Source of the DNA: Candidatus Thiodiazotropha sp. LNASS1 | GTDB taxonomy: Bacteria; Pseudomonadota; Gammaproteobacteria; Chromatiales; Chromatiaceae | Reading direction: 5' to 3' | NCBI RefSeq assembly: GCF_964212655.1 | Contig: NZ_OZ156465.1 | Span: 1,488,001-1,552,000 of the forward strand | DNA length: 64,000 bases | Shown here: in pieces, positions 1 to 64,000 of the stretch | Position numbering within the stretch: the stretch's first letter is position 1 | How the letters are laid out: each line of letters begins with the position of its first letter | Translations under genes and position numbers: made by a program | Notes under the pieces: model-generated | The model's input: the letters and a program-made list of their open reading frames with translations, nothing else | Told to the model about the DNA's origin: nothing | Database searches by the model: none

Positions 1-270
1 AGCGCCGATGAAATCGATGATCTGGTGAGAATCCAGGTGCAGGACCAGGGCGAAGGCATCGAGGAGCAGGATTTAGGTTATATATTCGAACCGTTTTTCA
101 CCACAAAGGCTCCAGGCGACGGCACCGGGCTCGGACTCGCCATCGCCTATAAAATTGTTTCGGACCACAAGGGCGCCATCAGCATCGACTCTGAAAAAGA
201 CAAGGGCACCCGGGTTATTATCGATCTTCCAAAGGCAGGCCTGAACGCCATCATCGCAGAGACATCATGA
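1..270 (+). CDS. Sensor histidine kinase, C-terminal fragment
   Basis: The reading frame is open from the first base, so the gene starts upstream of the window. What remains is the C-terminal half of a HATPase_c domain: the F-box-like EPFFTTK followed by the G2 box GTGLGLAIAYKIV, and an end at a beta strand typical of the kinase C-terminus. It should phosphorylate the response regulator that follows: the stop and the next start overlap as ATGA (267-270), so the two are translationally coupled. Input domain and H-box lie outside the window, so the signal cannot be inferred. Confidence 0.9.
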   Translation, partial: SADEIDDLVRIQVQDQGEGIEEQDLGYIFEPFFTTKAPGDGTGLGLAIAYKIVSDHKGAISIDSEKDKGTRVIIDLPKAGLNAIIAETS

Positions 271-1604
271 ATCAGATACTCATCATCGAAGACGAGGAGG
301 TCATCCGCCGAGCAGTCAAGCGTCTGCTCGAGCGCAACGGCTATCAAATCACGGAAGCGGGTTCGGTAGAAGAGGCGCAATCCAGCCCCCTCGCCTCCTT
401 CGACCTGATCATCAGTGATGTCAGGTTGCCCGGCGCGCCCGGGACCCAAATCATCGAGGCCGCGGCACCGGTACCGGTTCTGATCATGACCAGCTATGCC
501 AGTATCCGTTCTGCGGTGGATGCGATGAAACTGGGGGCCATCGATTATATCGCCAAACCCTTCGACCACGATGAGTTATTGATTGTGGTGGAGCGAATCA
601 TCAAACAAGATCGCCAGCTCCGTCAGCAGGAGTTTCTTAAATCGGAGGTGGATAAAAGCTATCCGGTACGGGGCATGGTCGGCGACTGCCCGGCAATGAT
701 CGATGTCTTTAAACGTATCGATAAGGTTGCACCCACTGATGCCACGGTATTGATTCTCGGGGAGTCGGGCACGGGAAAGGAACTGGTCGCACGTGCACTG
801 CATGAAAAGAGCCAGCGCAGCCAATCACCCTTTATCGTTTTCAACTGTGCCGCTGTACCGGAGAACCAGGTGGAGATCGAGTTGTTCGGCCACCAGAATG
901 AAGGCGAGACCCGGCGTGGCGGACTGCTTGCGAAGGCTCATGGCGGTACCCTGTTTATGGATGAGGTCGGCGAACTCTCCATGGCTGCGCAGGCTCGGCT
1001 GCTACGTGTATTGCAGGGTGATGACTATAGCGCTCAGCAGGAGACGTCGAACAGTGGCCCCAATATCCGGATTATTGCCGCCACCCACAGGGATATTCGT
1101 AAATTGGTCCAACAGCAGACTTTCAGAAGCGACCTCTATTTCCGCCTGCGTGTGGTTGAAATGACCCTGCCTCCGCTTCGGGAGCGGGGCAGCGATATCA
1201 AATCGCTGGCGAAATTTCTCCTGACCAAATACTGTCGCCAGCTCAACCGTCCATCATTGAGCCTCAGCAGGAGCGCCCTCGAAGCCATCAGGCGCTACCA
1301 TTGGCCCGGCAATATCAGAGAACTGGCAAATACAATCGAGCGTGCGGTTATCCTCTGCGAGGGTGACCATATCACACCGCAGTTGCTGGCCATCGACCAC
1401 CATATCACCACCAAACGCATGGACAGTAACAATCCCGCCGATAATCTATCCCTTGAAGAGTATTTTCGCCATTTTGTACTCGACAACCAGGATCATATGA
1501 CCGAAACGGAGCTTGCCAAACAGCTGGGAATCAGCCGCAAAGCGCTATGGGAACGTCGACAGCGTTTCGGCATTCCCAGGGAGAAGAAGGGCAAGAAAAC
1601 TTGA
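267..1604 (+). CDS. NtrC-type response regulator lacking the GAFTGA loop
   Basis: This 445-residue protein has a receiver domain (about 1-120, acidic residues E8-D9, phospho-acceptor D51 in IISDVRLPG), a AAA+ sigma-54 interaction domain (Walker A GESGTGK at 165-171, Walker B-like GGTLFMDEVGEL near 226) and a C-terminal Fis-type helix-turn-helix (ELAKQLGISRKALWERR). The stretch after ELFGH (205-209), where the family has KGAFTGA, reads QNEGETRRGG and is shorter than usual. GAFTGA is the loop that contacts sigma-54, so the protein may not open sigma-54 promoters; it may act like TyrR/HupR-type members or through sigma-70. It pairs with the upstream kinase. Target genes are unknown. Confidence 0.9.
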   Translation: MNQILIIEDEEVIRRAVKRLLERNGYQITEAGSVEEAQSSPLASFDLIISDVRLPGAPGTQIIEAAAPVPVLIMTSYASIRSAVDAMKLGAIDYIAKPFDHDELLIVVERIIKQDRQLRQQEFLKSEVDKSYPVRGMVGDCPAMIDVFKRIDKVAPTDATVLILGESGTGKELVARALHEKSQRSQSPFIVFNCAAVPENQVEIELFGHQNEGETRRGGLLAKAHGGTLFMDEVGELSMAAQARLLRVLQGDDYSAQQETSNSGPNIRIIAATHRDIRKLVQQQTFRSDLYFRLRVVEMTLPPLRERGSDIKSLAKFLLTKYCRQLNRPSLSLSRSALEAIRRYHWPGNIRELANTIERAVILCEGDHITPQLLAIDHHITTKRMDSNNPADNLSLEEYFRHFVLDNQDHMTETELAKQLGISRKALWERRQRFGIPREKKGKKT

Positions 1605-1618
1605 GGGATTTTAGCAAG

Positions 1619-1781
1619 CTGCAAATTTACGCAAATCACCGCTAACCTTCGCAAGTGGTATGTCAGGGCTGTGTCTATGGGAGACATCCTGCTGAGTTAT
1701 GAACGCTTAGCGTAGGGGAGTTACGATTTCATTCTACAGATAAATTGCGATTATTTGCGGTGTTTGGCGTTCATTTGCGGC
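1619..1781. repeat. Imperfect long inverted repeat (CGCAAAT-rich)
   Basis: Arms at 1619-1654 and 1745-1781 are about 36 bases long and match as reverse complements at roughly three quarters of positions; both carry CGCAAAT and CACCGC blocks. It lies between the regulator gene and the IS110 element. No reading frame is present. It may be a non-autonomous element or an intergenic palindromic repeat; function unknown. Confidence 0.5.
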
Positions 1782-1797
1782 TAAACCAAGTGCCGTA

Positions 1798-1817
1798 GGG
1801 TGCGGCAAGCCGCACCC
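1798..1817. repeat. Short REP-like hairpin
   Basis: GGGTGCGG / CCGCACCC forms a perfect 8-bp stem around a 4-base loop (CAAG). It is not followed by a T run, so it is not an obvious terminator. It sits just left of the structured leader of the IS110 element and may mark the insertion flank. Confidence 0.55.
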
Positions 1818-1824
1818 TTGTATC

Positions 1825-1990
1825 TCTTCTGATGAATTGTTTAGCTAGCAATTCATCACACGGTGATAAGACCTGCACCGCACCCTGAGACCACGAGTCT
1901 GTTTTGTAGATACAGGCTATCACCGATTCTCTATAAACTGAATGGTATCGGAGTCCCTCCGGCATTACGGAGAGAGGCTGCATGAACAAG
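1825..1990 (+). ncRNA. Candidate IS110 bridge RNA (structured leader)
   Basis: The stretch before the transposase folds into three successive stem-loops: a perfect 10-bp hairpin TGATGAATTG/CAATTCATCA (1830-1839 with 1849-1858); a large internal-loop structure closed by CGGTGATA/TATCACCG (1861-1868 with 1918-1925) with inner AGAC/GTCT pairing; and a third hairpin CTCCG/CGGAG (1957-1961 with 1968-1972) closed further out by TCTC/GAGA. A 5' stem followed by two internal loops of about 170 nucleotides upstream of the recombinase is the layout known for IS110-group bridge RNAs (target-binding and donor-binding loops). The assignment is inference from position and fold; guide sequences were not verified. 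Confidence 0.45.
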
Positions 1991-2003
1991 GTGAGTGAAG
2001 AGA

Positions 2004-2990
2004 ATGAAAGCGATAATTGGCATTGATGTGAGTAAAAATAAGCTGGATTGTCTGTGGTTACGCAGTATCGAACCACGCAAGGTCAAGTCGAAGGTCTTTC
2101 CTAATACACCAGCCGGCCATGACCACCTACTCGATTGGTCACAAAAACAGACTGGTCAGCCACTGAGTGGGTTACGCTTTGTCATGGAGGCGACTGGCAT
2201 CTACCACGAGCGTCTAGCCTACGGTCTGCATGAGCAAGGTGGTGAAGTCGCGGTGCTTAACCCGGCCCAGGTGAGAGATTACGCCAAGGGTATCGCGGTG
2301 CACACCAAGACCGACAGAAAGGACTCGCTGGTGTTAGCCTTGTATGGCGCCAAAGAACCCCTGCATCTGTGGAGACCGGAACCGGCAGAGATACGTAAAC
2401 TCAAAGAGTTACTGTCACGGCTGGAGGCATTGCAAGGCGATATCCAGCGTGAACGCAACCGCCTGGAGAAGGCCTTGTCAGGGATCAGTCATCTAGAGGT
2501 TGGGCACTCCATCTCGACCGTGCTCAAAGGCCTGGAGCAAGAACAAAAGCGTCTGGAAGCGATGATCGATGAGCATATCGACACCCACCCCCAGCTGAAA
2601 AACGACCAGCAGCTGCTAGAAAGTATCCCAGGCATTGGCCGGACCCTCAGTCGAATCATGATGAGTGTCTACTGTGCCCGGGATTTTGAGCATGCTAGTC
2701 AAATGGCCGCCTATCTGGGAGTGGTGCCCATCGAGCATCAATCCGGATCCAGCATCAACAAGCGACCACGACTGTCGAAAGCAGGCAGCGCGAGGATCAG
2801 GGCCAAACTCTACATGCCTGCTATCGTGGCCAGTCTACACAACCCGACGGCCAAGGCCTTATACGAGCGGTTGCTCGCGAGAGGAAAATGCAAAATGTCC
2901 GCATTAGGAGCCGTTATGCGCAAATTAGTACATCTGTGCTTTGGGGTACTCAAGCACCAGCAAGTTTACTCCCCACAAGCCGCTTTATAG
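2004..2990 (+). CDS. IS110-family transposase (DEDD recombinase)
   Basis: About 328 residues. The N-terminus IIGIDVSKNKLDC is the signature of the IS110 RuvC-like DEDD domain, with a further acidic motif in VMEATGIYHERLA; the C-terminal half carries the Transposase_20 region (SIPGIGRTLSRI, AAYLGVVPIEHQSGSS, RPRLSKAGSARIRAKLYMPA) with the serine-containing motif required for strand exchange. Length is normal for the family and the frame is intact, so the element could be active. I place the start at the ATG at 2004 because the family begins right at the MKAIIGID motif; a GTG at 1995 is in frame. The preceding structured region may be its guide RNA. Confidence 0.93.
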   Translation: MKAIIGIDVSKNKLDCLWLRSIEPRKVKSKVFPNTPAGHDHLLDWSQKQTGQPLSGLRFVMEATGIYHERLAYGLHEQGGEVAVLNPAQVRDYAKGIAVHTKTDRKDSLVLALYGAKEPLHLWRPEPAEIRKLKELLSRLEALQGDIQRERNRLEKALSGISHLEVGHSISTVLKGLEQEQKRLEAMIDEHIDTHPQLKNDQQLLESIPGIGRTLSRIMMSVYCARDFEHASQMAAYLGVVPIEHQSGSSINKRPRLSKAGSARIRAKLYMPAIVASLHNPTAKALYERLLARGKCKMSALGAVMRKLVHLCFGVLKHQQVYSPQAAL

Positions 2991-3004
2991 CTACTTGTGG
3001 GAGT
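2968..3004. repeat. Inverted repeat over the transposase stop
   Basis: ACTCCCCACAAG (2968-2979) faces CTTGTGGGAGT (2994-3004), complementary except for one bulged C, with the TAG stop of the transposase in the loop. Without a T run it is not a clear rho-independent terminator. It may protect the transposase mRNA end or belong to the element's right end. Confidence 0.5.
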
Positions 3005-3053
3005 AAGGGAGAGATGGTATCTACGGTTGGAAGATGCGATCGCGAGTTAAGGA

Positions 3054-4460
3054 TCAATGCTGTGACTTTATCAGCTTTATCCAGTTCGATGTCTGCAGCA
3101 GATGCCTTTGCTTTGACAGTGGATGGAATCCGTGACTGGTCTGGGCATGACGAAGCAACTCGTCACTGTTTTCACCGTGTTTCGGAAAGACTGACGATCC
3201 GATGGTCAGATCGAGTGTGATATTTCTGCCATTGACCTCAATTGGATTGGAGAGTCCGATACGCAACTTTTCCGAGATATGAATGACCGATTTTTCATCC
3301 TGGATATGGGGTAATAAGAGAGCGAATTCACTACCGTCAATGCGCGAAAGAATATCGCCCTTGCGGACTTGGCGCTTAAGTCTGGCTGTAATGGTCTTTA
3401 AACATTCATCACCAGCAGTGTGGCCGTAGCGCTCATTGACCTGTTTTAAGTCCACCAACACGACATGTAAAAGACACAGCGGCGTATTATCCTGTTTGGC
3501 CTGTGTCAGCGCAAAGCTGAGATAATCCTCGAAGAGCACCCGGCTGGGGAGTCCGGTCAGTTCATCATGGAACTCCTGATATTTGTTGAGTTCTTCGATC
3601 TTGTTGTATTGGGTGATATCACGCCCAACGCCATAGGTGCCAAAAAAGACACGTTTTTTACCCTGTTGCGTGTAGAGCCTTCTGGACTGCAGGGCCACCA
3701 GAAGGGTTTTCGGCTTCCTGCCCGGATTCTCACCATCGGGCTCTTTACAACGCAGTCTGAGCTCGACCTCCGGAAATCTGTCCGGTGCAGTACGCCGCTC
3801 TTCAAAGACATGGTGCATTCGATCGATCTGGTCGCCCTCAACCAATGAACTCCAATGCCTGCCTAAAATCTCCTGTTTTGAATATCCGGTCACTTTGGTG
3901 AAGACCGTATTCACCATGCGAAAGTTACCCTTGGTATCGAGTAGAAACTGCAGATTGGGAGCGACATCGAACATCATGCGGTGTAGATTGCTCTTGATCT
4001 CGATCTTACGTTTGACCCCCTGTCTCTGCTCCTCCTTGACCTTCTTTCTCAGACTCTCGTCTATCGCCTTGAGCAGATCGACCGGAGTCACCGGCTTGCG
4101 GATAAAGTTATCCGCCCCCTTTTTCAGCGATTTAATCGCATCATCCATGGAGGGATCACCGGATATGGTGATAATACGTGTCTTCAACCCACGCTTGTGA
4201 ATGAAATCCATGACCTTATAGCCGTCCGCCACCGGCATGTGAAGGTCCAGCAACACCACATCGAAAGGCTTGGAAATCAAAAGACCTGCGGCCTTTGCCC
4301 CATCCTCGGCGGTGTGTACATCATACCCCCAACTGGCCACCATCATAGCCAGGCTATCCGCATGACGAGATTCATCATCTACAATCAGCAAGCGCCCCTT
4401 AAGTGATGATTTCGCTTTCTTCGGATCTTCTTTGTTTTGCATGAGTGTTGCTTCCATCAA
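3054..4460 (-). CDS. REC-PAS-GGDEF protein with degenerate signature and altered C-terminus
   Basis: Order of domains in 468 residues: receiver (about 24-140, acidic DDE at 28-30, phospho-acceptor D72 in LLDLHMPVADG), PAS (about 165-285, FLLDTKGNFRMVN), GGDEF (about 295-440, starting HDELTGLPSRVLFEDYL). The active-site motif reads RIDGSEF instead of RxGGDEF, so cyclase activity is doubtful. The usual C-terminal helix after the DELLRHA motif, normally AMYxAKxxGRNxY, is replaced by an unrelated tail of about 30 residues that ends close to the IS110 element. It is probably a decayed or non-catalytic signalling protein. A second ATG (MQNKEDP) is 18 bases inside and equally possible as start. Confidence 0.85.
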   Translation of the reverse strand: MMEATLMQNKEDPKKAKSSLKGRLLIVDDESRHADSLAMMVASWGYDVHTAEDGAKAAGLLISKPFDVVLLDLHMPVADGYKVMDFIHKRGLKTRIITISGDPSMDDAIKSLKKGADNFIRKPVTPVDLLKAIDESLRKKVKEEQRQGVKRKIEIKSNLHRMMFDVAPNLQFLLDTKGNFRMVNTVFTKVTGYSKQEILGRHWSSLVEGDQIDRMHHVFEERRTAPDRFPEVELRLRCKEPDGENPGRKPKTLLVALQSRRLYTQQGKKRVFFGTYGVGRDITQYNKIEELNKYQEFHDELTGLPSRVLFEDYLSFALTQAKQDNTPLCLLHVVLVDLKQVNERYGHTAGDECLKTITARLKRQVRKGDILSRIDGSEFALLLPHIQDEKSVIHISEKLRIGLSNPIEVNGRNITLDLTIGSSVFPKHGENSDELLRHAQTSHGFHPLSKQRHLLQTSNWIKLIKSQH

Positions 4461-4557
4461 ACTACAGCTATAACTTCACACTTCTGACTATACCATGAAC
4501 CATCGTATCCAATTAGGAAATGGAGTCATCAATGAGGGTCAAATAAGAAATACAATC

Positions 4558-5016
4558 TTAAGAAGAGTTCATAATCCTATGTTTTGCAGCGATAAAATCA
4601 CTGTGAGATACGTGGATCAAATCGGCCAGCCTACGAATGACATGCTCTTCATAATGGTGTAGTGCCTGATCGGCGAAGGCTACCCGCCAGAATGCCTCCA
4701 CCACTTTTACCTTCTGTTCTGCCGAATAGTGTTCATTGATCAGGCGTGTAAACTGAAAATAGTCGGTGGACTCCTGATGCTCCTGCCTGGCAAGCGCTAT
4801 CAGCTGCTCTGCCGATACCCTGTTCAAGGCAAACTGTTTCTGTATCGCATTCAGAATGGCATGCCGCTCTTCAGGCGCATTTTCATAATCCGCCTCGGCA
4901 ATTTCGATCAACAATACCACAACCGCCAACCTTGTCGAATGCTCCAACTGCTCTCTCTCTTCTTCAACACCTGGTATGAGATAGCTATCGAAAAAATCTT
5001 TGATTGCTTTGATCAT
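4558..5016 (-). CDS. TerB-family tellurite-resistance-like protein
   Basis: 152 residues, all-helical in appearance, with the TerB features: acidic helix AVVVLLIEIAEAD, a central FTRLINEHYSAEQKVKVVEAFWRVAFADQ segment and the following HHYEEHVIRRLADLIHVSHSDFIAAKHRI block. The acidic residues E/D in IEIAEAD and in AFADQALHHYEEH correspond to the metal-binding positions of TerB/DjlA-N domains. The family is widespread; most small members have no proven link to tellurite. It stands alone, transcribed away from the acetate cluster. The Shine-Dalgarno before the ATG is weak. Confidence 0.8.
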   Translation of the reverse strand: MIKAIKDFFDSYLIPGVEEEREQLEHSTRLAVVVLLIEIAEADYENAPEERHAILNAIQKQFALNRVSAEQLIALARQEHQESTDYFQFTRLINEHYSAEQKVKVVEAFWRVAFADQALHHYEEHVIRRLADLIHVSHSDFIAAKHRIMNSS

Positions 5017-5571
5017 CTGGTTTTTACCAAAAAAGTCCGCACTGCCTGGTCATATAGTCGACAACTTGCTGACCGTCGAGATCCACCATATTGAAAGCAG
5101 GCCGGCATTTCTCGTCAGGCGGGTTACGGATCGGTCTGAAATTATGTTATCACGGGAGAATGAAAGCATCCTCTGATCCAACCCGCTATCGATCTCCGAG
5201 TATGACCGGTGAGATCGGGCAACCGTTTTCCGCTCCTTCCCACAAGCATGGAAAAAAAAAGTTTCTTACCGATGGAAACGCGTAGCGATTCTTTCGGTTA
5301 CATACCCTATACACCGACGTTACCTATCGTAACGAAGATGCTGCCATGCAGCATAAAGACTTGACGCTTAACTTATTGTTTTATTTGACAATATCCAGTT
5401 TATCGCCACAAAATAGTGCATTGTGTGATCGCTATCGGCGCGGTAACACAACATGGTGTTTGTTCACTTCAGGGATAGATCATCTCGCTTCACTCGATAA
5501 CGACAGGAGTCACGGCAAGTGACAGACACGCTTAATGACAGAACTTATTTATATGGCGGAGTGATCATGAC
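5017..5571. other. Divergent intergenic region upstream of the acetate symporter genes
   Basis: 555 bases without a convincing gene. It separates the minus-strand TerB gene from the plus-strand DUF4212 gene and should carry the promoter of the latter. The only sigma-70-like pair I see is TTGACA at 5395-5400 and CAAAAT at 5419-5424 (18-base spacing), leaving a long 5' leader of about 140 bases. No operator or riboswitch is recognised. Confidence 0.5.
5395..5424 (+). promoter_or_regulatory. Possible sigma-70 promoter of the DUF4212/symporter operon
   Basis: A perfect -35 TTGACA with a poor -10 (CAAAAT, 4 of 6) at 18-base spacing. The strong -35 and the position upstream of a plus-strand operon support it; the weak -10 would fit activator dependence. 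Confidence 0.3.
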
Positions 5572-5826
5572 ATGAATAAAACTGCTGAACAGTATTGGAA
5601 AGCCAATATTCGCTTAGTAAGCATCTTACTGACGATTTGGTTTATCTGCTCGTTCCTATTCGGCATCATCTTAGTGGAACCGCTGAATACCATTAAGATC
5701 GGTGGTGTCGGATTGGGATTCTGGTTTGCTCAGAACGGCTCGATCTATACCTTTCTGGTGCTGATCTACGTCTACGCTAAACGCATGAATGCTCTGGATG
5801 TCGAATTTGACGTCCATGAGGACTAA
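5572..5826 (+). CDS. DUF4212 small membrane subunit of a sodium:solute symporter
   Basis: 84 residues with two transmembrane helices (LVSILLTIWFICSFLFGIIL and the one around FLVLIYVYAKRM) and the family's conserved NGSIYTFLVLIYVYAKRMN segment. DUF4212 proteins are encoded immediately upstream of a large SSS-family symporter and probably act as its accessory subunit. Only 16 bases separate it from the next gene, so the two form an operon. The ATG at 5572 follows GGCGGAG. Confidence 0.9.
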   Translation: MNKTAEQYWKANIRLVSILLTIWFICSFLFGIILVEPLNTIKIGGVGLGFWFAQNGSIYTFLVLIYVYAKRMNALDVEFDVHED

Positions 5827-5842
5827 TGGGGGAAACTGACTC

Positions 5843-7627
5843 ATGGATCTGCAAACATTAACTTATATCGTAGTCGGCGCGACCTTCGCCCTCTACATCG
5901 GCATCGCCTTCTGGGCACGCGCGGGAACCACTGGTGAGTTCTATGCGGCTGGCCGGGGTGTACACCCCGTCGCCAACGGTATGGCGACCGCCGCTGACTG
6001 GATGTCCGCCGCTTCCTTTATCTCGATGGCAGGCCTGATCGCCTTTAATGGCTACGGCGCTTCCGTCTTCCTGATGGGTTGGACCGGTGGTTACGTGCTC
6101 CTGGCACTGCTGCTCGCTCCCTATCTGCGTAAGTTCGGCAAGTTCACCGTACCCGAGTTCATCGGTGATCGTTACTACTCGCGTACTGCGCGTATTGTCG
6201 CGGTCATCTGCCTGATCATCGCCTCGATCACTTATGTAATCGGACAGATGAAGGGTATCGGCGTCGCCTTCTCTCGTTTTCTCGAGACCGAATACGACAC
6301 CGGCCTCTACATCGGCATGGGCATAGTCTTCATCTACGCCGTAATGGGCGGCATGAAGGGTATCACCTATACCCAGATCGCCCAGTACTGTGTGTTGATC
6401 TTCGCCTACACCGTACCGGCGATCTTCATCTCCCTGAACATTACCGGCAACCCGATCCCGCAGTTGGGAATCGGCAGCTCCATGGCCGATGGTTCAGGCA
6501 CCTACATGATGGATCGTCTCGATCAGGTGGTGACCGATCTGGGCTTTAACCAGTACACGACTCAGGTCATGGGCAGCAAGCTGAACATGTTTGTCTATAC
6601 CCTCTCCCTGATGATCGGTACTGCGGGTCTGCCCCACGTTATCATCCGATTCTTCACTGTACCCAAGGTTAAGGATGCTCGTTCCTCAGCCGGCTGGGCG
6701 CTGGTCTTCATCGCCATTCTCTACACCACAGCACCTGCTGTCGGTTCCATGGCCCGTTTGAACCTGATGAACACCATCCAGACCGGTGAAGTCGGAAGCG
6801 CCGAAGGCAACATTGAAATCGCCAAGGTGCCTCAATGGATGCTCAACTGGCAGAAGACCGGTCTGTTGCAGTGGGAAGACAAGAACGGCGACGGACGTAT
6901 CCAGTACTACAACGAGAAGAACAAGGAGTTCGCAGCCAAGGCCGAGAGCTACGGTTGGAAGGGTAACGAGATGACCAAGGTCGACCGTGACATCATGGTA
7001 TTGGCCAATCCTGAAATCGCCAATCTGCCCAACTGGGTTGTTGCACTGGTGGTCGCAGGTGGTCTTGCTGCCGCCCTCTCCACCGCTGCCGGTCTGTTGC
7101 TGGCGATCTCCTCCTCTATCTCTCATGACCTCCTGAAGGGCGTCTTCATGCCCGACATTTCAGAGAAGAATGAGTTGTTGGCGGGTCGTATCGCCATGGC
7201 GGGTGCAATCGGCCTGGCCGGTTACTTCGGTCTCCACCCACCGGATTTCGCAGCCGGCACCGTGGCCATCGCCTTCGGTCTGGCGGCAAGCTCCATCTTC
7301 CCTGTACTGATGATGGGTATCTTCTATAAGAAGATGAACCGTGCAGGTGCGATCTGGGGCATGATCTCCGGTATCGGCGTCACCATGCTGTATGTGTTCC
7401 AGCACAAGGGCATCATGTTCATTCCGGGTACCTCGTTCCTCGGTGATCTGGGTCCGAACTGGTTCCTCGGCATTTCGCCAAACGCCTTTGGCGCCATCGG
7501 TGCGATAGTGAATTTCGCGGTCGCCATCGCTGTCTCCAAGGTCACGACTCCGCCGCCGGAACACATCCAGCACCTGGTGGAAGATATCCGTGTACCTAAA
7601 GGCGCAGGTGCTGCCACCGATCACTAA
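5843..7627 (+). CDS. Sodium:solute symporter, probable acetate/monocarboxylate uptake (ActP-like, VC_2705 subfamily)
   Basis: 594 residues with about 13 hydrophobic segments and SSS hallmarks: FYAAGRGVHPVANGMATAADWMSAASF near the N-terminus, GLPHVIIRFFTV in the middle, and LAAALSTAAGLLLAISSSISHD. It should move acetate or a related anion with Na+ across the inner membrane. Neighbouring acs, the CBS/DUF294 protein and the DnaQ-like gene make the acetate assignment likely, but substrate is inference. The loop around 346-358 contains DKNGDGRI, a calmodulin/dockerin-type Ca2+-loop motif, unusual for a transporter. A strong terminator follows the stop. Confidence 0.9.
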   Translation: MDLQTLTYIVVGATFALYIGIAFWARAGTTGEFYAAGRGVHPVANGMATAADWMSAASFISMAGLIAFNGYGASVFLMGWTGGYVLLALLLAPYLRKFGKFTVPEFIGDRYYSRTARIVAVICLIIASITYVIGQMKGIGVAFSRFLETEYDTGLYIGMGIVFIYAVMGGMKGITYTQIAQYCVLIFAYTVPAIFISLNITGNPIPQLGIGSSMADGSGTYMMDRLDQVVTDLGFNQYTTQVMGSKLNMFVYTLSLMIGTAGLPHVIIRFFTVPKVKDARSSAGWALVFIAILYTTAPAVGSMARLNLMNTIQTGEVGSAEGNIEIAKVPQWMLNWQKTGLLQWEDKNGDGRIQYYNEKNKEFAAKAESYGWKGNEMTKVDRDIMVLANPEIANLPNWVVALVVAGGLAAALSTAAGLLLAISSSISHDLLKGVFMPDISEKNELLAGRIAMAGAIGLAGYFGLHPPDFAAGTVAIAFGLAASSIFPVLMMGIFYKKMNRAGAIWGMISGIGVTMLYVFQHKGIMFIPGTSFLGDLGPNWFLGISPNAFGAIGAIVNFAVAIAVSKVTTPPPEHIQHLVEDIRVPKGAGAATDH

Positions 7628-7654
7628 TCAAAAACTCTAAAGCAGTAACTAAGT

Positions 7655-7678
7655 GCCCCGCTTCGGCGGGGCCTTTTT
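7655..7678 (+). terminator. Rho-independent terminator after the symporter
   Basis: GCCCCGC-TTCG-GCGGGGC stem with a stable UUCG tetraloop, followed after one C by five T. It closes the DUF4212-symporter operon and separates it from the CBS/DUF294 gene. Confidence 0.92.
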
Positions 7679-7794
7679 AACTGCAACGTATACACATTGT
7701 GTAGTGACTATCCACCAGCCTGGTACCAGAGGGTTGTTGAATAGTTACAAAATGAACATTTTTCACCATACTACTGGGATTCAATTCCAGCCGT

Positions 7795-9681
7795 ATGCGA
7801 GCCACTCCTATGGAAATCGAACTGGTCGAGATTCGCGATTTTCTGGCACAACGCCCTCCCTTCGATGCCCTGCCCGAAGAGCAACTCAATCAACTTCCCA
7901 AATCCCTCGAAATTCGCTATCTGCGCCGCGGGAGCCTGTTCCCACCCGCTGACACGACCCAGGGGTTCATCTATATCCTGCGCAGTGGCGCCATCGAACT
8001 TCGTGATGATGAGGATAACCTGGTGGAGAAGCTGGCTGAGGGTGGCCTCTACACCACCGATTGCCAGTTGATCGATTTCAGCAGGGCGAGCCACGGCCTG
8101 GCGGTCGAGGATAGCCTGATCTATCAATTGCCGTGCTACGTATTGAAAACGTTGCGCAAGACGGAGCCGGCCTTCGACCGCCATTTCGCAGAATCGATCA
8201 GGGATCGGCTGAAACAGGCCGTTAGAACCCTGCAGGACTACGGAGACGAGAAGAATTGCGTCGCGGAGATGACTGTGGAGGTCTCCGATCTGATCAAGAA
8301 GACACCGGTCACCATCGATATCAACAGCACCATCCGTCAGGCGGCGGAGTTGATGAGTGACAAAAATGTCTCTTCAGTGATGATCCTGAAAGGAACGCAA
8401 CTGGCAGGCGTCATCACCGACAGGGATCTGCGCAAACGCTGTATTGCGGCAGGTGTCTCCGTCGATCAGCCGGTCAGCCAGATCATGACCACCAACCTGG
8501 AGACCATCCAGGAAGGCACCATGGCAATCCAGGCATTGATGACCATGACGCGGCTCCATGTGCATCATCTTCCTGTAAAAAGGGGAGATGAGGTTGTCGG
8601 CATGTTGACCGCAACCGATCTGGCGCGGCACCAATCCACGAATTCGGCCTACCTGGCCAGTGACATCCGCAAGGCCGCCACTGTGGAAGACCTGGCTCAC
8701 GTTAGCGAACGGCTGCCTGACCTTCAGTTCCATCTCGCCAATTCCAATGCCTCCGCACTACACATCGGCGAAGCCATATCCTCTATCACCGATTCATTGA
8801 CTGCACGCCTGATCGAGATGGCCGAGGCCGAACTAGGACCGCCACCGGTACGTTACGTCTGGTTGTGTGGAGGTTCTCAGGCACGTGGTGAACAGACATC
8901 TCACTCCGATCAGGACAATGCCATGCTGATATCGGATGAGATGAAAGCTGAGCACGCGGACTATTTTGAGCGCCTGTCTAATCGGGTCTCCGACGGTCTG
9001 AATGCATGCGGTTTCATCTACTGCCCCGGTGATGCCATGGCGACGAATCCGAAATGGCGGCAGACACTGCAGATCTGGCGAAAGTATTTCAATGCCTGGA
9101 TCAACAAACCCGAACCGATGGCGTTGATGCTGTCGAGTATCTTTTTCGACCTGCGCCCCATCTATGGCGAAGTAGAGCTCTTCAACGAATTGCAAAGCGA
9201 TATTCTCAGCAAAACCCGCGGTAACGGCATCTTCACCGCCTACATGGCGGCAAATGCCCTGCATCACCGACCACCGCTCGGTTTCTTCCGCACCTTCGTT
9301 CTGATCCATGACGGTAAACATGATGACACCTTCGACATCAAGCACCGGGGCATCGTACCCATCACCGATATCGCCCGCGTATTCGCGCTTGATCAGGGAC
9401 TCACACCCGTGAATACCACAGAGAGGCTGGAGGCTGCGGCGGAAACGACTGTCCTCAGCCGAGACATGGGAGAGAACCTGGTCGATGCATTGGAGTTTAT
9501 TGCCAGTATCCGCATCTATCACCAGGCCGAGCAGATCCGCAAAGGGCTAAAACCGGACAACTACCTGTCACCGGAGGAGCTTTCAGATCTGGAACGCAGG
9601 CACTTGAAAGACGCCTTCAGGGTAATCCAGGAGATGCAGGACGCCATGGAAAACCGCTACCAGGGTGGACGTTTCGTATAG
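7795..9681 (+). CDS. cNMP-binding/CBS/DUF294 putative nucleotidyltransferase
   Basis: 628 residues: a cyclic-nucleotide-binding-like fold (about 10-130), two CBS domains (about 160-280, VMILKGTQLAGVITDRDLRKR and VGMLTATDLARHQ), a DUF294 nucleotidyltransferase domain with GGSQARGEQTSHSDQDNAML (around 358-378, the GS...DxD motif) and the DUF294_C helical domain to the end. The architecture is that of GlnD-like regulators predicted to nucleotidylate a partner in response to adenine nucleotides. The genes for this family repeatedly sit beside acetate symporter and acs genes, as here. It ends two bases before the exonuclease gene. An in-frame ATG at 7810 is an alternative start. Confidence 0.9.
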   Translation: MRATPMEIELVEIRDFLAQRPPFDALPEEQLNQLPKSLEIRYLRRGSLFPPADTTQGFIYILRSGAIELRDDEDNLVEKLAEGGLYTTDCQLIDFSRASHGLAVEDSLIYQLPCYVLKTLRKTEPAFDRHFAESIRDRLKQAVRTLQDYGDEKNCVAEMTVEVSDLIKKTPVTIDINSTIRQAAELMSDKNVSSVMILKGTQLAGVITDRDLRKRCIAAGVSVDQPVSQIMTTNLETIQEGTMAIQALMTMTRLHVHHLPVKRGDEVVGMLTATDLARHQSTNSAYLASDIRKAATVEDLAHVSERLPDLQFHLANSNASALHIGEAISSITDSLTARLIEMAEAELGPPPVRYVWLCGGSQARGEQTSHSDQDNAMLISDEMKAEHADYFERLSNRVSDGLNACGFIYCPGDAMATNPKWRQTLQIWRKYFNAWINKPEPMALMLSSIFFDLRPIYGEVELFNELQSDILSKTRGNGIFTAYMAANALHHRPPLGFFRTFVLIHDGKHDDTFDIKHRGIVPITDIARVFALDQGLTPVNTTERLEAAAETTVLSRDMGENLVDALEFIASIRIYHQAEQIRKGLKPDNYLSPEELSDLERRHLKDAFRVIQEMQDAMENRYQGGRFV

Positions 9682-9683
9682 TT

Positions 9684-10376
9684 ATGTTTTCAAGATTTCT
9701 CAGCTTGGACTCTCTGCGAAAAAGGGCTTTGGCAAAAGCTGAACCGGGGATTCTGCATGACTATCTCTCTACCCCGCTGACCTCAAAAACCACCCAATGC
9801 CAGCAACTGTCGATCGTTTCCCTGGATCTTGAAACCACTGGCCTCGATCCGAACAAAGACAAGATCCTCAGCTTTGGCCTGGTCGAGATGAATCACATGA
9901 CCATCAAACTCGAGACTGCACGTCACCAGTTGATCACGATCGACGAGGAGATCCCGGAGGAGTCGGCGGTCATCCATCAGATTACCGATGACCAGGCAGC
10001 CACGGGTGTTTCGATCCAAGATGCCTTGCAGGAACTCCTGCAACACATGGCCGGCAAAGTCATGCTGGTGCACTATTCCGCGATTGAGCAGAAATTCATC
10101 AGCGCCGCCTGTGAAAAATTGTTCGGTGCGCCCTTTGTCATCCCGATTATCGATACCCTGGTATTGGCGCAACGCATCTTTGAACACCGCAATCACACCA
10201 TCCAACCGGGAGATCTGCGTCTATTCAACCTGCGCCCGCGTTATAATTTACCCAATTACAAGGCACACAACGCATTAAGTGACGCTGTCGCCACTGCTGA
10301 GTTGTTTTTAGCCATGGCATCTGAGATGGTGCCACAACCTAGCCAATGTCAACTAAAGCGTTTCCTTACACGTTGA
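9684..10376 (+). CDS. DnaQ-like 3'-5' exonuclease (DEDDh family)
   Basis: 230 residues. Exonuclease motifs are visible: Exo I IVSLDLETTGLDP, Exo II in the HYSAIEQKFIS region, and Exo III with His and Asp in AHNALSDAVATAELF, i.e. a DEDDh enzyme. Family members form the polymerase III epsilon subunit, but this copy sits directly after the CBS/DUF294 gene (2-base gap), a conserved pairing outside replication, so it is more likely an RNA or signal-nucleotide exonuclease working with that protein. Its role there is not established. Confidence 0.88.
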   Translation: MFSRFLSLDSLRKRALAKAEPGILHDYLSTPLTSKTTQCQQLSIVSLDLETTGLDPNKDKILSFGLVEMNHMTIKLETARHQLITIDEEIPEESAVIHQITDDQAATGVSIQDALQELLQHMAGKVMLVHYSAIEQKFISAACEKLFGAPFVIPIIDTLVLAQRIFEHRNHTIQPGDLRLFNLRPRYNLPNYKAHNALSDAVATAELFLAMASEMVPQPSQCQLKRFLTR

Positions 10377-10530
10377 CTGGCAATAGAATGGTGAGAATTC
10401 TGGAGAAAAAACCGTTTTCATATATCGGTTAATATTTTTTAGGAATAATCTAGCATGCTCTTAACAAAGTAACGGCATACACAGACACAGCTGCTGTTGA
10501 GAATGAAAAACCACCGTTGAGGAGAATTCA

Positions 10531-12477
<1,947 letters not shown>

Positions 12478-12547
12478 CATCCCGCTGTTTGGTGTCTGGC
12501 GGACGGTTTTTTTACTGTTCGATGGATTCCAGCCCCTAACCTAGAAT

Positions 12548-12577
12548 CCCCATCGGTATTGAAAGATACCGATGGGG
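12548..12577. repeat. Perfect 12-bp inverted repeat after acs
   Basis: CCCCATCGGTAT and ATACCGATGGGG surround a 6-base loop. No T run on either side, so it may act as an mRNA-stabilising hairpin or a weak terminator for acs. Confidence 0.65.
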
Positions 12578-12664
12578 TAGCGGGGAATGACATTGTGTCA
12601 GCGATCGACAACTGTAAAGTTGCTGCTGCTTTAAATACCGATATCAAATAACGTCAATGACTTC

Positions 12665-13231
12665 ATGAATTTCAAAATACCCTCTTTTTATAAACGCTTC
12701 TTGGTATTCTTCATTGTTATCGGTCCGATATTCTGGCTGGTCTTTACGGAAGACGGACAGCGACGCACGGATATCGTACTGCTGACCTTATGGGGCGAGG
12801 ATGAGATCGCATTGAATTTAGAAGCGCTGGATAATCAAATCAGCGAAGAGGATTTAAAACAGGTATTTCCCGACATAACCTGGTCATGCAAAGATGAATT
12901 AAGTGGTTTCGGCAATCGTCTATGTGCCTCACGCATCGGCATTTACAACGATATCCCGGCCCACTACGTAACCATTTTTTTCCACGACAGCTGGATCAAT
13001 GGCGTAAAGATCGGCTATCGCGGCAACTATCATGAACTATTGAAACAACAGCTTTGGCAACAACTCGGCGCACCGGCCAACAGAAATCCCCAGATTCCCA
13101 TCATACAGGGAATGGAATCGGTGATTCACTGGGTCACTAAGTCAGGCAATGTCATTCTGAAGGAGTCATTGAAAGAGGATGACGAAGCTGCCCTGTTCTG
13201 GCTCTCTTTCTCCATCATTCCACCAAGCTGA
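12665..13231 (+). CDS. Hypothetical membrane-anchored protein
   Basis: 188 residues with one N-terminal transmembrane helix (FLVFFIVIGPIFWLVF, about 12-27) and an extracytoplasmic part of about 160 residues. Two cysteines (WSCKDELSGFGNRLCAS) could form a disulphide in the periplasm. I do not recognise the family. It is an isolated gene, convergent with the next minus-strand gene. Confidence 0.65.
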   Translation: MNFKIPSFYKRFLVFFIVIGPIFWLVFTEDGQRRTDIVLLTLWGEDEIALNLEALDNQISEEDLKQVFPDITWSCKDELSGFGNRLCASRIGIYNDIPAHYVTIFFHDSWINGVKIGYRGNYHELLKQQLWQQLGAPANRNPQIPIIQGMESVIHWVTKSGNVILKESLKEDDEAALFWLSFSIIPPS

Positions 13232-13243
13232 CCTGGATGCAGG

Positions 13244-13597
13244 TCAGAAACCGTACAGCGACTCTTGCAAGAAACGTTTGAAATAGCGCATGATTTGCCG
13301 CGGGATGGCCCGCTCGGCATACAGGCGAAGCTCATGAATCTCGTCTGTTATCCGCTGATCATTGTATAGCTGTGCACGTTCTATGGCCTGATGCACAGCC
13401 TTTTCCAAAACAATCCCGTCACGGTGTTTCATCACACCGTAAATCGCCATGAGTGCAATTTGCTCTTCCAGCCCCATTTCGCATTGATTGTCGAGAATCG
13501 TCAGCATAATGGTGGTAACACAATCCACCTGAAGCGGATCCAGAGAGATGGCTTCAGCCCACACGGCGGCAGGATGTGGTGCATCAAATGAAGTCAT
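13244..13597 (-). CDS. Hypothetical helical protein
   Basis: About 117 residues, predominantly helical and soluble (LDPLQVDCVTTIMLTIL, EEQIALMAIYGVMKHRDG). No family recognised. The ATG at 13597 has AGAAG upstream; an in-frame GTG at 13615 is an alternative. It is convergent with the preceding membrane protein, 12 bases apart. Confidence 0.55.
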   Translation of the reverse strand: MTSFDAPHPAAVWAEAISLDPLQVDCVTTIMLTILDNQCEMGLEEQIALMAIYGVMKHRDGIVLEKAVHQAIERAQLYNDQRITDEIHELRLYAERAIPRQIMRYFKRFLQESLYGF

Positions 13598-13946
13598 TGC
13601 ATCTTCTACTAACACGGTACGAATACCCCTATGACAGGTTGTTCACCGAAAAGCCTATATCTATATGCTAGTCCTATTGGAAATTTTTACTCGGTATTTT
13701 TTCACACCGCAGTCAAAATATTACAAATAGTCACTGTTACGTAAACCGCTGCCCATCACTCTCTTATAAACAGTGTTTGGTGAAAAGCACATGGAGGGAT
13801 ATTGATGAAAGATCCAGAGACAACATGGTTAATGAATTTATATGGTTAAGGAAATCCACGATCGGCCGGGCATGGAGCAGGATAGGGGACAGCTTGTAAT
13901 ATAAATTTTTACGACTCGATTTACACCGATGTTATTTGGGCAAGTA
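13598..13946. other. Intergenic region with a possible 14-residue ORF
   Basis: Nothing long is coded here. One detail stands out: a perfect Shine-Dalgarno GGAGGG (13793-13798) six bases before an ATG at 13805 that opens a 14-codon ORF (MKDPETTWLMNLYG, stop 13847-13849). It could be a peptide gene, a gene remnant or chance. No promoter with both boxes is evident. Confidence 0.35.
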
Positions 13947-14453
13947 CTATTTGAGATTCAGGTGATGTCTGACCACGCCCTCTTGATCGATGATTTCCAA
14001 ACGTGAGTAGTTGCCCCTGGCAATCTTCAAGTAGAGACAAGGATAGGTCAATGCCTGAATCTGCACGGATCCGGGTTTAGGCTGCAGCCACTCCAAGGCA
14101 ACCCTTGCCGTATCGGATGAGATCTCAAGATGGTCGGAAATGAGACGAAGGGCATACCCACCACTGGGTTGCTGTCCCATATTGACCCTGACTATCCAGA
14201 ATTGCTCCGGACCCAAGCTGGTATCCGCATTTTTTTGCGGTGTATCGACGCCAATTCTGGCACTGTCCGCCTGTTTCGCTACAGCATCGGATACCAACTG
14301 CAGACCCGCTGTCTGGTTGACACTGCAGACATACCCCTGTTTCAGCACACTGACGGATGAAGAGGCCATTGTATTACACCCTGAAGAAACCAGCAGTATC
14401 AGTCCCAAACCGACCAATCTCTTCCAATCGTATTGCATCTTGTATCGTAACAT
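13947..14453 (-). CDS. PrcB-like lipoprotein
   Basis: 168 residues. A signal peptide with lipobox (LILLVSSGC) predicts a lipidated outer- or inner-membrane protein. The C-terminal two thirds contain the PrcB_C pattern: FWIVRVNMGQQPSGGYALRL followed by beta strands. PrcB is known as a subunit of the dentilisin protease complex of Treponema. Here the gene is 63 bases downstream of a subtilisin-like protease in the same direction, so a partnership with that protease is likely. Start chosen at the ATG with GGAG nine bases upstream. Confidence 0.7.
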   Translation of the reverse strand: MLRYKMQYDWKRLVGLGLILLVSSGCNTMASSSVSVLKQGYVCSVNQTAGLQLVSDAVAKQADSARIGVDTPQKNADTSLGPEQFWIVRVNMGQQPSGGYALRLISDHLEISSDTARVALEWLQPKPGSVQIQALTYPCLYLKIARGNYSRLEIIDQEGVVRHHLNLK

Positions 14454-14516
14454 CCTGGCATTCTCCAGTTTTTACTGAGCTGGAATCAGGCATCGTTGCC
14501 AACTCCAGCGGCTCAT

Positions 14517-17078
14517 TTACTCTGCATCCAGCCGTCTCAACAACAGTGTCCGGGTTTGATTTCCAAGGGACTGTGAGCTCGGAGACTGGTATTCATACGA
14601 GGTCGTAAAATCCCGTTCGATTATATCGTTCGATTCAACGGTGATTATGCTGGGTTGTGAAGCGGTTGCATAGGCGCCGCAAGACTCGCCGGCATCGCAT
14701 ATGATACCGTCCATATCCATGTCGGAACCGGCAAAGATCAGGTAGTCGCCCGATGCCACATCGCCGAAACTGTAGTTAACGTTCTCACCAACCGCATCAA
14801 CCTGGAATTGCTGCATGACCTCATCGGTATCGTTATTCACCAGTAGTACATAGTGAATGCCTGCATCACCGGAAATCGATGCATCGAGCACCTGCATAAT
14901 GATTTCCACAGACGAGCTTGCACTTCCGGCGTTGATCTGAATAGTCCCCGAATAGGTACCCGCAGCCAGTCCGGATCGATCGTTGACGACACTGTAACTG
15001 CCATAACCGGAAGCATCGACCTGGTTGGCCTGTAGCGTCAACCAACTGATATCTTCTGAAATCTGAACGCTTCCCAGATCCCCTCCGATCTGTTCGATGA
15101 AGAGGGTGGCGCTCTGCAGATTATGGGAGAAGTTCAAGCTCTGAGGGTTGACGCTCAATGCCGGATCCACAGGCACCCCTCCCCCGCCCCTTTGTTGCGC
15201 GGCGTCCACGGCTCTGAAGGCATCGATCAAACCATGACCATAGAGATCGTCTCTTCCCGCATCACCAAGATCGCTGGTCATTTCTCCCCCGGCGAGCATG
15301 GCATCGAACTCTGCGGGTGTCATAGCGGGGTATGCCGCCTTCATCAGCGCCGCCACACCGGCAATATGGGGTGCCGCCATGGAGGTGCCGTTATAGAACA
15401 CCAACTGATAGCTGAGCGTATCGGATGAATCGTCTCCTCCTGCACTCAATACGCCATCGGGCCTCGAATCGCCATTGAGATCCAATCGCAGATCACCACC
15501 CGGCGCCGCCACATCGATCATCGAACCATAGTTGGAATAGAATGCGAGATTGCGATTGATGTCCACAGCACTCACTGAAACCACGCCAGGATTTGAAGCG
15601 GGATAGGAGAGCTGGGAGGTGTTCTCGTTTCCCGCCGCGGCAATCATGATCACACCCTCGGCACGGGCCGCCGCCACTGCTTCCCGTGTTGTCTGGCTGT
15701 CGGCATTCCCACCAAGACTCATGTTGATAATGTCAGCCCGATTTACTGGTGTTGTGCCGGATGCATTCGACAGCCCGGCCGCATAACGTATCCCCTCCGC
15801 AAGATCCAGCGTGTTGCCCCCGTTCTTACCCAGCACGCGGATCGGCATGATCCTGCTATCCCAAGCAACACCGGCGGCACCCCGGCTGTCGTTGGTGCGC
15901 GCAGCAATCGTACCTGCCACATGGGTGCCGTGAAAGGATGAGGAGGCGCCTTCCTGGACCGCATCCCCCTCATCATTGGGATTGCTATCGATGCCGTCAC
16001 CGTCGCCGGCACTCTCCGCATCTGAGATAAAATCGTATCCTGCCACCAGTTGGCCACTCATTTCCGGGTGATCGAGCAGTACGCCTGTATCAATGACCGC
16101 CACGACAACGCTGTTGTCCCCGGTTGTGATATCCCAGGCCTGTGGCAGGTTGATTTGCGGATAGTGCCACTGCAGGCTGTAGTATTCATCATTCGGCGTG
16201 GCTGAGGGGTGAACGATGTAATTGGGTTCCGCATAATCGACGTCAGAGCGTTTTTTTAATGCCTTGATAGCGAGCAGCGTATCGAGCTTCTGCCGTTGCT
16301 GATCGGACATCTGTGATTCCGCCACAGCTCTGGAGGCCACCACGCCAGCCTGCTCTTTCAGTTTCAGTCGCTGCACACCGCCGCCGTAGTTTTCAGTATC
16401 GAACCGGAACTGCGCTAACAGAGGGTCCTCAATACGGGCCTGAACCGACAGTTCATTAAAGCGGACCAAAACATCCTGCGGCAAAAATTCATCAGATAGC
16501 CTGAGTGCACCGGTCGGCAGCTGGGCTTGCGGCGTCAATCCAACAGAGAGCAAATAATTGGATGCACCGGTTACGGCATAGACATTCACATAGTACTGGC
16601 CATCCGCAGGAATCAGCAGTGATTCGAACTTGGTGACCCCCAATGAAGCATCGATCAATTGACCATTGATATCATAAAGGAACAGATCCAGATCCTCATC
16701 ATTCGCCAGGTCGGCGATATTCAGCAACAATGTCTGACCCGCCTGCATATCGATGAGGAAGTAATCATCCGGATCACCGCTATTGAATGAATGGCCGGGA
16801 AAACCTTCGCGAGGCTGATTGACATATCCGCCGATATTGACCGGGTTGGGTACCGACTGGGCTGCAGTCAATGGATGGTTGGGGATTGGGGTGGTCACCA
16901 CATCGTTGACATCACTGTCTGTGACAACGAAAGATGGAATGATCAGGCTGCCGCTGACGGTTACCCTTTGTACATCCCCATTGTCCCCACCGCCTCCTCC
17001 ACCGCCACCGCAAGCCGCAATAAAGGACGTCACTACCAGGGAGAGGCCTAAAATAGTGAGTTTATCCAATCGAATCAT
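14517..17078 (-). CDS. Subtilisin-like (S8) serine protease, lipoprotein
   Basis: About 853 residues. A signal peptide ends in lipobox FIAAC followed by a long glycine run, so the mature protein is probably lipid-anchored and surface-exposed or periplasmic. Then a PPC-type domain (DDYFLIDMQAGQTLLLNI), an I9-like region with YAEPNYIVHP, and the S8 catalytic domain with D330 (AVIDTG), H383 (HGTHVAGT) and S566 (NGTSMAAPH). The C-terminal part holds a BACON-like beta domain (NPQSLNFSHNLQSATLFI). All three catalytic residues are present. The start is the second ATG (17078), which has GGGAG upstream; an upstream ATG at 17102 would spoil the signal peptide. It forms an operon with the PrcB-like gene. 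Confidence 0.92.
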   Translation of the reverse strand: MIRLDKLTILGLSLVVTSFIAACGGGGGGGGDNGDVQRVTVSGSLIIPSFVVTDSDVNDVVTTPIPNHPLTAAQSVPNPVNIGGYVNQPREGFPGHSFNSGDPDDYFLIDMQAGQTLLLNIADLANDEDLDLFLYDINGQLIDASLGVTKFESLLIPADGQYYVNVYAVTGASNYLLSVGLTPQAQLPTGALRLSDEFLPQDVLVRFNELSVQARIEDPLLAQFRFDTENYGGGVQRLKLKEQAGVVASRAVAESQMSDQQRQKLDTLLAIKALKKRSDVDYAEPNYIVHPSATPNDEYYSLQWHYPQINLPQAWDITTGDNSVVVAVIDTGVLLDHPEMSGQLVAGYDFISDAESAGDGDGIDSNPNDEGDAVQEGASSSFHGTHVAGTIAARTNDSRGAAGVAWDSRIMPIRVLGKNGGNTLDLAEGIRYAAGLSNASGTTPVNRADIINMSLGGNADSQTTREAVAAARAEGVIMIAAAGNENTSQLSYPASNPGVVSVSAVDINRNLAFYSNYGSMIDVAAPGGDLRLDLNGDSRPDGVLSAGGDDSSDTLSYQLVFYNGTSMAAPHIAGVAALMKAAYPAMTPAEFDAMLAGGEMTSDLGDAGRDDLYGHGLIDAFRAVDAAQQRGGGGVPVDPALSVNPQSLNFSHNLQSATLFIEQIGGDLGSVQISEDISWLTLQANQVDASGYGSYSVVNDRSGLAAGTYSGTIQINAGSASSSVEIIMQVLDASISGDAGIHYVLLVNNDTDEVMQQFQVDAVGENVNYSFGDVASGDYLIFAGSDMDMDGIICDAGESCGAYATASQPSIITVESNDIIERDFTTSYEYQSPSSQSLGNQTRTLLLRRLDAE

Positions 17079-17359
17079 TATTCCCGCTCCCGTAATATCC
17101 ATGCAATCCAGATAGACAACAGACTATCGATTGTAGATGATGCCCCATCCATGTCAAAGAAGGCAGTCACTGATTGACGAATCCTGAAGCCCCCGAATGA
17201 TCTGAGCGTGAGCACCCCAATAGCGCTCAACACTGATTGACTCTCTTTAGGGCCTGATAACCCGCCCTAGCGTTAACTGGCGACGGTGGCTATGCTCATA
17301 TAGAACTTTGACCTAACATCACTTACAAGTTTCAAATCGCACCCTGGCCGGGTTGAAAG

Positions 17360-17860
17360 ATGGGACGATACAGACCACCTGCTCCAGCAAAATCCCCCTA
17401 CATTACACAAACCGGGTATGACCTCCTTAAACAGGAAGAACAGGCCCTATGGATTCGTCGACGCAAAGTCACCCAGGCACTGGCGGCAGCGGCTGCGGAG
17501 GGAGACCGTTCCGAGAATGCGGAATATATCTACCGCAAAAAGGAGTTGCGAGAGATCGATTGGCGTATCCGATATCTGCAGAAAAGAGTGCCGATCCTGA
17601 AAGTCGTCAATCAGCTGCCAAGCGATCAACGACAGGTCTTTTTTTCCGCCTGGGTGAGTTTGGAATGCGAAGATGGAACCGAACAGAGTTATCGGATTGT
17701 TGGGCCCGATGAGATCGGTATACAAGCCGATTACATCAGCCTGGACTCACCCCTTGCACAGGCCCTGATGGGACGAAGCCTTGACGACCAGGTCATAGTC
17801 GAAACACCGAACGGTACCAAACAGTACTGGATTGTCGATATCCGCTACGATAAGAGTTGA
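17360..17860 (+). CDS. greB: Transcription elongation factor GreB
   Basis: 166 residues. N-terminal coiled coil with the tip motif EGDRSENAEYIYRKKELREID (acidic tip residues D and E that donate the catalytic Mg2+ to RNA polymerase) and a C-terminal globular FKBP-like domain (VSLECEDGTEQSYRIVGPDE). The KRVPILKVV segment and the basic N-terminus match GreB rather than GreA. It rescues backtracked polymerase by stimulating transcript cleavage. Single gene, convergent with srkA. Confidence 0.95.
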   Translation: MGRYRPPAPAKSPYITQTGYDLLKQEEQALWIRRRKVTQALAAAAAEGDRSENAEYIYRKKELREIDWRIRYLQKRVPILKVVNQLPSDQRQVFFSAWVSLECEDGTEQSYRIVGPDEIGIQADYISLDSPLAQALMGRSLDDQVIVETPNGTKQYWIVDIRYDKS

Positions 17861-17918
17861 GCGTTAAATGACGAAAACACGACGACAGGCAATGACAAAT
17901 TCACGCCTTTGGCTGAGC

Positions 17919-18911
17919 TCACCAGGCAATGGGAGGCTCATCCATTTTTGCCAGCTGCTCACGTAGCGTCAAAATATGCTCCTCCCAGAACGCCATGGTA
18001 TCGAACCATGGAAAAGCCTTGGGGAAAGCGGGATCGTACCAGCGCCTGGCCAGCCATCCTGCGTAGTGGACCAGCCTCATAGTGCGTAATGCCTCCATCA
18101 AATGGAGCTCTGCGGGATTGAAATCGTAAAACTGGCTGTACCCTTCCAGCAAATCAGCTGCCCGCTCGCTCATGTAGGCGCGATCGCCGGACAGAAACAT
18201 CCATAGATCCTGTATCGCGGGCCCCATTCTGGCATCATCGAAATCGACAATTCGCGGTCCTTCATCACGCCACAGGATATTGCCTGGATGACAATCGCCA
18301 TGTAATCGTATGGTTTTGAAGGGCCCGGCTCTGGCATAGCAGCCCTCTATCCGCTCGTTCAGGTCGGCAAGCAGGGTTTCATAGGCGGTCACCAGGTGGG
18401 CGGGAATAAAGTCGTTTTCCAGCAGAAACGAACTCGGTTGGTGCAGAAAACTATCCAGGTCGATACTTGGCCGATGCTCAAAGCCGCAGGTTGAGCCCCG
18501 CAGATGGATCCTGGCTATAAACCTGCCCAGTTGAAGCAGATGGTTGGGATCATCCAGTTCCGGTGCGCGTCCTCCTTTACAGGGATAGAGGGTAAAACGG
18601 TTACCCTGATGATACAGGAGGGTGTTCCCGTCTTTATCAATGATGGGTGCGATGACCGGAATCTCCTGCTCTGCCAGTTCAATGGTAAACCGGTGCTCCT
18701 CCAGGATTGCCTGATCGCTCCAACGATTTGGGCGATAGAACTTGGCAACCAACGGCGCCCCCTCATCCAGGCCGATTTGATAAACCCTGTTTTCATAACT
18801 GTTGAGCGCAAGCATCTGACCGCTGCAACTGACGCCTGTCGATTCTACGGCATCGAGTAACACATCGGGTGTCAGGTTGGCAAACGCTTGCTCTTGTGAA
18901 TCCACTTTCAT
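17919..18911 (-). CDS. srkA: Stress response kinase A (YihE/RdoA family)
   Basis: 330 residues, normal length. APH-type kinase fold: the ATP-binding LNSYENRVYQIGLDEGAPLVAKFYRP at the N-terminus, catalytic HGDCHPGNILW and metal-binding IVDFDDARMGP. In E. coli this cytoplasmic Ser/Thr kinase counteracts MazF-type death under stress. Gene is convergent with greB and lies alone. Confidence 0.93.
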   Translation of the reverse strand: MKVDSQEQAFANLTPDVLLDAVESTGVSCSGQMLALNSYENRVYQIGLDEGAPLVAKFYRPNRWSDQAILEEHRFTIELAEQEIPVIAPIIDKDGNTLLYHQGNRFTLYPCKGGRAPELDDPNHLLQLGRFIARIHLRGSTCGFEHRPSIDLDSFLHQPSSFLLENDFIPAHLVTAYETLLADLNERIEGCYARAGPFKTIRLHGDCHPGNILWRDEGPRIVDFDDARMGPAIQDLWMFLSGDRAYMSERAADLLEGYSQFYDFNPAELHLMEALRTMRLVHYAGWLARRWYDPAFPKAFPWFDTMAFWEEHILTLREQLAKMDEPPIAW

Positions 18912-19078
18912 CTTCTGATCGATACTCTTTTTGACTCTTCACCGTTATGATTGACAGCTGATCTACTGGTTTTGTCGCATTTCCTGTTGATATTTATCGA
19001 TCAATCGACTGTTGCTCTCTGCAAAGCCAGGTTCATATGAACCATCGAGCGTAGTAATATCTTTGCCTACCGCCGATC

Positions 19079-19101
19079 GGATTAGTGTTAACAGGCCCTA
19101 A
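19079..19101. repeat. Solo terminal repeat of the MITE family
   Basis: 23 bases here match, in the same orientation, the right terminal repeat of the MITE at 32834-33098 (GGATTAGTGTTAACAGGCCC followed by TAA). No left end is found within several hundred bases. It is probably a relic of a deleted copy and lies directly in front of tpm. Confidence 0.75.
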
Positions 19102-19114
19102 GACAGGCAGCATC

Positions 19115-19792
19115 ATGAATTCAACTGACGACAGGTTCAAGGCGCCAAACGATAACTGGCTGCAGCGCTGGCAGGATAATAACATCGGTTGGCATCATAC
19201 CGAGTTTAATCAGCATTTGCTCAACCATTGGCATGCGCTCTATCTACCTCAAGGATCGCTGGTCCTGGCCCCTTTATGCGGCAAAAGCAGGGATATGGCC
19301 TGGTTGGCCAGCCAGGGATACCGGATACGCGGGATCGAGTTGAGCCCGCTGGCGGTTGAGGCATTCTTCGAAGAGCATGCGCTTGACCCCCGCATTGAAA
19401 CCAGAAGCAGCTTTGAATGCTGGTGTGATGGACCCTACGAAATATATTGCGGTGACATTTTCGACCTGGAGACACTGGACAACAGCGATGTGGATGCTGT
19501 TTATGACCGTGCCTCCCTGGTTGCCCTGAATCCGCAGCAGCGCACCCGGTATGCCCAAATGCTGCAGCGGACGCTGCCAAAGCAATCAAAGGTATTACTG
19601 ATTACCATGGAGTACCCCCAGGGGGAGATGGAAGGCCCTCCGTTCAGTGTTTCCGATGATGAAGTAAGAGCGTTATTTTCAGAGCGCTTCTCCATCCAGC
19701 ATCTGCACAGCCTGAATATTCTGCAGGATACAGAGCGTTACCGGGACCGGGGTGTCAGCCATATGCTGGAGCATGTCTATCTCTTGAAGTAA
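19115..19792 (+). CDS. tpm: Thiopurine S-methyltransferase
   Basis: 225 residues. SAM-binding motif LAPLCGKSRDMAWLASQGY followed by RGIELSPLAVEAFFEEH, plus WLQRWQDNNIGWHH at the N-terminus, define the TPMT family. Bacterial members methylate thiols and metalloids such as selenium and tellurium compounds. I start at the ATG at 19115; the longer frame begins at a GTG inside the MITE relic, which is unlikely to be native. Convergent with yaeQ, 7 bases apart. Confidence 0.92.
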   Translation: MNSTDDRFKAPNDNWLQRWQDNNIGWHHTEFNQHLLNHWHALYLPQGSLVLAPLCGKSRDMAWLASQGYRIRGIELSPLAVEAFFEEHALDPRIETRSSFECWCDGPYEIYCGDIFDLETLDNSDVDAVYDRASLVALNPQQRTRYAQMLQRTLPKQSKVLLITMEYPQGEMEGPPFSVSDDEVRALFSERFSIQHLHSLNILQDTERYRDRGVSHMLEHVYLLK

Positions 19793-19799
19793 CCGGATC

Positions 19800-20339
19800 T
19801 CAGGGGAACCACTCCTGAACATCGATGGTTACAGTCTGCTGATCGTCTGATAGCCAAACCTGGTTGTCCTGTACCGTGGCATGCAGGGACATATTGCGTT
19901 GAGCAAGCGATTCCAACCGCGTATCACCGACAACGGCCAGCATGGCTATTCGTAAATTGGAGAATCGGCGCACCATATCCTGCTGCTGCGACCACCAAAC
20001 AGCGGCGCTTTTTTCTGCATACAGATAGACAATCACCTGTTTCGCCAAACCGCATGCGCGCCGCAGGCGCTTTTCGTCCAGCTGCCCCAGTTCGACCCAC
20101 AACTCAATCTCGTCGCTCAGGCTCTTCTGCCATAGATCAGGCTCATCATCGGTAGACAACCCTTTGGTGAATGAGAGCGCCTCATCGGCATTCAATAAAA
20201 ATGCAAGCAAGCGCACCATAAGCCGCTTGTCCGTTTCCGAAGGATGTCTTGCCAGAGTCAGATTATAGGTCTGATAATGTCCCCGCTCCATATCGGACAC
20301 CTCAACCTCCGCTTTAAACACAGTTGCCTTCAGTGCCAA
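19800..20339 (-). CDS. yaeQ: YaeQ family protein
   Basis: 179 residues with the family's ALKATVFKAEVEVSDMERGHY start, TLARHPSETDKRLMVRLLAFL, LSTDDEPDLW and ELWVELGQLDEKRLRRAC motifs; PD-(D/E)XK-like fold of unknown function. The frame is open much further upstream into gltA, but the family begins at ALKAT, which here is preceded by a TTG codon at 20339 with AAAGG nine bases upstream, so I choose TTG as start. It ends next to tpm and follows gltA on the same strand. Confidence 0.88.
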   Translation of the reverse strand: MALKATVFKAEVEVSDMERGHYQTYNLTLARHPSETDKRLMVRLLAFLLNADEALSFTKGLSTDDEPDLWQKSLSDEIELWVELGQLDEKRLRRACGLAKQVIVYLYAEKSAAVWWSQQQDMVRRFSNLRIAMLAVVGDTRLESLAQRNMSLHATVQDNQVWLSDDQQTVTIDVQEWFP

Positions 20340-20379
20340 TATATACGACCTTTGCTCTGCCTGTTCATTTTTAGGACCA

Positions 20380-21678
20380 CTATGATCGCCTGTTGAGAGG
20401 AACGAAATCACGACGGGGCTGTCCCGTATAGACCTGGCGAGGACGGCCTATTCTTTGCAATGGATCGCTCATCATCTCCATCCAGTGAGACACCCAGCCG
20501 ACCGTTCGTGCGATTGCGAACATCACGGTAAACATATTGTTGGGAATATTCAATGCGCGATAGATGATCCCGGAATAGAAATCCACATTGGGATAGAGTT
20601 TGCGTTTCACGAAGTATTCATCTTCCAGGGCAATCTCCTCCAGCTTAAGCGCCAATTCAAACAGGGGGTTGTTACTGTCTGCCAGTTCATTGAGCACTTT
20701 TTTACACATTTCCCGCAGGATACTGGCGCGTGGATCGTAGTTTTTGTAGACTCGATGACCAAACCCCATCAACCGGAACGGATCATTTTTATCTTTTGCC
20801 TTGGCAATATATTTGTCGATATTGGAGACATCACCTATCTCTGTCAGCATTTCCAAAACCGCTTCGTTGGCACCGCCGTGAGCAGGCCCCCACAATGATG
20901 CGATGCCTGCAGCGATACAGGCGAATGGATTGGCCAGAGAACTACCGGCCAGACGAACGGTTGAAGTACTGGCATTCTGTTCATGATCGGCATGCAGAAT
21001 GAACAGCAGATTCATCGCCTCTACGGCAATTGGGTTGGGATGGTAGGATTCACAGGGTGTTGCGAACATCATGTGCAGCAGATTGCCGCAATATGAGAGC
21101 TCATTATCCGGGTAGATAATCGGCTCACCCACGTTGTGCTTATAGCTGGCGGCGGCAATTGTCGGTATTTTTGCAATCAGTCGATGAGCGGAAACTTCAC
21201 GATGCCGGGGGCTGTTGATATCCAGGGAGTCGTGGTAAAAAGCCGAAAGCGATCCTACAACTCCGACCATGATAGCCATGGGATGGGCATCATAGTGAAA
21301 ACCACCAAAAAAATCCTTCAGCCGTTCGTTCAGCATTGTGTGGTGGGTGATGATGTCATCGAATTCATGAAGTTGGGTCCTGTTCGGCAACTCGCCATAC
21401 AACAGAAGAAAGACCACTTCCAGGTAGTCAGCCTCTTTCGCCAATTGTTCGATGGGATAACCGCGATACTCCAGCACCCCGGCTTCTCCATCGATATAGG
21501 TGATACTGCTTTGGCAACTGGCCGTTGACATAAACCCCGGATCATAGGTCAACAGCCCCTGGTCACGATAGAGCCTTGTCACATCGACGGCCGGCGGACC
21601 AACGACCGGTTGTATAACATCTAGGTCTATACCTTCTTGCTCCCTATCTTTTTGTATTAATTGATATTTAGCTGTCAT
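20380..21678 (-). CDS. gltA: Citrate synthase (type II)
   Basis: 432 residues. Catalytic signatures: [15 protein letters not shown] and [16 protein letters not shown] (substrate His), [14 protein letters not shown] (His-Arg) and the active Asp in [18 protein letters not shown]. The length and N-terminal domain fit the hexameric NADH-sensitive type of Gram-negatives. It condenses acetyl-CoA and oxaloacetate as TCA entry; acs in this window can supply the acetyl-CoA. yaeQ follows it on the same strand. Confidence 0.97.
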
Positions 21679-21891
21679 TGTTATTCTCCCGATTTGTTAC
21701 GGGCATTACCTTGCCTATCTCGGCAATGCACAACATATAGCATGGCAAAGGATCACATTATTAGACAGGTGGGATTTATTGATGTTCTGCGACAGGCGGG
21801 TACGAAAAGATTTCCACCTGGTTACTTCTTGTACCAGGCAATTGCAAAAACAACTGTCTGAAGTTATGAGTGGATGGGTCAATGAGATAAT

Positions 21892-22308
21892 CTATTCTTC
21901 CACCCTGCGTCGTAGTGCCTTCTGCCTGCCACGCCTGGTTTTGCTATCCAGTCTGCGCCTGTTGGATGCCTTTGTCGGTTTCGTCGGAATGCGCTTTTTA
22001 GGTTTCGCCAAAACCCGTGCGATCAACCGTTGCAGTCGATCCAGGGCATCCTGGCGATTTCTTTCCTGATCCCGATACCGCTGCGCCTTGATGATGACAA
22101 CCCCATCCTTATTGATGCGCTTGTCACTGAGTTTCAACAACCTTTGGCGATAACGCTCAGGCAAGGAGGAGGCAGTTATATCAAACCGCAAATGGATGGC
22201 GGATGCGACTTTGTTGACATTTTGTCCACCTGAACCTTGTGAACGAACAGCGCTTATTTCAATCTCACTGTCAGGAATCGTAACGTTTCTGGATATTGCA
22301 AGTGTCAT
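21892..22308 (-). CDS. arfB: Alternative ribosome-rescue factor / peptidyl-tRNA hydrolase ArfB
   Basis: 138 residues. Contains RSQGSGGQNVNKVAS with the catalytic GGQ that hydrolyses peptidyl-tRNA, and a very basic C-terminal tail (KASNRRRLDSKTRRGRQKAL) that enters the empty mRNA channel of stalled ribosomes. The short length and tail distinguish it from PrfB. Single gene. Confidence 0.93.
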   Translation of the reverse strand: MTLAISRNVTIPDSEIEISAVRSQGSGGQNVNKVASAIHLRFDITASSLPERYRQRLLKLSDKRINKDGVVIIKAQRYRDQERNRQDALDRLQRLIARVLAKPKKRIPTKPTKASNRRRLDSKTRRGRQKALRRRVEE

Positions 22309-22405
22309 GGGATCAGTTGGATAAATGAATAATTCATATAAATATTAATATTGTCGCCTGATTACCGAGCCAGAATCTATTCGGGTTATCCTGCTAATAT
22401 CAATA

Positions 22406-22424
22406 GGGCCTATCTATTAGGCCC
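22406..22424. repeat. Short hairpin between arfB and the dehydrogenase gene
   Basis: GGGCCTA / TAGGCCC, a perfect 7-bp stem with a 5-base loop, in the divergent region. No T run follows. Function unknown. Confidence 0.5.
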
Positions 22425-22571
22425 CGCATGAAATTACACCTATGACATCCATGTTTTTTTCAAACTATACTCGTGTGATACTCACCTGAGTCAATTATCG
22501 GACAACGGTTTGCATCAGAAGATCAGGATCAATCTCTTTATCAAATGGTCTTGGGAAAACTGAGGATCTCA

Positions 22572-23702
22572 ATGAAAGACTATCACAAATATATAATCTT
22601 ACTGGCGGCACTGCTTGTACAGTTATCGACTGTAGCATCGGCTGAAACCATCGCCACTGAGAAACATCGTCTTGGTTACGAGACAGTCGTCGAAGGTCTT
22701 TCCAATCCCTGGTCGCTCGCTTTTCTACCTGGCGGCGGCATGCTGATCAGCGAACGCAGCGGAACCCTGCGCATCGTCAACACGCTAGGAAAACTTGAGA
22801 CAAAGCCCATTGAGGGACTCCCCGATATCAACCAACATGGACAGGGAGGTCTCCTTGATGTTGTGCTGCATCCAAAATTCAAGGACAACCATTGGGTCTA
22901 CTTCTCCTATGCCGAGCGGGATGGAAAATCCTACGGAACAACGGTAGCCCGCGGCAAACTGGAAGGCCGTCGCCTTCAACAAGTAGAAACCATATTTCGT
23001 ATGGCACGTAAAACCGCATCCCGTCACCATTTCGGATCGCGCCTGGTATTTGATCCGCAGGGTTATTTATATATCACTCTGGGTGACCGGGGAGATCGCG
23101 AACAGGCACAGGACCTGAACGATCATGCTGGCTCTGTCATACGACTCAATGACGACGGGAGCATCCCGCTTCAGAATCCGTTGTTTGAAAACGGCAGTGG
23201 CTTACCGGAAATCTACAGCTATGGTCATAGAAACATCCAGGGCGCGGCGTTGCACCCGAATAATGGCAAACTGTGGACACATGAGCACGGGCCACAAGGG
23301 GGGGACGAGATAAACATACCCGATCCTGGAGCCAATCACGGCTGGCCTGTCATCACCTATGGGGTAAATTATGTCACTGGGACTAAGATCGGCGAAGGTA
23401 CAACAAAGGCCGGCATGGTTCAGCCGATCCACTACTGGGTTCCATCCATCGCCCCATCCGGAATGGCCTTTTACACCGGCGACATCTTCAAAAACTGGAA
23501 GGGTAACCTGTTCGTCGGCTCACTAAAATTTCAGCAACTGGTGAGACTTGAACTTGATGGCGAGAAGGTGATCCATGAGGAGCGTCTACTCACCGGAAAA
23601 TTAGGTAGGATTCGCGATATACGACAGGGCCCGGATGGGCTTATCTATCTGTTGACTGATTCACATGATGGAAAACTGATTCGATTATTTCCCACACCAT
23701 AG
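22572..23702 (+). CDS. Periplasmic PQQ-dependent aldose sugar dehydrogenase (YliI-like)
   Basis: 376 residues: signal peptide ending VASA, then a six-bladed beta-propeller of the GSDH family (VVEGLSNPWSLAFLPGG, HHFGSRLVFDPQGYLYITLGDRG, EIYSYGHRNIQGAALHP, WTHEHGPQGGDEINI). The His in HHFG and the HEHGPQGGDE region are typical for PQQ and Ca2+ binding. It likely oxidises aldoses in the periplasm. I start at the ATG at 22572, which begins the signal peptide and has GAGG upstream. No pqq genes are nearby. Confidence 0.9.
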   Translation: MKDYHKYIILLAALLVQLSTVASAETIATEKHRLGYETVVEGLSNPWSLAFLPGGGMLISERSGTLRIVNTLGKLETKPIEGLPDINQHGQGGLLDVVLHPKFKDNHWVYFSYAERDGKSYGTTVARGKLEGRRLQQVETIFRMARKTASRHHFGSRLVFDPQGYLYITLGDRGDREQAQDLNDHAGSVIRLNDDGSIPLQNPLFENGSGLPEIYSYGHRNIQGAALHPNNGKLWTHEHGPQGGDEINIPDPGANHGWPVITYGVNYVTGTKIGEGTTKAGMVQPIHYWVPSIAPSGMAFYTGDIFKNWKGNLFVGSLKFQQLVRLELDGEKVIHEERLLTGKLGRIRDIRQGPDGLIYLLTDSHDGKLIRLFPTP

Positions 23703-23717
23703 ACCACACCAAGACTT

Positions 23718-23770
23718 ACTGTTTTACCCGGTTATTAGCTATATATAGCTGTTCTCAAAGGTAAAACAGT
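23718..23770. repeat. Nested inverted repeat downstream of the sugar dehydrogenase
   Basis: ACTGTTTTACC (23718-23728) pairs with GGTAAAACAGT (23760-23770); inside lies a self-complementary AGCTATATATAGCT (23737-23750). The structure could terminate transcription without a classical U tract or serve as an operator for the next gene. Confidence 0.6.
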
Positions 23771-23923
23771 GAATTAAACTGGTACATTTATTACACAAGA
23801 TGCCTGATCCTGCATTTTATGTAACATCTCCTCTCAACTGGATAGAACTGAGTAGATAGTGTATGTTCCCGTTTTACTATAGTCCTCCTGCCATCCCACT
23901 TCTTGCACGCACACTAGATCGTA

Positions 23924-26032
23924 ATGCTCGGATCAAGTCACGATTCTGAATATAGCCCCAATACAAGGCAGGAACTCCATCAAGGCGTTGTCAGGCTGAT
24001 CTTCATCACCCTTTTTACAACCTACATATTTATCCTGAAATCAACGTTGGCACCTGACAACGTTGGAAATCCCCAACTGTATGCGTCAGCCGGTTACACC
24101 CTCTTTTCCATCGCCATCCTGCTCAGTTTTATTCCATGGCCGTTTCCCTCAAGGCTGAGGCGGTTGTCTACCCTGTTCGGTGACAATGCCATCGTCTTTT
24201 ACGGTCTCTACACCATGGGTGAATACGGTACGCCCCTGTTCGCCATCATGTTGCTTATCACTGTAGGCTACGGTGTCAGATTTGGGCTGCCCTACCTGTA
24301 TGCAGCTACAGCACTCTCTAACATCGGCTTTCTCATAGCCATTAGAACCGCCGAATTTTGGCTGAATCTGAAGTTCCTCAGTTACAGCCTGCTGGCAACC
24401 AATATCATTATTCCCGTATTCGTTGCCTATCTCTTGAGAAATCTCCTGATTGCGAAAAAGCAGGCGCAGGCCGCCAATGAGGCTAAATCGCAATTTATCG
24501 CAAACATGAGCCATGAAATCCGCACCCCTTTGACAGGCATCATAGGAGTCAGCGAACTGATGCTCCGCCAGCCTCAGTCCAAGGGCACCAAAAAAAACAT
24601 CTCGATTATCGAAAGTGCATCCAAACACCTTTTGTCTATCCTGAATGATATTTTGGATTTCTCGAAGATTGAAGCAGGTCATCTAAGGATTAACAATATA
24701 CCGTTTGACCTGCATGCACTGATCATCTTCGTACGTAACAGTTATTTGGCAAGCGCTCATGGGAAATCATTGAAATTCAACATGGAAGTTTCAGCTGATA
24801 TCCCGAGACATGTCATCGGAGACCAGACCAGATTACGGCAAGTTCTAATGAATCTGGTAAGCAATGCAATCAGGTTCACTAACACGGGGGAGATCGCTCT
24901 TAAAATCAGTGAAATATCCGGACAGGACAATAAACACCTGTTTCATTTCGAAGTCTCTGATACCGGAGTGGGCATCAGTCAAGATCAACTCAATGTGATT
25001 TTTGACAGATTCACACAACTCGATAACTCGGATGCAAGGGTGACTGGCGGTACCGGGCTCGGAATGGCGATAGCCTATGACCTGGTTGATCTGATGGGCA
25101 GTAAATTGTCGGTCGAGAGCCAACCAGGTGCAGGTAGCCGTTTTTTCTTTGATCTGGCTTTGCAGGAGGTTAATGAAGAAGAGTTCGAAGTAAAAGAAAA
25201 AGTTACTGCAACCATTATTACCAACAGCGTGGAACTTTCAGAAATTGCAGGCCAACACCTCTCTGATAAGCAGATAGATTTCAGCCTGATGCATGAGCAT
25301 TCTGAGATCGTTGAGTTTATCACCGATCACCAGAGCAAGACGCCATTGCCGGTAGTCATATTCGATGAGTCCTGTTTACTGCACGATACTATGGGTGATT
25401 ACTATCAGCTGCTTGTCAATCCTGTTATAAGTCATTCAACAATCCTTGTTCGTGACGATCGCAAATCCATGGGTGAGCTTTTCAAGATACATAACGCCGC
25501 CATTGTTGTTGATGACATCAATCACCCCAGGCAATTATATAACGCAATCAACTATGTAAATTGCCTGAAAGCGGATAGCGCCTCAAGTTTCGCATCGATT
25601 GGTAACGTGACGCCTGCCAACAGAAATTTGCGGCTACTCATAGCAGAAGACAGCTCCATCAACCGTTACCTCATTGATGAAACATTGAAACGTGCAGGCT
25701 ATGACGTGTATATGCATGAAAGTGGTGAAAGCGCACTGGATCAGCTGTTAAAAGACTCTGTAGACATGGCCATCCTTGATATGCAAATGCCTGTTGTCAC
25801 TGGCATTGATATCGTAAAACAAGTACGAAAAAGCAACGCTGTCAATCGAACTGTGCCAATCATTATATTAACCGCCAATAAGACTCACGAAGCACGTAAA
25901 AAATCCATCGATGCAGGCGCGAATGCCTTCCTTACCAAACCGATAGACACAGCCCAGTTCATGCAGACCATTCAGGACCTGCTGGCCGAGACCGGCAGAC
26001 ATGATGAAGTGCCTTCTATTCAGTCCAGCTGA
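23924..26032 (+). CDS. RpfC-like membrane hybrid sensor kinase
   Basis: 702 residues. The first 180 form about five transmembrane helices resembling the RpfC DSF-sensor region ([49 protein letters not shown]). HisKA follows with H197 in [10 protein letters not shown], then HATPase_c (N box [13 protein letters not shown] box [14 protein letters not shown]), a degenerate receiver-like stretch (about 410-560) without an aspartate motif, and a true receiver (570-690; D619 in [12 protein letters not shown]). RpfC normally ends in an HPt domain; none is present. No rpfF or rpfG (HD-GYP) is in the window. It may sense a fatty-acid-type signal, but that is inference. Confidence 0.88.
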
Positions 26033-26368
26033 CGATCGAAGCAATTACTTATACTAGGACTGATAATTGTGAATACCTAGCGCGGTTTCAATAACGATCA
26101 ATACTGGGCAGTGCGAAGGCTCTATAACTACTGATCAAATACACTCATTTCGCTTTCAATAATAAACTTCATTTTTTTGTGGCTGGCTTTTCTAAGGTAC
26201 CACTGGAAAAAATGGACGTATCAACAGCTTTTCACCAGACACCGTAGCTAACACGTCTGTCCTGCTGAAAAAATCCGTGAAATAAAGAAATCCTGTTGTT
26301 TAATCATCACTTCGTCATCAGGACATTGCTCGCTCAGAGAGCGTATGGCTAAAGAGTGAATATGGGCC
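26033..26368. other. AT-rich intergenic region
   Basis: 336 bases between two convergent genes with no supported ORF, RNA gene or clear terminator. Confidence 0.5.
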
Positions 26369-26842
26369 CTAAACAATCATCCTTTTCAAACCCCTTGCCA
26401 TGACAACCCCAGTCTCGACACCGCTGTAATATCGCGTATCTGTTTCAATCACTGAGTAACCCAGCGCCTCATAGAACTGTATAGCACCTTTGTTTTGCTC
26501 TCTTACCTGAACAAACACATTAAAAGCACCGGAGGTTAAAGCCACCTTCTCCAGCCATCGCACAATATCGCTGCCAATTTTCATGCGCCGGTAATTACGC
26601 TTAACCGCAAGCAGATCCAGATTGGCCTGATGTTCGTAGTAGGTCATAATCCCAAAACCCACCAAGGTGGAGCCTGATCTGGCCACCACTACATTTTTAC
26701 TTCTGTGTCGTATGAGTTCGGTGATTTTTTTTGGTGTGTACCTCCAGCCCAGACCATACTCGATTTCGTTCTTGGACAATACACCGATTTCGACAGCATC
26801 GGAAAGGCTGGCAAACTCTATTTGAGTTCTCTCTTCTAACAC
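26369..26842 (-). CDS. GNAT-family N-acetyltransferase
   Basis: 157 residues. The acetyl-CoA-binding motif A region is VKRNYRRMKIGSDIVRWLEKVA (R/QxxRxG/A type, here RRMKIG), and the C-terminal EQNKGAIQFYEALGYSVIE is the typical motif B. Substrate unknown. Start is GTG at 26842 with AGAGG upstream. Confidence 0.85.
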   Translation of the reverse strand: MLEERTQIEFASLSDAVEIGVLSKNEIEYGLGWRYTPKKITELIRHRSKNVVVARSGSTLVGFGIMTYYEHQANLDLLAVKRNYRRMKIGSDIVRWLEKVALTSGAFNVFVQVREQNKGAIQFYEALGYSVIETDTRYYSGVETGVVMARGLKRMIV

Positions 26843-26857
26843 GGCTATTAGGACCTC

Positions 26858-26874
26858 TTAGGGCCTGTTATCAC
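26858..26874. repeat. Degenerate MITE end
   Basis: TTAGGGCCTGTTATCAC matches the left terminal repeat of the 32834-33098 MITE at 16 of 17 positions. No partner end is close by. It sits just upstream of the GNAT gene. Confidence 0.5.
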
Positions 26875-26915
26875 CCGTATCAATGTGTTTATAAGCATTC
26901 AAACTCTCTTCTGTT

Positions 26916-27548
26916 TTATTTTTGCCGCCATTTTCCCTTCCCGTCCTGGTACCAATACCCTTTAGGCGCCTCTTCCACCCACACCCGGGAAAACGTGTCA
27001 CGGATATTTTTTTCCCACTGCGGCTGCCCATTGGCACGTGCGATCTCGGCGTACAGGGCCTTACGGTCGCCATTTTCATCCGCGACCATTTTCTTCACCT
27101 TATTGCGTTCACGTAGCGGTATCAGTTTCAGATCCCGTACGGCCACCAGTCCGTTATTGGTGAATCCCAGTGCGCCTGCCCGGTAATGGGCCGCCAATCC
27201 GCTCTGCCGGCTCGACATCGATGCGCGCAGTTTGCGAATTGCCGGGGAGTCTATATCGATATCAGGTGTGGCCGCCTGTGCGGTTGGCACCATGAAATCG
27301 AGAATCCCACCCAGGGTATTGGAGAATGTGGATTGGAGTATCTCCTGCAGCGACTGTTGATCATCCTTCTTCGATTCCTCTTTGGGTACGCTCTTCTGCT
27401 GGTCAGACTTCGCCTCTTCACCCAGTACGTCGCGTACAATGGTGCGCGCGGCCTCTTCCGCGGCAGCCGCCGGAAAATAGATATTGATCGTGACACAGGC
27501 CACCAGGCCCAGGGCCATGAAGGGATAACCAATAAAGCGCTTCAACAT
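26916..27548 (-). CDS. ydbL: YdbL-like DUF1318 lipoprotein
   Basis: 210 residues. The C-terminal half is DUF1318 (SGLAAHYRAGALGFTNNGLVAVRDL, NGDRKALYAEIARANGQPQ). The N-terminus has a lipobox-like LGLVAC followed by VTINIYFPAAAAEEAA. In E. coli, YdbL modulates the intermembrane phospholipid-transport pair YdbH-YnbE. Here the ydbH homologue lies directly upstream on the same strand, but no ynbE is present. The N-terminal beta-strand-like TINIYFP after the lipidated cysteine could replace YnbE; this is speculation. SD AAGGA is 8 bases before the ATG. Confidence 0.82.
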   Translation of the reverse strand: MLKRFIGYPFMALGLVACVTINIYFPAAAAEEAARTIVRDVLGEEAKSDQQKSVPKEESKKDDQQSLQEILQSTFSNTLGGILDFMVPTAQAATPDIDIDSPAIRKLRASMSSRQSGLAAHYRAGALGFTNNGLVAVRDLKLIPLRERNKVKKMVADENGDRKALYAEIARANGQPQWEKNIRDTFSRVWVEEAPKGYWYQDGKGKWRQK

Positions 27549-27659
27549 TGTTACATTCCTTAATTCGTTAAATCGGCTGTTAATGTTTTCAAATCATGAG
27601 TATGACTATAATTGACACGGAGAAAAGCTCAACATCCATCCCACATAGCCCGATTGCCG

Positions 27660-29747
27660 CTACCTGACTTCCATTCCTTCGACACGGATACTCTTCAGGC
27701 GTTCCAACAGCGTCTTCCAGGCCACCTGGCGATTTCTCGCAATCACGTCGATCCTCGGCAGGCCGGACCCTTTGACGATGTAATAACCGCCATCCGGGTG
27801 TTTCATCCCGTCCAGCTCCGCCACATTGCCGCTCAGTTTAGCCTGCAACTCTATACGGTCATATCGAAATTCCTTGAAAAACCCGAGAAATGTACTCGAC
27901 AGGCCACTGCCTACACCATTGCCCAAGGCAGTCAGGTTATCCACCGCCCGCTGACTGATTCGATGAGGTGTCCGGTCTTTTTCAGGCGTGTTAAAGCGCG
28001 CATTAAAGGCGATGGGTTCCCAACTGGCAAGACGCAGATCCGCAATCTCACCCTCGAGGCCACCTTCTATATGTCCAAAGGAGAAGGTTTGTGTAATCCG
28101 GGCAAGATCCAGCCCCCGCAAATGCATATTCGCCGAAAGCTCCGGAACCCTTCCGAGGGGCTCCTCGATAAGTAGTTCATCCACGCTGATCTTGCCACCA
28201 AACACATCAACGACCAGTTCCCCATCCATCTCCAGCCTTTTCTGATGATAGCGAACATTTGGAATCGTACCCTGCAGCGTCCCCTCCATGGGTGGCCACT
28301 CAAAGGCCTCGGCGAGTGCTCCAAGTGAGATATCCCTGAATTGAGCACTGGTGGTCCACCTGGGAGCATCGCCTAGCAGATCCAGGAGATGAAGTTTATC
28401 GATATGGAGGAAGCCGAGCATCAACGGGATCTCCACAGGCGCTTCCAACGCCACCTCTCCCTGTTGCGCATGGGCGTGAATATCCAGCGCGCCAAAATCG
28501 ATACGATAGAGCTGACCGCCTTCTATCCTTATGTGTGATTTTGCGGGGTTTTTCTCTCTACCCCATGCCAGGCTGCCATTGATGTCATACAATGCGAACA
28601 AGCCTCGCCTGTCATCCAGGTTTACATCCTTGAGGTCGGCATGCAGTGTTTGCAGCTGTCCATTCTTGAGCCCAATCCGCGAGTGCAGAATTCCGCCTGC
28701 CTCTACATCATCCGCCATGGTGCCGATCAGCATCGGCTGGAGAAAGACGCGGTACAGGCTATCGACATTGTCACTTTGCAGATCTATATCCGCCTCCAAT
28801 ATTGCCATTTTCGACGTATCGATCTCAATCCTGCCCCGTAATTCCATTACCCGGGGTACCTTGACCATCGCCTCACCGACCTGCACGACTTGCGCTACGG
28901 GTTTCCAACGCCCCTGCAGTTGGAGCGACAATGGCTCCTCGAGTACTTCCACATAGAATGGATCCGCATAAAACTGGCCGCCGGTGAGTATGAAACCGCT
29001 ACTCCCCACCCAGTCATTCCCCTTTCGTTTGGCTTTGATATCCAGTCGGAACCGTCCGTCTTCAGCAACGTGAAGTCCTTCGGCATCTGCATATGAAAAT
29101 TTGTATACCTGGATGTCCATATCAATGTGCTCAGGCCGGGACTGATTGCCTGCAACCTGTGCAGTGATTTGTACGCGACCTGACAGGTCGGAATCCGATG
29201 GCAGAAACTTGGCTGCAAACTCTTTGCGCAAGGCGTCGAGTTTCAGATCTTTACCCTTGAATGCAATCTCCCAACTGCCTTCCTTCAGCTCGAGTTCGAC
29301 ACTGATCCTGCCACTCGCCAACTTGAATCCGTGAGCCTTGAGCTTTAGCTGCTCGCTGTCGATAAACTCCCCGCTCACACGAAGTTCCTGTGGTCCATAG
29401 GGGGAAGCACTGATACTCAATCGACCGTCATGACAGTGATAGGTATGCTGGACAGTTTGAAGAGGACAGTCCAGACGAATACCTTCGATTTTCCCAGGCA
29501 GAGCATCATGTCTCAAAGAGGCGGCCGTCATGTGAACGGTCAATTGTTGGCCGCTCTCCAGGTTAAGGTCTAAATTGACCTCTTCCATGACCCAGCCCGT
29601 CGCACTCAACCTCTGGATCGACAAATCCATATTCAAACCGGCCTCTATGCGCAACGATGTGCTGCTCAACAAAACCAGCCCGACAAACCCTATTAAGATT
29701 GCGTGAAATTGACCCATGGAAATCGCGATGTCTGCAGTAAACTCCAT
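27660..29747 (-). CDS. ydbH: YdbH-family AsmA-like intermembrane lipid-transport protein
   Basis: About 695 residues. A single N-terminal membrane anchor (ILIGFVGLVLLSSTSL) is followed by a long beta-rich region of repeated amphipathic strands and a C-terminal DctA-YdbH domain ending GLPRIDVIARNRQVAWKTLLERLK. YdbH/TamB/YhdP-type proteins bridge the inner and outer membranes and carry phospholipid outwards. Shorter than the E. coli protein (879). Start at the ATG at 29747 with GAGGTG five bases upstream. It forms an operon with the downstream DUF1318 gene; the usual ynbE between them is missing. Confidence 0.82.
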   Translation of the reverse strand: MEFTADIAISMGQFHAILIGFVGLVLLSSTSLRIEAGLNMDLSIQRLSATGWVMEEVNLDLNLESGQQLTVHMTAASLRHDALPGKIEGIRLDCPLQTVQHTYHCHDGRLSISASPYGPQELRVSGEFIDSEQLKLKAHGFKLASGRISVELELKEGSWEIAFKGKDLKLDALRKEFAAKFLPSDSDLSGRVQITAQVAGNQSRPEHIDMDIQVYKFSYADAEGLHVAEDGRFRLDIKAKRKGNDWVGSSGFILTGGQFYADPFYVEVLEEPLSLQLQGRWKPVAQVVQVGEAMVKVPRVMELRGRIEIDTSKMAILEADIDLQSDNVDSLYRVFLQPMLIGTMADDVEAGGILHSRIGLKNGQLQTLHADLKDVNLDDRRGLFALYDINGSLAWGREKNPAKSHIRIEGGQLYRIDFGALDIHAHAQQGEVALEAPVEIPLMLGFLHIDKLHLLDLLGDAPRWTTSAQFRDISLGALAEAFEWPPMEGTLQGTIPNVRYHQKRLEMDGELVVDVFGGKISVDELLIEEPLGRVPELSANMHLRGLDLARITQTFSFGHIEGGLEGEIADLRLASWEPIAFNARFNTPEKDRTPHRISQRAVDNLTALGNGVGSGLSSTFLGFFKEFRYDRIELQAKLSGNVAELDGMKHPDGGYYIVKGSGLPRIDVIARNRQVAWKTLLERLKSIRVEGMEVR

Positions 29748-29808
29748 ATTACACCTCATTCCATCACTTTATTTATTATTGAATGGGAGTTGATTGGAGA
29801 ATAGTCAG

Positions 29809-30003
29809 ATGTTCACCCCGAAGAATGTTGCAGTTGTTTTAATCCTCGTTTTCATCGTCAGCCTGGCATCCTGGTCAAAACTGCGTTTCGTTGACGAGAG
29901 TGATCATGAAGAACAGCGCTGGCGTATCGAGGATTATCCCGGATTCACGGAAAAGAAGTCTCCCACAACAGGCTATAAGGACATTAAACACCCCAGTCAA
30001 TAG
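29809..30003 (+). CDS. Small membrane protein of unknown function
   Basis: 64 residues with one transmembrane helix (VAVVLILVFIVSLASW) and a charged C-terminus (DESDHEEQRWRIEDYPGF). The ATG has GGAG nine bases upstream, which favours it over the in-frame TTG at 29794. No family recognised. Confidence 0.6.
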   Translation: MFTPKNVAVVLILVFIVSLASWSKLRFVDESDHEEQRWRIEDYPGFTEKKSPTTGYKDIKHPSQ

Positions 30004-30263
30004 ACTTTGTTAAATCCTGAGAGCCTATCTAGTTGAATTATCTACTCTTGATTTGTTTTGTCACTCCCTCTTCCTACCCAGTAAAGCCTAATTAATTTTC
30101 TTTTAATTCATATAATTACATGGCTTTCTATAGCTTTATTCGGATCCCCCTAAGAAATCAAATTATCCTTATATATTATAATATGCTAATTTAACGTTTC
30201 TTAAGGATTCTTGTTCGTATTGGACCATTGCGCGACCTGCGCAGAGAAAAAGGGGTAATTTTC

Positions 30264-31805
30264 ATGGCCAAAAGATCTCAAGCAACCAAACAATCCGTCA
30301 CCACCGACAAAGCTAAAGATACCGAACAGAAAGAGAACCTGATTGATTTAGAGGATAGAGCTCCCACTGCAGCATTACCGAATGAGCTCAACAACAAGAT
30401 TGGTAAAATCGACTCTGACCTGGATGACCTCAGAAGTCAATTGAGCAAGACCAATCGCAGTGTAAAGACCAGCCTCTCACACCTGAGCGACAAGGGTAGC
30501 GATTTGACGACCAAGGTCTCCGAGACCTACCAGCAACTTGGTTCACTCGACGATGCCTACAAATCCCTGTCTGAGAAGTCCGCCACCATCAGCAAGGATA
30601 TCAAGACCGTCTCAAAGCAGATCAATCAGGTCAGTGAAAAGTCGGACAGCGATATTGGATTGCTAAGCGATGGCTACCAGTCCCTGCTGGCCCGTACCGA
30701 TGAGCTGGCGAAAAAATCGAAGCAGACCACTCAGACGCTGAATAAGAGCATCAAAGACAACGCCAAAATGCTGCAAGAGCTCGAAAGTGCACTGGTGGCT
30801 GAAATTGACAGCCTGGCCAAGCACAGCAAAGAGCGGGATCAAGACCTGGCTGACAAGAGTGATGAAATCAGCAATGACCTGACTAAGGCGCAGGATGAAA
30901 TCAAATCCAACCAGGCCCGCCTGCTGAAATTGCAGGCAGTGGATCAGGCATTAGAGAAACGAGTGACCGAGGTAGAGGGTACAGCAGGGGATCTGACCAA
31001 GAAGAGCAGAGAGCTCTCGAGATCAACAACTATATTGAATAAACGCAGCTCTGAGCTTTCTGATGCGATAGATGATCTTCGGGCCCGTACGGAAGAGCAT
31101 AGTGAGCAAATCACCGATCTTCAGGAGCGTGTTGAAAAAGGCGCCAGGGCATTGGTATCCCTGATAATGTTGGAAAAGCGCCATTTCCGCATCCTGGGGG
31201 GGATGATTGTACTGCTCGTTCTCGGCCTGCTCGTCTTCATGGGCACTGAATATGCCAACTGGCACTCTGAGGCACAAACCAACACAGCACTGCAATCGGA
31301 TATTGTCGCGACCAATACCCATCTTGCCGCGACCGATTCTCAGCTGAGCCATCTCAGTACTCAGACAGCCGAAACGGATAGCGCCATACAGAGTGAAATA
31401 TCCGATATTAACGACCGACTGATTACAATTGGCGATCAGGTGGACACCCTAGATGGGCGTGTCACCAATATGCGCCCGCATCAGACATTCGGTAGTGACA
31501 ACACCATTCACGGTTTCGCATGGATCGCCAAGCAGCCAGGCACTAACCATACTATTCATATTGCCACACTGAGTGACAAGCAAGAGATCTACAAACTGGC
31601 GGAGCGTTATCACAGTCACCTGAAAAAAGACCTTGCGTACTTGCCTGTGAAGAGCAATAACAGACAACAATATGCGATGATTTACGGTAACTTTTCCACT
31701 GCTGCCGATGCCGAGTCAGCGCTGAACAGACTGCCAAGGATGATTCAAAGGCATCGTCCTTCAGTCCATTCGATGGGTCAGGTCCAGTCATTCATAGCGG
31801 AATAA
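30264..31805 (+). CDS. Long coiled-coil membrane protein with DamX/SPOR-like C-terminus
   Basis: 513 residues. Residues about 20-300 are polar and heptad-rich (repeated KSxELxxxL patterns), a long cytoplasmic coiled coil. One transmembrane helix follows (MIVLLVLGLLVFMGTEY, about 308-330), then a short periplasmic coil and, from about 415, a SPOR-like domain (HTIHIATLSDKQEIYKLAERY, YAMIYGNFSTAADAESALNRLP, VHSMGQVQ) resembling the DamX C-terminus. SPOR domains bind denuded peptidoglycan at the division septum, so this may link cytoplasmic structures to cell division. The large N-terminal coil is unusual. ATG with AAAAAGGGG upstream; a terminator follows. Confidence 0.8.
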   Translation: MAKRSQATKQSVTTDKAKDTEQKENLIDLEDRAPTAALPNELNNKIGKIDSDLDDLRSQLSKTNRSVKTSLSHLSDKGSDLTTKVSETYQQLGSLDDAYKSLSEKSATISKDIKTVSKQINQVSEKSDSDIGLLSDGYQSLLARTDELAKKSKQTTQTLNKSIKDNAKMLQELESALVAEIDSLAKHSKERDQDLADKSDEISNDLTKAQDEIKSNQARLLKLQAVDQALEKRVTEVEGTAGDLTKKSRELSRSTTILNKRSSELSDAIDDLRARTEEHSEQITDLQERVEKGARALVSLIMLEKRHFRILGGMIVLLVLGLLVFMGTEYANWHSEAQTNTALQSDIVATNTHLAATDSQLSHLSTQTAETDSAIQSEISDINDRLITIGDQVDTLDGRVTNMRPHQTFGSDNTIHGFAWIAKQPGTNHTIHIATLSDKQEIYKLAERYHSHLKKDLAYLPVKSNNRQQYAMIYGNFSTAADAESALNRLPRMIQRHRPSVHSMGQVQSFIAE

Positions 31806-31820
31806 ACGGCTCAAGAACCT

Positions 31821-31864
31821 GGGGTGAGGCGGGTTCAAATCGGACCCCCTCACCCATCTTTTTA
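31821..31864 (+). terminator. Rho-independent terminator after the SPOR-like gene
   Basis: GGGTGAGG (31822-31829) pairs with CCTCACCC (31848-31855), followed by ATCTTTTTAA. The loop is long (18 bases). Confidence 0.75.
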
Positions 31865-32023
31865 ATACCTGAGTTCTACTATCACGCCGCTCAGTACCAG
31901 CGGTATCATTGATTATCAATCTGTCGCCTTAGTAGAAATCTATAACAATATCCGTCTACTGAGGATTGTCATTGCACCCTTGTAAACCCTGCCTGTACCC
32001 TCATGCCGATTTGAGGACCTGCA

Positions 32024-32446
32024 ATGAGTTTGGATCGTGGCACAAAAATCTACGCAGCCGTTCTCGCCAGCATATGCTTCGGTATACTACTGGCGTGGCT
32101 GCTGACACTGGACTTTCGCCTAGGTGAGATCGATGACATGTTGCAACGGGACCCCCTGATATCGTCCTACCCCTACCCCTTCAGGGCGATGCAGATCAGG
32201 GGCACGACTGCAATTATCTCCTCCCCCAGGTCGAGCGCTATGCCTGCTGTAAAGTTTATCGGCCTCATAAAGCCGAGCCTGAAAAACCTGAGCGATCAAG
32301 ATCCCAAGCTTATCGCGGCACAGAAGGAGCTTGCGGCAGTCCAGTCCAAAGTGCGCAAACTTGTAGTTGACCGGGAAGATATCGATAGGGTCGAATGGCG
32401 CATTGACAAGGAGTGGTTTGCAGAGAAGGGAATCTGGTTGGATTAA
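32024..32446 (+). CDS. Hypothetical single-pass membrane protein
   Basis: 140 residues. One N-terminal transmembrane helix (IYAAVLASICFGILLAWLL) is followed by a positively charged, partly helical domain (LIAAQKELAAVQSKVRKLV). No family recognised. GAGG precedes the ATG by 8 bases. Confidence 0.6.
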   Translation: MSLDRGTKIYAAVLASICFGILLAWLLTLDFRLGEIDDMLQRDPLISSYPYPFRAMQIRGTTAIISSPRSSAMPAVKFIGLIKPSLKNLSDQDPKLIAAQKELAAVQSKVRKLVVDREDIDRVEWRIDKEWFAEKGIWLD

Positions 32447-32529
32447 GCTTTAGGATGCGTGTGTAAGACGATTTATTAATATCTATGTTATACCTGACTT
32501 CAACAGCTTGCTTTTGAGCGCTCGTCTTG

Positions 32530-33234
32530 TCACTGGGTCTTGCCGGAAGAGATAATCCTGAAGGGCGTATCCCGCACCTCTTCATCCCGGTTACGCATGA
32601 AATCAGCCGTTCTGAAGAATGCCTGGTTGAGCTCTTCCTGCAGCTTTGCATCCAGATCCATCGCCGACAGCGCCTCACGCATACAATAAATCCACTGATC
32701 TCGTTCCTCGATACCGATACTGAAAGGAAGATGCCTGGCACGCAGCCTGGGATGACCATACTTCTCTACATAGAGATCGGGGCCACCCAACCAGCCGGAT
32801 AGAAAGAGGAACAGCTTTTCACGTGATATATTAGGGCCTGTTAACACTAATCCAATTGGCCCTGTTGCGCCTGAAAAAGCGCCACTCAAGGCGTGAGGAG
32901 AGAGGTTTGGTGATTCCAAATGAACGACGAGCAACGCCGAGTGGCGCTTTTTCAGGCGCAACCCGAAGGGCTGGGGCTATTTTTCCGCCCAGCGGCGTTA
33001 TCACTCGCTCATGTAGCATAACTACACCTCGCTCATTCTGCCTTGCTGGACAAAAAAATAGTCCCAGCAGGGCTGATTGGATTAGTGTTAACAGGCCCTA
33101 AGGCTCTTGGCATGCAGATCACGTATCTTTTTTGCCTCCTGTTGCCGGTCCATCAGATTATAAAACCTATCCACCAGTTCCCTGACTGCCGCTTCGCCGC
33201 CGATTCTCTCATAGGGCGTTTGATCTTGACTCAT
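32530..33234 (-). pseudogene. Group II truncated haemoglobin, interrupted by a MITE
   Basis: The N-terminal part (33234-33101: MSQDQTPYERIGGEAAV, LVDRFYNLM) and the C-terminal part (32831-32530: SREKLFLFLSGWLGGP, LYVEKYGHPRLRARHLPF) are both trHbII. The TrpG8, proximal His (EKYGHPRLRARH) and SGWLGGP motifs are intact. A 265-bp MITE with a TA duplication sits between them; in the gene's reading frame a TAA stop appears four codons into the insertion. Removing the element plus one TA restores one open frame (SLNISREK) of about 145 residues. A downstream ATG inside the MITE could still express the C-terminal half, but without the N-terminal helices it would not be a normal globin. Confidence 0.92.
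32834..33098. mobile_element. 265-bp MITE with nested inverted repeats
   Basis: Outer terminal inverted repeats are perfect (GGGCCTGTTAACAC... at 32834-32856 and 33076-33098), flanked by TA on both sides (32832-32833 and 33099-33100). Inside are two further inverted pairs: a perfect 24-bp pair at 32864-32887 with 32939-32962 and an imperfect one at 32970-32993 with 33045-33068, so the element can fold into two large hairpins in a closed outer stem. It has no transposase. TA target duplication suggests mobilisation by an IS630/Tc1-mariner-type transposase encoded elsewhere. Solo or degenerate ends occur at 19079 and 26858. Confidence 0.92.
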
Positions 33235-33446
33235 CGACTCTAACCTTAAAAAAACTGCATTTATTAGTGGTGTATCCAATAAAAAGATAGGATATAAATA
33301 GAGTCTACCCGGGCACGCTGAGAGAATTCAAGAATCTCCACGGACAATAGCTACGCGACAGTTGAACAGAGCAGACTGGAAAACGCCACTCGATAGCCTG
33401 TCTTGATGCCAATCATGCGGATTAAAGCCAGAGAACAACACCTGAA

Positions 33447-34415
33447 ATGAGCGAAACCAGCCTGTATGCAGAGCGGCCAGCAATCGGTGTCAGCGCCTGC
33501 CTGCTTGGGCACAATGTTCGCTATGATGGAGGGCATAAGCGGGATAGATACATCGTCGAAAAACTGGGAAAACATATGGAGTTTCTACCCATCTGCCCGG
33601 AAGCCGCAATCGGGCTCGGCGTCCCTCGTCCCACCATACATCTGGTCGGTGATATTCAGCACCCTCGCCTTGTCGGAGTCTCCGATCCCAACCGGGATGT
33701 CACTGACAAGATGAAACAATTTGCCCTCAAACAGGCTCAAGAACTGAACCACATCAGTGGTTATATATTGAAAAAGAACTCTCCCAGCTGTGGTATGGAG
33801 AGGGTGAAGGTGTACACTGATACCGGACAGCAATGCATAAGGAAAGGTACTGGTGTTTTTGCCGGAGTACTGATGCAACAACATCCTCTGCTTCCGATTG
33901 AGGAGGAGGGCCGTCTCAACGACAGCGTACTGAAAGAAAATTTCGTCAATCGTGTCTACGTCTATCACCGCTGGAGAAAGCTACTGTCTACACAGTTGAC
34001 GCCCGCAAGCCTGATCACTTTCCACACTGAGCATAAATATCTGGTTATGGCTCACTCTCAGGCAGCCTATCAACGTCTTGGCAAACTCGTTGCCAATCTG
34101 CCTGAAAAGAGATTCGCTACGATTACCGATGATTATATTCAAGAGTTGATGAATACGCTGAAGCGTCGTGTCACCAGAAAAAGACACGTCAATGTACTGC
34201 AACATATCATGGGCTATCTGAAAGAGTGTATCAGTCGCGATGACAAAGCTGAATTATCGGCCAGCATCGAGTCCTACCGACGGGGCGAAACACCTCTCAT
34301 CGTACCGATCACCTTGCTCAGGCACTACTTCAGGCTCCATCCTGACAGTTACATGTCAAAACAGGTCTATCTTCAGCCACACCCGGATTCCTTGGGACTC
34401 AGAAATAGCATTTGA
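33447..34415 (+). CDS. DUF523/DUF1722 (YbgA) protein, TudS-like
   Basis: 322 residues. N-terminal DUF523 has three conserved cysteines, C18 (SACLLG), C50 (ICPEAAIGLG) and C115 (NSPSCG), matching the [4Fe-4S] ligands of thiouracil desulfidase TudS. The C-terminal DUF1722 (about 190-300, LITFHTEHKYLVMAHS) is the E. coli YbgA domain. A desulfurisation role on thiolated nucleobases is inferred from TudS; the fused form is not characterised to my knowledge. Confidence 0.88.
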   Translation: MSETSLYAERPAIGVSACLLGHNVRYDGGHKRDRYIVEKLGKHMEFLPICPEAAIGLGVPRPTIHLVGDIQHPRLVGVSDPNRDVTDKMKQFALKQAQELNHISGYILKKNSPSCGMERVKVYTDTGQQCIRKGTGVFAGVLMQQHPLLPIEEEGRLNDSVLKENFVNRVYVYHRWRKLLSTQLTPASLITFHTEHKYLVMAHSQAAYQRLGKLVANLPEKRFATITDDYIQELMNTLKRRVTRKRHVNVLQHIMGYLKECISRDDKAELSASIESYRRGETPLIVPITLLRHYFRLHPDSYMSKQVYLQPHPDSLGLRNSI

Positions 34416-34560
34416 AACAACCCGGAGTATCTGAATGTAATCATGATGGTCCGATGCATTCCCAGAATATGTTCCCGGCACATTTCCCATTAAACGGACT
34501 GAATTTCAATGAGAGTTCTTTTACAGGACTTCTCCGGATCCTGGAATGACCGATGCCATT

Positions 34561-35031
34561 TCAGGTTAGTTCACCAGACTCGACCTCTTGCACAAACAGC
34601 CTTGAATCCGCCTCTCTCAGACGTCTGCATACTTCGCGGCCCAGGTTCATATAGATCAATGTATACTGATCTGAATCCGTATTATAAAGTTCTGCCAATT
34701 GTGCTGCCGTCACCTGTATCGCGCTGCTGTCCACCAGCGCCACAACCTCTGCACTGCGTGGCTTGCAATCCATCAGCGCCATTTCGCCGAAGCAGTCCCC
34801 CTCACGCAGTTCTCTCAGTTTGTAGCAGTTTCCATTCCAGTAACGATAGACTGCCACCTCTCCCTGTTCGATGATATATATGGAATTATCCAGATCACCT
34901 TCACGGAAAAAATAACCACCTTTAATCACCTCAACACTCTTAGCCTTGTCGAGTATCGAATTGAGTGTTGCTTCACTTACACCACCAAATATCGGCATCT
35001 CCTGCAGGATTCGCAATTTATCAGGCAACAT
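34561..35031 (-). CDS. Cyclic nucleotide-binding domain protein
   Basis: 156 residues, a single cNMP-binding fold with the phosphate-binding cassette GDCFGEMALMDCKPRSAEVV (glutamate and arginine both present) and short flanking helices. No DNA-binding domain, so it is a stand-alone sensor or regulatory subunit. SD GGAGGG precedes the ATG. Confidence 0.88.
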   Translation of the reverse strand: MLPDKLRILQEMPIFGGVSEATLNSILDKAKSVEVIKGGYFFREGDLDNSIYIIEQGEVAVYRYWNGNCYKLRELREGDCFGEMALMDCKPRSAEVVALVDSSAIQVTAAQLAELYNTDSDQYTLIYMNLGREVCRRLREADSRLFVQEVESGELT

Positions 35032-35298
35032 TCTTTACCCTCCCGCATCCGTTGTCATGTCCTCGTAAGAAAGGATTAGCACACAATAGCCAACTGATCT
35101 ACGTAATCTGAACATCGTTAGTATGATGATAAAGAGTAGTCGATATAGTGGGTGTCGGTTCAAAACAGCGACTAATAAACTAAAATCAATAAAAAAATGC
35201 GCTGTAACCACCGGTTATTGATTGATGCTTCTTGACTCGGTCCACTGCTTTTGCAATTTAGTATTCAGCCAGACAGCCTCCAGGTAGGGAACGACACC

Positions 35299-36027
35299 AT
35301 GAATGACACATTTGGTCTTGTTATTATCGGAGATGAAATACTTATTGGTAGTAGAGAGGACAGTCATCTCGCTCATTTCAAGCAACTGCTAGAGCATAAA
35401 GGTCTGCGCTTAAGCCGATGCTGGTTGCTGCCGGATGAGGAAACCAGCCTGATCGATCATTTGAGTTTTTCCATGGCCCAGGCTGATCCTGTATTCGTCT
35501 GTGGTGGTATCGGTGCCACGCCGGATGATCTGACCCGGGCCTGTGCCGCCGCAGCTGCCGATGTCCCACTGGCACTTCACCCTGAGGCAGTCGCGTTGAT
35601 TGAGGAGCGCTATGGAATGGAAGCCCGTCCAAACCGCATACAGATGGCGAATCTACCGCACGGTGCAAAGCTCATCCCCAATCCCTACAACCAGATCCCG
35701 GGCTTTTCTCTCAATCAGCACTATTTTTTACCTGGGTTTCCGCAGATGGCCTGGCCAATGGCCGAGTGGATATTGGATGAATACTATCCCGCAACAAATC
35801 TCACACTGAATGAACGCTCACTGCAAGTCCTCGACACACCTGAGAGTGCGCTTGTTGACATTATGAAGTGTTTCAACGAGCGTTTTCCCGGAATCAAACT
35901 CTTCAGCCTTCCAGTACTCGGTGAAAATGGATACGTTGAACTCGGTATTCGCGGCAGGGGCGATTTAGGGCAGGCTTTTACGGGCCTGCAAGAGAGCTTG
36001 CGGGCCAAGCAGATCCCTTTTCGCTGA
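35299..36027 (+). CDS. CinA N-terminal/MoCF-like molybdopterin-binding domain protein
   Basis: 242 residues. VIIGDEILIGSREDSHLAHFKQLL and VFVCGGIGATPDDLTRACAAAA are the MoCF_biosynth signature, and PGFPQMAWPMAEWIL the CinA-N end. The deamidase domain of CinA is absent. These proteins are usually annotated as molybdopterin-binding or competence/damage-inducible; function in this form is unclear. I start at the ATG at 35299 with AGGTAGGGA upstream. Confidence 0.88.
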   Translation: MNDTFGLVIIGDEILIGSREDSHLAHFKQLLEHKGLRLSRCWLLPDEETSLIDHLSFSMAQADPVFVCGGIGATPDDLTRACAAAAADVPLALHPEAVALIEERYGMEARPNRIQMANLPHGAKLIPNPYNQIPGFSLNQHYFLPGFPQMAWPMAEWILDEYYPATNLTLNERSLQVLDTPESALVDIMKCFNERFPGIKLFSLPVLGENGYVELGIRGRGDLGQAFTGLQESLRAKQIPFR

Positions 36028-36058
36028 CAGGGTGTAATGCAACTTCACCATCAAACGC

Positions 36059-36577
36059 TCATATTAACGAGGCCAAGGCTTGGGTTACCTCGTCACTATG
36101 AACTTTTGGATCAACCTTACGGAATATTTTGGCGATACAACCGGTTGGATCAATAATTACCGTATGACGCTTGGCCAGTTTTACTGGTCCCAGTTTAAAG
36201 AGTGCGCCATAGCTGGCAGCAACTTCTCCTGTGTCGTCCGACAGCAGAGGGAAAGCGATATTGAATTTATCTGAAAACCGCAAATGGCTTGCCACGCCAT
36301 CCGTACTGATCCCCAGTAAAGCGACACCCATTTGATTCAACCGGGCCAACTCATCTTGAAATGCACAGGCCTCCTTGCTGCAGCCGGGTGTATCATCTTT
36401 AGGGTAGAAATAGAGTACCAACCAGCGTCCGCGATAATCATCCAGGCCATGCAATTTTCCACTCTGATCGGACAAACTGAAGCCCGGTGCGGGTTGATCT
36501 ACCCTGGCCTGGCAGATTGCCCGACTGAGCGAGAATACACCCACTGCAAATGGCAGCTGTGAATACCGAGTGAACAT
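36059..36577 (-). CDS. bcp: Thioredoxin-fold peroxiredoxin, Bcp/PrxQ type
   Basis: 172 residues. The active-site YPKDDTPGCSKEACAFQDEL has the peroxidatic Cys in PGC and a second Cys five residues later as in two-cysteine PrxQ. The N-terminal 25 residues are hydrophobic (LPFAVGVFSLSRAIC) and may be a signal peptide or anchor, unlike cytoplasmic E. coli Bcp, so a periplasmic location is possible. Confidence 0.87.
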   Translation of the reverse strand: MFTRYSQLPFAVGVFSLSRAICQARVDQPAPGFSLSDQSGKLHGLDDYRGRWLVLYFYPKDDTPGCSKEACAFQDELARLNQMGVALLGISTDGVASHLRFSDKFNIAFPLLSDDTGEVAASYGALFKLGPVKLAKRHTVIIDPTGCIAKIFRKVDPKVHSDEVTQALASLI

Positions 36578-36849
36578 GATGGCAGCTCTCTAGGTTCAAT
36601 CAGAGATCGAAATCAGATCAATTACCTTAATTAATTTACGGCATATCAGACAGCATTTTTATGCAGTGGATTGCTACAAACTATATATACTTCACTGCCT
36701 GTAAAAACAGATCATACGTGATCCCTCTCATCGATTCGAGTTATTTGCCTCGGGTGTTGTTTGTCCACTTCATAATAATTTACACTGCATGAACAAATCT
36801 CTATTAAAATGAATAGATCACACAGCCGAAAAAATCAGGGAGCGGCATC

Positions 36850-37788
36850 ATGAAGGTTGCACTACTGGGCGGCACTGGTTTTGTCGGACACTACCTGACA
36901 GAGAAATTACTGCAACATGGTCATATGCCCAGGCTGTTGGTCAGAGAGGGCTCGCCACATTTTTCCAAGCAAACTCAGCCTTTTGAGTGGGTACGCGGTG
37001 ACATCGAGGACAACAAGACACTCCGTCGTCTGCTCACCGGGGTTGATGCCGTAATCTACAATATCGGGATTCTCAGAGAAAATCCCTCGAAGGGAATAAC
37101 ATTCGAAAAGCTCCAATATGAGTGGGTTGTCAAGACAGCCGAGCTGGCGAACGATCAGCAGGTGAAACGTTTTATACTGATGAGCGCCAATGGCGTCGAA
37201 CTCGGATTGACACCCTATCAGAAGACAAAATTGGCAGCGGAAAAGCATCTTCCCGGCAGCGGTCTTGATTGGACTGTTTTTCGTCCTTCCGTAATCTTCG
37301 GGAATCCTTACGGAAAATTGGAATTCGTCACTATGCTGAAGCGGGACATCATAGACTCTCCCCTGCCCGCGCCACTTTTTTATGAAGGCCTGCTACCGTC
37401 CAATCCCGGCGGTTTTCAGCTGTCTCCAGTGCATGTCGAGGATGTCGCCGAGTGCTTTGTGTCATGCCTAGATAAGCCTGAGACTTTCAGCGATATCTAT
37501 ACCCTGGGAGGTCCACAGAACCTGACCTGGAAAGAGATACTGACCATCATTGCCGACACCCTCGGAAGAAGGAAACTTATGTTGCCAGTACCTGCTTTTG
37601 CACCCACCTTGGCGGCAACAGCACTCGATAGATTTCCATGGTTTCCAATCAGTCGCGACCAGATTCGCATGCTATTGAAAGGGAATATCTGCAGTGGCGA
37701 GAGAATCTTCAATCTCTGTGATATACAGCCTCATAGTTTTGACAAAGAGACCCTGAACTATATCGCTGCCCAACCCGGTGAAGGATAG
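36850..37788 (+). CDS. NDUFA9-like atypical SDR (NAD(P)-binding)
   Basis: 312 residues. N-terminal dinucleotide-binding motif VALLGGTGFVGHYL; WVRGDIEDNKTLRRLLTGVDAVIYNIG follows, and the family's late SPVHVEDVAECFVSCL. Similar to the complex I NDUFA9 accessory subunit and bacterial epimerase-like proteins; the classical YxxxK pair is replaced by YQKTKLAAEK. Substrate unknown. Strong SD GGGAGCGG. Confidence 0.85.
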   Translation: MKVALLGGTGFVGHYLTEKLLQHGHMPRLLVREGSPHFSKQTQPFEWVRGDIEDNKTLRRLLTGVDAVIYNIGILRENPSKGITFEKLQYEWVVKTAELANDQQVKRFILMSANGVELGLTPYQKTKLAAEKHLPGSGLDWTVFRPSVIFGNPYGKLEFVTMLKRDIIDSPLPAPLFYEGLLPSNPGGFQLSPVHVEDVAECFVSCLDKPETFSDIYTLGGPQNLTWKEILTIIADTLGRRKLMLPVPAFAPTLAATALDRFPWFPISRDQIRMLLKGNICSGERIFNLCDIQPHSFDKETLNYIAAQPGEG

Positions 37789-37814
37789 ATAGAGCGAAAT
37801 CAGGGTTGATCACT

Positions 37815-39032
37815 CTATGAAGAGGCTTCGCGGTTTGACGGATTGAATATTTTCAATATCAGATAACCGATGACCGCCGAGAGACCGGAACCGAGCAATA
37901 TGCCGAGCCGGTCACCCATGATAATGCTGCTTGTTCCACCCTGTTCAAATGCCAGCGAAGCGATAAAGAGGCTCATGGTGAAACCGATTCCGCACAAAAT
38001 TGTGGTGGCATAAAAACCCGACCAGCTGGCCCCGTTCGGCAGTTTGGCAAAGCCAAGCACGATGGCAACACCGCAAAACAGCATGATACCAATCTGCTTG
38101 CCAACAAAGAGTCCTGCCGCAATGCCCAAGGGTATGGGTTCCAACAGAGCATCAAAGGTCAAACCTGACAAAGAAACACCTGCATTGGCAAATGCAAACA
38201 GGGGTACAATCAATATTGCCACCCATTGATGCAGCCCATGCTCCACCTCACGGAGAGGTGAGCGATCGCTGTTTTTGGGATCTTTGATAGGAATCATGAG
38301 TCCGAGAATCACACCGGCCAGGGTGGCATGTACACCCGATTTCAATACCGCCACCCAGAGAATCACACCGACCATCACATAGGCTGAGACCCGGGTCACA
38401 TGCAGCATATTCAGGACAAAGAGGACGACGATCGCCGCCACGGCGATAATCAGACTGGCAAGCGAGAGGTCTGCAGTGTAAAAAATAGCGATGATGATAA
38501 TTGCACCCAGGTCATCAAAAATCGCCAGCGCCATTAAAAAGACCCGAAGTGAGACAGGTACACGTTTCCCCAATAGAGATATGATTCCAAGAGCGAAGGC
38601 TATATCCGTAGCTGCGGGTATTGCCCAGCCATTCAACGCTACCGGATCACTCTGATTCAGCCAGAAATAGATAGCAGCCGGGACCAGCATGCCGCCGATA
38701 GCACCCAATCCGGGTAGAATGATCTGATCGAGACGGGAGAGTTCACCTTCAAGAAACTCGCGCTTCACTTCGAGTCCGATCAACATGAAGAATACGGCCA
38801 TCAAACCGTCGTTGATCCATAACAACAGCGGTTTTGCAAGTTGCAGCTCACCGATGCGAATCTCAACCGGTGTATCCAGTAACGCATCATAGAACCAACT
38901 CAAAGGCGAGTTCTCGAGTATCATCGCCAAGATAGCGGCGAATATCAGAAGGATTCCGCTGGAGGAATCCTGGCGCATGAAATCCTGCAGCCACTTGGAT
39001 ATTTCCGATGAATACTCTCTCTCTTTTTCCAT
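37815..39032 (-). CDS. nhaA: Na+/H+ antiporter NhaA
   Basis: 405 residues with about 12 transmembrane helices. The essential aspartate pair lies in MALAIFDDLGAIIIIAIFYT, and GLEVKREFLEGEL and the C-terminal GFTMSLFIASLAF are typical. It exports Na+ in exchange for H+, consistent with a marine or saline habitat and with a Na+-coupled acetate symporter elsewhere in the window. Single gene. Confidence 0.95.
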   Translation of the reverse strand: MEKEREYSSEISKWLQDFMRQDSSSGILLIFAAILAMILENSPLSWFYDALLDTPVEIRIGELQLAKPLLLWINDGLMAVFFMLIGLEVKREFLEGELSRLDQIILPGLGAIGGMLVPAAIYFWLNQSDPVALNGWAIPAATDIAFALGIISLLGKRVPVSLRVFLMALAIFDDLGAIIIIAIFYTADLSLASLIIAVAAIVVLFVLNMLHVTRVSAYVMVGVILWVAVLKSGVHATLAGVILGLMIPIKDPKNSDRSPLREVEHGLHQWVAILIVPLFAFANAGVSLSGLTFDALLEPIPLGIAAGLFVGKQIGIMLFCGVAIVLGFAKLPNGASWSGFYATTILCGIGFTMSLFIASLAFEQGGTSSIIMGDRLGILLGSGLSAVIGYLILKIFNPSNREASS

Positions 39033-39399
39033 ATACCGTCGCTTCCCCTAAGATGTAGATTCTTGCAAAATCCTGATTTCAGCTTGTGAAAAACAAGGTT
39101 GTCAAGCAAACAGACAATATATCTCTCACGATTAAATTATCAGCCGCATGACGCGATACCAAGTCAACATCCGCTGATTCATCCATTTATATTATCACTA
39201 CTCCAGCTTAAAATGATCTACATCTCATAGGTGTTTATGTCGCTTTGAGTGGTGATAGTTTTCAATAGCAACGAATGATGCGTCCCGCTGAACCAAGCAC
39301 ACTTCACACATTCACTGTCATGCAAAAAAAAGGGGTGCCTGGCGGCACCCCTAAGAAACCGGTAGAGACTACCGGCGGAGGATCATACTGTTGCGACTG
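39033..39399. other. Intergenic region between nhaA and phaC
   Basis: 367 bases holding the phaEC terminator and the nhaA upstream region. No further gene is supported. Confidence 0.5.
39324..39352 (-). terminator. Terminator of the phaE-phaC operon
   Basis: On the minus strand AGGGGTGCC / GGCACCCCT stem with a 4-base loop followed by eight T. It stands 48 bases after the phaC stop. Confidence 0.93.
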
Positions 39400-40467
39400 T
39401 CAGGAACGCTCATCCAGCCACTTGCCGATTGCCGGCGGCACCTGCTTTTGCGCCTTTCCACTGACATAGATACCGATGTGGCCACCCGGGAAGGAGAGCT
39501 CGGTGTAGTCCTTGCTGCCGGTCAGGTTGCGCAGTGCACGGGAGGAATCGGGCGGCACCAGGTGGTCCTGTTCGGCATAGATATTGAGTACGGGACAGGT
39601 AACATTCTTCAAATCTATCGGGCGGTCACCGATTGTCACACCGCCCTCAAGAAAACCGTTCTTCTGATAAAAATCCTTCACGAATTGCCTGAAAGTCTCG
39701 CCCGCCTGATCCGGGCTGTCGAAGATCCATTTCTCCATGCGCAGGAAGTTCTTCAGCTTATCCTCGTCCTCCAACACATCCACCATACTCAGATATTTCT
39801 GACCGGTGAGGCTGAAAGGCTTGAGTGAGAGAAAAGTCCAGTTCAGGAGTTCACCCGGCACATTGCCCAGGGTGTCGATCAAAAGATCCACATCCATTTC
39901 CTGAACCCACGCGGAGAGCATATTGTCAGGGGTCTGAAAATCGACCGGTGTGACCATGGTGATCAGATTTTTGACTTTGTCTGGATGCAGTGAGGTGTAA
40001 CAGAGGCTGAAAGCGCCACCCTGACAGATCCCCAGAATATTGATCTTATCGAGTTTATGGCGCTTGCGGATCACATCCACACAGCGGTCCAAATAACCGT
40101 TGATATAGTCATCCATGGTCATCGCCCGATCCGCCTCATCGGGATATCCCCAATCTATCAGGTAGACATCCTGTCCCGCCGCAAGGAGATTGCGCACGGT
40201 CGAACGATTCTCCTGAATATCCGTCATATAGGGGCGGTTAACCAATGCATAGACAATCAATGTCGGTACGGAGCTCTGTACTACATCGGCGGGCGACTCA
40301 TAGCGATAGAGCCGTAATTTATCTTCCCGGTAGACCTCTACTTTGGGTGTAACACCCGTATCGATCTTCTCGGAATTCAAAAGATTCTCGACCCCTTTAC
40401 CCAGCTTGCGGCTGTAGTCATACATCTCTTCGGCCAGCTGATCGGGGCGTATGTTAAATGGTTGCAC
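39400..40467 (-). CDS. phaC: Class III PHA synthase catalytic subunit PhaC
   Basis: About 355 residues, the class III length. The lipase-like box with the nucleophile is GICQGG, followed by DFQTPDNMLS; the Asp of the triad is in NIYAEQDHLVPP and the His in PGGHIGIYVSGKA. It polymerises (R)-3-hydroxybutyryl-CoA at the granule surface, only with PhaE. The GTG at 40467 has AGGAG seven bases upstream, so I prefer it over the TTG at 40482. phaE lies upstream on the same strand, 107 bases away. Confidence 0.96.
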   Translation of the reverse strand: MQPFNIRPDQLAEEMYDYSRKLGKGVENLLNSEKIDTGVTPKVEVYREDKLRLYRYESPADVVQSSVPTLIVYALVNRPYMTDIQENRSTVRNLLAAGQDVYLIDWGYPDEADRAMTMDDYINGYLDRCVDVIRKRHKLDKINILGICQGGAFSLCYTSLHPDKVKNLITMVTPVDFQTPDNMLSAWVQEMDVDLLIDTLGNVPGELLNWTFLSLKPFSLTGQKYLSMVDVLEDEDKLKNFLRMEKWIFDSPDQAGETFRQFVKDFYQKNGFLEGGVTIGDRPIDLKNVTCPVLNIYAEQDHLVPPDSSRALRNLTGSKDYTELSFPGGHIGIYVSGKAQKQVPPAIGKWLDERS

Positions 40468-40574
40468 GTCTAATCTCCTCAAGTCCTAGATCTGCTCGCT
40501 ACAGCATTTCAGCAAACAGGCCATTTGTTCATTTCACACGGGTGAATCCACTAACGCATGTCACTGCAGTCAGC

Positions 40575-41651
40575 CTAGCTTTTCTTGGCAGCCGCCTTCT
40601 TTTTCGCAACAGCCTTTTTCTTCGGCGTGGAGCTCCTCTTGGCCGGCGCCGCACGCGTTTGTTGCTTGTCAGAGGCACGACTACGCAGTTCGAGCATCTG
40701 CTCTTTCAACAGTTCGATCTCGGCATGCATTGCCTTACTTTCACGGCGTGATTCCTGGAGTCTGTCCTGCAGGGTTCGCAGCTCTCTGCGGGTTGGCATA
40801 TTCATACCACCCAGTGCCTCATCCACCAGCTGTCCAAGCTTATGCTTCAGCGCCATCAGGCTGTTGACCAGGCGACCGTGAATCTTGGCGTATTCAGGCG
40901 TCATCACCTGTTCACCATAGACCTCCTCACTGCTTCCAACCCAGAGATCATAGAGTCCACGCGCGCTATCCACCTGATTGCCTTCATCGATCAACGCCTC
41001 GATCTTCTCTTTCAATCTATTGGCCGAAAGCAGGCCCAGGTTGGAAAAGAATCCCATGTACTCACCCAGGCAACGCTGGTATTCAACCACTCGCTGTGTC
41101 AGTTGCTTATACTGTCTCTCCTCTTCACGGGTGTAGCCGAGACCGGGAGCGCTGAGAAAGCGGTCCAGATCACCCGTATGAGGCATATTGCGCAGTAGGT
41201 CACCGGGCATCAGTGACAGTGAGGAGATCATGCGCTGCCAGTTGTCCATCGGCATTTCCCAGAACGCCATCATCTTATGCAGCGCATCGTCACCCGCAGA
41301 CTCGGTATTCCCGAAAATGCCATCCATGTTTCCGCTAAACAGCTTCTGCAGGTCGGCGACCGTACGATTGGCCGCATCCATCCAGTCATTACTCTGACCG
41401 GCATTCTTGTAATAGCCCTCTGCCATTCGGAAATAACTTTGGGTCTGTTCCATCATCTTGCTCATGAAATCACGGGTCATATCATTAGCCCCGGGTGACA
41501 GGCCCTGCCACCAATGCTCCATGGCGCTCTCCAGAGGCGATTTTGCCGGCTGCTTCATGCCCATTGCCTGACGGCTCATATCGGTCCAGGTTTCCCAGTA
41601 TTTCTGCTGGGTCTTCATCCAGTCCTCGTTCCAGAATGCAGATTCACTCAT
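40575..41651 (-). CDS. phaE: Class III PHA synthase subunit PhaE with lysine-rich tail
   Basis: 358 residues. The N-terminal WNEDWMKTQQKYWETWTDMSRQAMG and the central LGYTREEERQYKQLTQRVVEYQR region are PhaE hallmarks. It activates PhaC by complex formation. The C-terminal 30 residues are very basic with repeated AxKKxA motifs (PKKKAVAKKKAAAKKS), like the DNA-binding tail of PhaM or histone H1; the conventional PhaE lacks a function for such a tail, so it may tether granules to the nucleoid. Confidence 0.94.
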   Translation of the reverse strand: MSESAFWNEDWMKTQQKYWETWTDMSRQAMGMKQPAKSPLESAMEHWWQGLSPGANDMTRDFMSKMMEQTQSYFRMAEGYYKNAGQSNDWMDAANRTVADLQKLFSGNMDGIFGNTESAGDDALHKMMAFWEMPMDNWQRMISSLSLMPGDLLRNMPHTGDLDRFLSAPGLGYTREEERQYKQLTQRVVEYQRCLGEYMGFFSNLGLLSANRLKEKIEALIDEGNQVDSARGLYDLWVGSSEEVYGEQVMTPEYAKIHGRLVNSLMALKHKLGQLVDEALGGMNMPTRRELRTLQDRLQESRRESKAMHAEIELLKEQMLELRSRASDKQQTRAAPAKRSSTPKKKAVAKKKAAAKKS

Positions 41652-41801
41652 GGTCTAGTCCCGTGTTTGCGACGCAGTGTCGATTAATATCATTGATTGA
41701 ATGTGTCGAAGTAAGGCCCGGTTGAATCCAGATAGCCGAACGGCCATCCCAGACATAAAAAAACCTAAACTCAACACTCATGCCTAAATAAGCTAGCAAT
41801 A

Positions 41802-41820
41802 AAATTTGTGCGCTGCAACA
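41802..41820. promoter_or_regulatory. Operator-like motif between phaE and phaA
   Basis: AAATTTGTGCGCTGCAACA. The first 16 bases match AAATTTGTGCGGTGCA upstream of the phasin gene (43918) except one. GC-rich TGC blocks are typical PhaR targets. It lies in the divergent region of phaEC and phaA and could control both. Confidence 0.5.
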
Positions 41821-41950
41821 TTTTTTGCTACAACTTAGGCAGCATTCAGCATTCAGATACCCAGAAAGCTGATGTGAAACGCCATTCGGTGTCCGTTTTG
41901 AGCGTTATGACGGACCATTCAATAAACATAAAACATGAGGATTACCCAAC

Positions 41951-43135
41951 GTGAGTGAGAATATCGTCATCGTCGGCGCAGCCCGAAGCGCCATCGGTTC
42001 GTTTGGTGGCAGCCTGGCTGGTATTCCTGGCCATCAGCTGGGAGCATCTATCATCAAGGGCCTGCTAGAGCGTACCGGTGTCGGGCCGGAACAGGTAGAT
42101 GAAGTGATTCTTGGCCAGGTCCTGACCGCAGGAACCGGACAGAATCCCGCCCGTCAGGCGGCCATTGCAGCCGGATTACCCGTTGAAACATCATCCCTGA
42201 CCATCAATAAAGTCTGTGGCAGCGGCCTAAAAGCTGTACATTTAGCTATGCAGGCCGTGGCTTGCGGTGATGCCGAAATCGTCATTGCCGGGGGTCAGGA
42301 AAACATGAGCATGGCGCCGCATCTACTGCCCAATTCACGCAATGGCAGTAAAATGGGCGATTGGAAAATGATCGACAGCATGATCGTCGATGGCCTTTGG
42401 GATGCATTCAATAACTATCACATGGGCACCACAGCCGAGAATATCGCAGGTAAATTCAATCTCAGCCGTGAAGATCAGGATGCCTTTGCCGCCGCATCGC
42501 AACAGAAGGCGGAGGCGGCACTGAATGAGCGTGTATTCGCTGATGAGATCATTCCTATCGAAATCCCACAACGACGAGGGGATCCCATCGTCTTTGATCG
42601 TGATGAGTTTCCGCGTCCGGGCACAACGGCCGAGTCCCTCGGCAAACTGCGCCCTGCCTTTTCCAAGGAAGGAAGCGTCACTGCAGGTAACGCCTCGGGA
42701 ATCAACGATGGGGCTGCTGCTGTCATGGTGATGACCGAGTCCAAGGCAAAAGCGCTGGGGCTCACACCGATGGTACGGGTCGTCGCCTTTGCATCGGCCG
42801 GTGTTGATCCCTCAATCATGGGCACCGGCCCCATTCCCGCCTCTACCAAGTGTCTGGACAAGGCAGGGTGGAAGGTCGATGACCTTGATAGGATCGAGGC
42901 AAACGAAGCCTTTGCGGCCCAGGCCATGTGTGTAAATCAGGAGATGGGCTGGGATAGCTCGAAGGTGAACGTCCACGGAGGTGCCATTGCCTTGGGACAC
43001 CCGATTGGGGCATCCGGCTGCCGTGTGTTGGTCACCCTGTTGCATGAGATGAAACGCAGCGGCTCCCAGAAAGGCCTCGCAACCTTATGTATCGGGGGCG
43101 GCCAGGGTGTCGCCATGGCGGTCGAAAAAGTCTGA
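41951..43135 (+). CDS. phaA: Acetyl-CoA acetyltransferase (beta-ketothiolase)
   Basis: 394 residues. Active-site Cys in NKVCGSGLKAVHLA, C-terminal NVHGGAIALGHPIGASGCR and the final CIGGGQGVA are the thiolase signatures. It condenses two acetyl-CoA to acetoacetyl-CoA, the first step of PHB synthesis. GTG start at 41951 with GAGGA upstream. Divergent from phaE; phaR follows 232 bases later. Confidence 0.96.
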   Translation: MSENIVIVGAARSAIGSFGGSLAGIPGHQLGASIIKGLLERTGVGPEQVDEVILGQVLTAGTGQNPARQAAIAAGLPVETSSLTINKVCGSGLKAVHLAMQAVACGDAEIVIAGGQENMSMAPHLLPNSRNGSKMGDWKMIDSMIVDGLWDAFNNYHMGTTAENIAGKFNLSREDQDAFAAASQQKAEAALNERVFADEIIPIEIPQRRGDPIVFDRDEFPRPGTTAESLGKLRPAFSKEGSVTAGNASGINDGAAAVMVMTESKAKALGLTPMVRVVAFASAGVDPSIMGTGPIPASTKCLDKAGWKVDDLDRIEANEAFAAQAMCVNQEMGWDSSKVNVHGGAIALGHPIGASGCRVLVTLLHEMKRSGSQKGLATLCIGGGQGVAMAVEKV

Positions 43136-43367
43136 AGCAAGCCTGAAAATGCTGGTTACTGCTGAAAAAAGCGGTTTTTACCTGCAGATGGGTTGGGTAT
43201 GGCGGGACCATGCCCACCCCATCATCAGTTCCGGCACCCCAGTCCCGATAGCCTGAAAAAGTGGATTTGCCGCTGATTTCCACACTTTCAGTACCTCATT
43301 TAATATTCTCAGTGCCTTGTTTGAGGTAAACTGGTCGTCAACGATATCCAGGAACAGTTGCAGGGTC

Positions 43368-43823
43368 ATGTCTGAGCGCATCATAAAGAAATATCCCAAC
43401 CGTCGGTTGTACGATACTGAACAAAGCAAATACATCACATTGACGCAGCTCCGCCAACTGATCATCAGCGGTGAATCGATCAAAGTCGTGGATTCCACCT
43501 CCGAGGAGGACATAACACGCAATATCCTGCTACAGATAATCCTGGAGACGGAATCTGGCGGTCAGCCCCTATTCACCGCCAACATGCTTTCCCAGATCAT
43601 CCGTTTCTATGGCGGCACCCTGCAAGGGATTTTCGGCAACTATTTGGAGCAGAGCCTTGGGCTCTTTACAGCGCAGCAGGAGCAGCTAAAAAAGAATCTG
43701 GGCGAAGACCCGTTTACTGCGATGACAAATCTGGCCCAGAGCAATATGAAAATGTGGACCGATTTGCAGAAAGATTTTTTGACAGCCGCAGGTTTTCCCA
43801 ACACAAAAAAAGAAGATTCCTAG
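43368..43823 (+). CDS. phaR: PHA synthesis repressor PhaR
   Basis: 151 residues. MSERIIKKYPNRRLYDTEQSKYITL is the PHB/PHA accumulation DNA-binding domain, followed by the regulator domain (LLQIILETESGGQPLFTANML). PhaR binds PHB granules and, when free, represses phasin and its own gene. TGC-rich sites are present upstream of the phasin gene. I take the ATG at 43368, where the family starts; the frame is open further upstream. Confidence 0.94.
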   Translation: MSERIIKKYPNRRLYDTEQSKYITLTQLRQLIISGESIKVVDSTSEEDITRNILLQIILETESGGQPLFTANMLSQIIRFYGGTLQGIFGNYLEQSLGLFTAQQEQLKKNLGEDPFTAMTNLAQSNMKMWTDLQKDFLTAAGFPNTKKEDS

Positions 43824-43917
43824 TATCCCCCCCTTAAATCACACCATAACTTCTTGATATTAATAGTATTAATCAAGATCCTCATAAGCATACCCAAGAA
43901 ATCGCATGAAAAACAGA

Positions 43918-43940
43918 AAATTTGTGCGGTGCACAAATTT
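43918..43940. promoter_or_regulatory. Palindromic operator candidate upstream of the phasin gene
   Basis: AAATTTGTGC (43918-43927) and GCACAAATTT (43931-43940) form a perfect 10-bp inverted repeat with GGT between, ending just before the -35 box of the phasin promoter. Confidence 0.6.
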
Positions 43941-43943
43941 CTC

Positions 43944-43972
43944 TTGACAGCCGCTTTCCAGTGGACTATGCT
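43944..43972 (+). promoter_or_regulatory. Sigma-70 promoter of the phasin gene
   Basis: TTGACA (43944-43949), 17 bases, TATGCT (43967-43972). Perfect -35, good -10 and ideal spacing, 46 bases before the phasin start codon. Confidence 0.8.
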
Positions 43973-43996
43973 GCACTGCAACAATGCTGCAATGCA
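43969..43996. promoter_or_regulatory. TGC-rich PhaR binding site candidate
   Basis: Five TGC triplets in 28 bases (TGCTGCACTGCAACAATGCT then GCAATGCA), overlapping the -10 box and start point. PhaR of Paracoccus is known to bind TGC-rich DNA, so this fits repression of the phasin gene. Confidence 0.6.
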
Positions 43997-44017
43997 CAAC
44001 CAACAGGAGCGTATATC

Positions 44018-44389
44018 ATGGCTAAAGCGAAAGAGAACATCGAGATGATTAGTGATTTCAACACTGCCGGTTACGAGAGTTTCCGTCAACTGAGCGACAT
44101 CAGCCTGAAGGCTTGGAATCAGGTTATGGAAGCTCAGATGAACACCCTGAACACCCTCATGAACACCAGCATGGAACAACTGAAGCTTGTTTCCGAAGCC
44201 AAAGACTACCAAGAGGTCGTCCGTGGTCAGATGGATCTTTCCCGTAAACTGGGTGAAGACCTGATGAGCAAGACCCGCGAGGCTGTCGAGCTGAGCCAGA
44301 AGACCGGCGAAGAGGTCCGCGGCTGGTATGAGAGCAACCTGGCAACCGCAAACGAAAAGATCAGCAAAGTCGCTGAGAAGGCCGCTTAA
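44018..44389 (+). CDS. phaP: Phasin family protein
   Basis: 123 residues, amphipathic helices without signal peptide (SFRQLSDISLKAWNQVMEAQ, DLSRKLGEDLMSKTREAVEL). It coats PHB granules. The ATG at 44018 has AGGAG upstream; it is preceded by a strong promoter with operators and followed by a terminator, so it is a monocistronic, highly expressed gene. Confidence 0.9.
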   Translation: MAKAKENIEMISDFNTAGYESFRQLSDISLKAWNQVMEAQMNTLNTLMNTSMEQLKLVSEAKDYQEVVRGQMDLSRKLGEDLMSKTREAVELSQKTGEEVRGWYESNLATANEKISKVAEKAA

Positions 44390-44419
44390 TCGCGCCATTG
44401 CTTGATTGACCTATCGATA

Positions 44420-44444
44420 ACCGGCGGCCCTGCCGCCGGTTTTT
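44420..44444 (+). terminator. Terminator of the phasin gene
   Basis: ACCGGCGGC / GCCGCCGGT stem (9 bp, 3-base loop) followed by TTTTC. Confidence 0.9.
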
Positions 44445-44637
44445 CATTAACCTGAATCTGTAGCTTGATCGGTGATGAAGCATGCAGGCACCTGATTCGA
44501 CTACAGGGATAATGTTGCAGGAAGAACGGCTTAATCAGATTGAATTGGGTATTTTTTGCCAGAGCGGTCAATTAGTTTAATAACGCTAACTGGTCACTCT
44601 AGAGATTTAGGCTACCAGACATTGAGGAAGTATAAGA

Positions 44638-45387
44638 ATGAGCTGTAAAGATAAACTCGCTGTAGTCACTGGTGGTATGGGCGGTATCGGTACCGCGATC
44701 TGTTTACGTCTCGCCCGGGAAGGGGCAAAAGTCGTCGCCACCTGCCATCCATCGGAAGTGGACCAGGTGGATAGCTGGGTAGAGAAACAGAAGGATCAGG
44801 GCGCGGAAGTTGATGTTATTGCTGGAGATGTTTCCACCTCTGAGGGCGGGTCCGCTTTGATGAGTGAGATTGTCGAAAAATACGGTTCGGTGGATATCCT
44901 GGTCAACTGTGCCGGTATCACCCGGGATTCGACCATGAAAAAGATGACCTCTGAGCAGTGGGATGCAGTCATCGATACCAATTTGAGCAGTGCCTTCTAT
45001 GTTACCAGTCCAGTCTGGAACGGCATGATCGAACGTGGATTCGGCCGGGTCATCAATATCTCTTCGGTGAACGGTCAGAGGGGACAATTCGGTCAAGCCA
45101 ACTACTCTGCAGCCAAGGCGGGTATGCATGGTTTTACCATGGCACTGGCCTACGAAGGTGCAGCAAAGGGTGTGACGATCAATACAATTTCACCAGGCTA
45201 TATCGAAACCGCGATGACCGCAGCAATGCGGGATGACGTTCGCGACGCCATAATCAGTGGTATACCCATGCGGCGCATGGGGCAGCCAGAGGAGATTGCT
45301 CATGCCGTGGCCTTCCTGGCAGACGACTCGAGTACCTATATAACTGGCGCCAATCTGCCTGTCAATGGTGGCCTGTTTATCCATTAA
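44638..45387 (+). CDS. phaB: Acetoacetyl-CoA reductase (NADPH)
   Basis: 249 residues, classical SDR: TGGMGGIGTAI cofactor motif, catalytic Ser in INISSVNGQRGQFGQ, YSAAKAG (Tyr-x3-Lys) and PGYIETAMTAAM. It makes (R)-3-hydroxybutyryl-CoA for PhaEC. The GQRGQFGQANYSAAKAG block is the PhaB signature distinguishing it from FabG. Followed by a strong terminator. Confidence 0.95.
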   Translation: MSCKDKLAVVTGGMGGIGTAICLRLAREGAKVVATCHPSEVDQVDSWVEKQKDQGAEVDVIAGDVSTSEGGSALMSEIVEKYGSVDILVNCAGITRDSTMKKMTSEQWDAVIDTNLSSAFYVTSPVWNGMIERGFGRVINISSVNGQRGQFGQANYSAAKAGMHGFTMALAYEGAAKGVTINTISPGYIETAMTAAMRDDVRDAIISGIPMRRMGQPEEIAHAVAFLADDSSTYITGANLPVNGGLFIH

Positions 45388-45403
45388 TCATATCACTTCT
45401 CCC

Positions 45404-45752
45404 TCAAGTGATCTTTCCTACCCGGCATCCCCTGCCGGGTTTTTTTTTAGAAACAGGTAACAGTGCATCCGACAGTTTTAATCGGAAGCGGTAACCCGCC
45501 GGAATATCGGAGAAATCAGGTGGAAGGATTGGTCTCGTCTGAATCGTTAGCCGTTTTTGACGCTTAGCATTAACGACCGGCACACCAAGTTGCTCGTCAT
45601 GCCATGAGGGAAGTCCGGTTTCAAGTGATCGGATGACATCAAAATAGGTCCAAGCGTGCTCAAAACCCGATATCGTAGGGATCACTATCAAATGGATCAG
45701 GCCATGCAGGATCTTCAGGCCATGTATTCAGCTGTTCTCGTAGTTTCAACAT
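45404..45752 (-). pseudogene. Possible frameshifted small gene
   Basis: On the minus strand an ATG at 45752 opens a 30-codon ORF ending in DSDPYDIGF and TGA at 45660; the overlapping next frame continues as EHAWTYFDVIRSLETGLPSW and stays open to 45404. Joined by a one-base shift at the TTTTGA they would form one protein of about 115 residues. The second part alone is an ORF of 95 codons. Neither is recognised. It runs over the phaB terminator, which argues against a well-kept gene. Confidence 0.3.
45420..45448 (+). terminator. Terminator of phaB
   Basis: ACCCGGCA / TGCCGGGT stem with a 5-base loop followed by eight to nine T. Confidence 0.95.
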
Positions 45753-46055
45753 GCCGCTACTCCGCGATTAACCTCTTACTAAAATATATGCAATAAAACT
45801 GCCAACATAGTAACCCTTTGATTTATTGCTTGCTTATACGAAATTGCTGAAAATTTTCTAAGTGCTTTGTAAAGAAAATCGACGGTGATGCCATTAAAAA
45901 AATCGTAGATTCGTTAATATTCAACAAAATTTCGCTATCTTATTGATTGAAATACAATCCGATTTTGATCAGACCTGTCAAACTAACCGACACCTTATGT
46001 GGCTACAAGATGTTGGATTTCTGGAATAAAACGAGCGAAGGATCGGTGAGTGGCT
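45753..46055. other. AT-rich intergenic region
   Basis: About 300 bases upstream of the DUF2905 gene with no ORF and no recognised element. Confidence 0.5.
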
Positions 46056-46256
46056 ATGCAAAAGTTCCTGTTTGGATTGGCGATAACCGCACTCTTGTTG
46101 GGTCTGCTTTGGCCATGGATCGATAAAATCCCTTTTGGACGATTACCGGGTGATATTGTGGTGGAGCGGGAAAACTTTCGTTTTCACCTCCCCTTAACCA
46201 GCATGCTGCTGGTAAGCGCACTGATCACTCTCATTTTATGGCTGATTCGCCGCTAG
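46056..46256 (+). CDS. DUF2905 small membrane protein
   Basis: 66 residues, two transmembrane helices with the motif GRLPGDIVVERENFRFHLPLTSMLL of DUF2905 between them. Function unknown. ATG at 46056 or GTG at 46050 (better spaced from AAGGA) are both possible starts. Confidence 0.85.
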   Translation: MQKFLFGLAITALLLGLLWPWIDKIPFGRLPGDIVVERENFRFHLPLTSMLLVSALITLILWLIRR

Positions 46257-46298
46257 GGTTTTTCACGCCCAATTGCCTGTCAACAGCAAAATCTCTGA

Positions 46299-46997
46299 CT
46301 ATTCACAGGCACTGAAGTAGTCAGAGTCATCGACCAATGCATCACGACATTGCGCGCTCGCATAGGTGAATCCGCCTGGAACACTGTGCATGTCCTGCTG
46401 CTCCATTGAGATCAGCTGGCTCGCTGCATTACAGGCCTCTCTTGATGCGCATTGATTATCACCACCACATACCCTGTTTCGCAGTTTTTCACAGGGTGTC
46501 TCATGCCCGGGCGAACGTCTATCGCAGGCCTGAAAAAAGGTCTCATTTCCCAATGCTTCAAGGCAGTGTGTGGAGCTTTCAAGAATAACGCCTGACCAAC
46601 TGCTGCTCAGCTCACTACGCTCCATCGCAAACAGTTGGCGTGCGGGATCGCATGCGGGACTGGAATCGCACTCATTGTGCATACCGCAAACTTTTTTCAC
46701 CAGCTGCATGCATGCAGCATTCAGGCGATCTCGCTCCTGTTCCCGCTGAGCATCGATAATGACTCGGTCTTTGACGACAACACCATCGCGTACAATGATT
46801 ACTGCCCCGTTGTCGAGTTTGTGTACTCCATCCCATAGTGGGGTGGTCTCTCCCCCTGCGGTACGGGACACCTTATTGGTATCCGAATCGATGGAAATAT
46901 GGCTGCCATCCTGTAGTTGACCTTGCCACGATGAGGTATCGGCAAATACCGCAAGAGGCAATATGCAAAATACTGTGATGATGTGGCGCAACTGCAT
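46299..46997 (-). CDS. Secreted protein with duplicated six-cysteine module
   Basis: About 232 residues. A signal peptide (ITVFCILPLAVFA) is followed by a beta-rich N-terminal part and two tandem copies of one module: CMQLVKKVCGMHNECDSSPAC...FFQAC and CEKLRNRVCGGDNQCASREAC...YFSAC, each with six cysteines at matching spacing, probably disulphide-bonded in the periplasm. I do not recognise the family. Start at 46997 (SD AAGGGTGAG) rather than the longer frame. Confidence 0.75.
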   Translation of the reverse strand: MQLRHIITVFCILPLAVFADTSSWQGQLQDGSHISIDSDTNKVSRTAGGETTPLWDGVHKLDNGAVIIVRDGVVVKDRVIIDAQREQERDRLNAACMQLVKKVCGMHNECDSSPACDPARQLFAMERSELSSSWSGVILESSTHCLEALGNETFFQACDRRSPGHETPCEKLRNRVCGGDNQCASREACNAASQLISMEQQDMHSVPGGFTYASAQCRDALVDDSDYFSACE

Positions 46998-47082
46998 GCT
47001 ACTCACCCTTCGCAATTCATCTATTTCAGCATCAGAATATCATAATTTTTCCCTTAAGCTGAGTGGTTCGAGCAATCCCCCA

Positions 47083-49218
47083 TTAGCCCCTTCGCCAGGC
47101 ATGGTATTGCTCCACCCATGACAAAACCTTTTCCGGCTTATGGGCGCGTTTCCAGGCTCCGGCGGCATATTTGTTGGCCTCGAACAGCGTCGGGTAGATA
47201 TGAATCGTGCCGAGTATCTTGTTCAAGCCAAAGCCGTGCTTCATGGCTGCAGTGAATTCTCCGATCAATTCACCTGCATTCTCGCCCACGATAGTTGCCC
47301 CAAGCACCCGGTCCTTACCGGGTGGCGTCAGTACCTTCACCATACCGTGGGTCTCACCTTCCGCAATCGCCCGATCCAATTCGGAAAGATCGAATTTCGT
47401 TACCTCGTACTCGATACCCTCCTGATTCGCCTCTTGTTCATTGAGCCCCACCCGCGCCACCTCCGGATCGGTAAAGGTCGCAAACGGGATCACCGAGTAG
47501 TCCACCTTAAAGCGACGAAATATCCCAAACAGGCTGTTCACCGCCGCGTACCAAGCCTGATGGCCGGCGGTATGGGTGAACTGGTATGGACCCGCCACAT
47601 CGCCACAGGCATAGATAGTTGGAATGGATGTCTGGAGGTACTCATCGGTCTCAATGGTACCATTCGGGTTGAGTGCCACATTCAACTCCTCAAGGCCGAA
47701 TCCGCTGGTGTTGGGTTTCCGGCCAACGGCAACCAGCACCTGATCGAACGGCACTTTTTTCTGTTTGTCATTGTGTTCACAGATCAGCAGATTTTCACCC
47801 TCCTCTTTGACGAATTCCACCGCCTTGTGCCCAACCAGCAGGTTGATGCCTTCCTCCTTGAATTGTTGCGTCACCAGGTCCACAACATCGTCATCCTCTC
47901 GTATCATCAACCTGGGCATCATTTCGACAATGGTGACTCTGCTGCCGAATCGGGCAAAGGCCTGAGACAACTCACATCCTATCGGACCGCCACCCAATAC
48001 CAGCAGTCTTTCAGGAAGTTCGCGCAATTGCCAAAGATTGTCCGAAGTAAGGTAATCGAATTGATCAATGCCGGTTATCGGCGGCACGAAGGGGCCGGCA
48101 CCTGTGGCAACAATGATATGAGGGGTTCGAATTTCTATGCCGTTGACCTCCACGCTGTAGGGTGATGTGATACGCGCCTCACCCTCGATGACCTCCACTC
48201 CGAGCCCCGTATAGCGTTCCACGGAGTCGTGAGGCTCAACCTCCTTGACGACTCTTTGCACCCGTTCCATGATGTTACTGAAGTTGTACTTGACATCAAT
48301 GGCATCAAAGCCCCACTCCTGAGCCCTGCGACTCTGGCTCAGGATGCGCGCGCTACGGATCAGTGCCTTGGAAGGCACGCAACCTGTATTCAGGCAGTCA
48401 CCCCCCATCTTATGTTTTTCGATCAGCGTCACCTGCGATTTCACAGCCGCGGCAATATATGCCGAGACCAGTCCCGCGGAACCGCCCCCGATCACCACCA
48501 GGTTTTGATCAAATGCATCCGGTCGTTCCCAATCTTTCAAAGCCTTGCGTTGTTTTAACAGTGTGACTAACTTTTTTGCCAGTAACGGAAAGAGCCCCAG
48601 CAATACAAAGGATCCGATCAAAGCCGGTGAGAGAATTCCGGATGCTGAATCGAGAGTGGCGAGCTGTGTACCCGCATTTACATAGACCACTGTTCCAGCC
48701 AACATACCGACCTGGCTGACCCAATAGAAGGTCCAGGTACGGATAGGCGTCAAACCCATCAACAGATTGATCACGAAAAAAGGAAAAATCGGTACCAACC
48801 TCAGGGTGAAGAGATAGAAGGCGCCATCCTTCCGCATGCCCTCATTGATCGCCTTTAAACGGTCACCATAACGATTCTGCACCGTATCCTTAAGCAGAAA
48901 ACGGGCAATCAGAAAAGCAAGTGTGGCACCGATAGTGGAGGCAAATGAAACCAATACCAAGCCCCACAACAAGCCGAAAACCGCACCTATTGCCAAAGTC
49001 ATGACAGCCGCACCGGGAAGTGACAGCGCAGTGACCGCCACATAAACGATAAAGAAAACCACCGTGGCCAGTAATGGGTGTGAATCCTTCCACGAGATGA
49101 TCCCATCTCGTTGGGATTTCAGATAGTCGAGCGTCAGGACCTTGTCCAGATCGAACAGAAAAAAGGCGAACACCAGCAGTGCCACTATGAGCAGGACGAT
49201 CAGTTTACGGGGATTCAT
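47083..49218 (-). CDS. TVP38/TMEM64 (VTT) domain fused to FAD-dependent disulphide oxidoreductase
   Basis: 711 residues. Residues 1-230 form a VTT/DedA-like membrane domain (GAAVMTLAIGAVFGLLWG, FLIARFLLKDTVQNRYGDRL, RLVPIFPFFVINLLMGLT). From about 236 a class I pyridine nucleotide-disulphide oxidoreductase follows with FAD motif VVIGGGSAGLVSAYIAA, redox-active GGDCLNTGCVPSKAL, NAD motif VLGGGPIGCELSQAFARFG and a C-terminal dimerisation domain with HIYPTLFEA. It resembles mercuric reductase but without an N-terminal metal-binding domain. The fused form is known in databases; its substrate is not. Confidence 0.92.
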   Translation of the reverse strand: MNPRKLIVLLIVALLVFAFFLFDLDKVLTLDYLKSQRDGIISWKDSHPLLATVVFFIVYVAVTALSLPGAAVMTLAIGAVFGLLWGLVLVSFASTIGATLAFLIARFLLKDTVQNRYGDRLKAINEGMRKDGAFYLFTLRLVPIFPFFVINLLMGLTPIRTWTFYWVSQVGMLAGTVVYVNAGTQLATLDSASGILSPALIGSFVLLGLFPLLAKKLVTLLKQRKALKDWERPDAFDQNLVVIGGGSAGLVSAYIAAAVKSQVTLIEKHKMGGDCLNTGCVPSKALIRSARILSQSRRAQEWGFDAIDVKYNFSNIMERVQRVVKEVEPHDSVERYTGLGVEVIEGEARITSPYSVEVNGIEIRTPHIIVATGAGPFVPPITGIDQFDYLTSDNLWQLRELPERLLVLGGGPIGCELSQAFARFGSRVTIVEMMPRLMIREDDDVVDLVTQQFKEEGINLLVGHKAVEFVKEEGENLLICEHNDKQKKVPFDQVLVAVGRKPNTSGFGLEELNVALNPNGTIETDEYLQTSIPTIYACGDVAGPYQFTHTAGHQAWYAAVNSLFGIFRRFKVDYSVIPFATFTDPEVARVGLNEQEANQEGIEYEVTKFDLSELDRAIAEGETHGMVKVLTPPGKDRVLGATIVGENAGELIGEFTAAMKHGFGLNKILGTIHIYPTLFEANKYAAGAWKRAHKPEKVLSWVEQYHAWRRG

Positions 49219-49603
49219 GGGCTTGTACCTTGCTAAACAATATGCGTTTTTTTTGATCTACGCTCTATCCTAGCAGATGGATTCAAAAGGGTTTGTACAG
49301 GAATTCAACAATCCTACAACGAGTGATTACGAAAAATCGCGTATCCCCAGGAGTAAAGCAGTCCATTCCAAACCGCAGTGGGGAAGTGATTCGGTTGAAA
49401 GCCCAAACTTACAATGCTGAGAAATGAATAGATGAATCAAGGAAGCTCAGAGCAAATCTGATCGAGTCAAAATGTGAACGATTTTTCCTTGATCAAGGTG
49501 TCAATTGCATATGAATGTCGGCCGTTTACCATGGCCGATAAAATAGAGGTGGCTTTTTTCAGCTGCGAGGCAACCGTCCATGACTTATTCAGAGCTTTTT
49601 TGG
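49219..49603. other. Intergenic region
   Basis: 385 bases between two minus-strand genes. A short CGGCC/GGCCG inverted repeat near 49522-49538 is not followed by T on the minus strand. No gene supported. Confidence 0.5.
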
Positions 49604-51025
49604 TTATGGTAGTGAAACCGGTTGTTCCAGGACTGATTTCAACGGAGCCACTTCATCCGAAACAGTGCTTTTATTGGCCACATCACTATAAGCCTGGTGG
49701 AGCTTTTCACCATCTTCTGCGGTCTCTGGTAAGGTTATGCCGAGATGTGCCTTCAATTTATTGATACCTACAATCAGGCGATATTGGGAGAATATGTGAT
49801 CGTACCAGGTCTTGGCTTTTTCTCTTTTTGCCTCATACAACTCATTCTCAGAGTCCAGCAAATCGAGCAATGAGCGTTTACCGAGGTTAAACTGCCAGGC
49901 ATAGGCATCACGGGTCTTTTCACTGGCAAGCACATGTTCCTGTTGAAACACCAGTTGCTTTTGAGTGACATCATAGGCTGACCACGACAACCGGACACTT
50001 TCCACAACCTGGCGATAGGTGTTGTTGCGGATCTCTTTTGCTTCGTTGACCAAATGGGCATTTTGCCTGTTACGCGCCCGATCCTTACCGCCGGCAAACA
50101 GATTGTAACGCATCCGAAGCATTGCCGTGACATCGTCATCACGCCCTTCCACGCCATCCAGGTCATCACCGTACCTTGCCCCGAGTTCTAGATCCAGGCG
50201 CGGATAGTGAGCACTTTTGGATGCCTTGTACTGAGCCACAGCAGCAGTCACATCAGCATTTGCTGATTTCAATGTCGGATGATTTTCAAGTGCAAGCTGT
50301 ATGGCAGCATCCTGAGTTTGCGGCAGAATCTCATTCACTGCAGCTATGGGTTTGAGAGCTTTCGGCAGCAACCCCACCACGCGTAGAAAGTTTGTCTCTG
50401 CGTCTTTGAGATTCACTTCGTCCGATAACATATTTGCCGAGGCAGAAGCACGTCGGCCTGTAATCTGTGCCAGGTCAGAGGTTCTGCCAACACCGGAATT
50501 GCTTCTAAGCTCCACCTGATCGTAGATTCTTGCATGGGCCTGCAGATTTTCCGATGAAAGCGCCATGAGATCCCGATGCAGAAGTACTTGTATATAGGTA
50601 TCTACAGCTTTAAGTCCAAGTTTTTCACTGGCGCTCTCAAGCACTCTTTGCTGTGCTTCAACCCTGGCATTCTGACGATCTACCTCACTTTGAGTGGCAA
50701 ATCCGTCAAACAACATCTGATTCAGCGTCAAACTGGCTTCTTTACGAGTCAGAGAGCGATAGTCATCACCGCTGGCCCGGGTCGTATTATTGTCTGTCCG
50801 CTCATACCCCGCTGCTGCGTTCAAGTCGATAGACGGCATATAGCCAGATTTTGCTTGATCCAATTCTTCAAGACGGGATAGATGCTGGTTGGACTCAACC
50901 AGCACTTCAGGATTGGTTATGATTGCATGCTCCACCGCTGTACGCAGATCCAAAGCATATGCAGGACTAAAAAGAATAAAAAACAGAGCTGTAATACTAG
51001 ACTTCACTAACAAGTTGCCAACCAT
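49604..51025 (-). CDS. TolC-family outer membrane protein (LapE/AggA-like)
   Basis: About 473 residues. Signal peptide cleaved after FSPAYA, then the TolC repeat: LDLRTAVEHAIITNPEVLVESNQ and the second-half helices ending WQFNLGKRSLLDLLDSENELYEAKREK. It forms the outer membrane channel for type I secretion of the giant adhesin encoded directly upstream. Start chosen at the ATG at 51025, where the signal peptide begins. Confidence 0.9.
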   Translation of the reverse strand: MVGNLLVKSSITALFFILFSPAYALDLRTAVEHAIITNPEVLVESNQHLSRLEELDQAKSGYMPSIDLNAAAGYERTDNNTTRASGDDYRSLTRKEASLTLNQMLFDGFATQSEVDRQNARVEAQQRVLESASEKLGLKAVDTYIQVLLHRDLMALSSENLQAHARIYDQVELRSNSGVGRTSDLAQITGRRASASANMLSDEVNLKDAETNFLRVVGLLPKALKPIAAVNEILPQTQDAAIQLALENHPTLKSANADVTAAVAQYKASKSAHYPRLDLELGARYGDDLDGVEGRDDDVTAMLRMRYNLFAGGKDRARNRQNAHLVNEAKEIRNNTYRQVVESVRLSWSAYDVTQKQLVFQQEHVLASEKTRDAYAWQFNLGKRSLLDLLDSENELYEAKREKAKTWYDHIFSQYRLIVGINKLKAHLGITLPETAEDGEKLHQAYSDVANKSTVSDEVAPLKSVLEQPVSLP

Positions 51026-51417
51026 ATATACGTTAAATTTACAATCACTTTTAATTATTGTGAACCAGTCAGCATTCAATATCGGCATATTAGCAGCTAA
51101 CTTAAACGCTAGATTAAGAGTATTTCCATTGCGTGAAGCATAGTGCCGGTTTCGCTACCGTCCTTCTTCAACAATCAATCCCATTCGACCGTCAAATACC
51201 AAACCTTGTCTGCGCGAATTAGCTTACTATGAAGCATTTTTTATTTAAATACAATTAGTTACAATAATATACACAATCTACATACACGAATATCAATTAT
51301 CAAGCTGCCCGCTGTAAAACTATGTGAATTTTGAATTGCACACCCTACTACCCTCACCACAAAAAAAGGGCCCGCTTGGGGCCCTTAACTGTATACATTC
51401 GATTCAGCTGCGACGAG
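51026..51417. other. Region between the TolC-family and adhesin genes
   Basis: 392 bases, AT-rich towards the TolC gene, with the adhesin terminator at 51361-51386. The TolC-family gene therefore needs its own promoter here; I see no convincing -35/-10 pair. Confidence 0.5.
51361..51386 (-). terminator. Terminator of the giant adhesin gene
   Basis: On the minus strand AAGGGCCC, a short loop (CAAGC), then GGGCCC and seven T. It follows the adhesin stop by about 30 bases. Confidence 0.92.
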
Positions 51418-54400
51418 TCAAACAATCGTCACATTCACCTGATCTTCTATCAACAGGGTCACGCTATCATCCGTATTGAGATACTCGGTAAAGGTGTGAC
51501 CATTTTGGGTGACTGTATTTCCGGACTCGTGCCAATCGCTCGTCAGTTCCACACTGTCAGAGGTATCACCCAGAATCTCCAGCAAATTATCATTGTCAGT
51601 CATTGTCAACACATCAGATACACTCAGATTCATGATGTCGTGATTACCTACTGTGAGATCTATCCTCTCAATGTTTCTGATATTGGATATGCTACTGAAG
51701 TCAAGGTCATTGTTATCAGGTGCAATGAGTGTGTCGAAACCGGCATTCCCAGTGATGAGACTATCTGCAGAATCGAAGATCAGCGTGTCATTTCCACTGC
51801 CGCCGCGTAATTGGTCACTCCCGGACCCACCGTCAAGAACATCATCACCGCCACGACCTCGCAAGGTATCATTCCCTTCATATCCAGATAGATACTCATC
51901 TGCAGCAGTACCCCTCAGGATATCAGCGAGAGCCGATCCATCGATACTTTGGTAACCGCCGACAGTTATGGTCAGCGTCGCACTGGAAACATCGCCATCC
52001 TCATCCGTAATCGAATAGCTGAACGATTCAGTAATCGTTTCTCCGGGAGCCAAATCATCTTTGGTCTCTCGGTTCAATTGGAATGAATAGATACCACTGG
52101 AGTTAACCGTCAGATTGCCATATGGGCTTGATGTGTCACCCCAGATGACATTGGATGTAGATCCATCACCACCTGTTATGTTTGACACGCTTCCGGTAAC
52201 CACAGGAAGAGGGTCAGTGGAAACGATACTACCCATGATCTCAAACGGGTTCACTGCCTGTTCGTCTGTTCGAATTGTGGATACGATCTGACCATTGGTA
52301 TCCATGAATCCATCAACTCTGACCTCATACTCCTGACCGCCAATGGAAATCGTCACCGCTTGAGCGGGCAGCGTTATGATATCTCTTGGATCGGCACCGT
52401 TATTTGGTGTCTCATTATGATCCATCAAGACATCGAACTGTACTGTAGTCGGGATACCATTAACCACCACATCCATTTCAATGGTGAGAGTGACCTGATC
52501 CAGTGTGGATGAGTTGCTATATATAGGCCAGTTATTATGCGAAAAATCCGCTAGCTTGAACGATTCCCCAATCAGCACACTTTCACCACCCCCAGTATAT
52601 ACTGGGTTGTCTACCAAACTATATCCTGATTGAGATCCACCACTTGGGACACTGCCCCATAACAGATTGTCAATAAATCCGTCTGTATCCGTATCTTGCT
52701 CGGTTACATCTCCCGTGCCATTGATGAACACAGGATTGGTCCAACCAGCAGCGAGATTCTGTATTCCCAGTGAGTCAACTCCGATATACATATTGGCGGA
52801 AATATTACCTGCTTTTGGAGCATCATCTTCAAGCTGAATAGTAAGTGGTGCAGACACACTATCCGTACCATCATCTACAGTAACATCCACAACGAAAGAA
52901 ATAACATCTTCCTGGCCGACAACCGGGTGATCCACCCTATCGGATAATGTAACAGTATAATTTCCAGCCTGATCTATGGATATGCGTAAAACTTCTGAAC
53001 CAACAGCAGAACCTATGAGCATATCAGTCCCGTCACCCGTCCAGGTTATGGGCTGACCATAAGATGTCATAATGACTCCAGGCTCTGCCAATGATACGGT
53101 CAAGGTATCTCCTTCAGGATCACTTATAGACATACTACCGCTATCAGTGACACTATCTGTTGTATCAGTTGGTGTGCCTGTGTTATCAGGCATACCGTAA
53201 ACCAGACCCTCTTCTGAAACTGCAGCTGTTGCAGGAGTTATTTCAGGCAGATCATTCACTTCATTAACAGTGACCGTCACCGTGGCGGTATCAGTGCCAC
53301 CGTTACCATCGTCGATGGTGTAGGTGAAGGTGTCGGTGCCATTGAAGTCTGGGTCCGGCGTGTAAACAGGGTTACCTGATACCGAATCGATTGTGACGGA
53401 ACCATTGGTACCTTGAGTTACCGCTGTCACGGTCAGGCTGTCGCCATCCGGATCGCTGTCGTTCGGTAAAACATCGACAGTGACAGAAACATCCTCATCC
53501 GTATCTATAGCGTCATCCACAGCCACAGGGGCGTCATTCACGGCACCTACAGTCACGGTGACGGTCGCGGTATCGGTCCCGCCATTGCCATCGTCGATGG
53601 TATAGGTGAAGGTATCGGTACCGTTGAAGTCCGCATTCGGGGTATAGACCGGGTTACCTGAAACAGGGTCAATCGTAACACTACCGTTGGTGCCCTGAGT
53701 CACGGCAATGACTGTCAGAGTGTCACCGTCTGGGTCACTGTCGTTTGGTAAGACATCCACCGTCACTGGGGTGTCTTCGTTAGTGCCGACCGCATCATCG
53801 GTAGCGATCGGCGCGTCATTCACGGCACCCACTGTTACGGTCACAGTGGCGGTATCAGTGCCGCCATTGCCATCATCGATGGTGTAGGTGAAGTTATCCG
53901 TGCCATTAAAGTCAGCATCCGGCGTATAGACCGGGTTGCCACTCACCGGATCAATGGCAACCGAGCCATTGGTGCCCTGAGTCACAGCAGTGACCGTCAG
54001 GGTATCACCGTCTGGATCGCTGTCATTCGGCAAGACATCCACTGTAACAGGTGTATCTTCGTTGGTGCCTACCGCATCGTCGGTAGCGATCGGTGCGTCA
54101 TTCACGGCACCCACAGTTACGGTGACTGTGGCAGTGTCAGTGCCGCCATTGCCATCGTCGATGGTGTAGGTAAAAGTGTCGGTGCCGTTGAAGTCTGGGT
54201 TCGGTGTGTAAACAGGATTGCCTGATACCGGATCGATGGCAACCGAGCCATTGGTACCTTGAGTGACCGCTGTCACGGTCAGCGTATCGCCATCTGGATC
54301 ACTGTCATTGGGCAGTACATTGACCGTGACTGGAACATCTTCATCCGTTCCAATGCTGTCATCCACAGCAACTGGCGCATCATTCACCGCACCTACAGTC

Positions 54401-57400
54401 ACGGTAACGGTCGCGGTATCGGTTCCACCGTTGCCATCGTCGATGGTGTAGGTGAAGGTATCGGTGCCGTTGAAGTCCGCATTTGGGGTATAGACCGGGT
54501 TACCTGATACCGGATCGATGGCAACCGAGCCATTGGTGCCCTGAGTCACAGTAGTGACCGTCAGGGTGTCACCGTCCGGATCGCTGTCATTCGGCAGTAC
54601 ATCCACCGTAACAGGTGTATCTTCGTTGGTGCCTACCGTATCGTCGGTGGCGACCGGTGCATCATTCACGGCCCCAACTGTTACGGTGACAGTGGCAGTA
54701 TCGGTCCCACCATTGCCGTCATCAATCGTGTAGGTAAAAGTGTCGGTGCCATTGAAATCTGGATTCGGGGTGTAGACCGGGTTACCTGATACCGGATCGA
54801 TAGTAACAGAACCGTTTGTCCCTTGGGTCACAGCAGTGACCGTCAGGGTATCACCGTCTGGGTCGCTGTCATTGGGCAGTACATTGACCGTGACTGGAAC
54901 ATCTTCATCCGTTCCAATGCTGTCATCCACAGCAACTGGCGCATCATTCACCGCACCTACAGTCACGGTGACGGTCGCGGTATCAGTTCCACCGTTGCCA
55001 TCTTCGATGGTGTAGGTGAAGGTATCGGTGCCGTTGAAGTCTGGGTTCGGCGTGTAAACAGGATTGCCTGATACCGGATCGATTGTGACGGAACCATTGG
55101 TACCTTGAGTTACCGCTGTCACGGTCAGCGTATCGCCATCTGGATCGCTGTCATTCGGTAAGACATCGACAGTGACAGAAACATCCTCATCCGTATCTAT
55201 AGCGTCATCCACAGCCACAGGGGCGTCATTCACGGCACCCACAGTTACGGTGACTGTGGCAGTGTCAGTGCCACCATTGCCGTCATCAATCGTGTAGGTA
55301 AAGGTATCGGTACCGTTGAAGTCCGCATTCGGGGTGTAGACCGGATTGCCACTCACCGGATCGATTGTGACGGAACCGTTTGTACCTTGGGTCACAGCAG
55401 TGACCGTCAGGGTGTCACCGTCCGGATCGCTGTCATTGGGCAACACATCCACCGTCACCGGGGTATCTTCGTTAGTGCCGACTGCATCATCGGTAGCGAT
55501 CGGTGCATCGTTCACGGCACCCACTGTCACTGTAACGGTCGCAGTATCGGTCCCACCGTTGCCATCGTCGATGGTGTAGGTAAAGGTATCGGTGCCGTTG
55601 AAATCTGCATTCGGCGTGTAAACAGGGTTACCTGATACCGGATCGATGGCAACTGTGCCATTGGTTCCTTGAGTCACAGCAGTAACAGTGAGGGTGTCAC
55701 CGTCCGGATCGCTATCATTCGGCAATACATCAACGGTGACTGGGGTGTCTTCATTGGTACCGACGGCATCATCGGTGGCGATCGGTGCATCGTTCACCGC
55801 AGCCACAGTCACGGTGACGGTCGCGGTATCGGTCCCACCGTTGCCATCGTCGATGGTGTAGGTAAAGGTATCGGTGCCGTTGAAATCTGCATTCGGCGTA
55901 TAAACCGGGTTGCCACTCACTGGATCAATCGCAACACTACCGTTGGTGCCCTGAGTCACAGCAGTAACAGTGAGGGTGTCACCGTCCGGATCGCTGTCAT
56001 TCGGTAAGACATCGACCGTAACAGAAACATCCTCATCCGTATCTATAGCGTCATCCACAGCCACAGGGGCGTCATTCACGGCACCTACAGTCACGGTGAC
56101 GGTCGCGGTATCGGTCCCGCCATTGCCATCATCAATCGTGTAGGTAAAAGTGTCGGTGCCATTGAAATCTGGGTCAGGGGTATAAACAGGGTTTCCTGAT
56201 ACCGGATCGATAGTTACGGAACCGTTTGTGCCTTGAGTCACAGCAGTGACCGTCAGGGTGTCGCCGTCCGGATCGCTGTCGTTTGGTAAGACATCTACCG
56301 TGACAGGCGTATCTTCGTTGGTGCCTACCGTATCGTCGGTGGCGATCGGTGCATCATTCACCGCACCTACAGTTACGGTGACAGTGGCGGTATCGGTCCC
56401 GCCATTGCCATCGTCGATGGTGTAGGTAAAAGTATCGGTGCCGTTGAAGTCTGCATTCGGCGTATAAACCGGGTTACCACTCACCGGATCAATCGCAACA
56501 CTACCGTTGGTGCCCTGGGTCACAGCAGTCACGGTCAGGGTATCACCATCCGGATCACTGTCATTCGGCAGTACATCAACGGTGACCGGGATGTCTTCGT
56601 TAGTGCCGACCGCATCATCGGTAGCGATCGGTGCGTCATTCACCGCACCTACAGTCACTGTAACGGTCGCGGTATCGGTACCACCATTGCCGTCATCAAT
56701 CGTGTAGGTAAAAGTGTCGGTGCCGTTGAAGTCCGCATTCGGGGTGTAGACCGGATTGCCACTCACCGGATCGATTGTGACGGAACCGTTTGTACCTTGA
56801 GTGACCGCGGTGACCGTCAGGGTATCACCGTCTGGATCGCTGTCATTCGGCAGCACATCAACGGTGACTGGGGTGTCTTCATTGGTACCGACCGCATCAT
56901 CAGTGGCGATCGGTGCGTCATTCACCGCACCTACAGTCACGGTGACGGTCGCGGTATCGGTCCCGCCATTGCCATCATCAATCGTGTAGGTAAAAGTGTC
57001 GGTGCCATTAAAGTCCGCATCCGGGGTATAGACCGGGTTACCTGAAACAGGATCGATGGCAACCGAGCCATTGGTACCTTGAGTGACCGCTGTCACGGTC
57101 AGGGTATCACCGTCTGGATCGCTGTCATTCGGCAGTACATTGACCGTGACTGGAACATCTTCATCCGTTCCAATGCTGTCATCCACAGCCACAGGAGCGT
57201 CATTGACTGCACCCACAGTTACGGTGACGGTCGCGGTATCAGTCCCGCCATTGCCATCATCAATGGTGTAGGTGAAGGTATCGGTACCATTAAAGTCCGC
57301 ATTCGGTGTATAAACCGGATTGCCACTCACCGGATCAATGGCAACACTACCGTTGGTGCCCTGAGTCACAGCGGTGACTGTCAGAGTGTCACCGTCTGGG

Positions 57401-60400
57401 TCGCTGTCATTCGGCAGTACATTGACTGTGACTGGAACATCTTCATCCGTTCCAATAGTGTCATCCACAGCCACAGGAGCGTCATTAACGGCACCCACAG
57501 TTACGGTGACTGTGGCAGTGTCAGTGCCACCGTTGCCATCATCGATGGTGTAGGTAAAGGTATCGGTGCCGTTGAAGTCCGCATTCGGGGTGTAGACCGG
57601 ATTGCCACTCACCGGATCGATTGTGACGGAACCGTTTGTACCTTGGGTCACAGCAGTGACCGTCAGGGTATCACCGTCTGGATCGCTGTCATTCGGCAGC
57701 ACATCAACGGTGACTGGGGTGTCTTCATTGGTACCGACCGCATCATCAGTGGCGATCGGTGCGTCATTCACCGCACCTACAGTCACGGTGACGGTCGCGG
57801 TATCGGTCCCGCCATTGCCATCATCAATCGTGTAGGTAAAAGTGTCGGTGCCATTGAAATCTGGGTCAGGGGTATAAACAGGGTTTCCTGATACCGGATC
57901 GATAGTTACGGAACCGTTTGTGCCTTGAGTCACAGCAGTGACAGTCAGGGTGTCACCGTCCGGATCACTGTCATTCGGTAAGACATTGACCGTAACAGGA
58001 ACATCCTCATCCGTTCCAATGCTGTCATCCACAGCAACTGGCGCATCATTCACCGCACCTACAGTCACGGTGACGGTCGCGGTATCAGTTCCACCGTTGC
58101 CATCGTCGATGGTGTAGGTGAAGGTATCGGTGCCGTTGAAGTCTGGGTTCGGGGTGTAGACCGGGTTACCAGATACCGGATCGATTGTGACGGAACCATT
58201 GGTACCTTGAGTGACCGATGTCACGGTCAGGGTATCACCGTCTGGATCGCTGTCATTCGGTAAGACATTGACCGTAACAGGAACATCCTCATCCGTACCT
58301 ATAACGTCATCCACAGCGACTGGTGCATCATTCACCGCACCCACAGTTACGGTGACAGTCGCGGTATCGGTTCCACCATTCCCATCGTCGATGGTATAGG
58401 TAAAGGTATCCGTGCCGATAAAATTCGTGTTTGGTGTATAAACCGGGTTACCACTGATTGGATCCATGGCAACCGAACCATTTGAGCCCTGGGTTATGGC
58501 GATAACTGCCAGCGCATCACCATCTGGATCACTGTCGTTTGGCAAGACATCTACCGTCACCGGGGTGTCTTCGTTAGTACCCACCGCATCATCAGTGGCA
58601 ATCGGTGCATCATTCACGGCACCCACAGTTACGGTCACAGTGGCAGTGTCAGTCCCACCGTTGCCATCGTCGATGGTGTAGGTAAAGGTATCGGTGCCGT
58701 TAAAGTCCGCATTCGGCGTATAGACCGGATTGCCACTCACCGGATCGATGGCAACACTTCCATTGGTGCCCTGAGTCACGGCAGTGACCGTCAGAGTATC
58801 ACCATCCGGGTCGCTGTCATTCGGCAGTACGTCAACGGTGATCGGGGTATCCTCGTTAGTCCCCACGGCGTCGTCGATTGCGACAGGCGCATCGTTTACA
58901 CCACCTACAGTAACAGTCACCGTCGCTGTATCAGTGCCACCATTGCCATCTGTAATTGTGTAGGAAAAAGTATCGGTTCCTGTAAAAGCCGGGGCTGGAG
59001 TATAAACAGGATTACCGGTAACCGGATCAATAGTGACTGATCCGTTAGTCCCTTGGGTGACCGAGGTGATGCTCAGCGCATCTCCTTCTGGATCTGAATC
59101 GTTCGTAAGTACATCAATAGTGATCGGAGTATTCTCACTTGTACTCGCGCTATCGCCAATGGCAACAGGCCCATCATTTACACCTGCCACTGCAATCATT
59201 ACTGTGGCTGTATCAAACCCCCCATTTCCGTCACTGACTGTATATGTAAAAGAATCTGTCCCAGTAAAACCGACATTAGGTGTATATTGAAATGAGCCAT
59301 TCGAATTTTGGACCAGAGTACCATTGGATGGCTGCGTGTTGCCGGTAACTAAGAGCCGATCTCCCTCTGGATCTGAATCATTCCCAAGCACAAAAATACC
59401 TACCGGGGTATTCTCCTGAGTTGCGACTATGTCATTTTCAGCATCGGGTGGATCATTAACGGGGATAACGTGAATTATGGAGACTGCGGTATCGCTATTG
59501 CCATCACCGTCATTCACTGTAATGTTGATGATACGATCAACAGTTTGTGGATAGTCACTGGTATTAACAAAATGAATTGCTTGAAGGGCTTGTTCATAAT
59601 CCGCAAGACTTGCTGTGCCCGTTAATGTTACTGAGATTTCATCAACTGTTGCTGTAATGCCATTCGGCAGACCACGCACAATCAAGTGATCAAATGACTG
59701 ATGATTGGTTAATACTATGGTTGCACTCTCAATATTTGCATCATCGACATCCGTAATAACGACATCTTCGTCCACAATCGATACTGCTGATCCATCCTCA
59801 ATGAAGGTTGTTTCATAACCGCTTCCAGCCGCACTGCTGTCATCAGCATCCAGATCAATTACCGCAACATCGTTTACACCAATGACTTCAATACGGGCAA
59901 CCGCAATATCACTATTGAGCTCTCCGTCATTTACCGTAACTTGTATCAGACGAGTCTCAGCAGACGGATTTTGGCTTGTATTCTCAAAGGTAATAGCTTG
60001 TATGGCGCTCTGATAGTCTGCCAAAGAAGCTTCACCACTGATTGTGATGGTATGGCCATCGATCACTGCTGACAGGCCCGCCGGCATATTACCAACTGCC
60101 AGAACATCGCCCGATTGGGGATTGGTCAGTGTTACTGTTGCACTCTGTAATGTCTCATTATCAACATCCGATACTGAAGCATCAAAATCTGCAATCGAGA
60201 TTGCAGCATCACCTTCGGTGAAGGTTGTCAGGTAATCATAACCACTGTCAGTCGAATCATTACTATCGAGGTCTACAACTGGGGGATCATTGACTGCTTG
60301 AACTGTGATAGTTGTGACAGCCGTGTTACTGTCGAACTCACCATCATTGACTGTCACTTCTATAATTCGAGGTGTTTCGTCAGGGTTTTCTGTGGTATTG

Positions 60401-61218
60401 ATAAACCCAATATCGCGTATCGCCTGGGCATACACTTGCGGTGTTGCAGTTCCACTCAACAATACAGTGATGACTCCGGGCACACTGCTGTCCACCTCAA
60501 CATTCAAACCGGTAATCGCTGAAACATCCAACTGATCACCAAACTGAGCATTCGTCAATACGATTCTCGCACTTTCCAGTATCGTGCCATCCGGATTGGA
60601 GACCTGGATATCCGCATCTGCGATGGGCAAAGGATCGCCATTCTCCGTAAAGTGGCTGAGATAGCCGACACCTACCTGTGAATTGTCGTCACCATCCAGG
60701 TCAATGGTGGGCAGAAGGTTAATAATCGTTGACGACTCTTCGGATTGGGCAAAACTGATTGCCAATCCTTCAGTTTCAAATCCGCTCTCGGGTGTTGTCT
60801 GAGCACCTGTCCGTTCAATGGTGACAAAACTTGATCCTTCGTTGCCTGTTGGGGATTCACCAGGACCGGCAGCCGGTGCTTCTTGAATGGCTGTTGGGTC
60901 TTCACCCAACAAGATTGCCTGTTGAATTGCATCGATTGACGCTGCATATTCAGATCCATCCTCGGGAGTGGTTGTCTGGTAGACGTCGGCATCGAGCAGG
61001 CCCTGTGAATTACGGCCCAAGGTCAAATTGCCACCGTCATTGAAAACAATCTCGATACTCCCGAGCTCACCTGTCGCGATCTGCTCATCGGCAAAGACAA
61101 GGTCGCCAACCTGGAGAATTCTGGTAACGCCATCACTGCCGGTTGCCTTCACTTCACCAATTACCTGGCGAACGAAACCAATAACCTGTCCGGTTGTCTG
61201 GGTTGCTTGAGTAGCCAT
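51418..61218 (-). CDS. Giant LapA-like RTX adhesin (3266 residues)
   Basis: N-terminal retention module (1-about 110: TGQVIGFVRQVIGEVKATG, GDLVFADEQIATGELGSIEI) followed by PAAG at 115-118, a LapG-type cleavage site. Then three related domains of about 145 residues (IDLDGDDNS... LVNDGE), 22 cadherin/VCBS-like repeats of 94 residues (VNDAPVAxDD...DGNGGTDTATVTVTV; 53260-59460) and a unique region. The C-terminus has four RTX nonapeptides (GYEGNDTLRGRGGDDVLDGG around 51785-51895) and a type I secretion signal ending VNVTIV. The retention module should hold the protein in the TolC pore, and Ca2+ stabilises the repeats. GAGG precedes the ATG. Confidence 0.95.
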   Translation of the reverse strand: MATQATQTTGQVIGFVRQVIGEVKATGSDGVTRILQVGDLVFADEQIATGELGSIEIVFNDGGNLTLGRNSQGLLDADVYQTTTPEDGSEYAASIDAIQQAILLGEDPTAIQEAPAAGPGESPTGNEGSSFVTIERTGAQTTPESGFETEGLAISFAQSEESSTIINLLPTIDLDGDDNSQVGVGYLSHFTENGDPLPIADADIQVSNPDGTILESARIVLTNAQFGDQLDVSAITGLNVEVDSSVPGVITVLLSGTATPQVYAQAIRDIGFINTTENPDETPRIIEVTVNDGEFDSNTAVTTITVQAVNDPPVVDLDSNDSTDSGYDYLTTFTEGDAAISIADFDASVSDVDNETLQSATVTLTNPQSGDVLAVGNMPAGLSAVIDGHTITISGEASLADYQSAIQAITFENTSQNPSAETRLIQVTVNDGELNSDIAVARIEVIGVNDVAVIDLDADDSSAAGSGYETTFIEDGSAVSIVDEDVVITDVDDANIESATIVLTNHQSFDHLIVRGLPNGITATVDEISVTLTGTASLADYEQALQAIHFVNTSDYPQTVDRIINITVNDGDGNSDTAVSIIHVIPVNDPPDAENDIVATQENTPVGIFVLGNDSDPEGDRLLVTGNTQPSNGTLVQNSNGSFQYTPNVGFTGTDSFTYTVSDGNGGFDTATVMIAVAGVNDGPVAIGDSASTSENTPITIDVLTNDSDPEGDALSITSVTQGTNGSVTIDPVTGNPVYTPAPAFTGTDTFSYTITDGNGGTDTATVTVTVGGVNDAPVAIDDAVGTNEDTPITVDVLPNDSDPDGDTLTVTAVTQGTNGSVAIDPVSGNPVYTPNADFNGTDTFTYTIDDGNGGTDTATVTVTVGAVNDAPIATDDAVGTNEDTPVTVDVLPNDSDPDGDALAVIAITQGSNGSVAMDPISGNPVYTPNTNFIGTDTFTYTIDDGNGGTDTATVTVTVGAVNDAPVAVDDVIGTDEDVPVTVNVLPNDSDPDGDTLTVTSVTQGTNGSVTIDPVSGNPVYTPNPDFNGTDTFTYTIDDGNGGTDTATVTVTVGAVNDAPVAVDDSIGTDEDVPVTVNVLPNDSDPDGDTLTVTAVTQGTNGSVTIDPVSGNPVYTPDPDFNGTDTFTYTIDDGNGGTDTATVTVTVGAVNDAPIATDDAVGTNEDTPVTVDVLPNDSDPDGDTLTVTAVTQGTNGSVTIDPVSGNPVYTPNADFNGTDTFTYTIDDGNGGTDTATVTVTVGAVNDAPVAVDDTIGTDEDVPVTVNVLPNDSDPDGDTLTVTAVTQGTNGSVAIDPVSGNPVYTPNADFNGTDTFTYTIDDGNGGTDTATVTVTVGAVNDAPVAVDDSIGTDEDVPVTVNVLPNDSDPDGDTLTVTAVTQGTNGSVAIDPVSGNPVYTPDADFNGTDTFTYTIDDGNGGTDTATVTVTVGAVNDAPIATDDAVGTNEDTPVTVDVLPNDSDPDGDTLTVTAVTQGTNGSVTIDPVSGNPVYTPNADFNGTDTFTYTIDDGNGGTDTATVTVTVGAVNDAPIATDDAVGTNEDIPVTVDVLPNDSDPDGDTLTVTAVTQGTNGSVAIDPVSGNPVYTPNADFNGTDTFTYTIDDGNGGTDTATVTVTVGAVNDAPIATDDTVGTNEDTPVTVDVLPNDSDPDGDTLTVTAVTQGTNGSVTIDPVSGNPVYTPDPDFNGTDTFTYTIDDGNGGTDTATVTVTVGAVNDAPVAVDDAIDTDEDVSVTVDVLPNDSDPDGDTLTVTAVTQGTNGSVAIDPVSGNPVYTPNADFNGTDTFTYTIDDGNGGTDTATVTVTVAAVNDAPIATDDAVGTNEDTPVTVDVLPNDSDPDGDTLTVTAVTQGTNGTVAIDPVSGNPVYTPNADFNGTDTFTYTIDDGNGGTDTATVTVTVGAVNDAPIATDDAVGTNEDTPVTVDVLPNDSDPDGDTLTVTAVTQGTNGSVTIDPVSGNPVYTPNADFNGTDTFTYTIDDGNGGTDTATVTVTVGAVNDAPVAVDDAIDTDEDVSVTVDVLPNDSDPDGDTLTVTAVTQGTNGSVTIDPVSGNPVYTPNPDFNGTDTFTYTIEDGNGGTDTATVTVTVGAVNDAPVAVDDSIGTDEDVPVTVNVLPNDSDPDGDTLTVTAVTQGTNGSVTIDPVSGNPVYTPNPDFNGTDTFTYTIDDGNGGTDTATVTVTVGAVNDAPVATDDTVGTNEDTPVTVDVLPNDSDPDGDTLTVTTVTQGTNGSVAIDPVSGNPVYTPNADFNGTDTFTYTIDDGNGGTDTATVTVTVGAVNDAPVAVDDSIGTDEDVPVTVNVLPNDSDPDGDTLTVTAVTQGTNGSVAIDPVSGNPVYTPNPDFNGTDTFTYTIDDGNGGTDTATVTVTVGAVNDAPIATDDAVGTNEDTPVTVDVLPNDSDPDGDTLTVTAVTQGTNGSVAIDPVSGNPVYTPDADFNGTDNFTYTIDDGNGGTDTATVTVTVGAVNDAPIATDDAVGTNEDTPVTVDVLPNDSDPDGDTLTVIAVTQGTNGSVTIDPVSGNPVYTPNADFNGTDTFTYTIDDGNGGTDTATVTVTVGAVNDAPVAVDDAIDTDEDVSVTVDVLPNDSDPDGDSLTVTAVTQGTNGSVTIDSVSGNPVYTPDPDFNGTDTFTYTIDDGNGGTDTATVTVTVNEVNDLPEITPATAAVSEEGLVYGMPDNTGTPTDTTDSVTDSGSMSISDPEGDTLTVSLAEPGVIMTSYGQPITWTGDGTDMLIGSAVGSEVLRISIDQAGNYTVTLSDRVDHPVVGQEDVISFVVDVTVDDGTDSVSAPLTIQLEDDAPKAGNISANMYIGVDSLGIQNLAAGWTNPVFINGTGDVTEQDTDTDGFIDNLLWGSVPSGGSQSGYSLVDNPVYTGGGESVLIGESFKLADFSHNNWPIYSNSSTLDQVTLTIEMDVVVNGIPTTVQFDVLMDHNETPNNGADPRDIITLPAQAVTISIGGQEYEVRVDGFMDTNGQIVSTIRTDEQAVNPFEIMGSIVSTDPLPVVTGSVSNITGGDGSTSNVIWGDTSSPYGNLTVNSSGIYSFQLNRETKDDLAPGETITESFSYSITDEDGDVSSATLTITVGGYQSIDGSALADILRGTAADEYLSGYEGNDTLRGRGGDDVLDGGSGSDQLRGGSGNDTLIFDSADSLITGNAGFDTLIAPDNNDLDFSSISNIRNIERIDLTVGNHDIMNLSVSDVLTMTDNDNLLEILGDTSDSVELTSDWHESGNTVTQNGHTFTEYLNTDDSVTLLIEDQVNVTIV
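53260..58900 (-). repeat. Twenty near-identical 282-bp tandem repeats in the adhesin gene
   Basis: Each unit codes 94 residues. Three variants are visible by their start: TNEDTPVTVDV (A), TDEDVPVTVNV (B) and DTDEDVSVTVDV (C). The order in the coding direction is AABBABBAAACAACBABAAC. Two additional, diverged units precede them (58900-59460). Copy number may vary and assembly may be imperfect. Confidence 0.95.
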
Positions 61219-61322
61219 CTTTGCCTCTACGATTCAGATCAATTTAGTTTGCTATGAGGATCAGGCAGACACACCTGGTCACCCTATCAGGGATAATTTT
61301 CGTTAAAAAACACCAGCTCGCC

Positions 61323-61342
61323 TATTGTACCTTGGTACAATA
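61323..61342. promoter_or_regulatory. Perfect 9-bp palindrome upstream of the adhesin gene
   Basis: TATTGTACC TT GGTACAATA, about 105 bases before the adhesin start codon, between the regulator and adhesin genes. It looks like a dimeric operator. Its right half contains a -10-like TACAAT on the minus strand. Confidence 0.6.
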
Positions 61343-61393
61343 TGTATCTTTTTGATTTAATTGATAATATTTTGAGAATTATGGAAACCGTGA

Positions 61394-62152
61394 TCAACTG
61401 TTGATCAACAGGCCAAGCTGGAGGCGATCTTTAGTCGATGTTTTCCTAAAAATAGAGCTGAGATGGGCTTTGACAGTTCTTTCAGTGATGTCGAGTTTTT
61501 TGGCAATCACCTTGTTACTATCTCCGGAACCTACAAGTTGCGCTATCTCACGCTCACGATCAGTTAGCTTTGACAGTTTTGATTCTATATCCGATTCCCT
61601 TGCCTGATCTTCACCCTTGGGCGGACTCACCGAGCTTAACCTGCTCATCAGTTTGAATAACAGGCTTCGTCCCACCCATACTTCCCCCATCCGCACCAAC
61701 TCAACAGCTTTGACCAGAAGCGCCTTGGAGATATAGCGATTGCAGTACCCTTTGACACCATGTGAGATCAGGTAGAGCCCTTCCACATCATTTGGTGTGG
61801 CTGAGAGAATAATAAAGGCGACATCTGTAAATCGCTGGCAGAGCGACTGTGGAATTTCCCGGTAGTCCTTGTTGAACAGCTCCAGATCAACGAGTACTAC
61901 ACCGGTCTGGTAAGTATTCAGCTTGCTGATCAGCATTTCGCGGGATGATACGGCCGTCAATTCTCCCACCTCACTCAGTGATTCTTGCCAGCGTTTCGCG
62001 ATACCTTCATCCGAGCTGCAAAGCAGGATCTTATTGGTGATGGGAATGACCTTTTGTTGTAAATCGCCGCTCACATCAGCATTGCGATTTTCATTCCCAT
62101 CTGAACCAATACCTGAAATCTCGTCAGTATTAGGATTGATCGATAACTGCAT
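61394..62152 (-). CDS. LuxR/CsgD-like regulator with pseudo-receiver
   Basis: 252 residues. The receiver-like domain (about 42-165) keeps D89 (VVLVDLELF) but the acidic pair after the first strand is replaced (ILLCSSDEG), so phosphorylation is doubtful. A linker with VWVGRS recalls the c-di-GMP-binding W[FLM][TS]R motif of VpsT, but reads WVGR. A LuxR-type HTH (LTDREREIAQLVGSGDSNKV, TERTVKAHLSSIFRK) closes the protein. It lies between the adaptor gene (stop 4 bases upstream) and the adhesin gene and probably regulates adhesin expression. ATG at 62152; a GTG at 62155 is possible. Confidence 0.88.
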   Translation of the reverse strand: MQLSINPNTDEISGIGSDGNENRNADVSGDLQQKVIPITNKILLCSSDEGIAKRWQESLSEVGELTAVSSREMLISKLNTYQTGVVLVDLELFNKDYREIPQSLCQRFTDVAFIILSATPNDVEGLYLISHGVKGYCNRYISKALLVKAVELVRMGEVWVGRSLLFKLMSRLSSVSPPKGEDQARESDIESKLSKLTDREREIAQLVGSGDSNKVIAKKLDITERTVKAHLSSIFRKTSTKDRLQLGLLINS

Positions 62153-62156
62153 CACC

Positions 62157-63545
62157 TTATCGTTCTCTCAGTGCCCTGCCTTTCGCGCGCAATAATGGTT
62201 TAAAAAGATATTCGAGAACACTCTTTTTCCCGGTAAGAATATCGACCTCTGCCTGCATTCCGGGGATGATCGGCAATGCCTTCTCTTGGGTACCCAGGTC
62301 TGTTTTATCGGTTCTTACCCGTACAAGATAAAAACTCTCCTGTTCGTGCTCCTCCTTGATAGTATCGGCACTGATATGCTCAACTTTACCCGTAAGCGCT
62401 CCATAGATGGCAAAGTCATAGGCTGTCAGTTTTACAATCGCTTTCTGGCCTGGGTGTAAAAATGCAATGTCTTTTGGACCAACCTTCGCCTCAACGAGCA
62501 AGGAATCGTCCAATGGCACAATTTCCATCAATTCCATACCAGGCTGTATGACGCCACCCAGGGTGTTGATCATGACCTGTTTGACCGTACCCTTCACAGG
62601 TGAACGGACTGCGGTACGGGTTACCCTGTCTTCCAGCGCTACGCTGGTCTCCTTAAGCTTAGAGAGTTCCGCAAGTACATCATTCAGTTCAGCGTGCGCT
62701 TCATTTTTGAAACGAATTAAAATCTCAGAGACCTTCTGTTCTGCCTCTTCGAGGCGGGATTTCATACGAGGGATAGTTAATTTAGTTGTCTCGAGTTCCC
62801 CTTCCAGTTCGCTGACCTCCCTTTCAAGCCGCAGGATTTCAACTTCAGAAATGGCACCTGCTTCCAGGAGCGGTTTTGACAAGTCCAACTCTTTGGTTAC
62901 TAATGACAGGTTCCGTTTCAATCTTACACTTTTTACCTCAAGTCCTTTTATCTCCTGGCTAATCTGTTCAACCTGCTTGGACAGAATTGAACGGTTGGTC
63001 TGCAACTCTTTCTGCCGTGAATTGAACAGACCCTGTTCCTGATCTACCAAAGTTGGATACTTTTCAGCCATACCCGACGGCGCCTCGAATGCCATACTGT
63101 CGGTCTCCGCCTGTAGCCTGGCAGCTTTGGCTTTCAGCGCCCAGAACTGTAATTGTGTTTCCCTCAAGGAAGAGGAGAATCGTGTGTCATCTATCTGTAG
63201 TAGAACCTGCCCCTGCTCAACAGTATCTCCATCCTGTACGTATAATGCAGAAAGTATTCCCCCCTCTAGATTCTGAATAACCTGTATTTGACTGGAGGGT
63301 ATTACCTTACCAACTCCCCTTGTCACCTCGTCCAACTCGGCCCAACTTGCCCAAACAATGGCCAGAATGACTATCAAAAACACCACCCACAGAATAGTCC
63401 GCCCACCCCGGGGGGCCTGCATCAACAGTGCGGCAGTCTTATCATCCATGAAATCGTTGTCGCCATTACCTGGTTTTTCAGACTTAAACGACAAAGGATC
63501 TGCCTGTCTTTCGACTTCTATTGTTTGAGACTCAGTGTCCATCAT
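62157..63545 (-). CDS. Type I secretion HlyD-family adaptor (LapC-like)
   Basis: 462 residues. One transmembrane helix (TILWVVFLIVILAIVWASW, about 50-68), long periplasmic coiled coil (about 130-310) between two halves of a lipoyl domain (VIQNLEGGILSALYVQDGDTVEQGQVL), and the C-terminal conserved domain (MIMTLGG-like VMINTLGGVIQPGMELMEIVP). It links the ABC exporter to the TolC-type channel. Thirty-six bases separate it from the exporter gene. Confidence 0.93.
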   Translation of the reverse strand: MMDTESQTIEVERQADPLSFKSEKPGNGDNDFMDDKTAALLMQAPRGGRTILWVVFLIVILAIVWASWAELDEVTRGVGKVIPSSQIQVIQNLEGGILSALYVQDGDTVEQGQVLLQIDDTRFSSSLRETQLQFWALKAKAARLQAETDSMAFEAPSGMAEKYPTLVDQEQGLFNSRQKELQTNRSILSKQVEQISQEIKGLEVKSVRLKRNLSLVTKELDLSKPLLEAGAISEVEILRLEREVSELEGELETTKLTIPRMKSRLEEAEQKVSEILIRFKNEAHAELNDVLAELSKLKETSVALEDRVTRTAVRSPVKGTVKQVMINTLGGVIQPGMELMEIVPLDDSLLVEAKVGPKDIAFLHPGQKAIVKLTAYDFAIYGALTGKVEHISADTIKEEHEQESFYLVRVRTDKTDLGTQEKALPIIPGMQAEVDILTGKKSVLEYLFKPLLRAKGRALRER

Positions 63546-63581
63546 TCAATTCAAGTGTCTCAGCATCTGAACTTACGCCAT

Positions 63582-64000
63582 TCATTTAGATACCTCTGCC
63601 GGCTTGGCGGAATTGTCACCCCGGCTCTGTTTCAAGGCCTCAAGCACTTGTGCTTTAGGACCGTCGGCAATCACCCTGCCCCCATCGATAACGATCAGTC
63701 GATCCACCAGTTCGAGCAATGATGAACGATGGGTCACCAGAATCAAGGTCTTATCCTCTGCATATTTGGAAAGCTGGCGTTTCAGGATCGCTTCGGTGCT
63801 GTTGTCCATTGAATTGCTGGGCTCATCCAACATCAGTACAGGAGGATCGAGTAAAAGAGCTCGTGCTATGGCTATGGCTTGACGCTGTCCTCCTGAAAGA
63901 TGTTCGCCACGCTCTCCCACTTGCATATCAAAACCATGTGGGTGCTGATTGACAAAATCCATCACACCGGCAATTTGTGCCACTTGTAGAATATCGTTGT
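63582..64000 (-). CDS. Type I secretion ABC transporter, C-terminal part (LapB-like)
   Basis: About 139 residues of the nucleotide-binding domain, open to the window end. Signature LSGGQRQAIAIARALL, Walker B VLMLDEPSNSMD and the switch His in LVTHRSSLLEL are present. Genes order exporter-adaptor-regulator-adhesin-TolC supports LapB function. N-terminal peptidase-like and membrane domains are outside the window. Confidence 0.92.
   Translation of the reverse strand, partial: NDILQVAQIAGVMDFVNQHPHGFDMQVGERGEHLSGGQRQAIAIARALLLDPPVLMLDEPSNSMDNSTEAILKRQLSKYAEDKTLILVTHRSSLLELVDRLIVIDGGRVIADGPKAQVLEALKQSRGDNSAKPAEVSK

Follow-up and report, generated by a model that had tools for sequence, protein, structure and literature searches.

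A truncated haemoglobin gene in Candidatus Thiodiazotropha sp. LNASS1 appears to have been broken by the insertion of a 265-bp MITE. The window that we analysed, a stretch of 64,000 nucleotides, lies within the single-contig genome (4.75 Mb) of this sulfur-oxidising symbiont of lucinid clams, and the closest relatives of the locus were found in Candidatus Thiodiazotropha endolucinida and in gill symbionts of the clam Ctena orbiculata. In the explanation that we favor, a MITE of an IS5/IS427-type family would have inserted at TTAA (Y-TA-R) in codons 45-46 of the globin gene after the split from Ca. T. endolucinida, duplicating TA and breaking the gene. We assign this explanation as a whole a probability of about 0.86. 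The insertion would have taken place before the two sampled strains separated or, alternatively, would have been spread between them by recombination. A MITE insertion that breaks a gene is an ordinary type of event, and the present case is a new instance of it and not a new mechanism. Neither the insertion nor a truncated haemoglobin of the symbiont was mentioned in the published papers that we searched. The features of the locus are listed in Table 1.

Table 1. Features of the interrupted globin locus, in window coordinates.
Feature	Position	Strand	Basis
MITE, 265 bp, ends resembling the IS5/IS427 type, no transposase	32834..33098		20 further class copies; absent at endolucinida syntenic locus
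TA target duplication, left copy	32832..32833		sequence; Y-TA / TA-R pattern of family copies
TA target duplication, right copy	33099..33100		sequence; Y-TA / TA-R pattern of family copies
Left terminal inverted repeat, 23 bp perfect	32834..32856	+	sequence
Right terminal inverted repeat, 23 bp perfect	33076..33098	-	sequence
Internal hairpin 1, 24-nt perfect arms (32864-32887 / 32939-32962)	32864..32962		folding
Internal hairpin 2, 15-nt arms (approximately 32970-32984 / 33054-33068)	32970..33068		folding
Truncated haemoglobin gene, 5' half, codons 1-45 in part, helices A-C	33101..33234	-	Pfam Bac_globin 31 bits, translation
Truncated haemoglobin gene, 3' half, codons 45/46-145 and stop, helices E-H	32530..32833	-	Pfam Bac_globin 83 bits
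Open frame of 143 aa, an in-frame fusion of element sequence with the 3' globin half; putative coding use	32530..32961	-	TTG start, no ATG

The original prediction described two halves of a globin gene on either side of a 265-bp element with terminal repeats and TA, and the coordinates and Bac_globin matches confirm this arrangement. While the separate halves matched Pfam Bac_globin at 31 and 83 bits, the joined halves matched at 124 bits. Excision in silico of the 265 bp and one TA gave the single frame that had been predicted, open for 145 codons. The joined 145-aa protein was nearest to the truncated haemoglobin structures 4uur, the best PDB match, and 2xyk, and its alignment to 4uur extended over nearly the whole length (E 2.7e-34). 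As judged by its Bac_globin domain and these nearest group II structures, the gene is of the group II truncated haemoglobin type. The joined protein can be aligned nearly end to end with group II truncated haemoglobins (4uur, 2xyk and HbO, 1ngk), from which the present gene differs in being split after residue 45.

The point of insertion lies four residues past the CD1 position (H41) and ahead of helix E. On the basis of the alignment and of what is generally known about the family, we take B10 Tyr25 and CD1 His41 to be located on one half, with the proximal F8 His79 and G8 Trp92 presumably on the other, and the insertion would divide the heme pocket between helices A-C and E-H. The total insert of 267 nt keeps the frame, but six in-frame stops separate the halves and leave no continuous reading frame for the whole globin fold; plain read-through of the insert was rejected because of these stops. 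Translation from the native start would end after 48 codons, at a stop within the element (frame 33088-33234, 48 aa). An open frame of 148 codons, which opens within the element and has only TTG or GTG as possible starts, contains the 3' half, and a search for an ATG start or a clear ribosome-binding site ahead of this frame found none. Two further intact Bac_globin genes are present in the genome (G000:C1:1662992-1663330 and 114031-114378), the former having a further copy of the MITE (1664338) approximately 1 kb away. The interrupted gene is thus most probably a null allele. Of the three Bac_globin genes in the genome, this one would be inactivated and its loss buffered by the other two.

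The element has the features of a MITE, being short and non-coding, with terminal inverted repeats and a TA target duplication, and belonging to a dispersed multicopy family. Its terminal repeats are perfect over the outer 23 bp only. The 265-bp class is represented by 21 copies in the genome (the window copy and 20 of 264-266 bp), nearly all of which occupy Y-TA-R targets. The same ends are found in related classes, which are approximately 227, 292 and 319 bp long. TA was present on both sides of 30 of the 35 paired-end family copies in the window's genome, and in these 30 copies C or T always preceded the left TA and G or A always followed the right TA (Y-TA...TA-R). The family was found in all 21 of the genus genomes searched. 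The prediction that a MITE had entered a truncated haemoglobin gene, duplicating TA, is supported by the other copies of the family, by the sites that they occupy and by the empty site at a syntenic locus (see below). Bacterial MITEs in general, including intragenic ERIC and Rickettsia palindromic elements, are likewise short and non-coding with inverted repeats, and they share with this element a large number of copies, strong hairpins and, sometimes, a location within genes (PMC10969869). In contrast to the in-frame Rickettsia elements (PMC10969869), the inserted frame here contains stops that break the gene.

Folded as a single strand, the element formed a terminal stem and two long hairpins, a structure far better than those of shuffled sequences (z = -14). 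Together with the TA borders of the family copies, this folding places the arrangement beyond chance. Among 17 distinct copies, a standard pair was kept in 98.5% of cells, and both partners had changed in 14 pairs. Pairing was not conserved to this degree in any of 500 shuffles, a count that does not translate into a probability because the copies are related. Selection for the folded structure might explain the paired changes in the stems, and so might hairpin-templated repair. No known RNA families were found in window positions 30000-36000.

Solo copies of the element end (TAGGGCCTGTTAACACTAATCCAAT, often followed by CGGCCCTA) were also numerous. They had no detectable partner end and often adjoined gene ends, as at window position 19081 (the end of a minus-strand copy) and at G000:C1 812796, 1119753, 1925743 and 2654268, among others. 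One 48-bp copy consisted merely of two element ends back to back. The solo and 48-bp copies could have derived from this MITE family as very short forms. At G000:C1:3383207-3383529, a 319-bp family copy apparently interrupts a porin-like gene, with a signal-peptide-like start before it and an OprD match after it. When eight joined-flank frames were tested for other copies that break genes, a Pfam domain extended across the junction in none.

With respect to the source of the transposase, an IS in the genome of another species of the genus (G006) was present in two copies of ~840 bp, 99.8% identical over 843 bp, with the ends TAGGGCCTGTTAACAATAAAG and TAGGGGGCGTTAACAATCAAAG. Its transposase is encoded in two overlapping frames, each of which scored above the NCBIfam cut-off for IS5 family transposase. 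Elements of the IS427 group tabulated for Paracoccus have a similar length and two-frame layout, and most of them generate 2-bp duplications (PMC3281130). The G006 IS agrees with this table in all three respects, and the TA duplication of the MITE family is likewise 2 bp. The MITE resembles the G006 IS and IS427-group elements such as IS1248 and ISPaes2 from Paracoccus (PMC3281130) in its outer bases, GGGCCTGTTAACA.., and, like them, has TA borders and a 2-bp duplication. However, it differs from them in having no transposase, an interior that is unrelated beyond the ends, and longer repeats (23 bp perfect). Compared with the ends of the G006 IS, those of the MITE had 3 mismatches in 22 positions at one end and 8 in 22 at the other, and it is by the ends alone that the two are linked.

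In the window's own genome, models for DUF4096, DDE_Tnp_1_2 and DDE_3 gave no match. An IS427 partner there was rejected as a candidate, since DUF4096 and DDE_Tnp_1_2 returned nothing and the single DDE_Tnp_1 gene had no matching ends nearby. An IS630/Tc1-mariner origin, prompted by the TA target, was likewise discarded: DDE_3 was absent from this genome, and the four such genes in the genus were without paired matching ends. Plasmid matches to the interior of the element, followed as a route to an autonomous partner, revealed none. We infer that an IS427-type transposase once mobilised the MITE in trans; in the window's genome this transposase is now either missing or undetected.

The empty site that had been expected in a sister genome was present in Ca. 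T. endolucinida, where the syntenic locus contains an intact globin gene with the same neighbours on both sides, a single TTAA and no element. The endolucinida sequence, CCTTAAAATATCACG, is one base apart from the predicted join, CCTTAATATATCACG, and encodes K46 instead of N46. This mismatch does not refute the insertion, because the background divergence of the locus is about 6%. The original prediction would have failed had all relatives carried the same element, and this was not the case: all 12 homologues in our between-species set, which came from other species of the genus, were unsplit. These homologues all have K at position 46, where the present gene has N, and the join 'SLNISREK' is not the conserved family junction that it had been thought to be. 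Among the lineages read, the TTAA target was found only in those of the window and endolucinida, and the other species had no TA at this point. A detectable homologue was missing from 8 of the 22 genus genomes surveyed, so that the globin gene can be dispensed with in the longer term. Between the window and endolucinida, the joined gene had a dN/dS of 0.14, and its neighbours ranged from 0.10 to 0.26. The halves had been described as showing no further decay. This held for stops and frameshifts, which neither half contains, but not for replacements, three of which (Q30R, K46N and Q132R) occur at positions that were constant in five other species compared. All three map to the branch from which both strains with the insertion descend.

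For comparison between strains, we used the two genomes of the species, the window genome and G056, a MAG of a Ctena orbiculata symbiont (QBVD01). The MAG contains the identical two junctions, on two contigs that each end inside the element. Synonymous divergence of the flanking genes between the two strains was 0-8%, and the nearest relative of the window's element in its own genome differed at 17 of 265 positions (6.4%); two other MITE subfamilies contain identical copies. By these comparisons, as far as sampled, the insertion is common to the species and is not part of the latest burst, and the earlier view of it as recent is not supported. It had also been proposed to vary among strains, but no empty site was seen within the species and the variation was only between species.

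The two strains differed at 2 of 261 sites in the element, 5 of 438 in the globin halves and 61 of 2222 in regional noncoding DNA. They were nearly identical across window positions 33400-35400, beside stretches of 2-6% divergence, and this unevenness along the locus suggests homologous recombination between the strains. All five changes in the halves were synonymous, with no replacements. The neutral chance of this outcome is 0.0005-0.002, depending on transition bias, for a pattern of five changes that was noticed post hoc. It is unexpected for a dead gene, and we retain it as unexplained, while noting that the changes are few and that the uneven divergence suggests recombination.

One way to account for this pattern is that the split gene has retained a useful product, either a chimeric 3' half that starts within the element at TTG or GTG, perhaps together with the 48-aa peptide, or a gene restored by excision in part of the population. 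Such a product would fit the open frame that crosses from the end of the element into the 3' half, and the two halves free of stops and frameshifts. However, the 3' frame has neither an ATG nor a clear ribosome-binding site and lacks the N-terminal helices with the B10 and CD1 residues, excision would have to occur in a genome where no IS427-type transposase was detected, and the three replacements fall at otherwise constant positions. We regard a residual product as quite unlikely. That the interrupted globin is under purifying selection through a chimeric or two-piece globin or partial excision seems to us a shade less probable still; if true, continued selection would account for the excess of synonymous differences.

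The age of the insertion can also be read differently. A young insertion could have spread through the species by homologous recombination, in which case most of the differences in the halves would predate it, empty strains may exist, and the insertion could look older than it is. The element copies do differ less than the regional noncoding DNA, and divergence falls close to zero nearby. However, differences were found inside the element and within 15 bp of it, which would limit any shared tract to a very short length; moreover, neither of the two genomes compared has an empty site. We consider this reading unlikely, though marginally less so than a residual product. This reading modifies the main explanation only as to the age of the event and leaves its nature unchanged. 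An artefact of assembly, or collapse of repeated sequence, might be suspected from an element that is repeated in the genome and within which both MAG contigs end. However, the single-contig genome and the separately sequenced MAG agree on both junctions, and two strain-specific differences lie inside the element. The second genome led us to reject an artefact, the chance of which we regard as negligible.

The favored explanation, the insertion of a MITE that broke the gene, would document the loss of one globin by insertion in a symbiont of clams that express haemoglobins themselves (PMC6712303). In addition, the putative IS427-type MITE family, present in every Thiodiazotropha genome searched, could serve as a marker for the history of strains and insertions.
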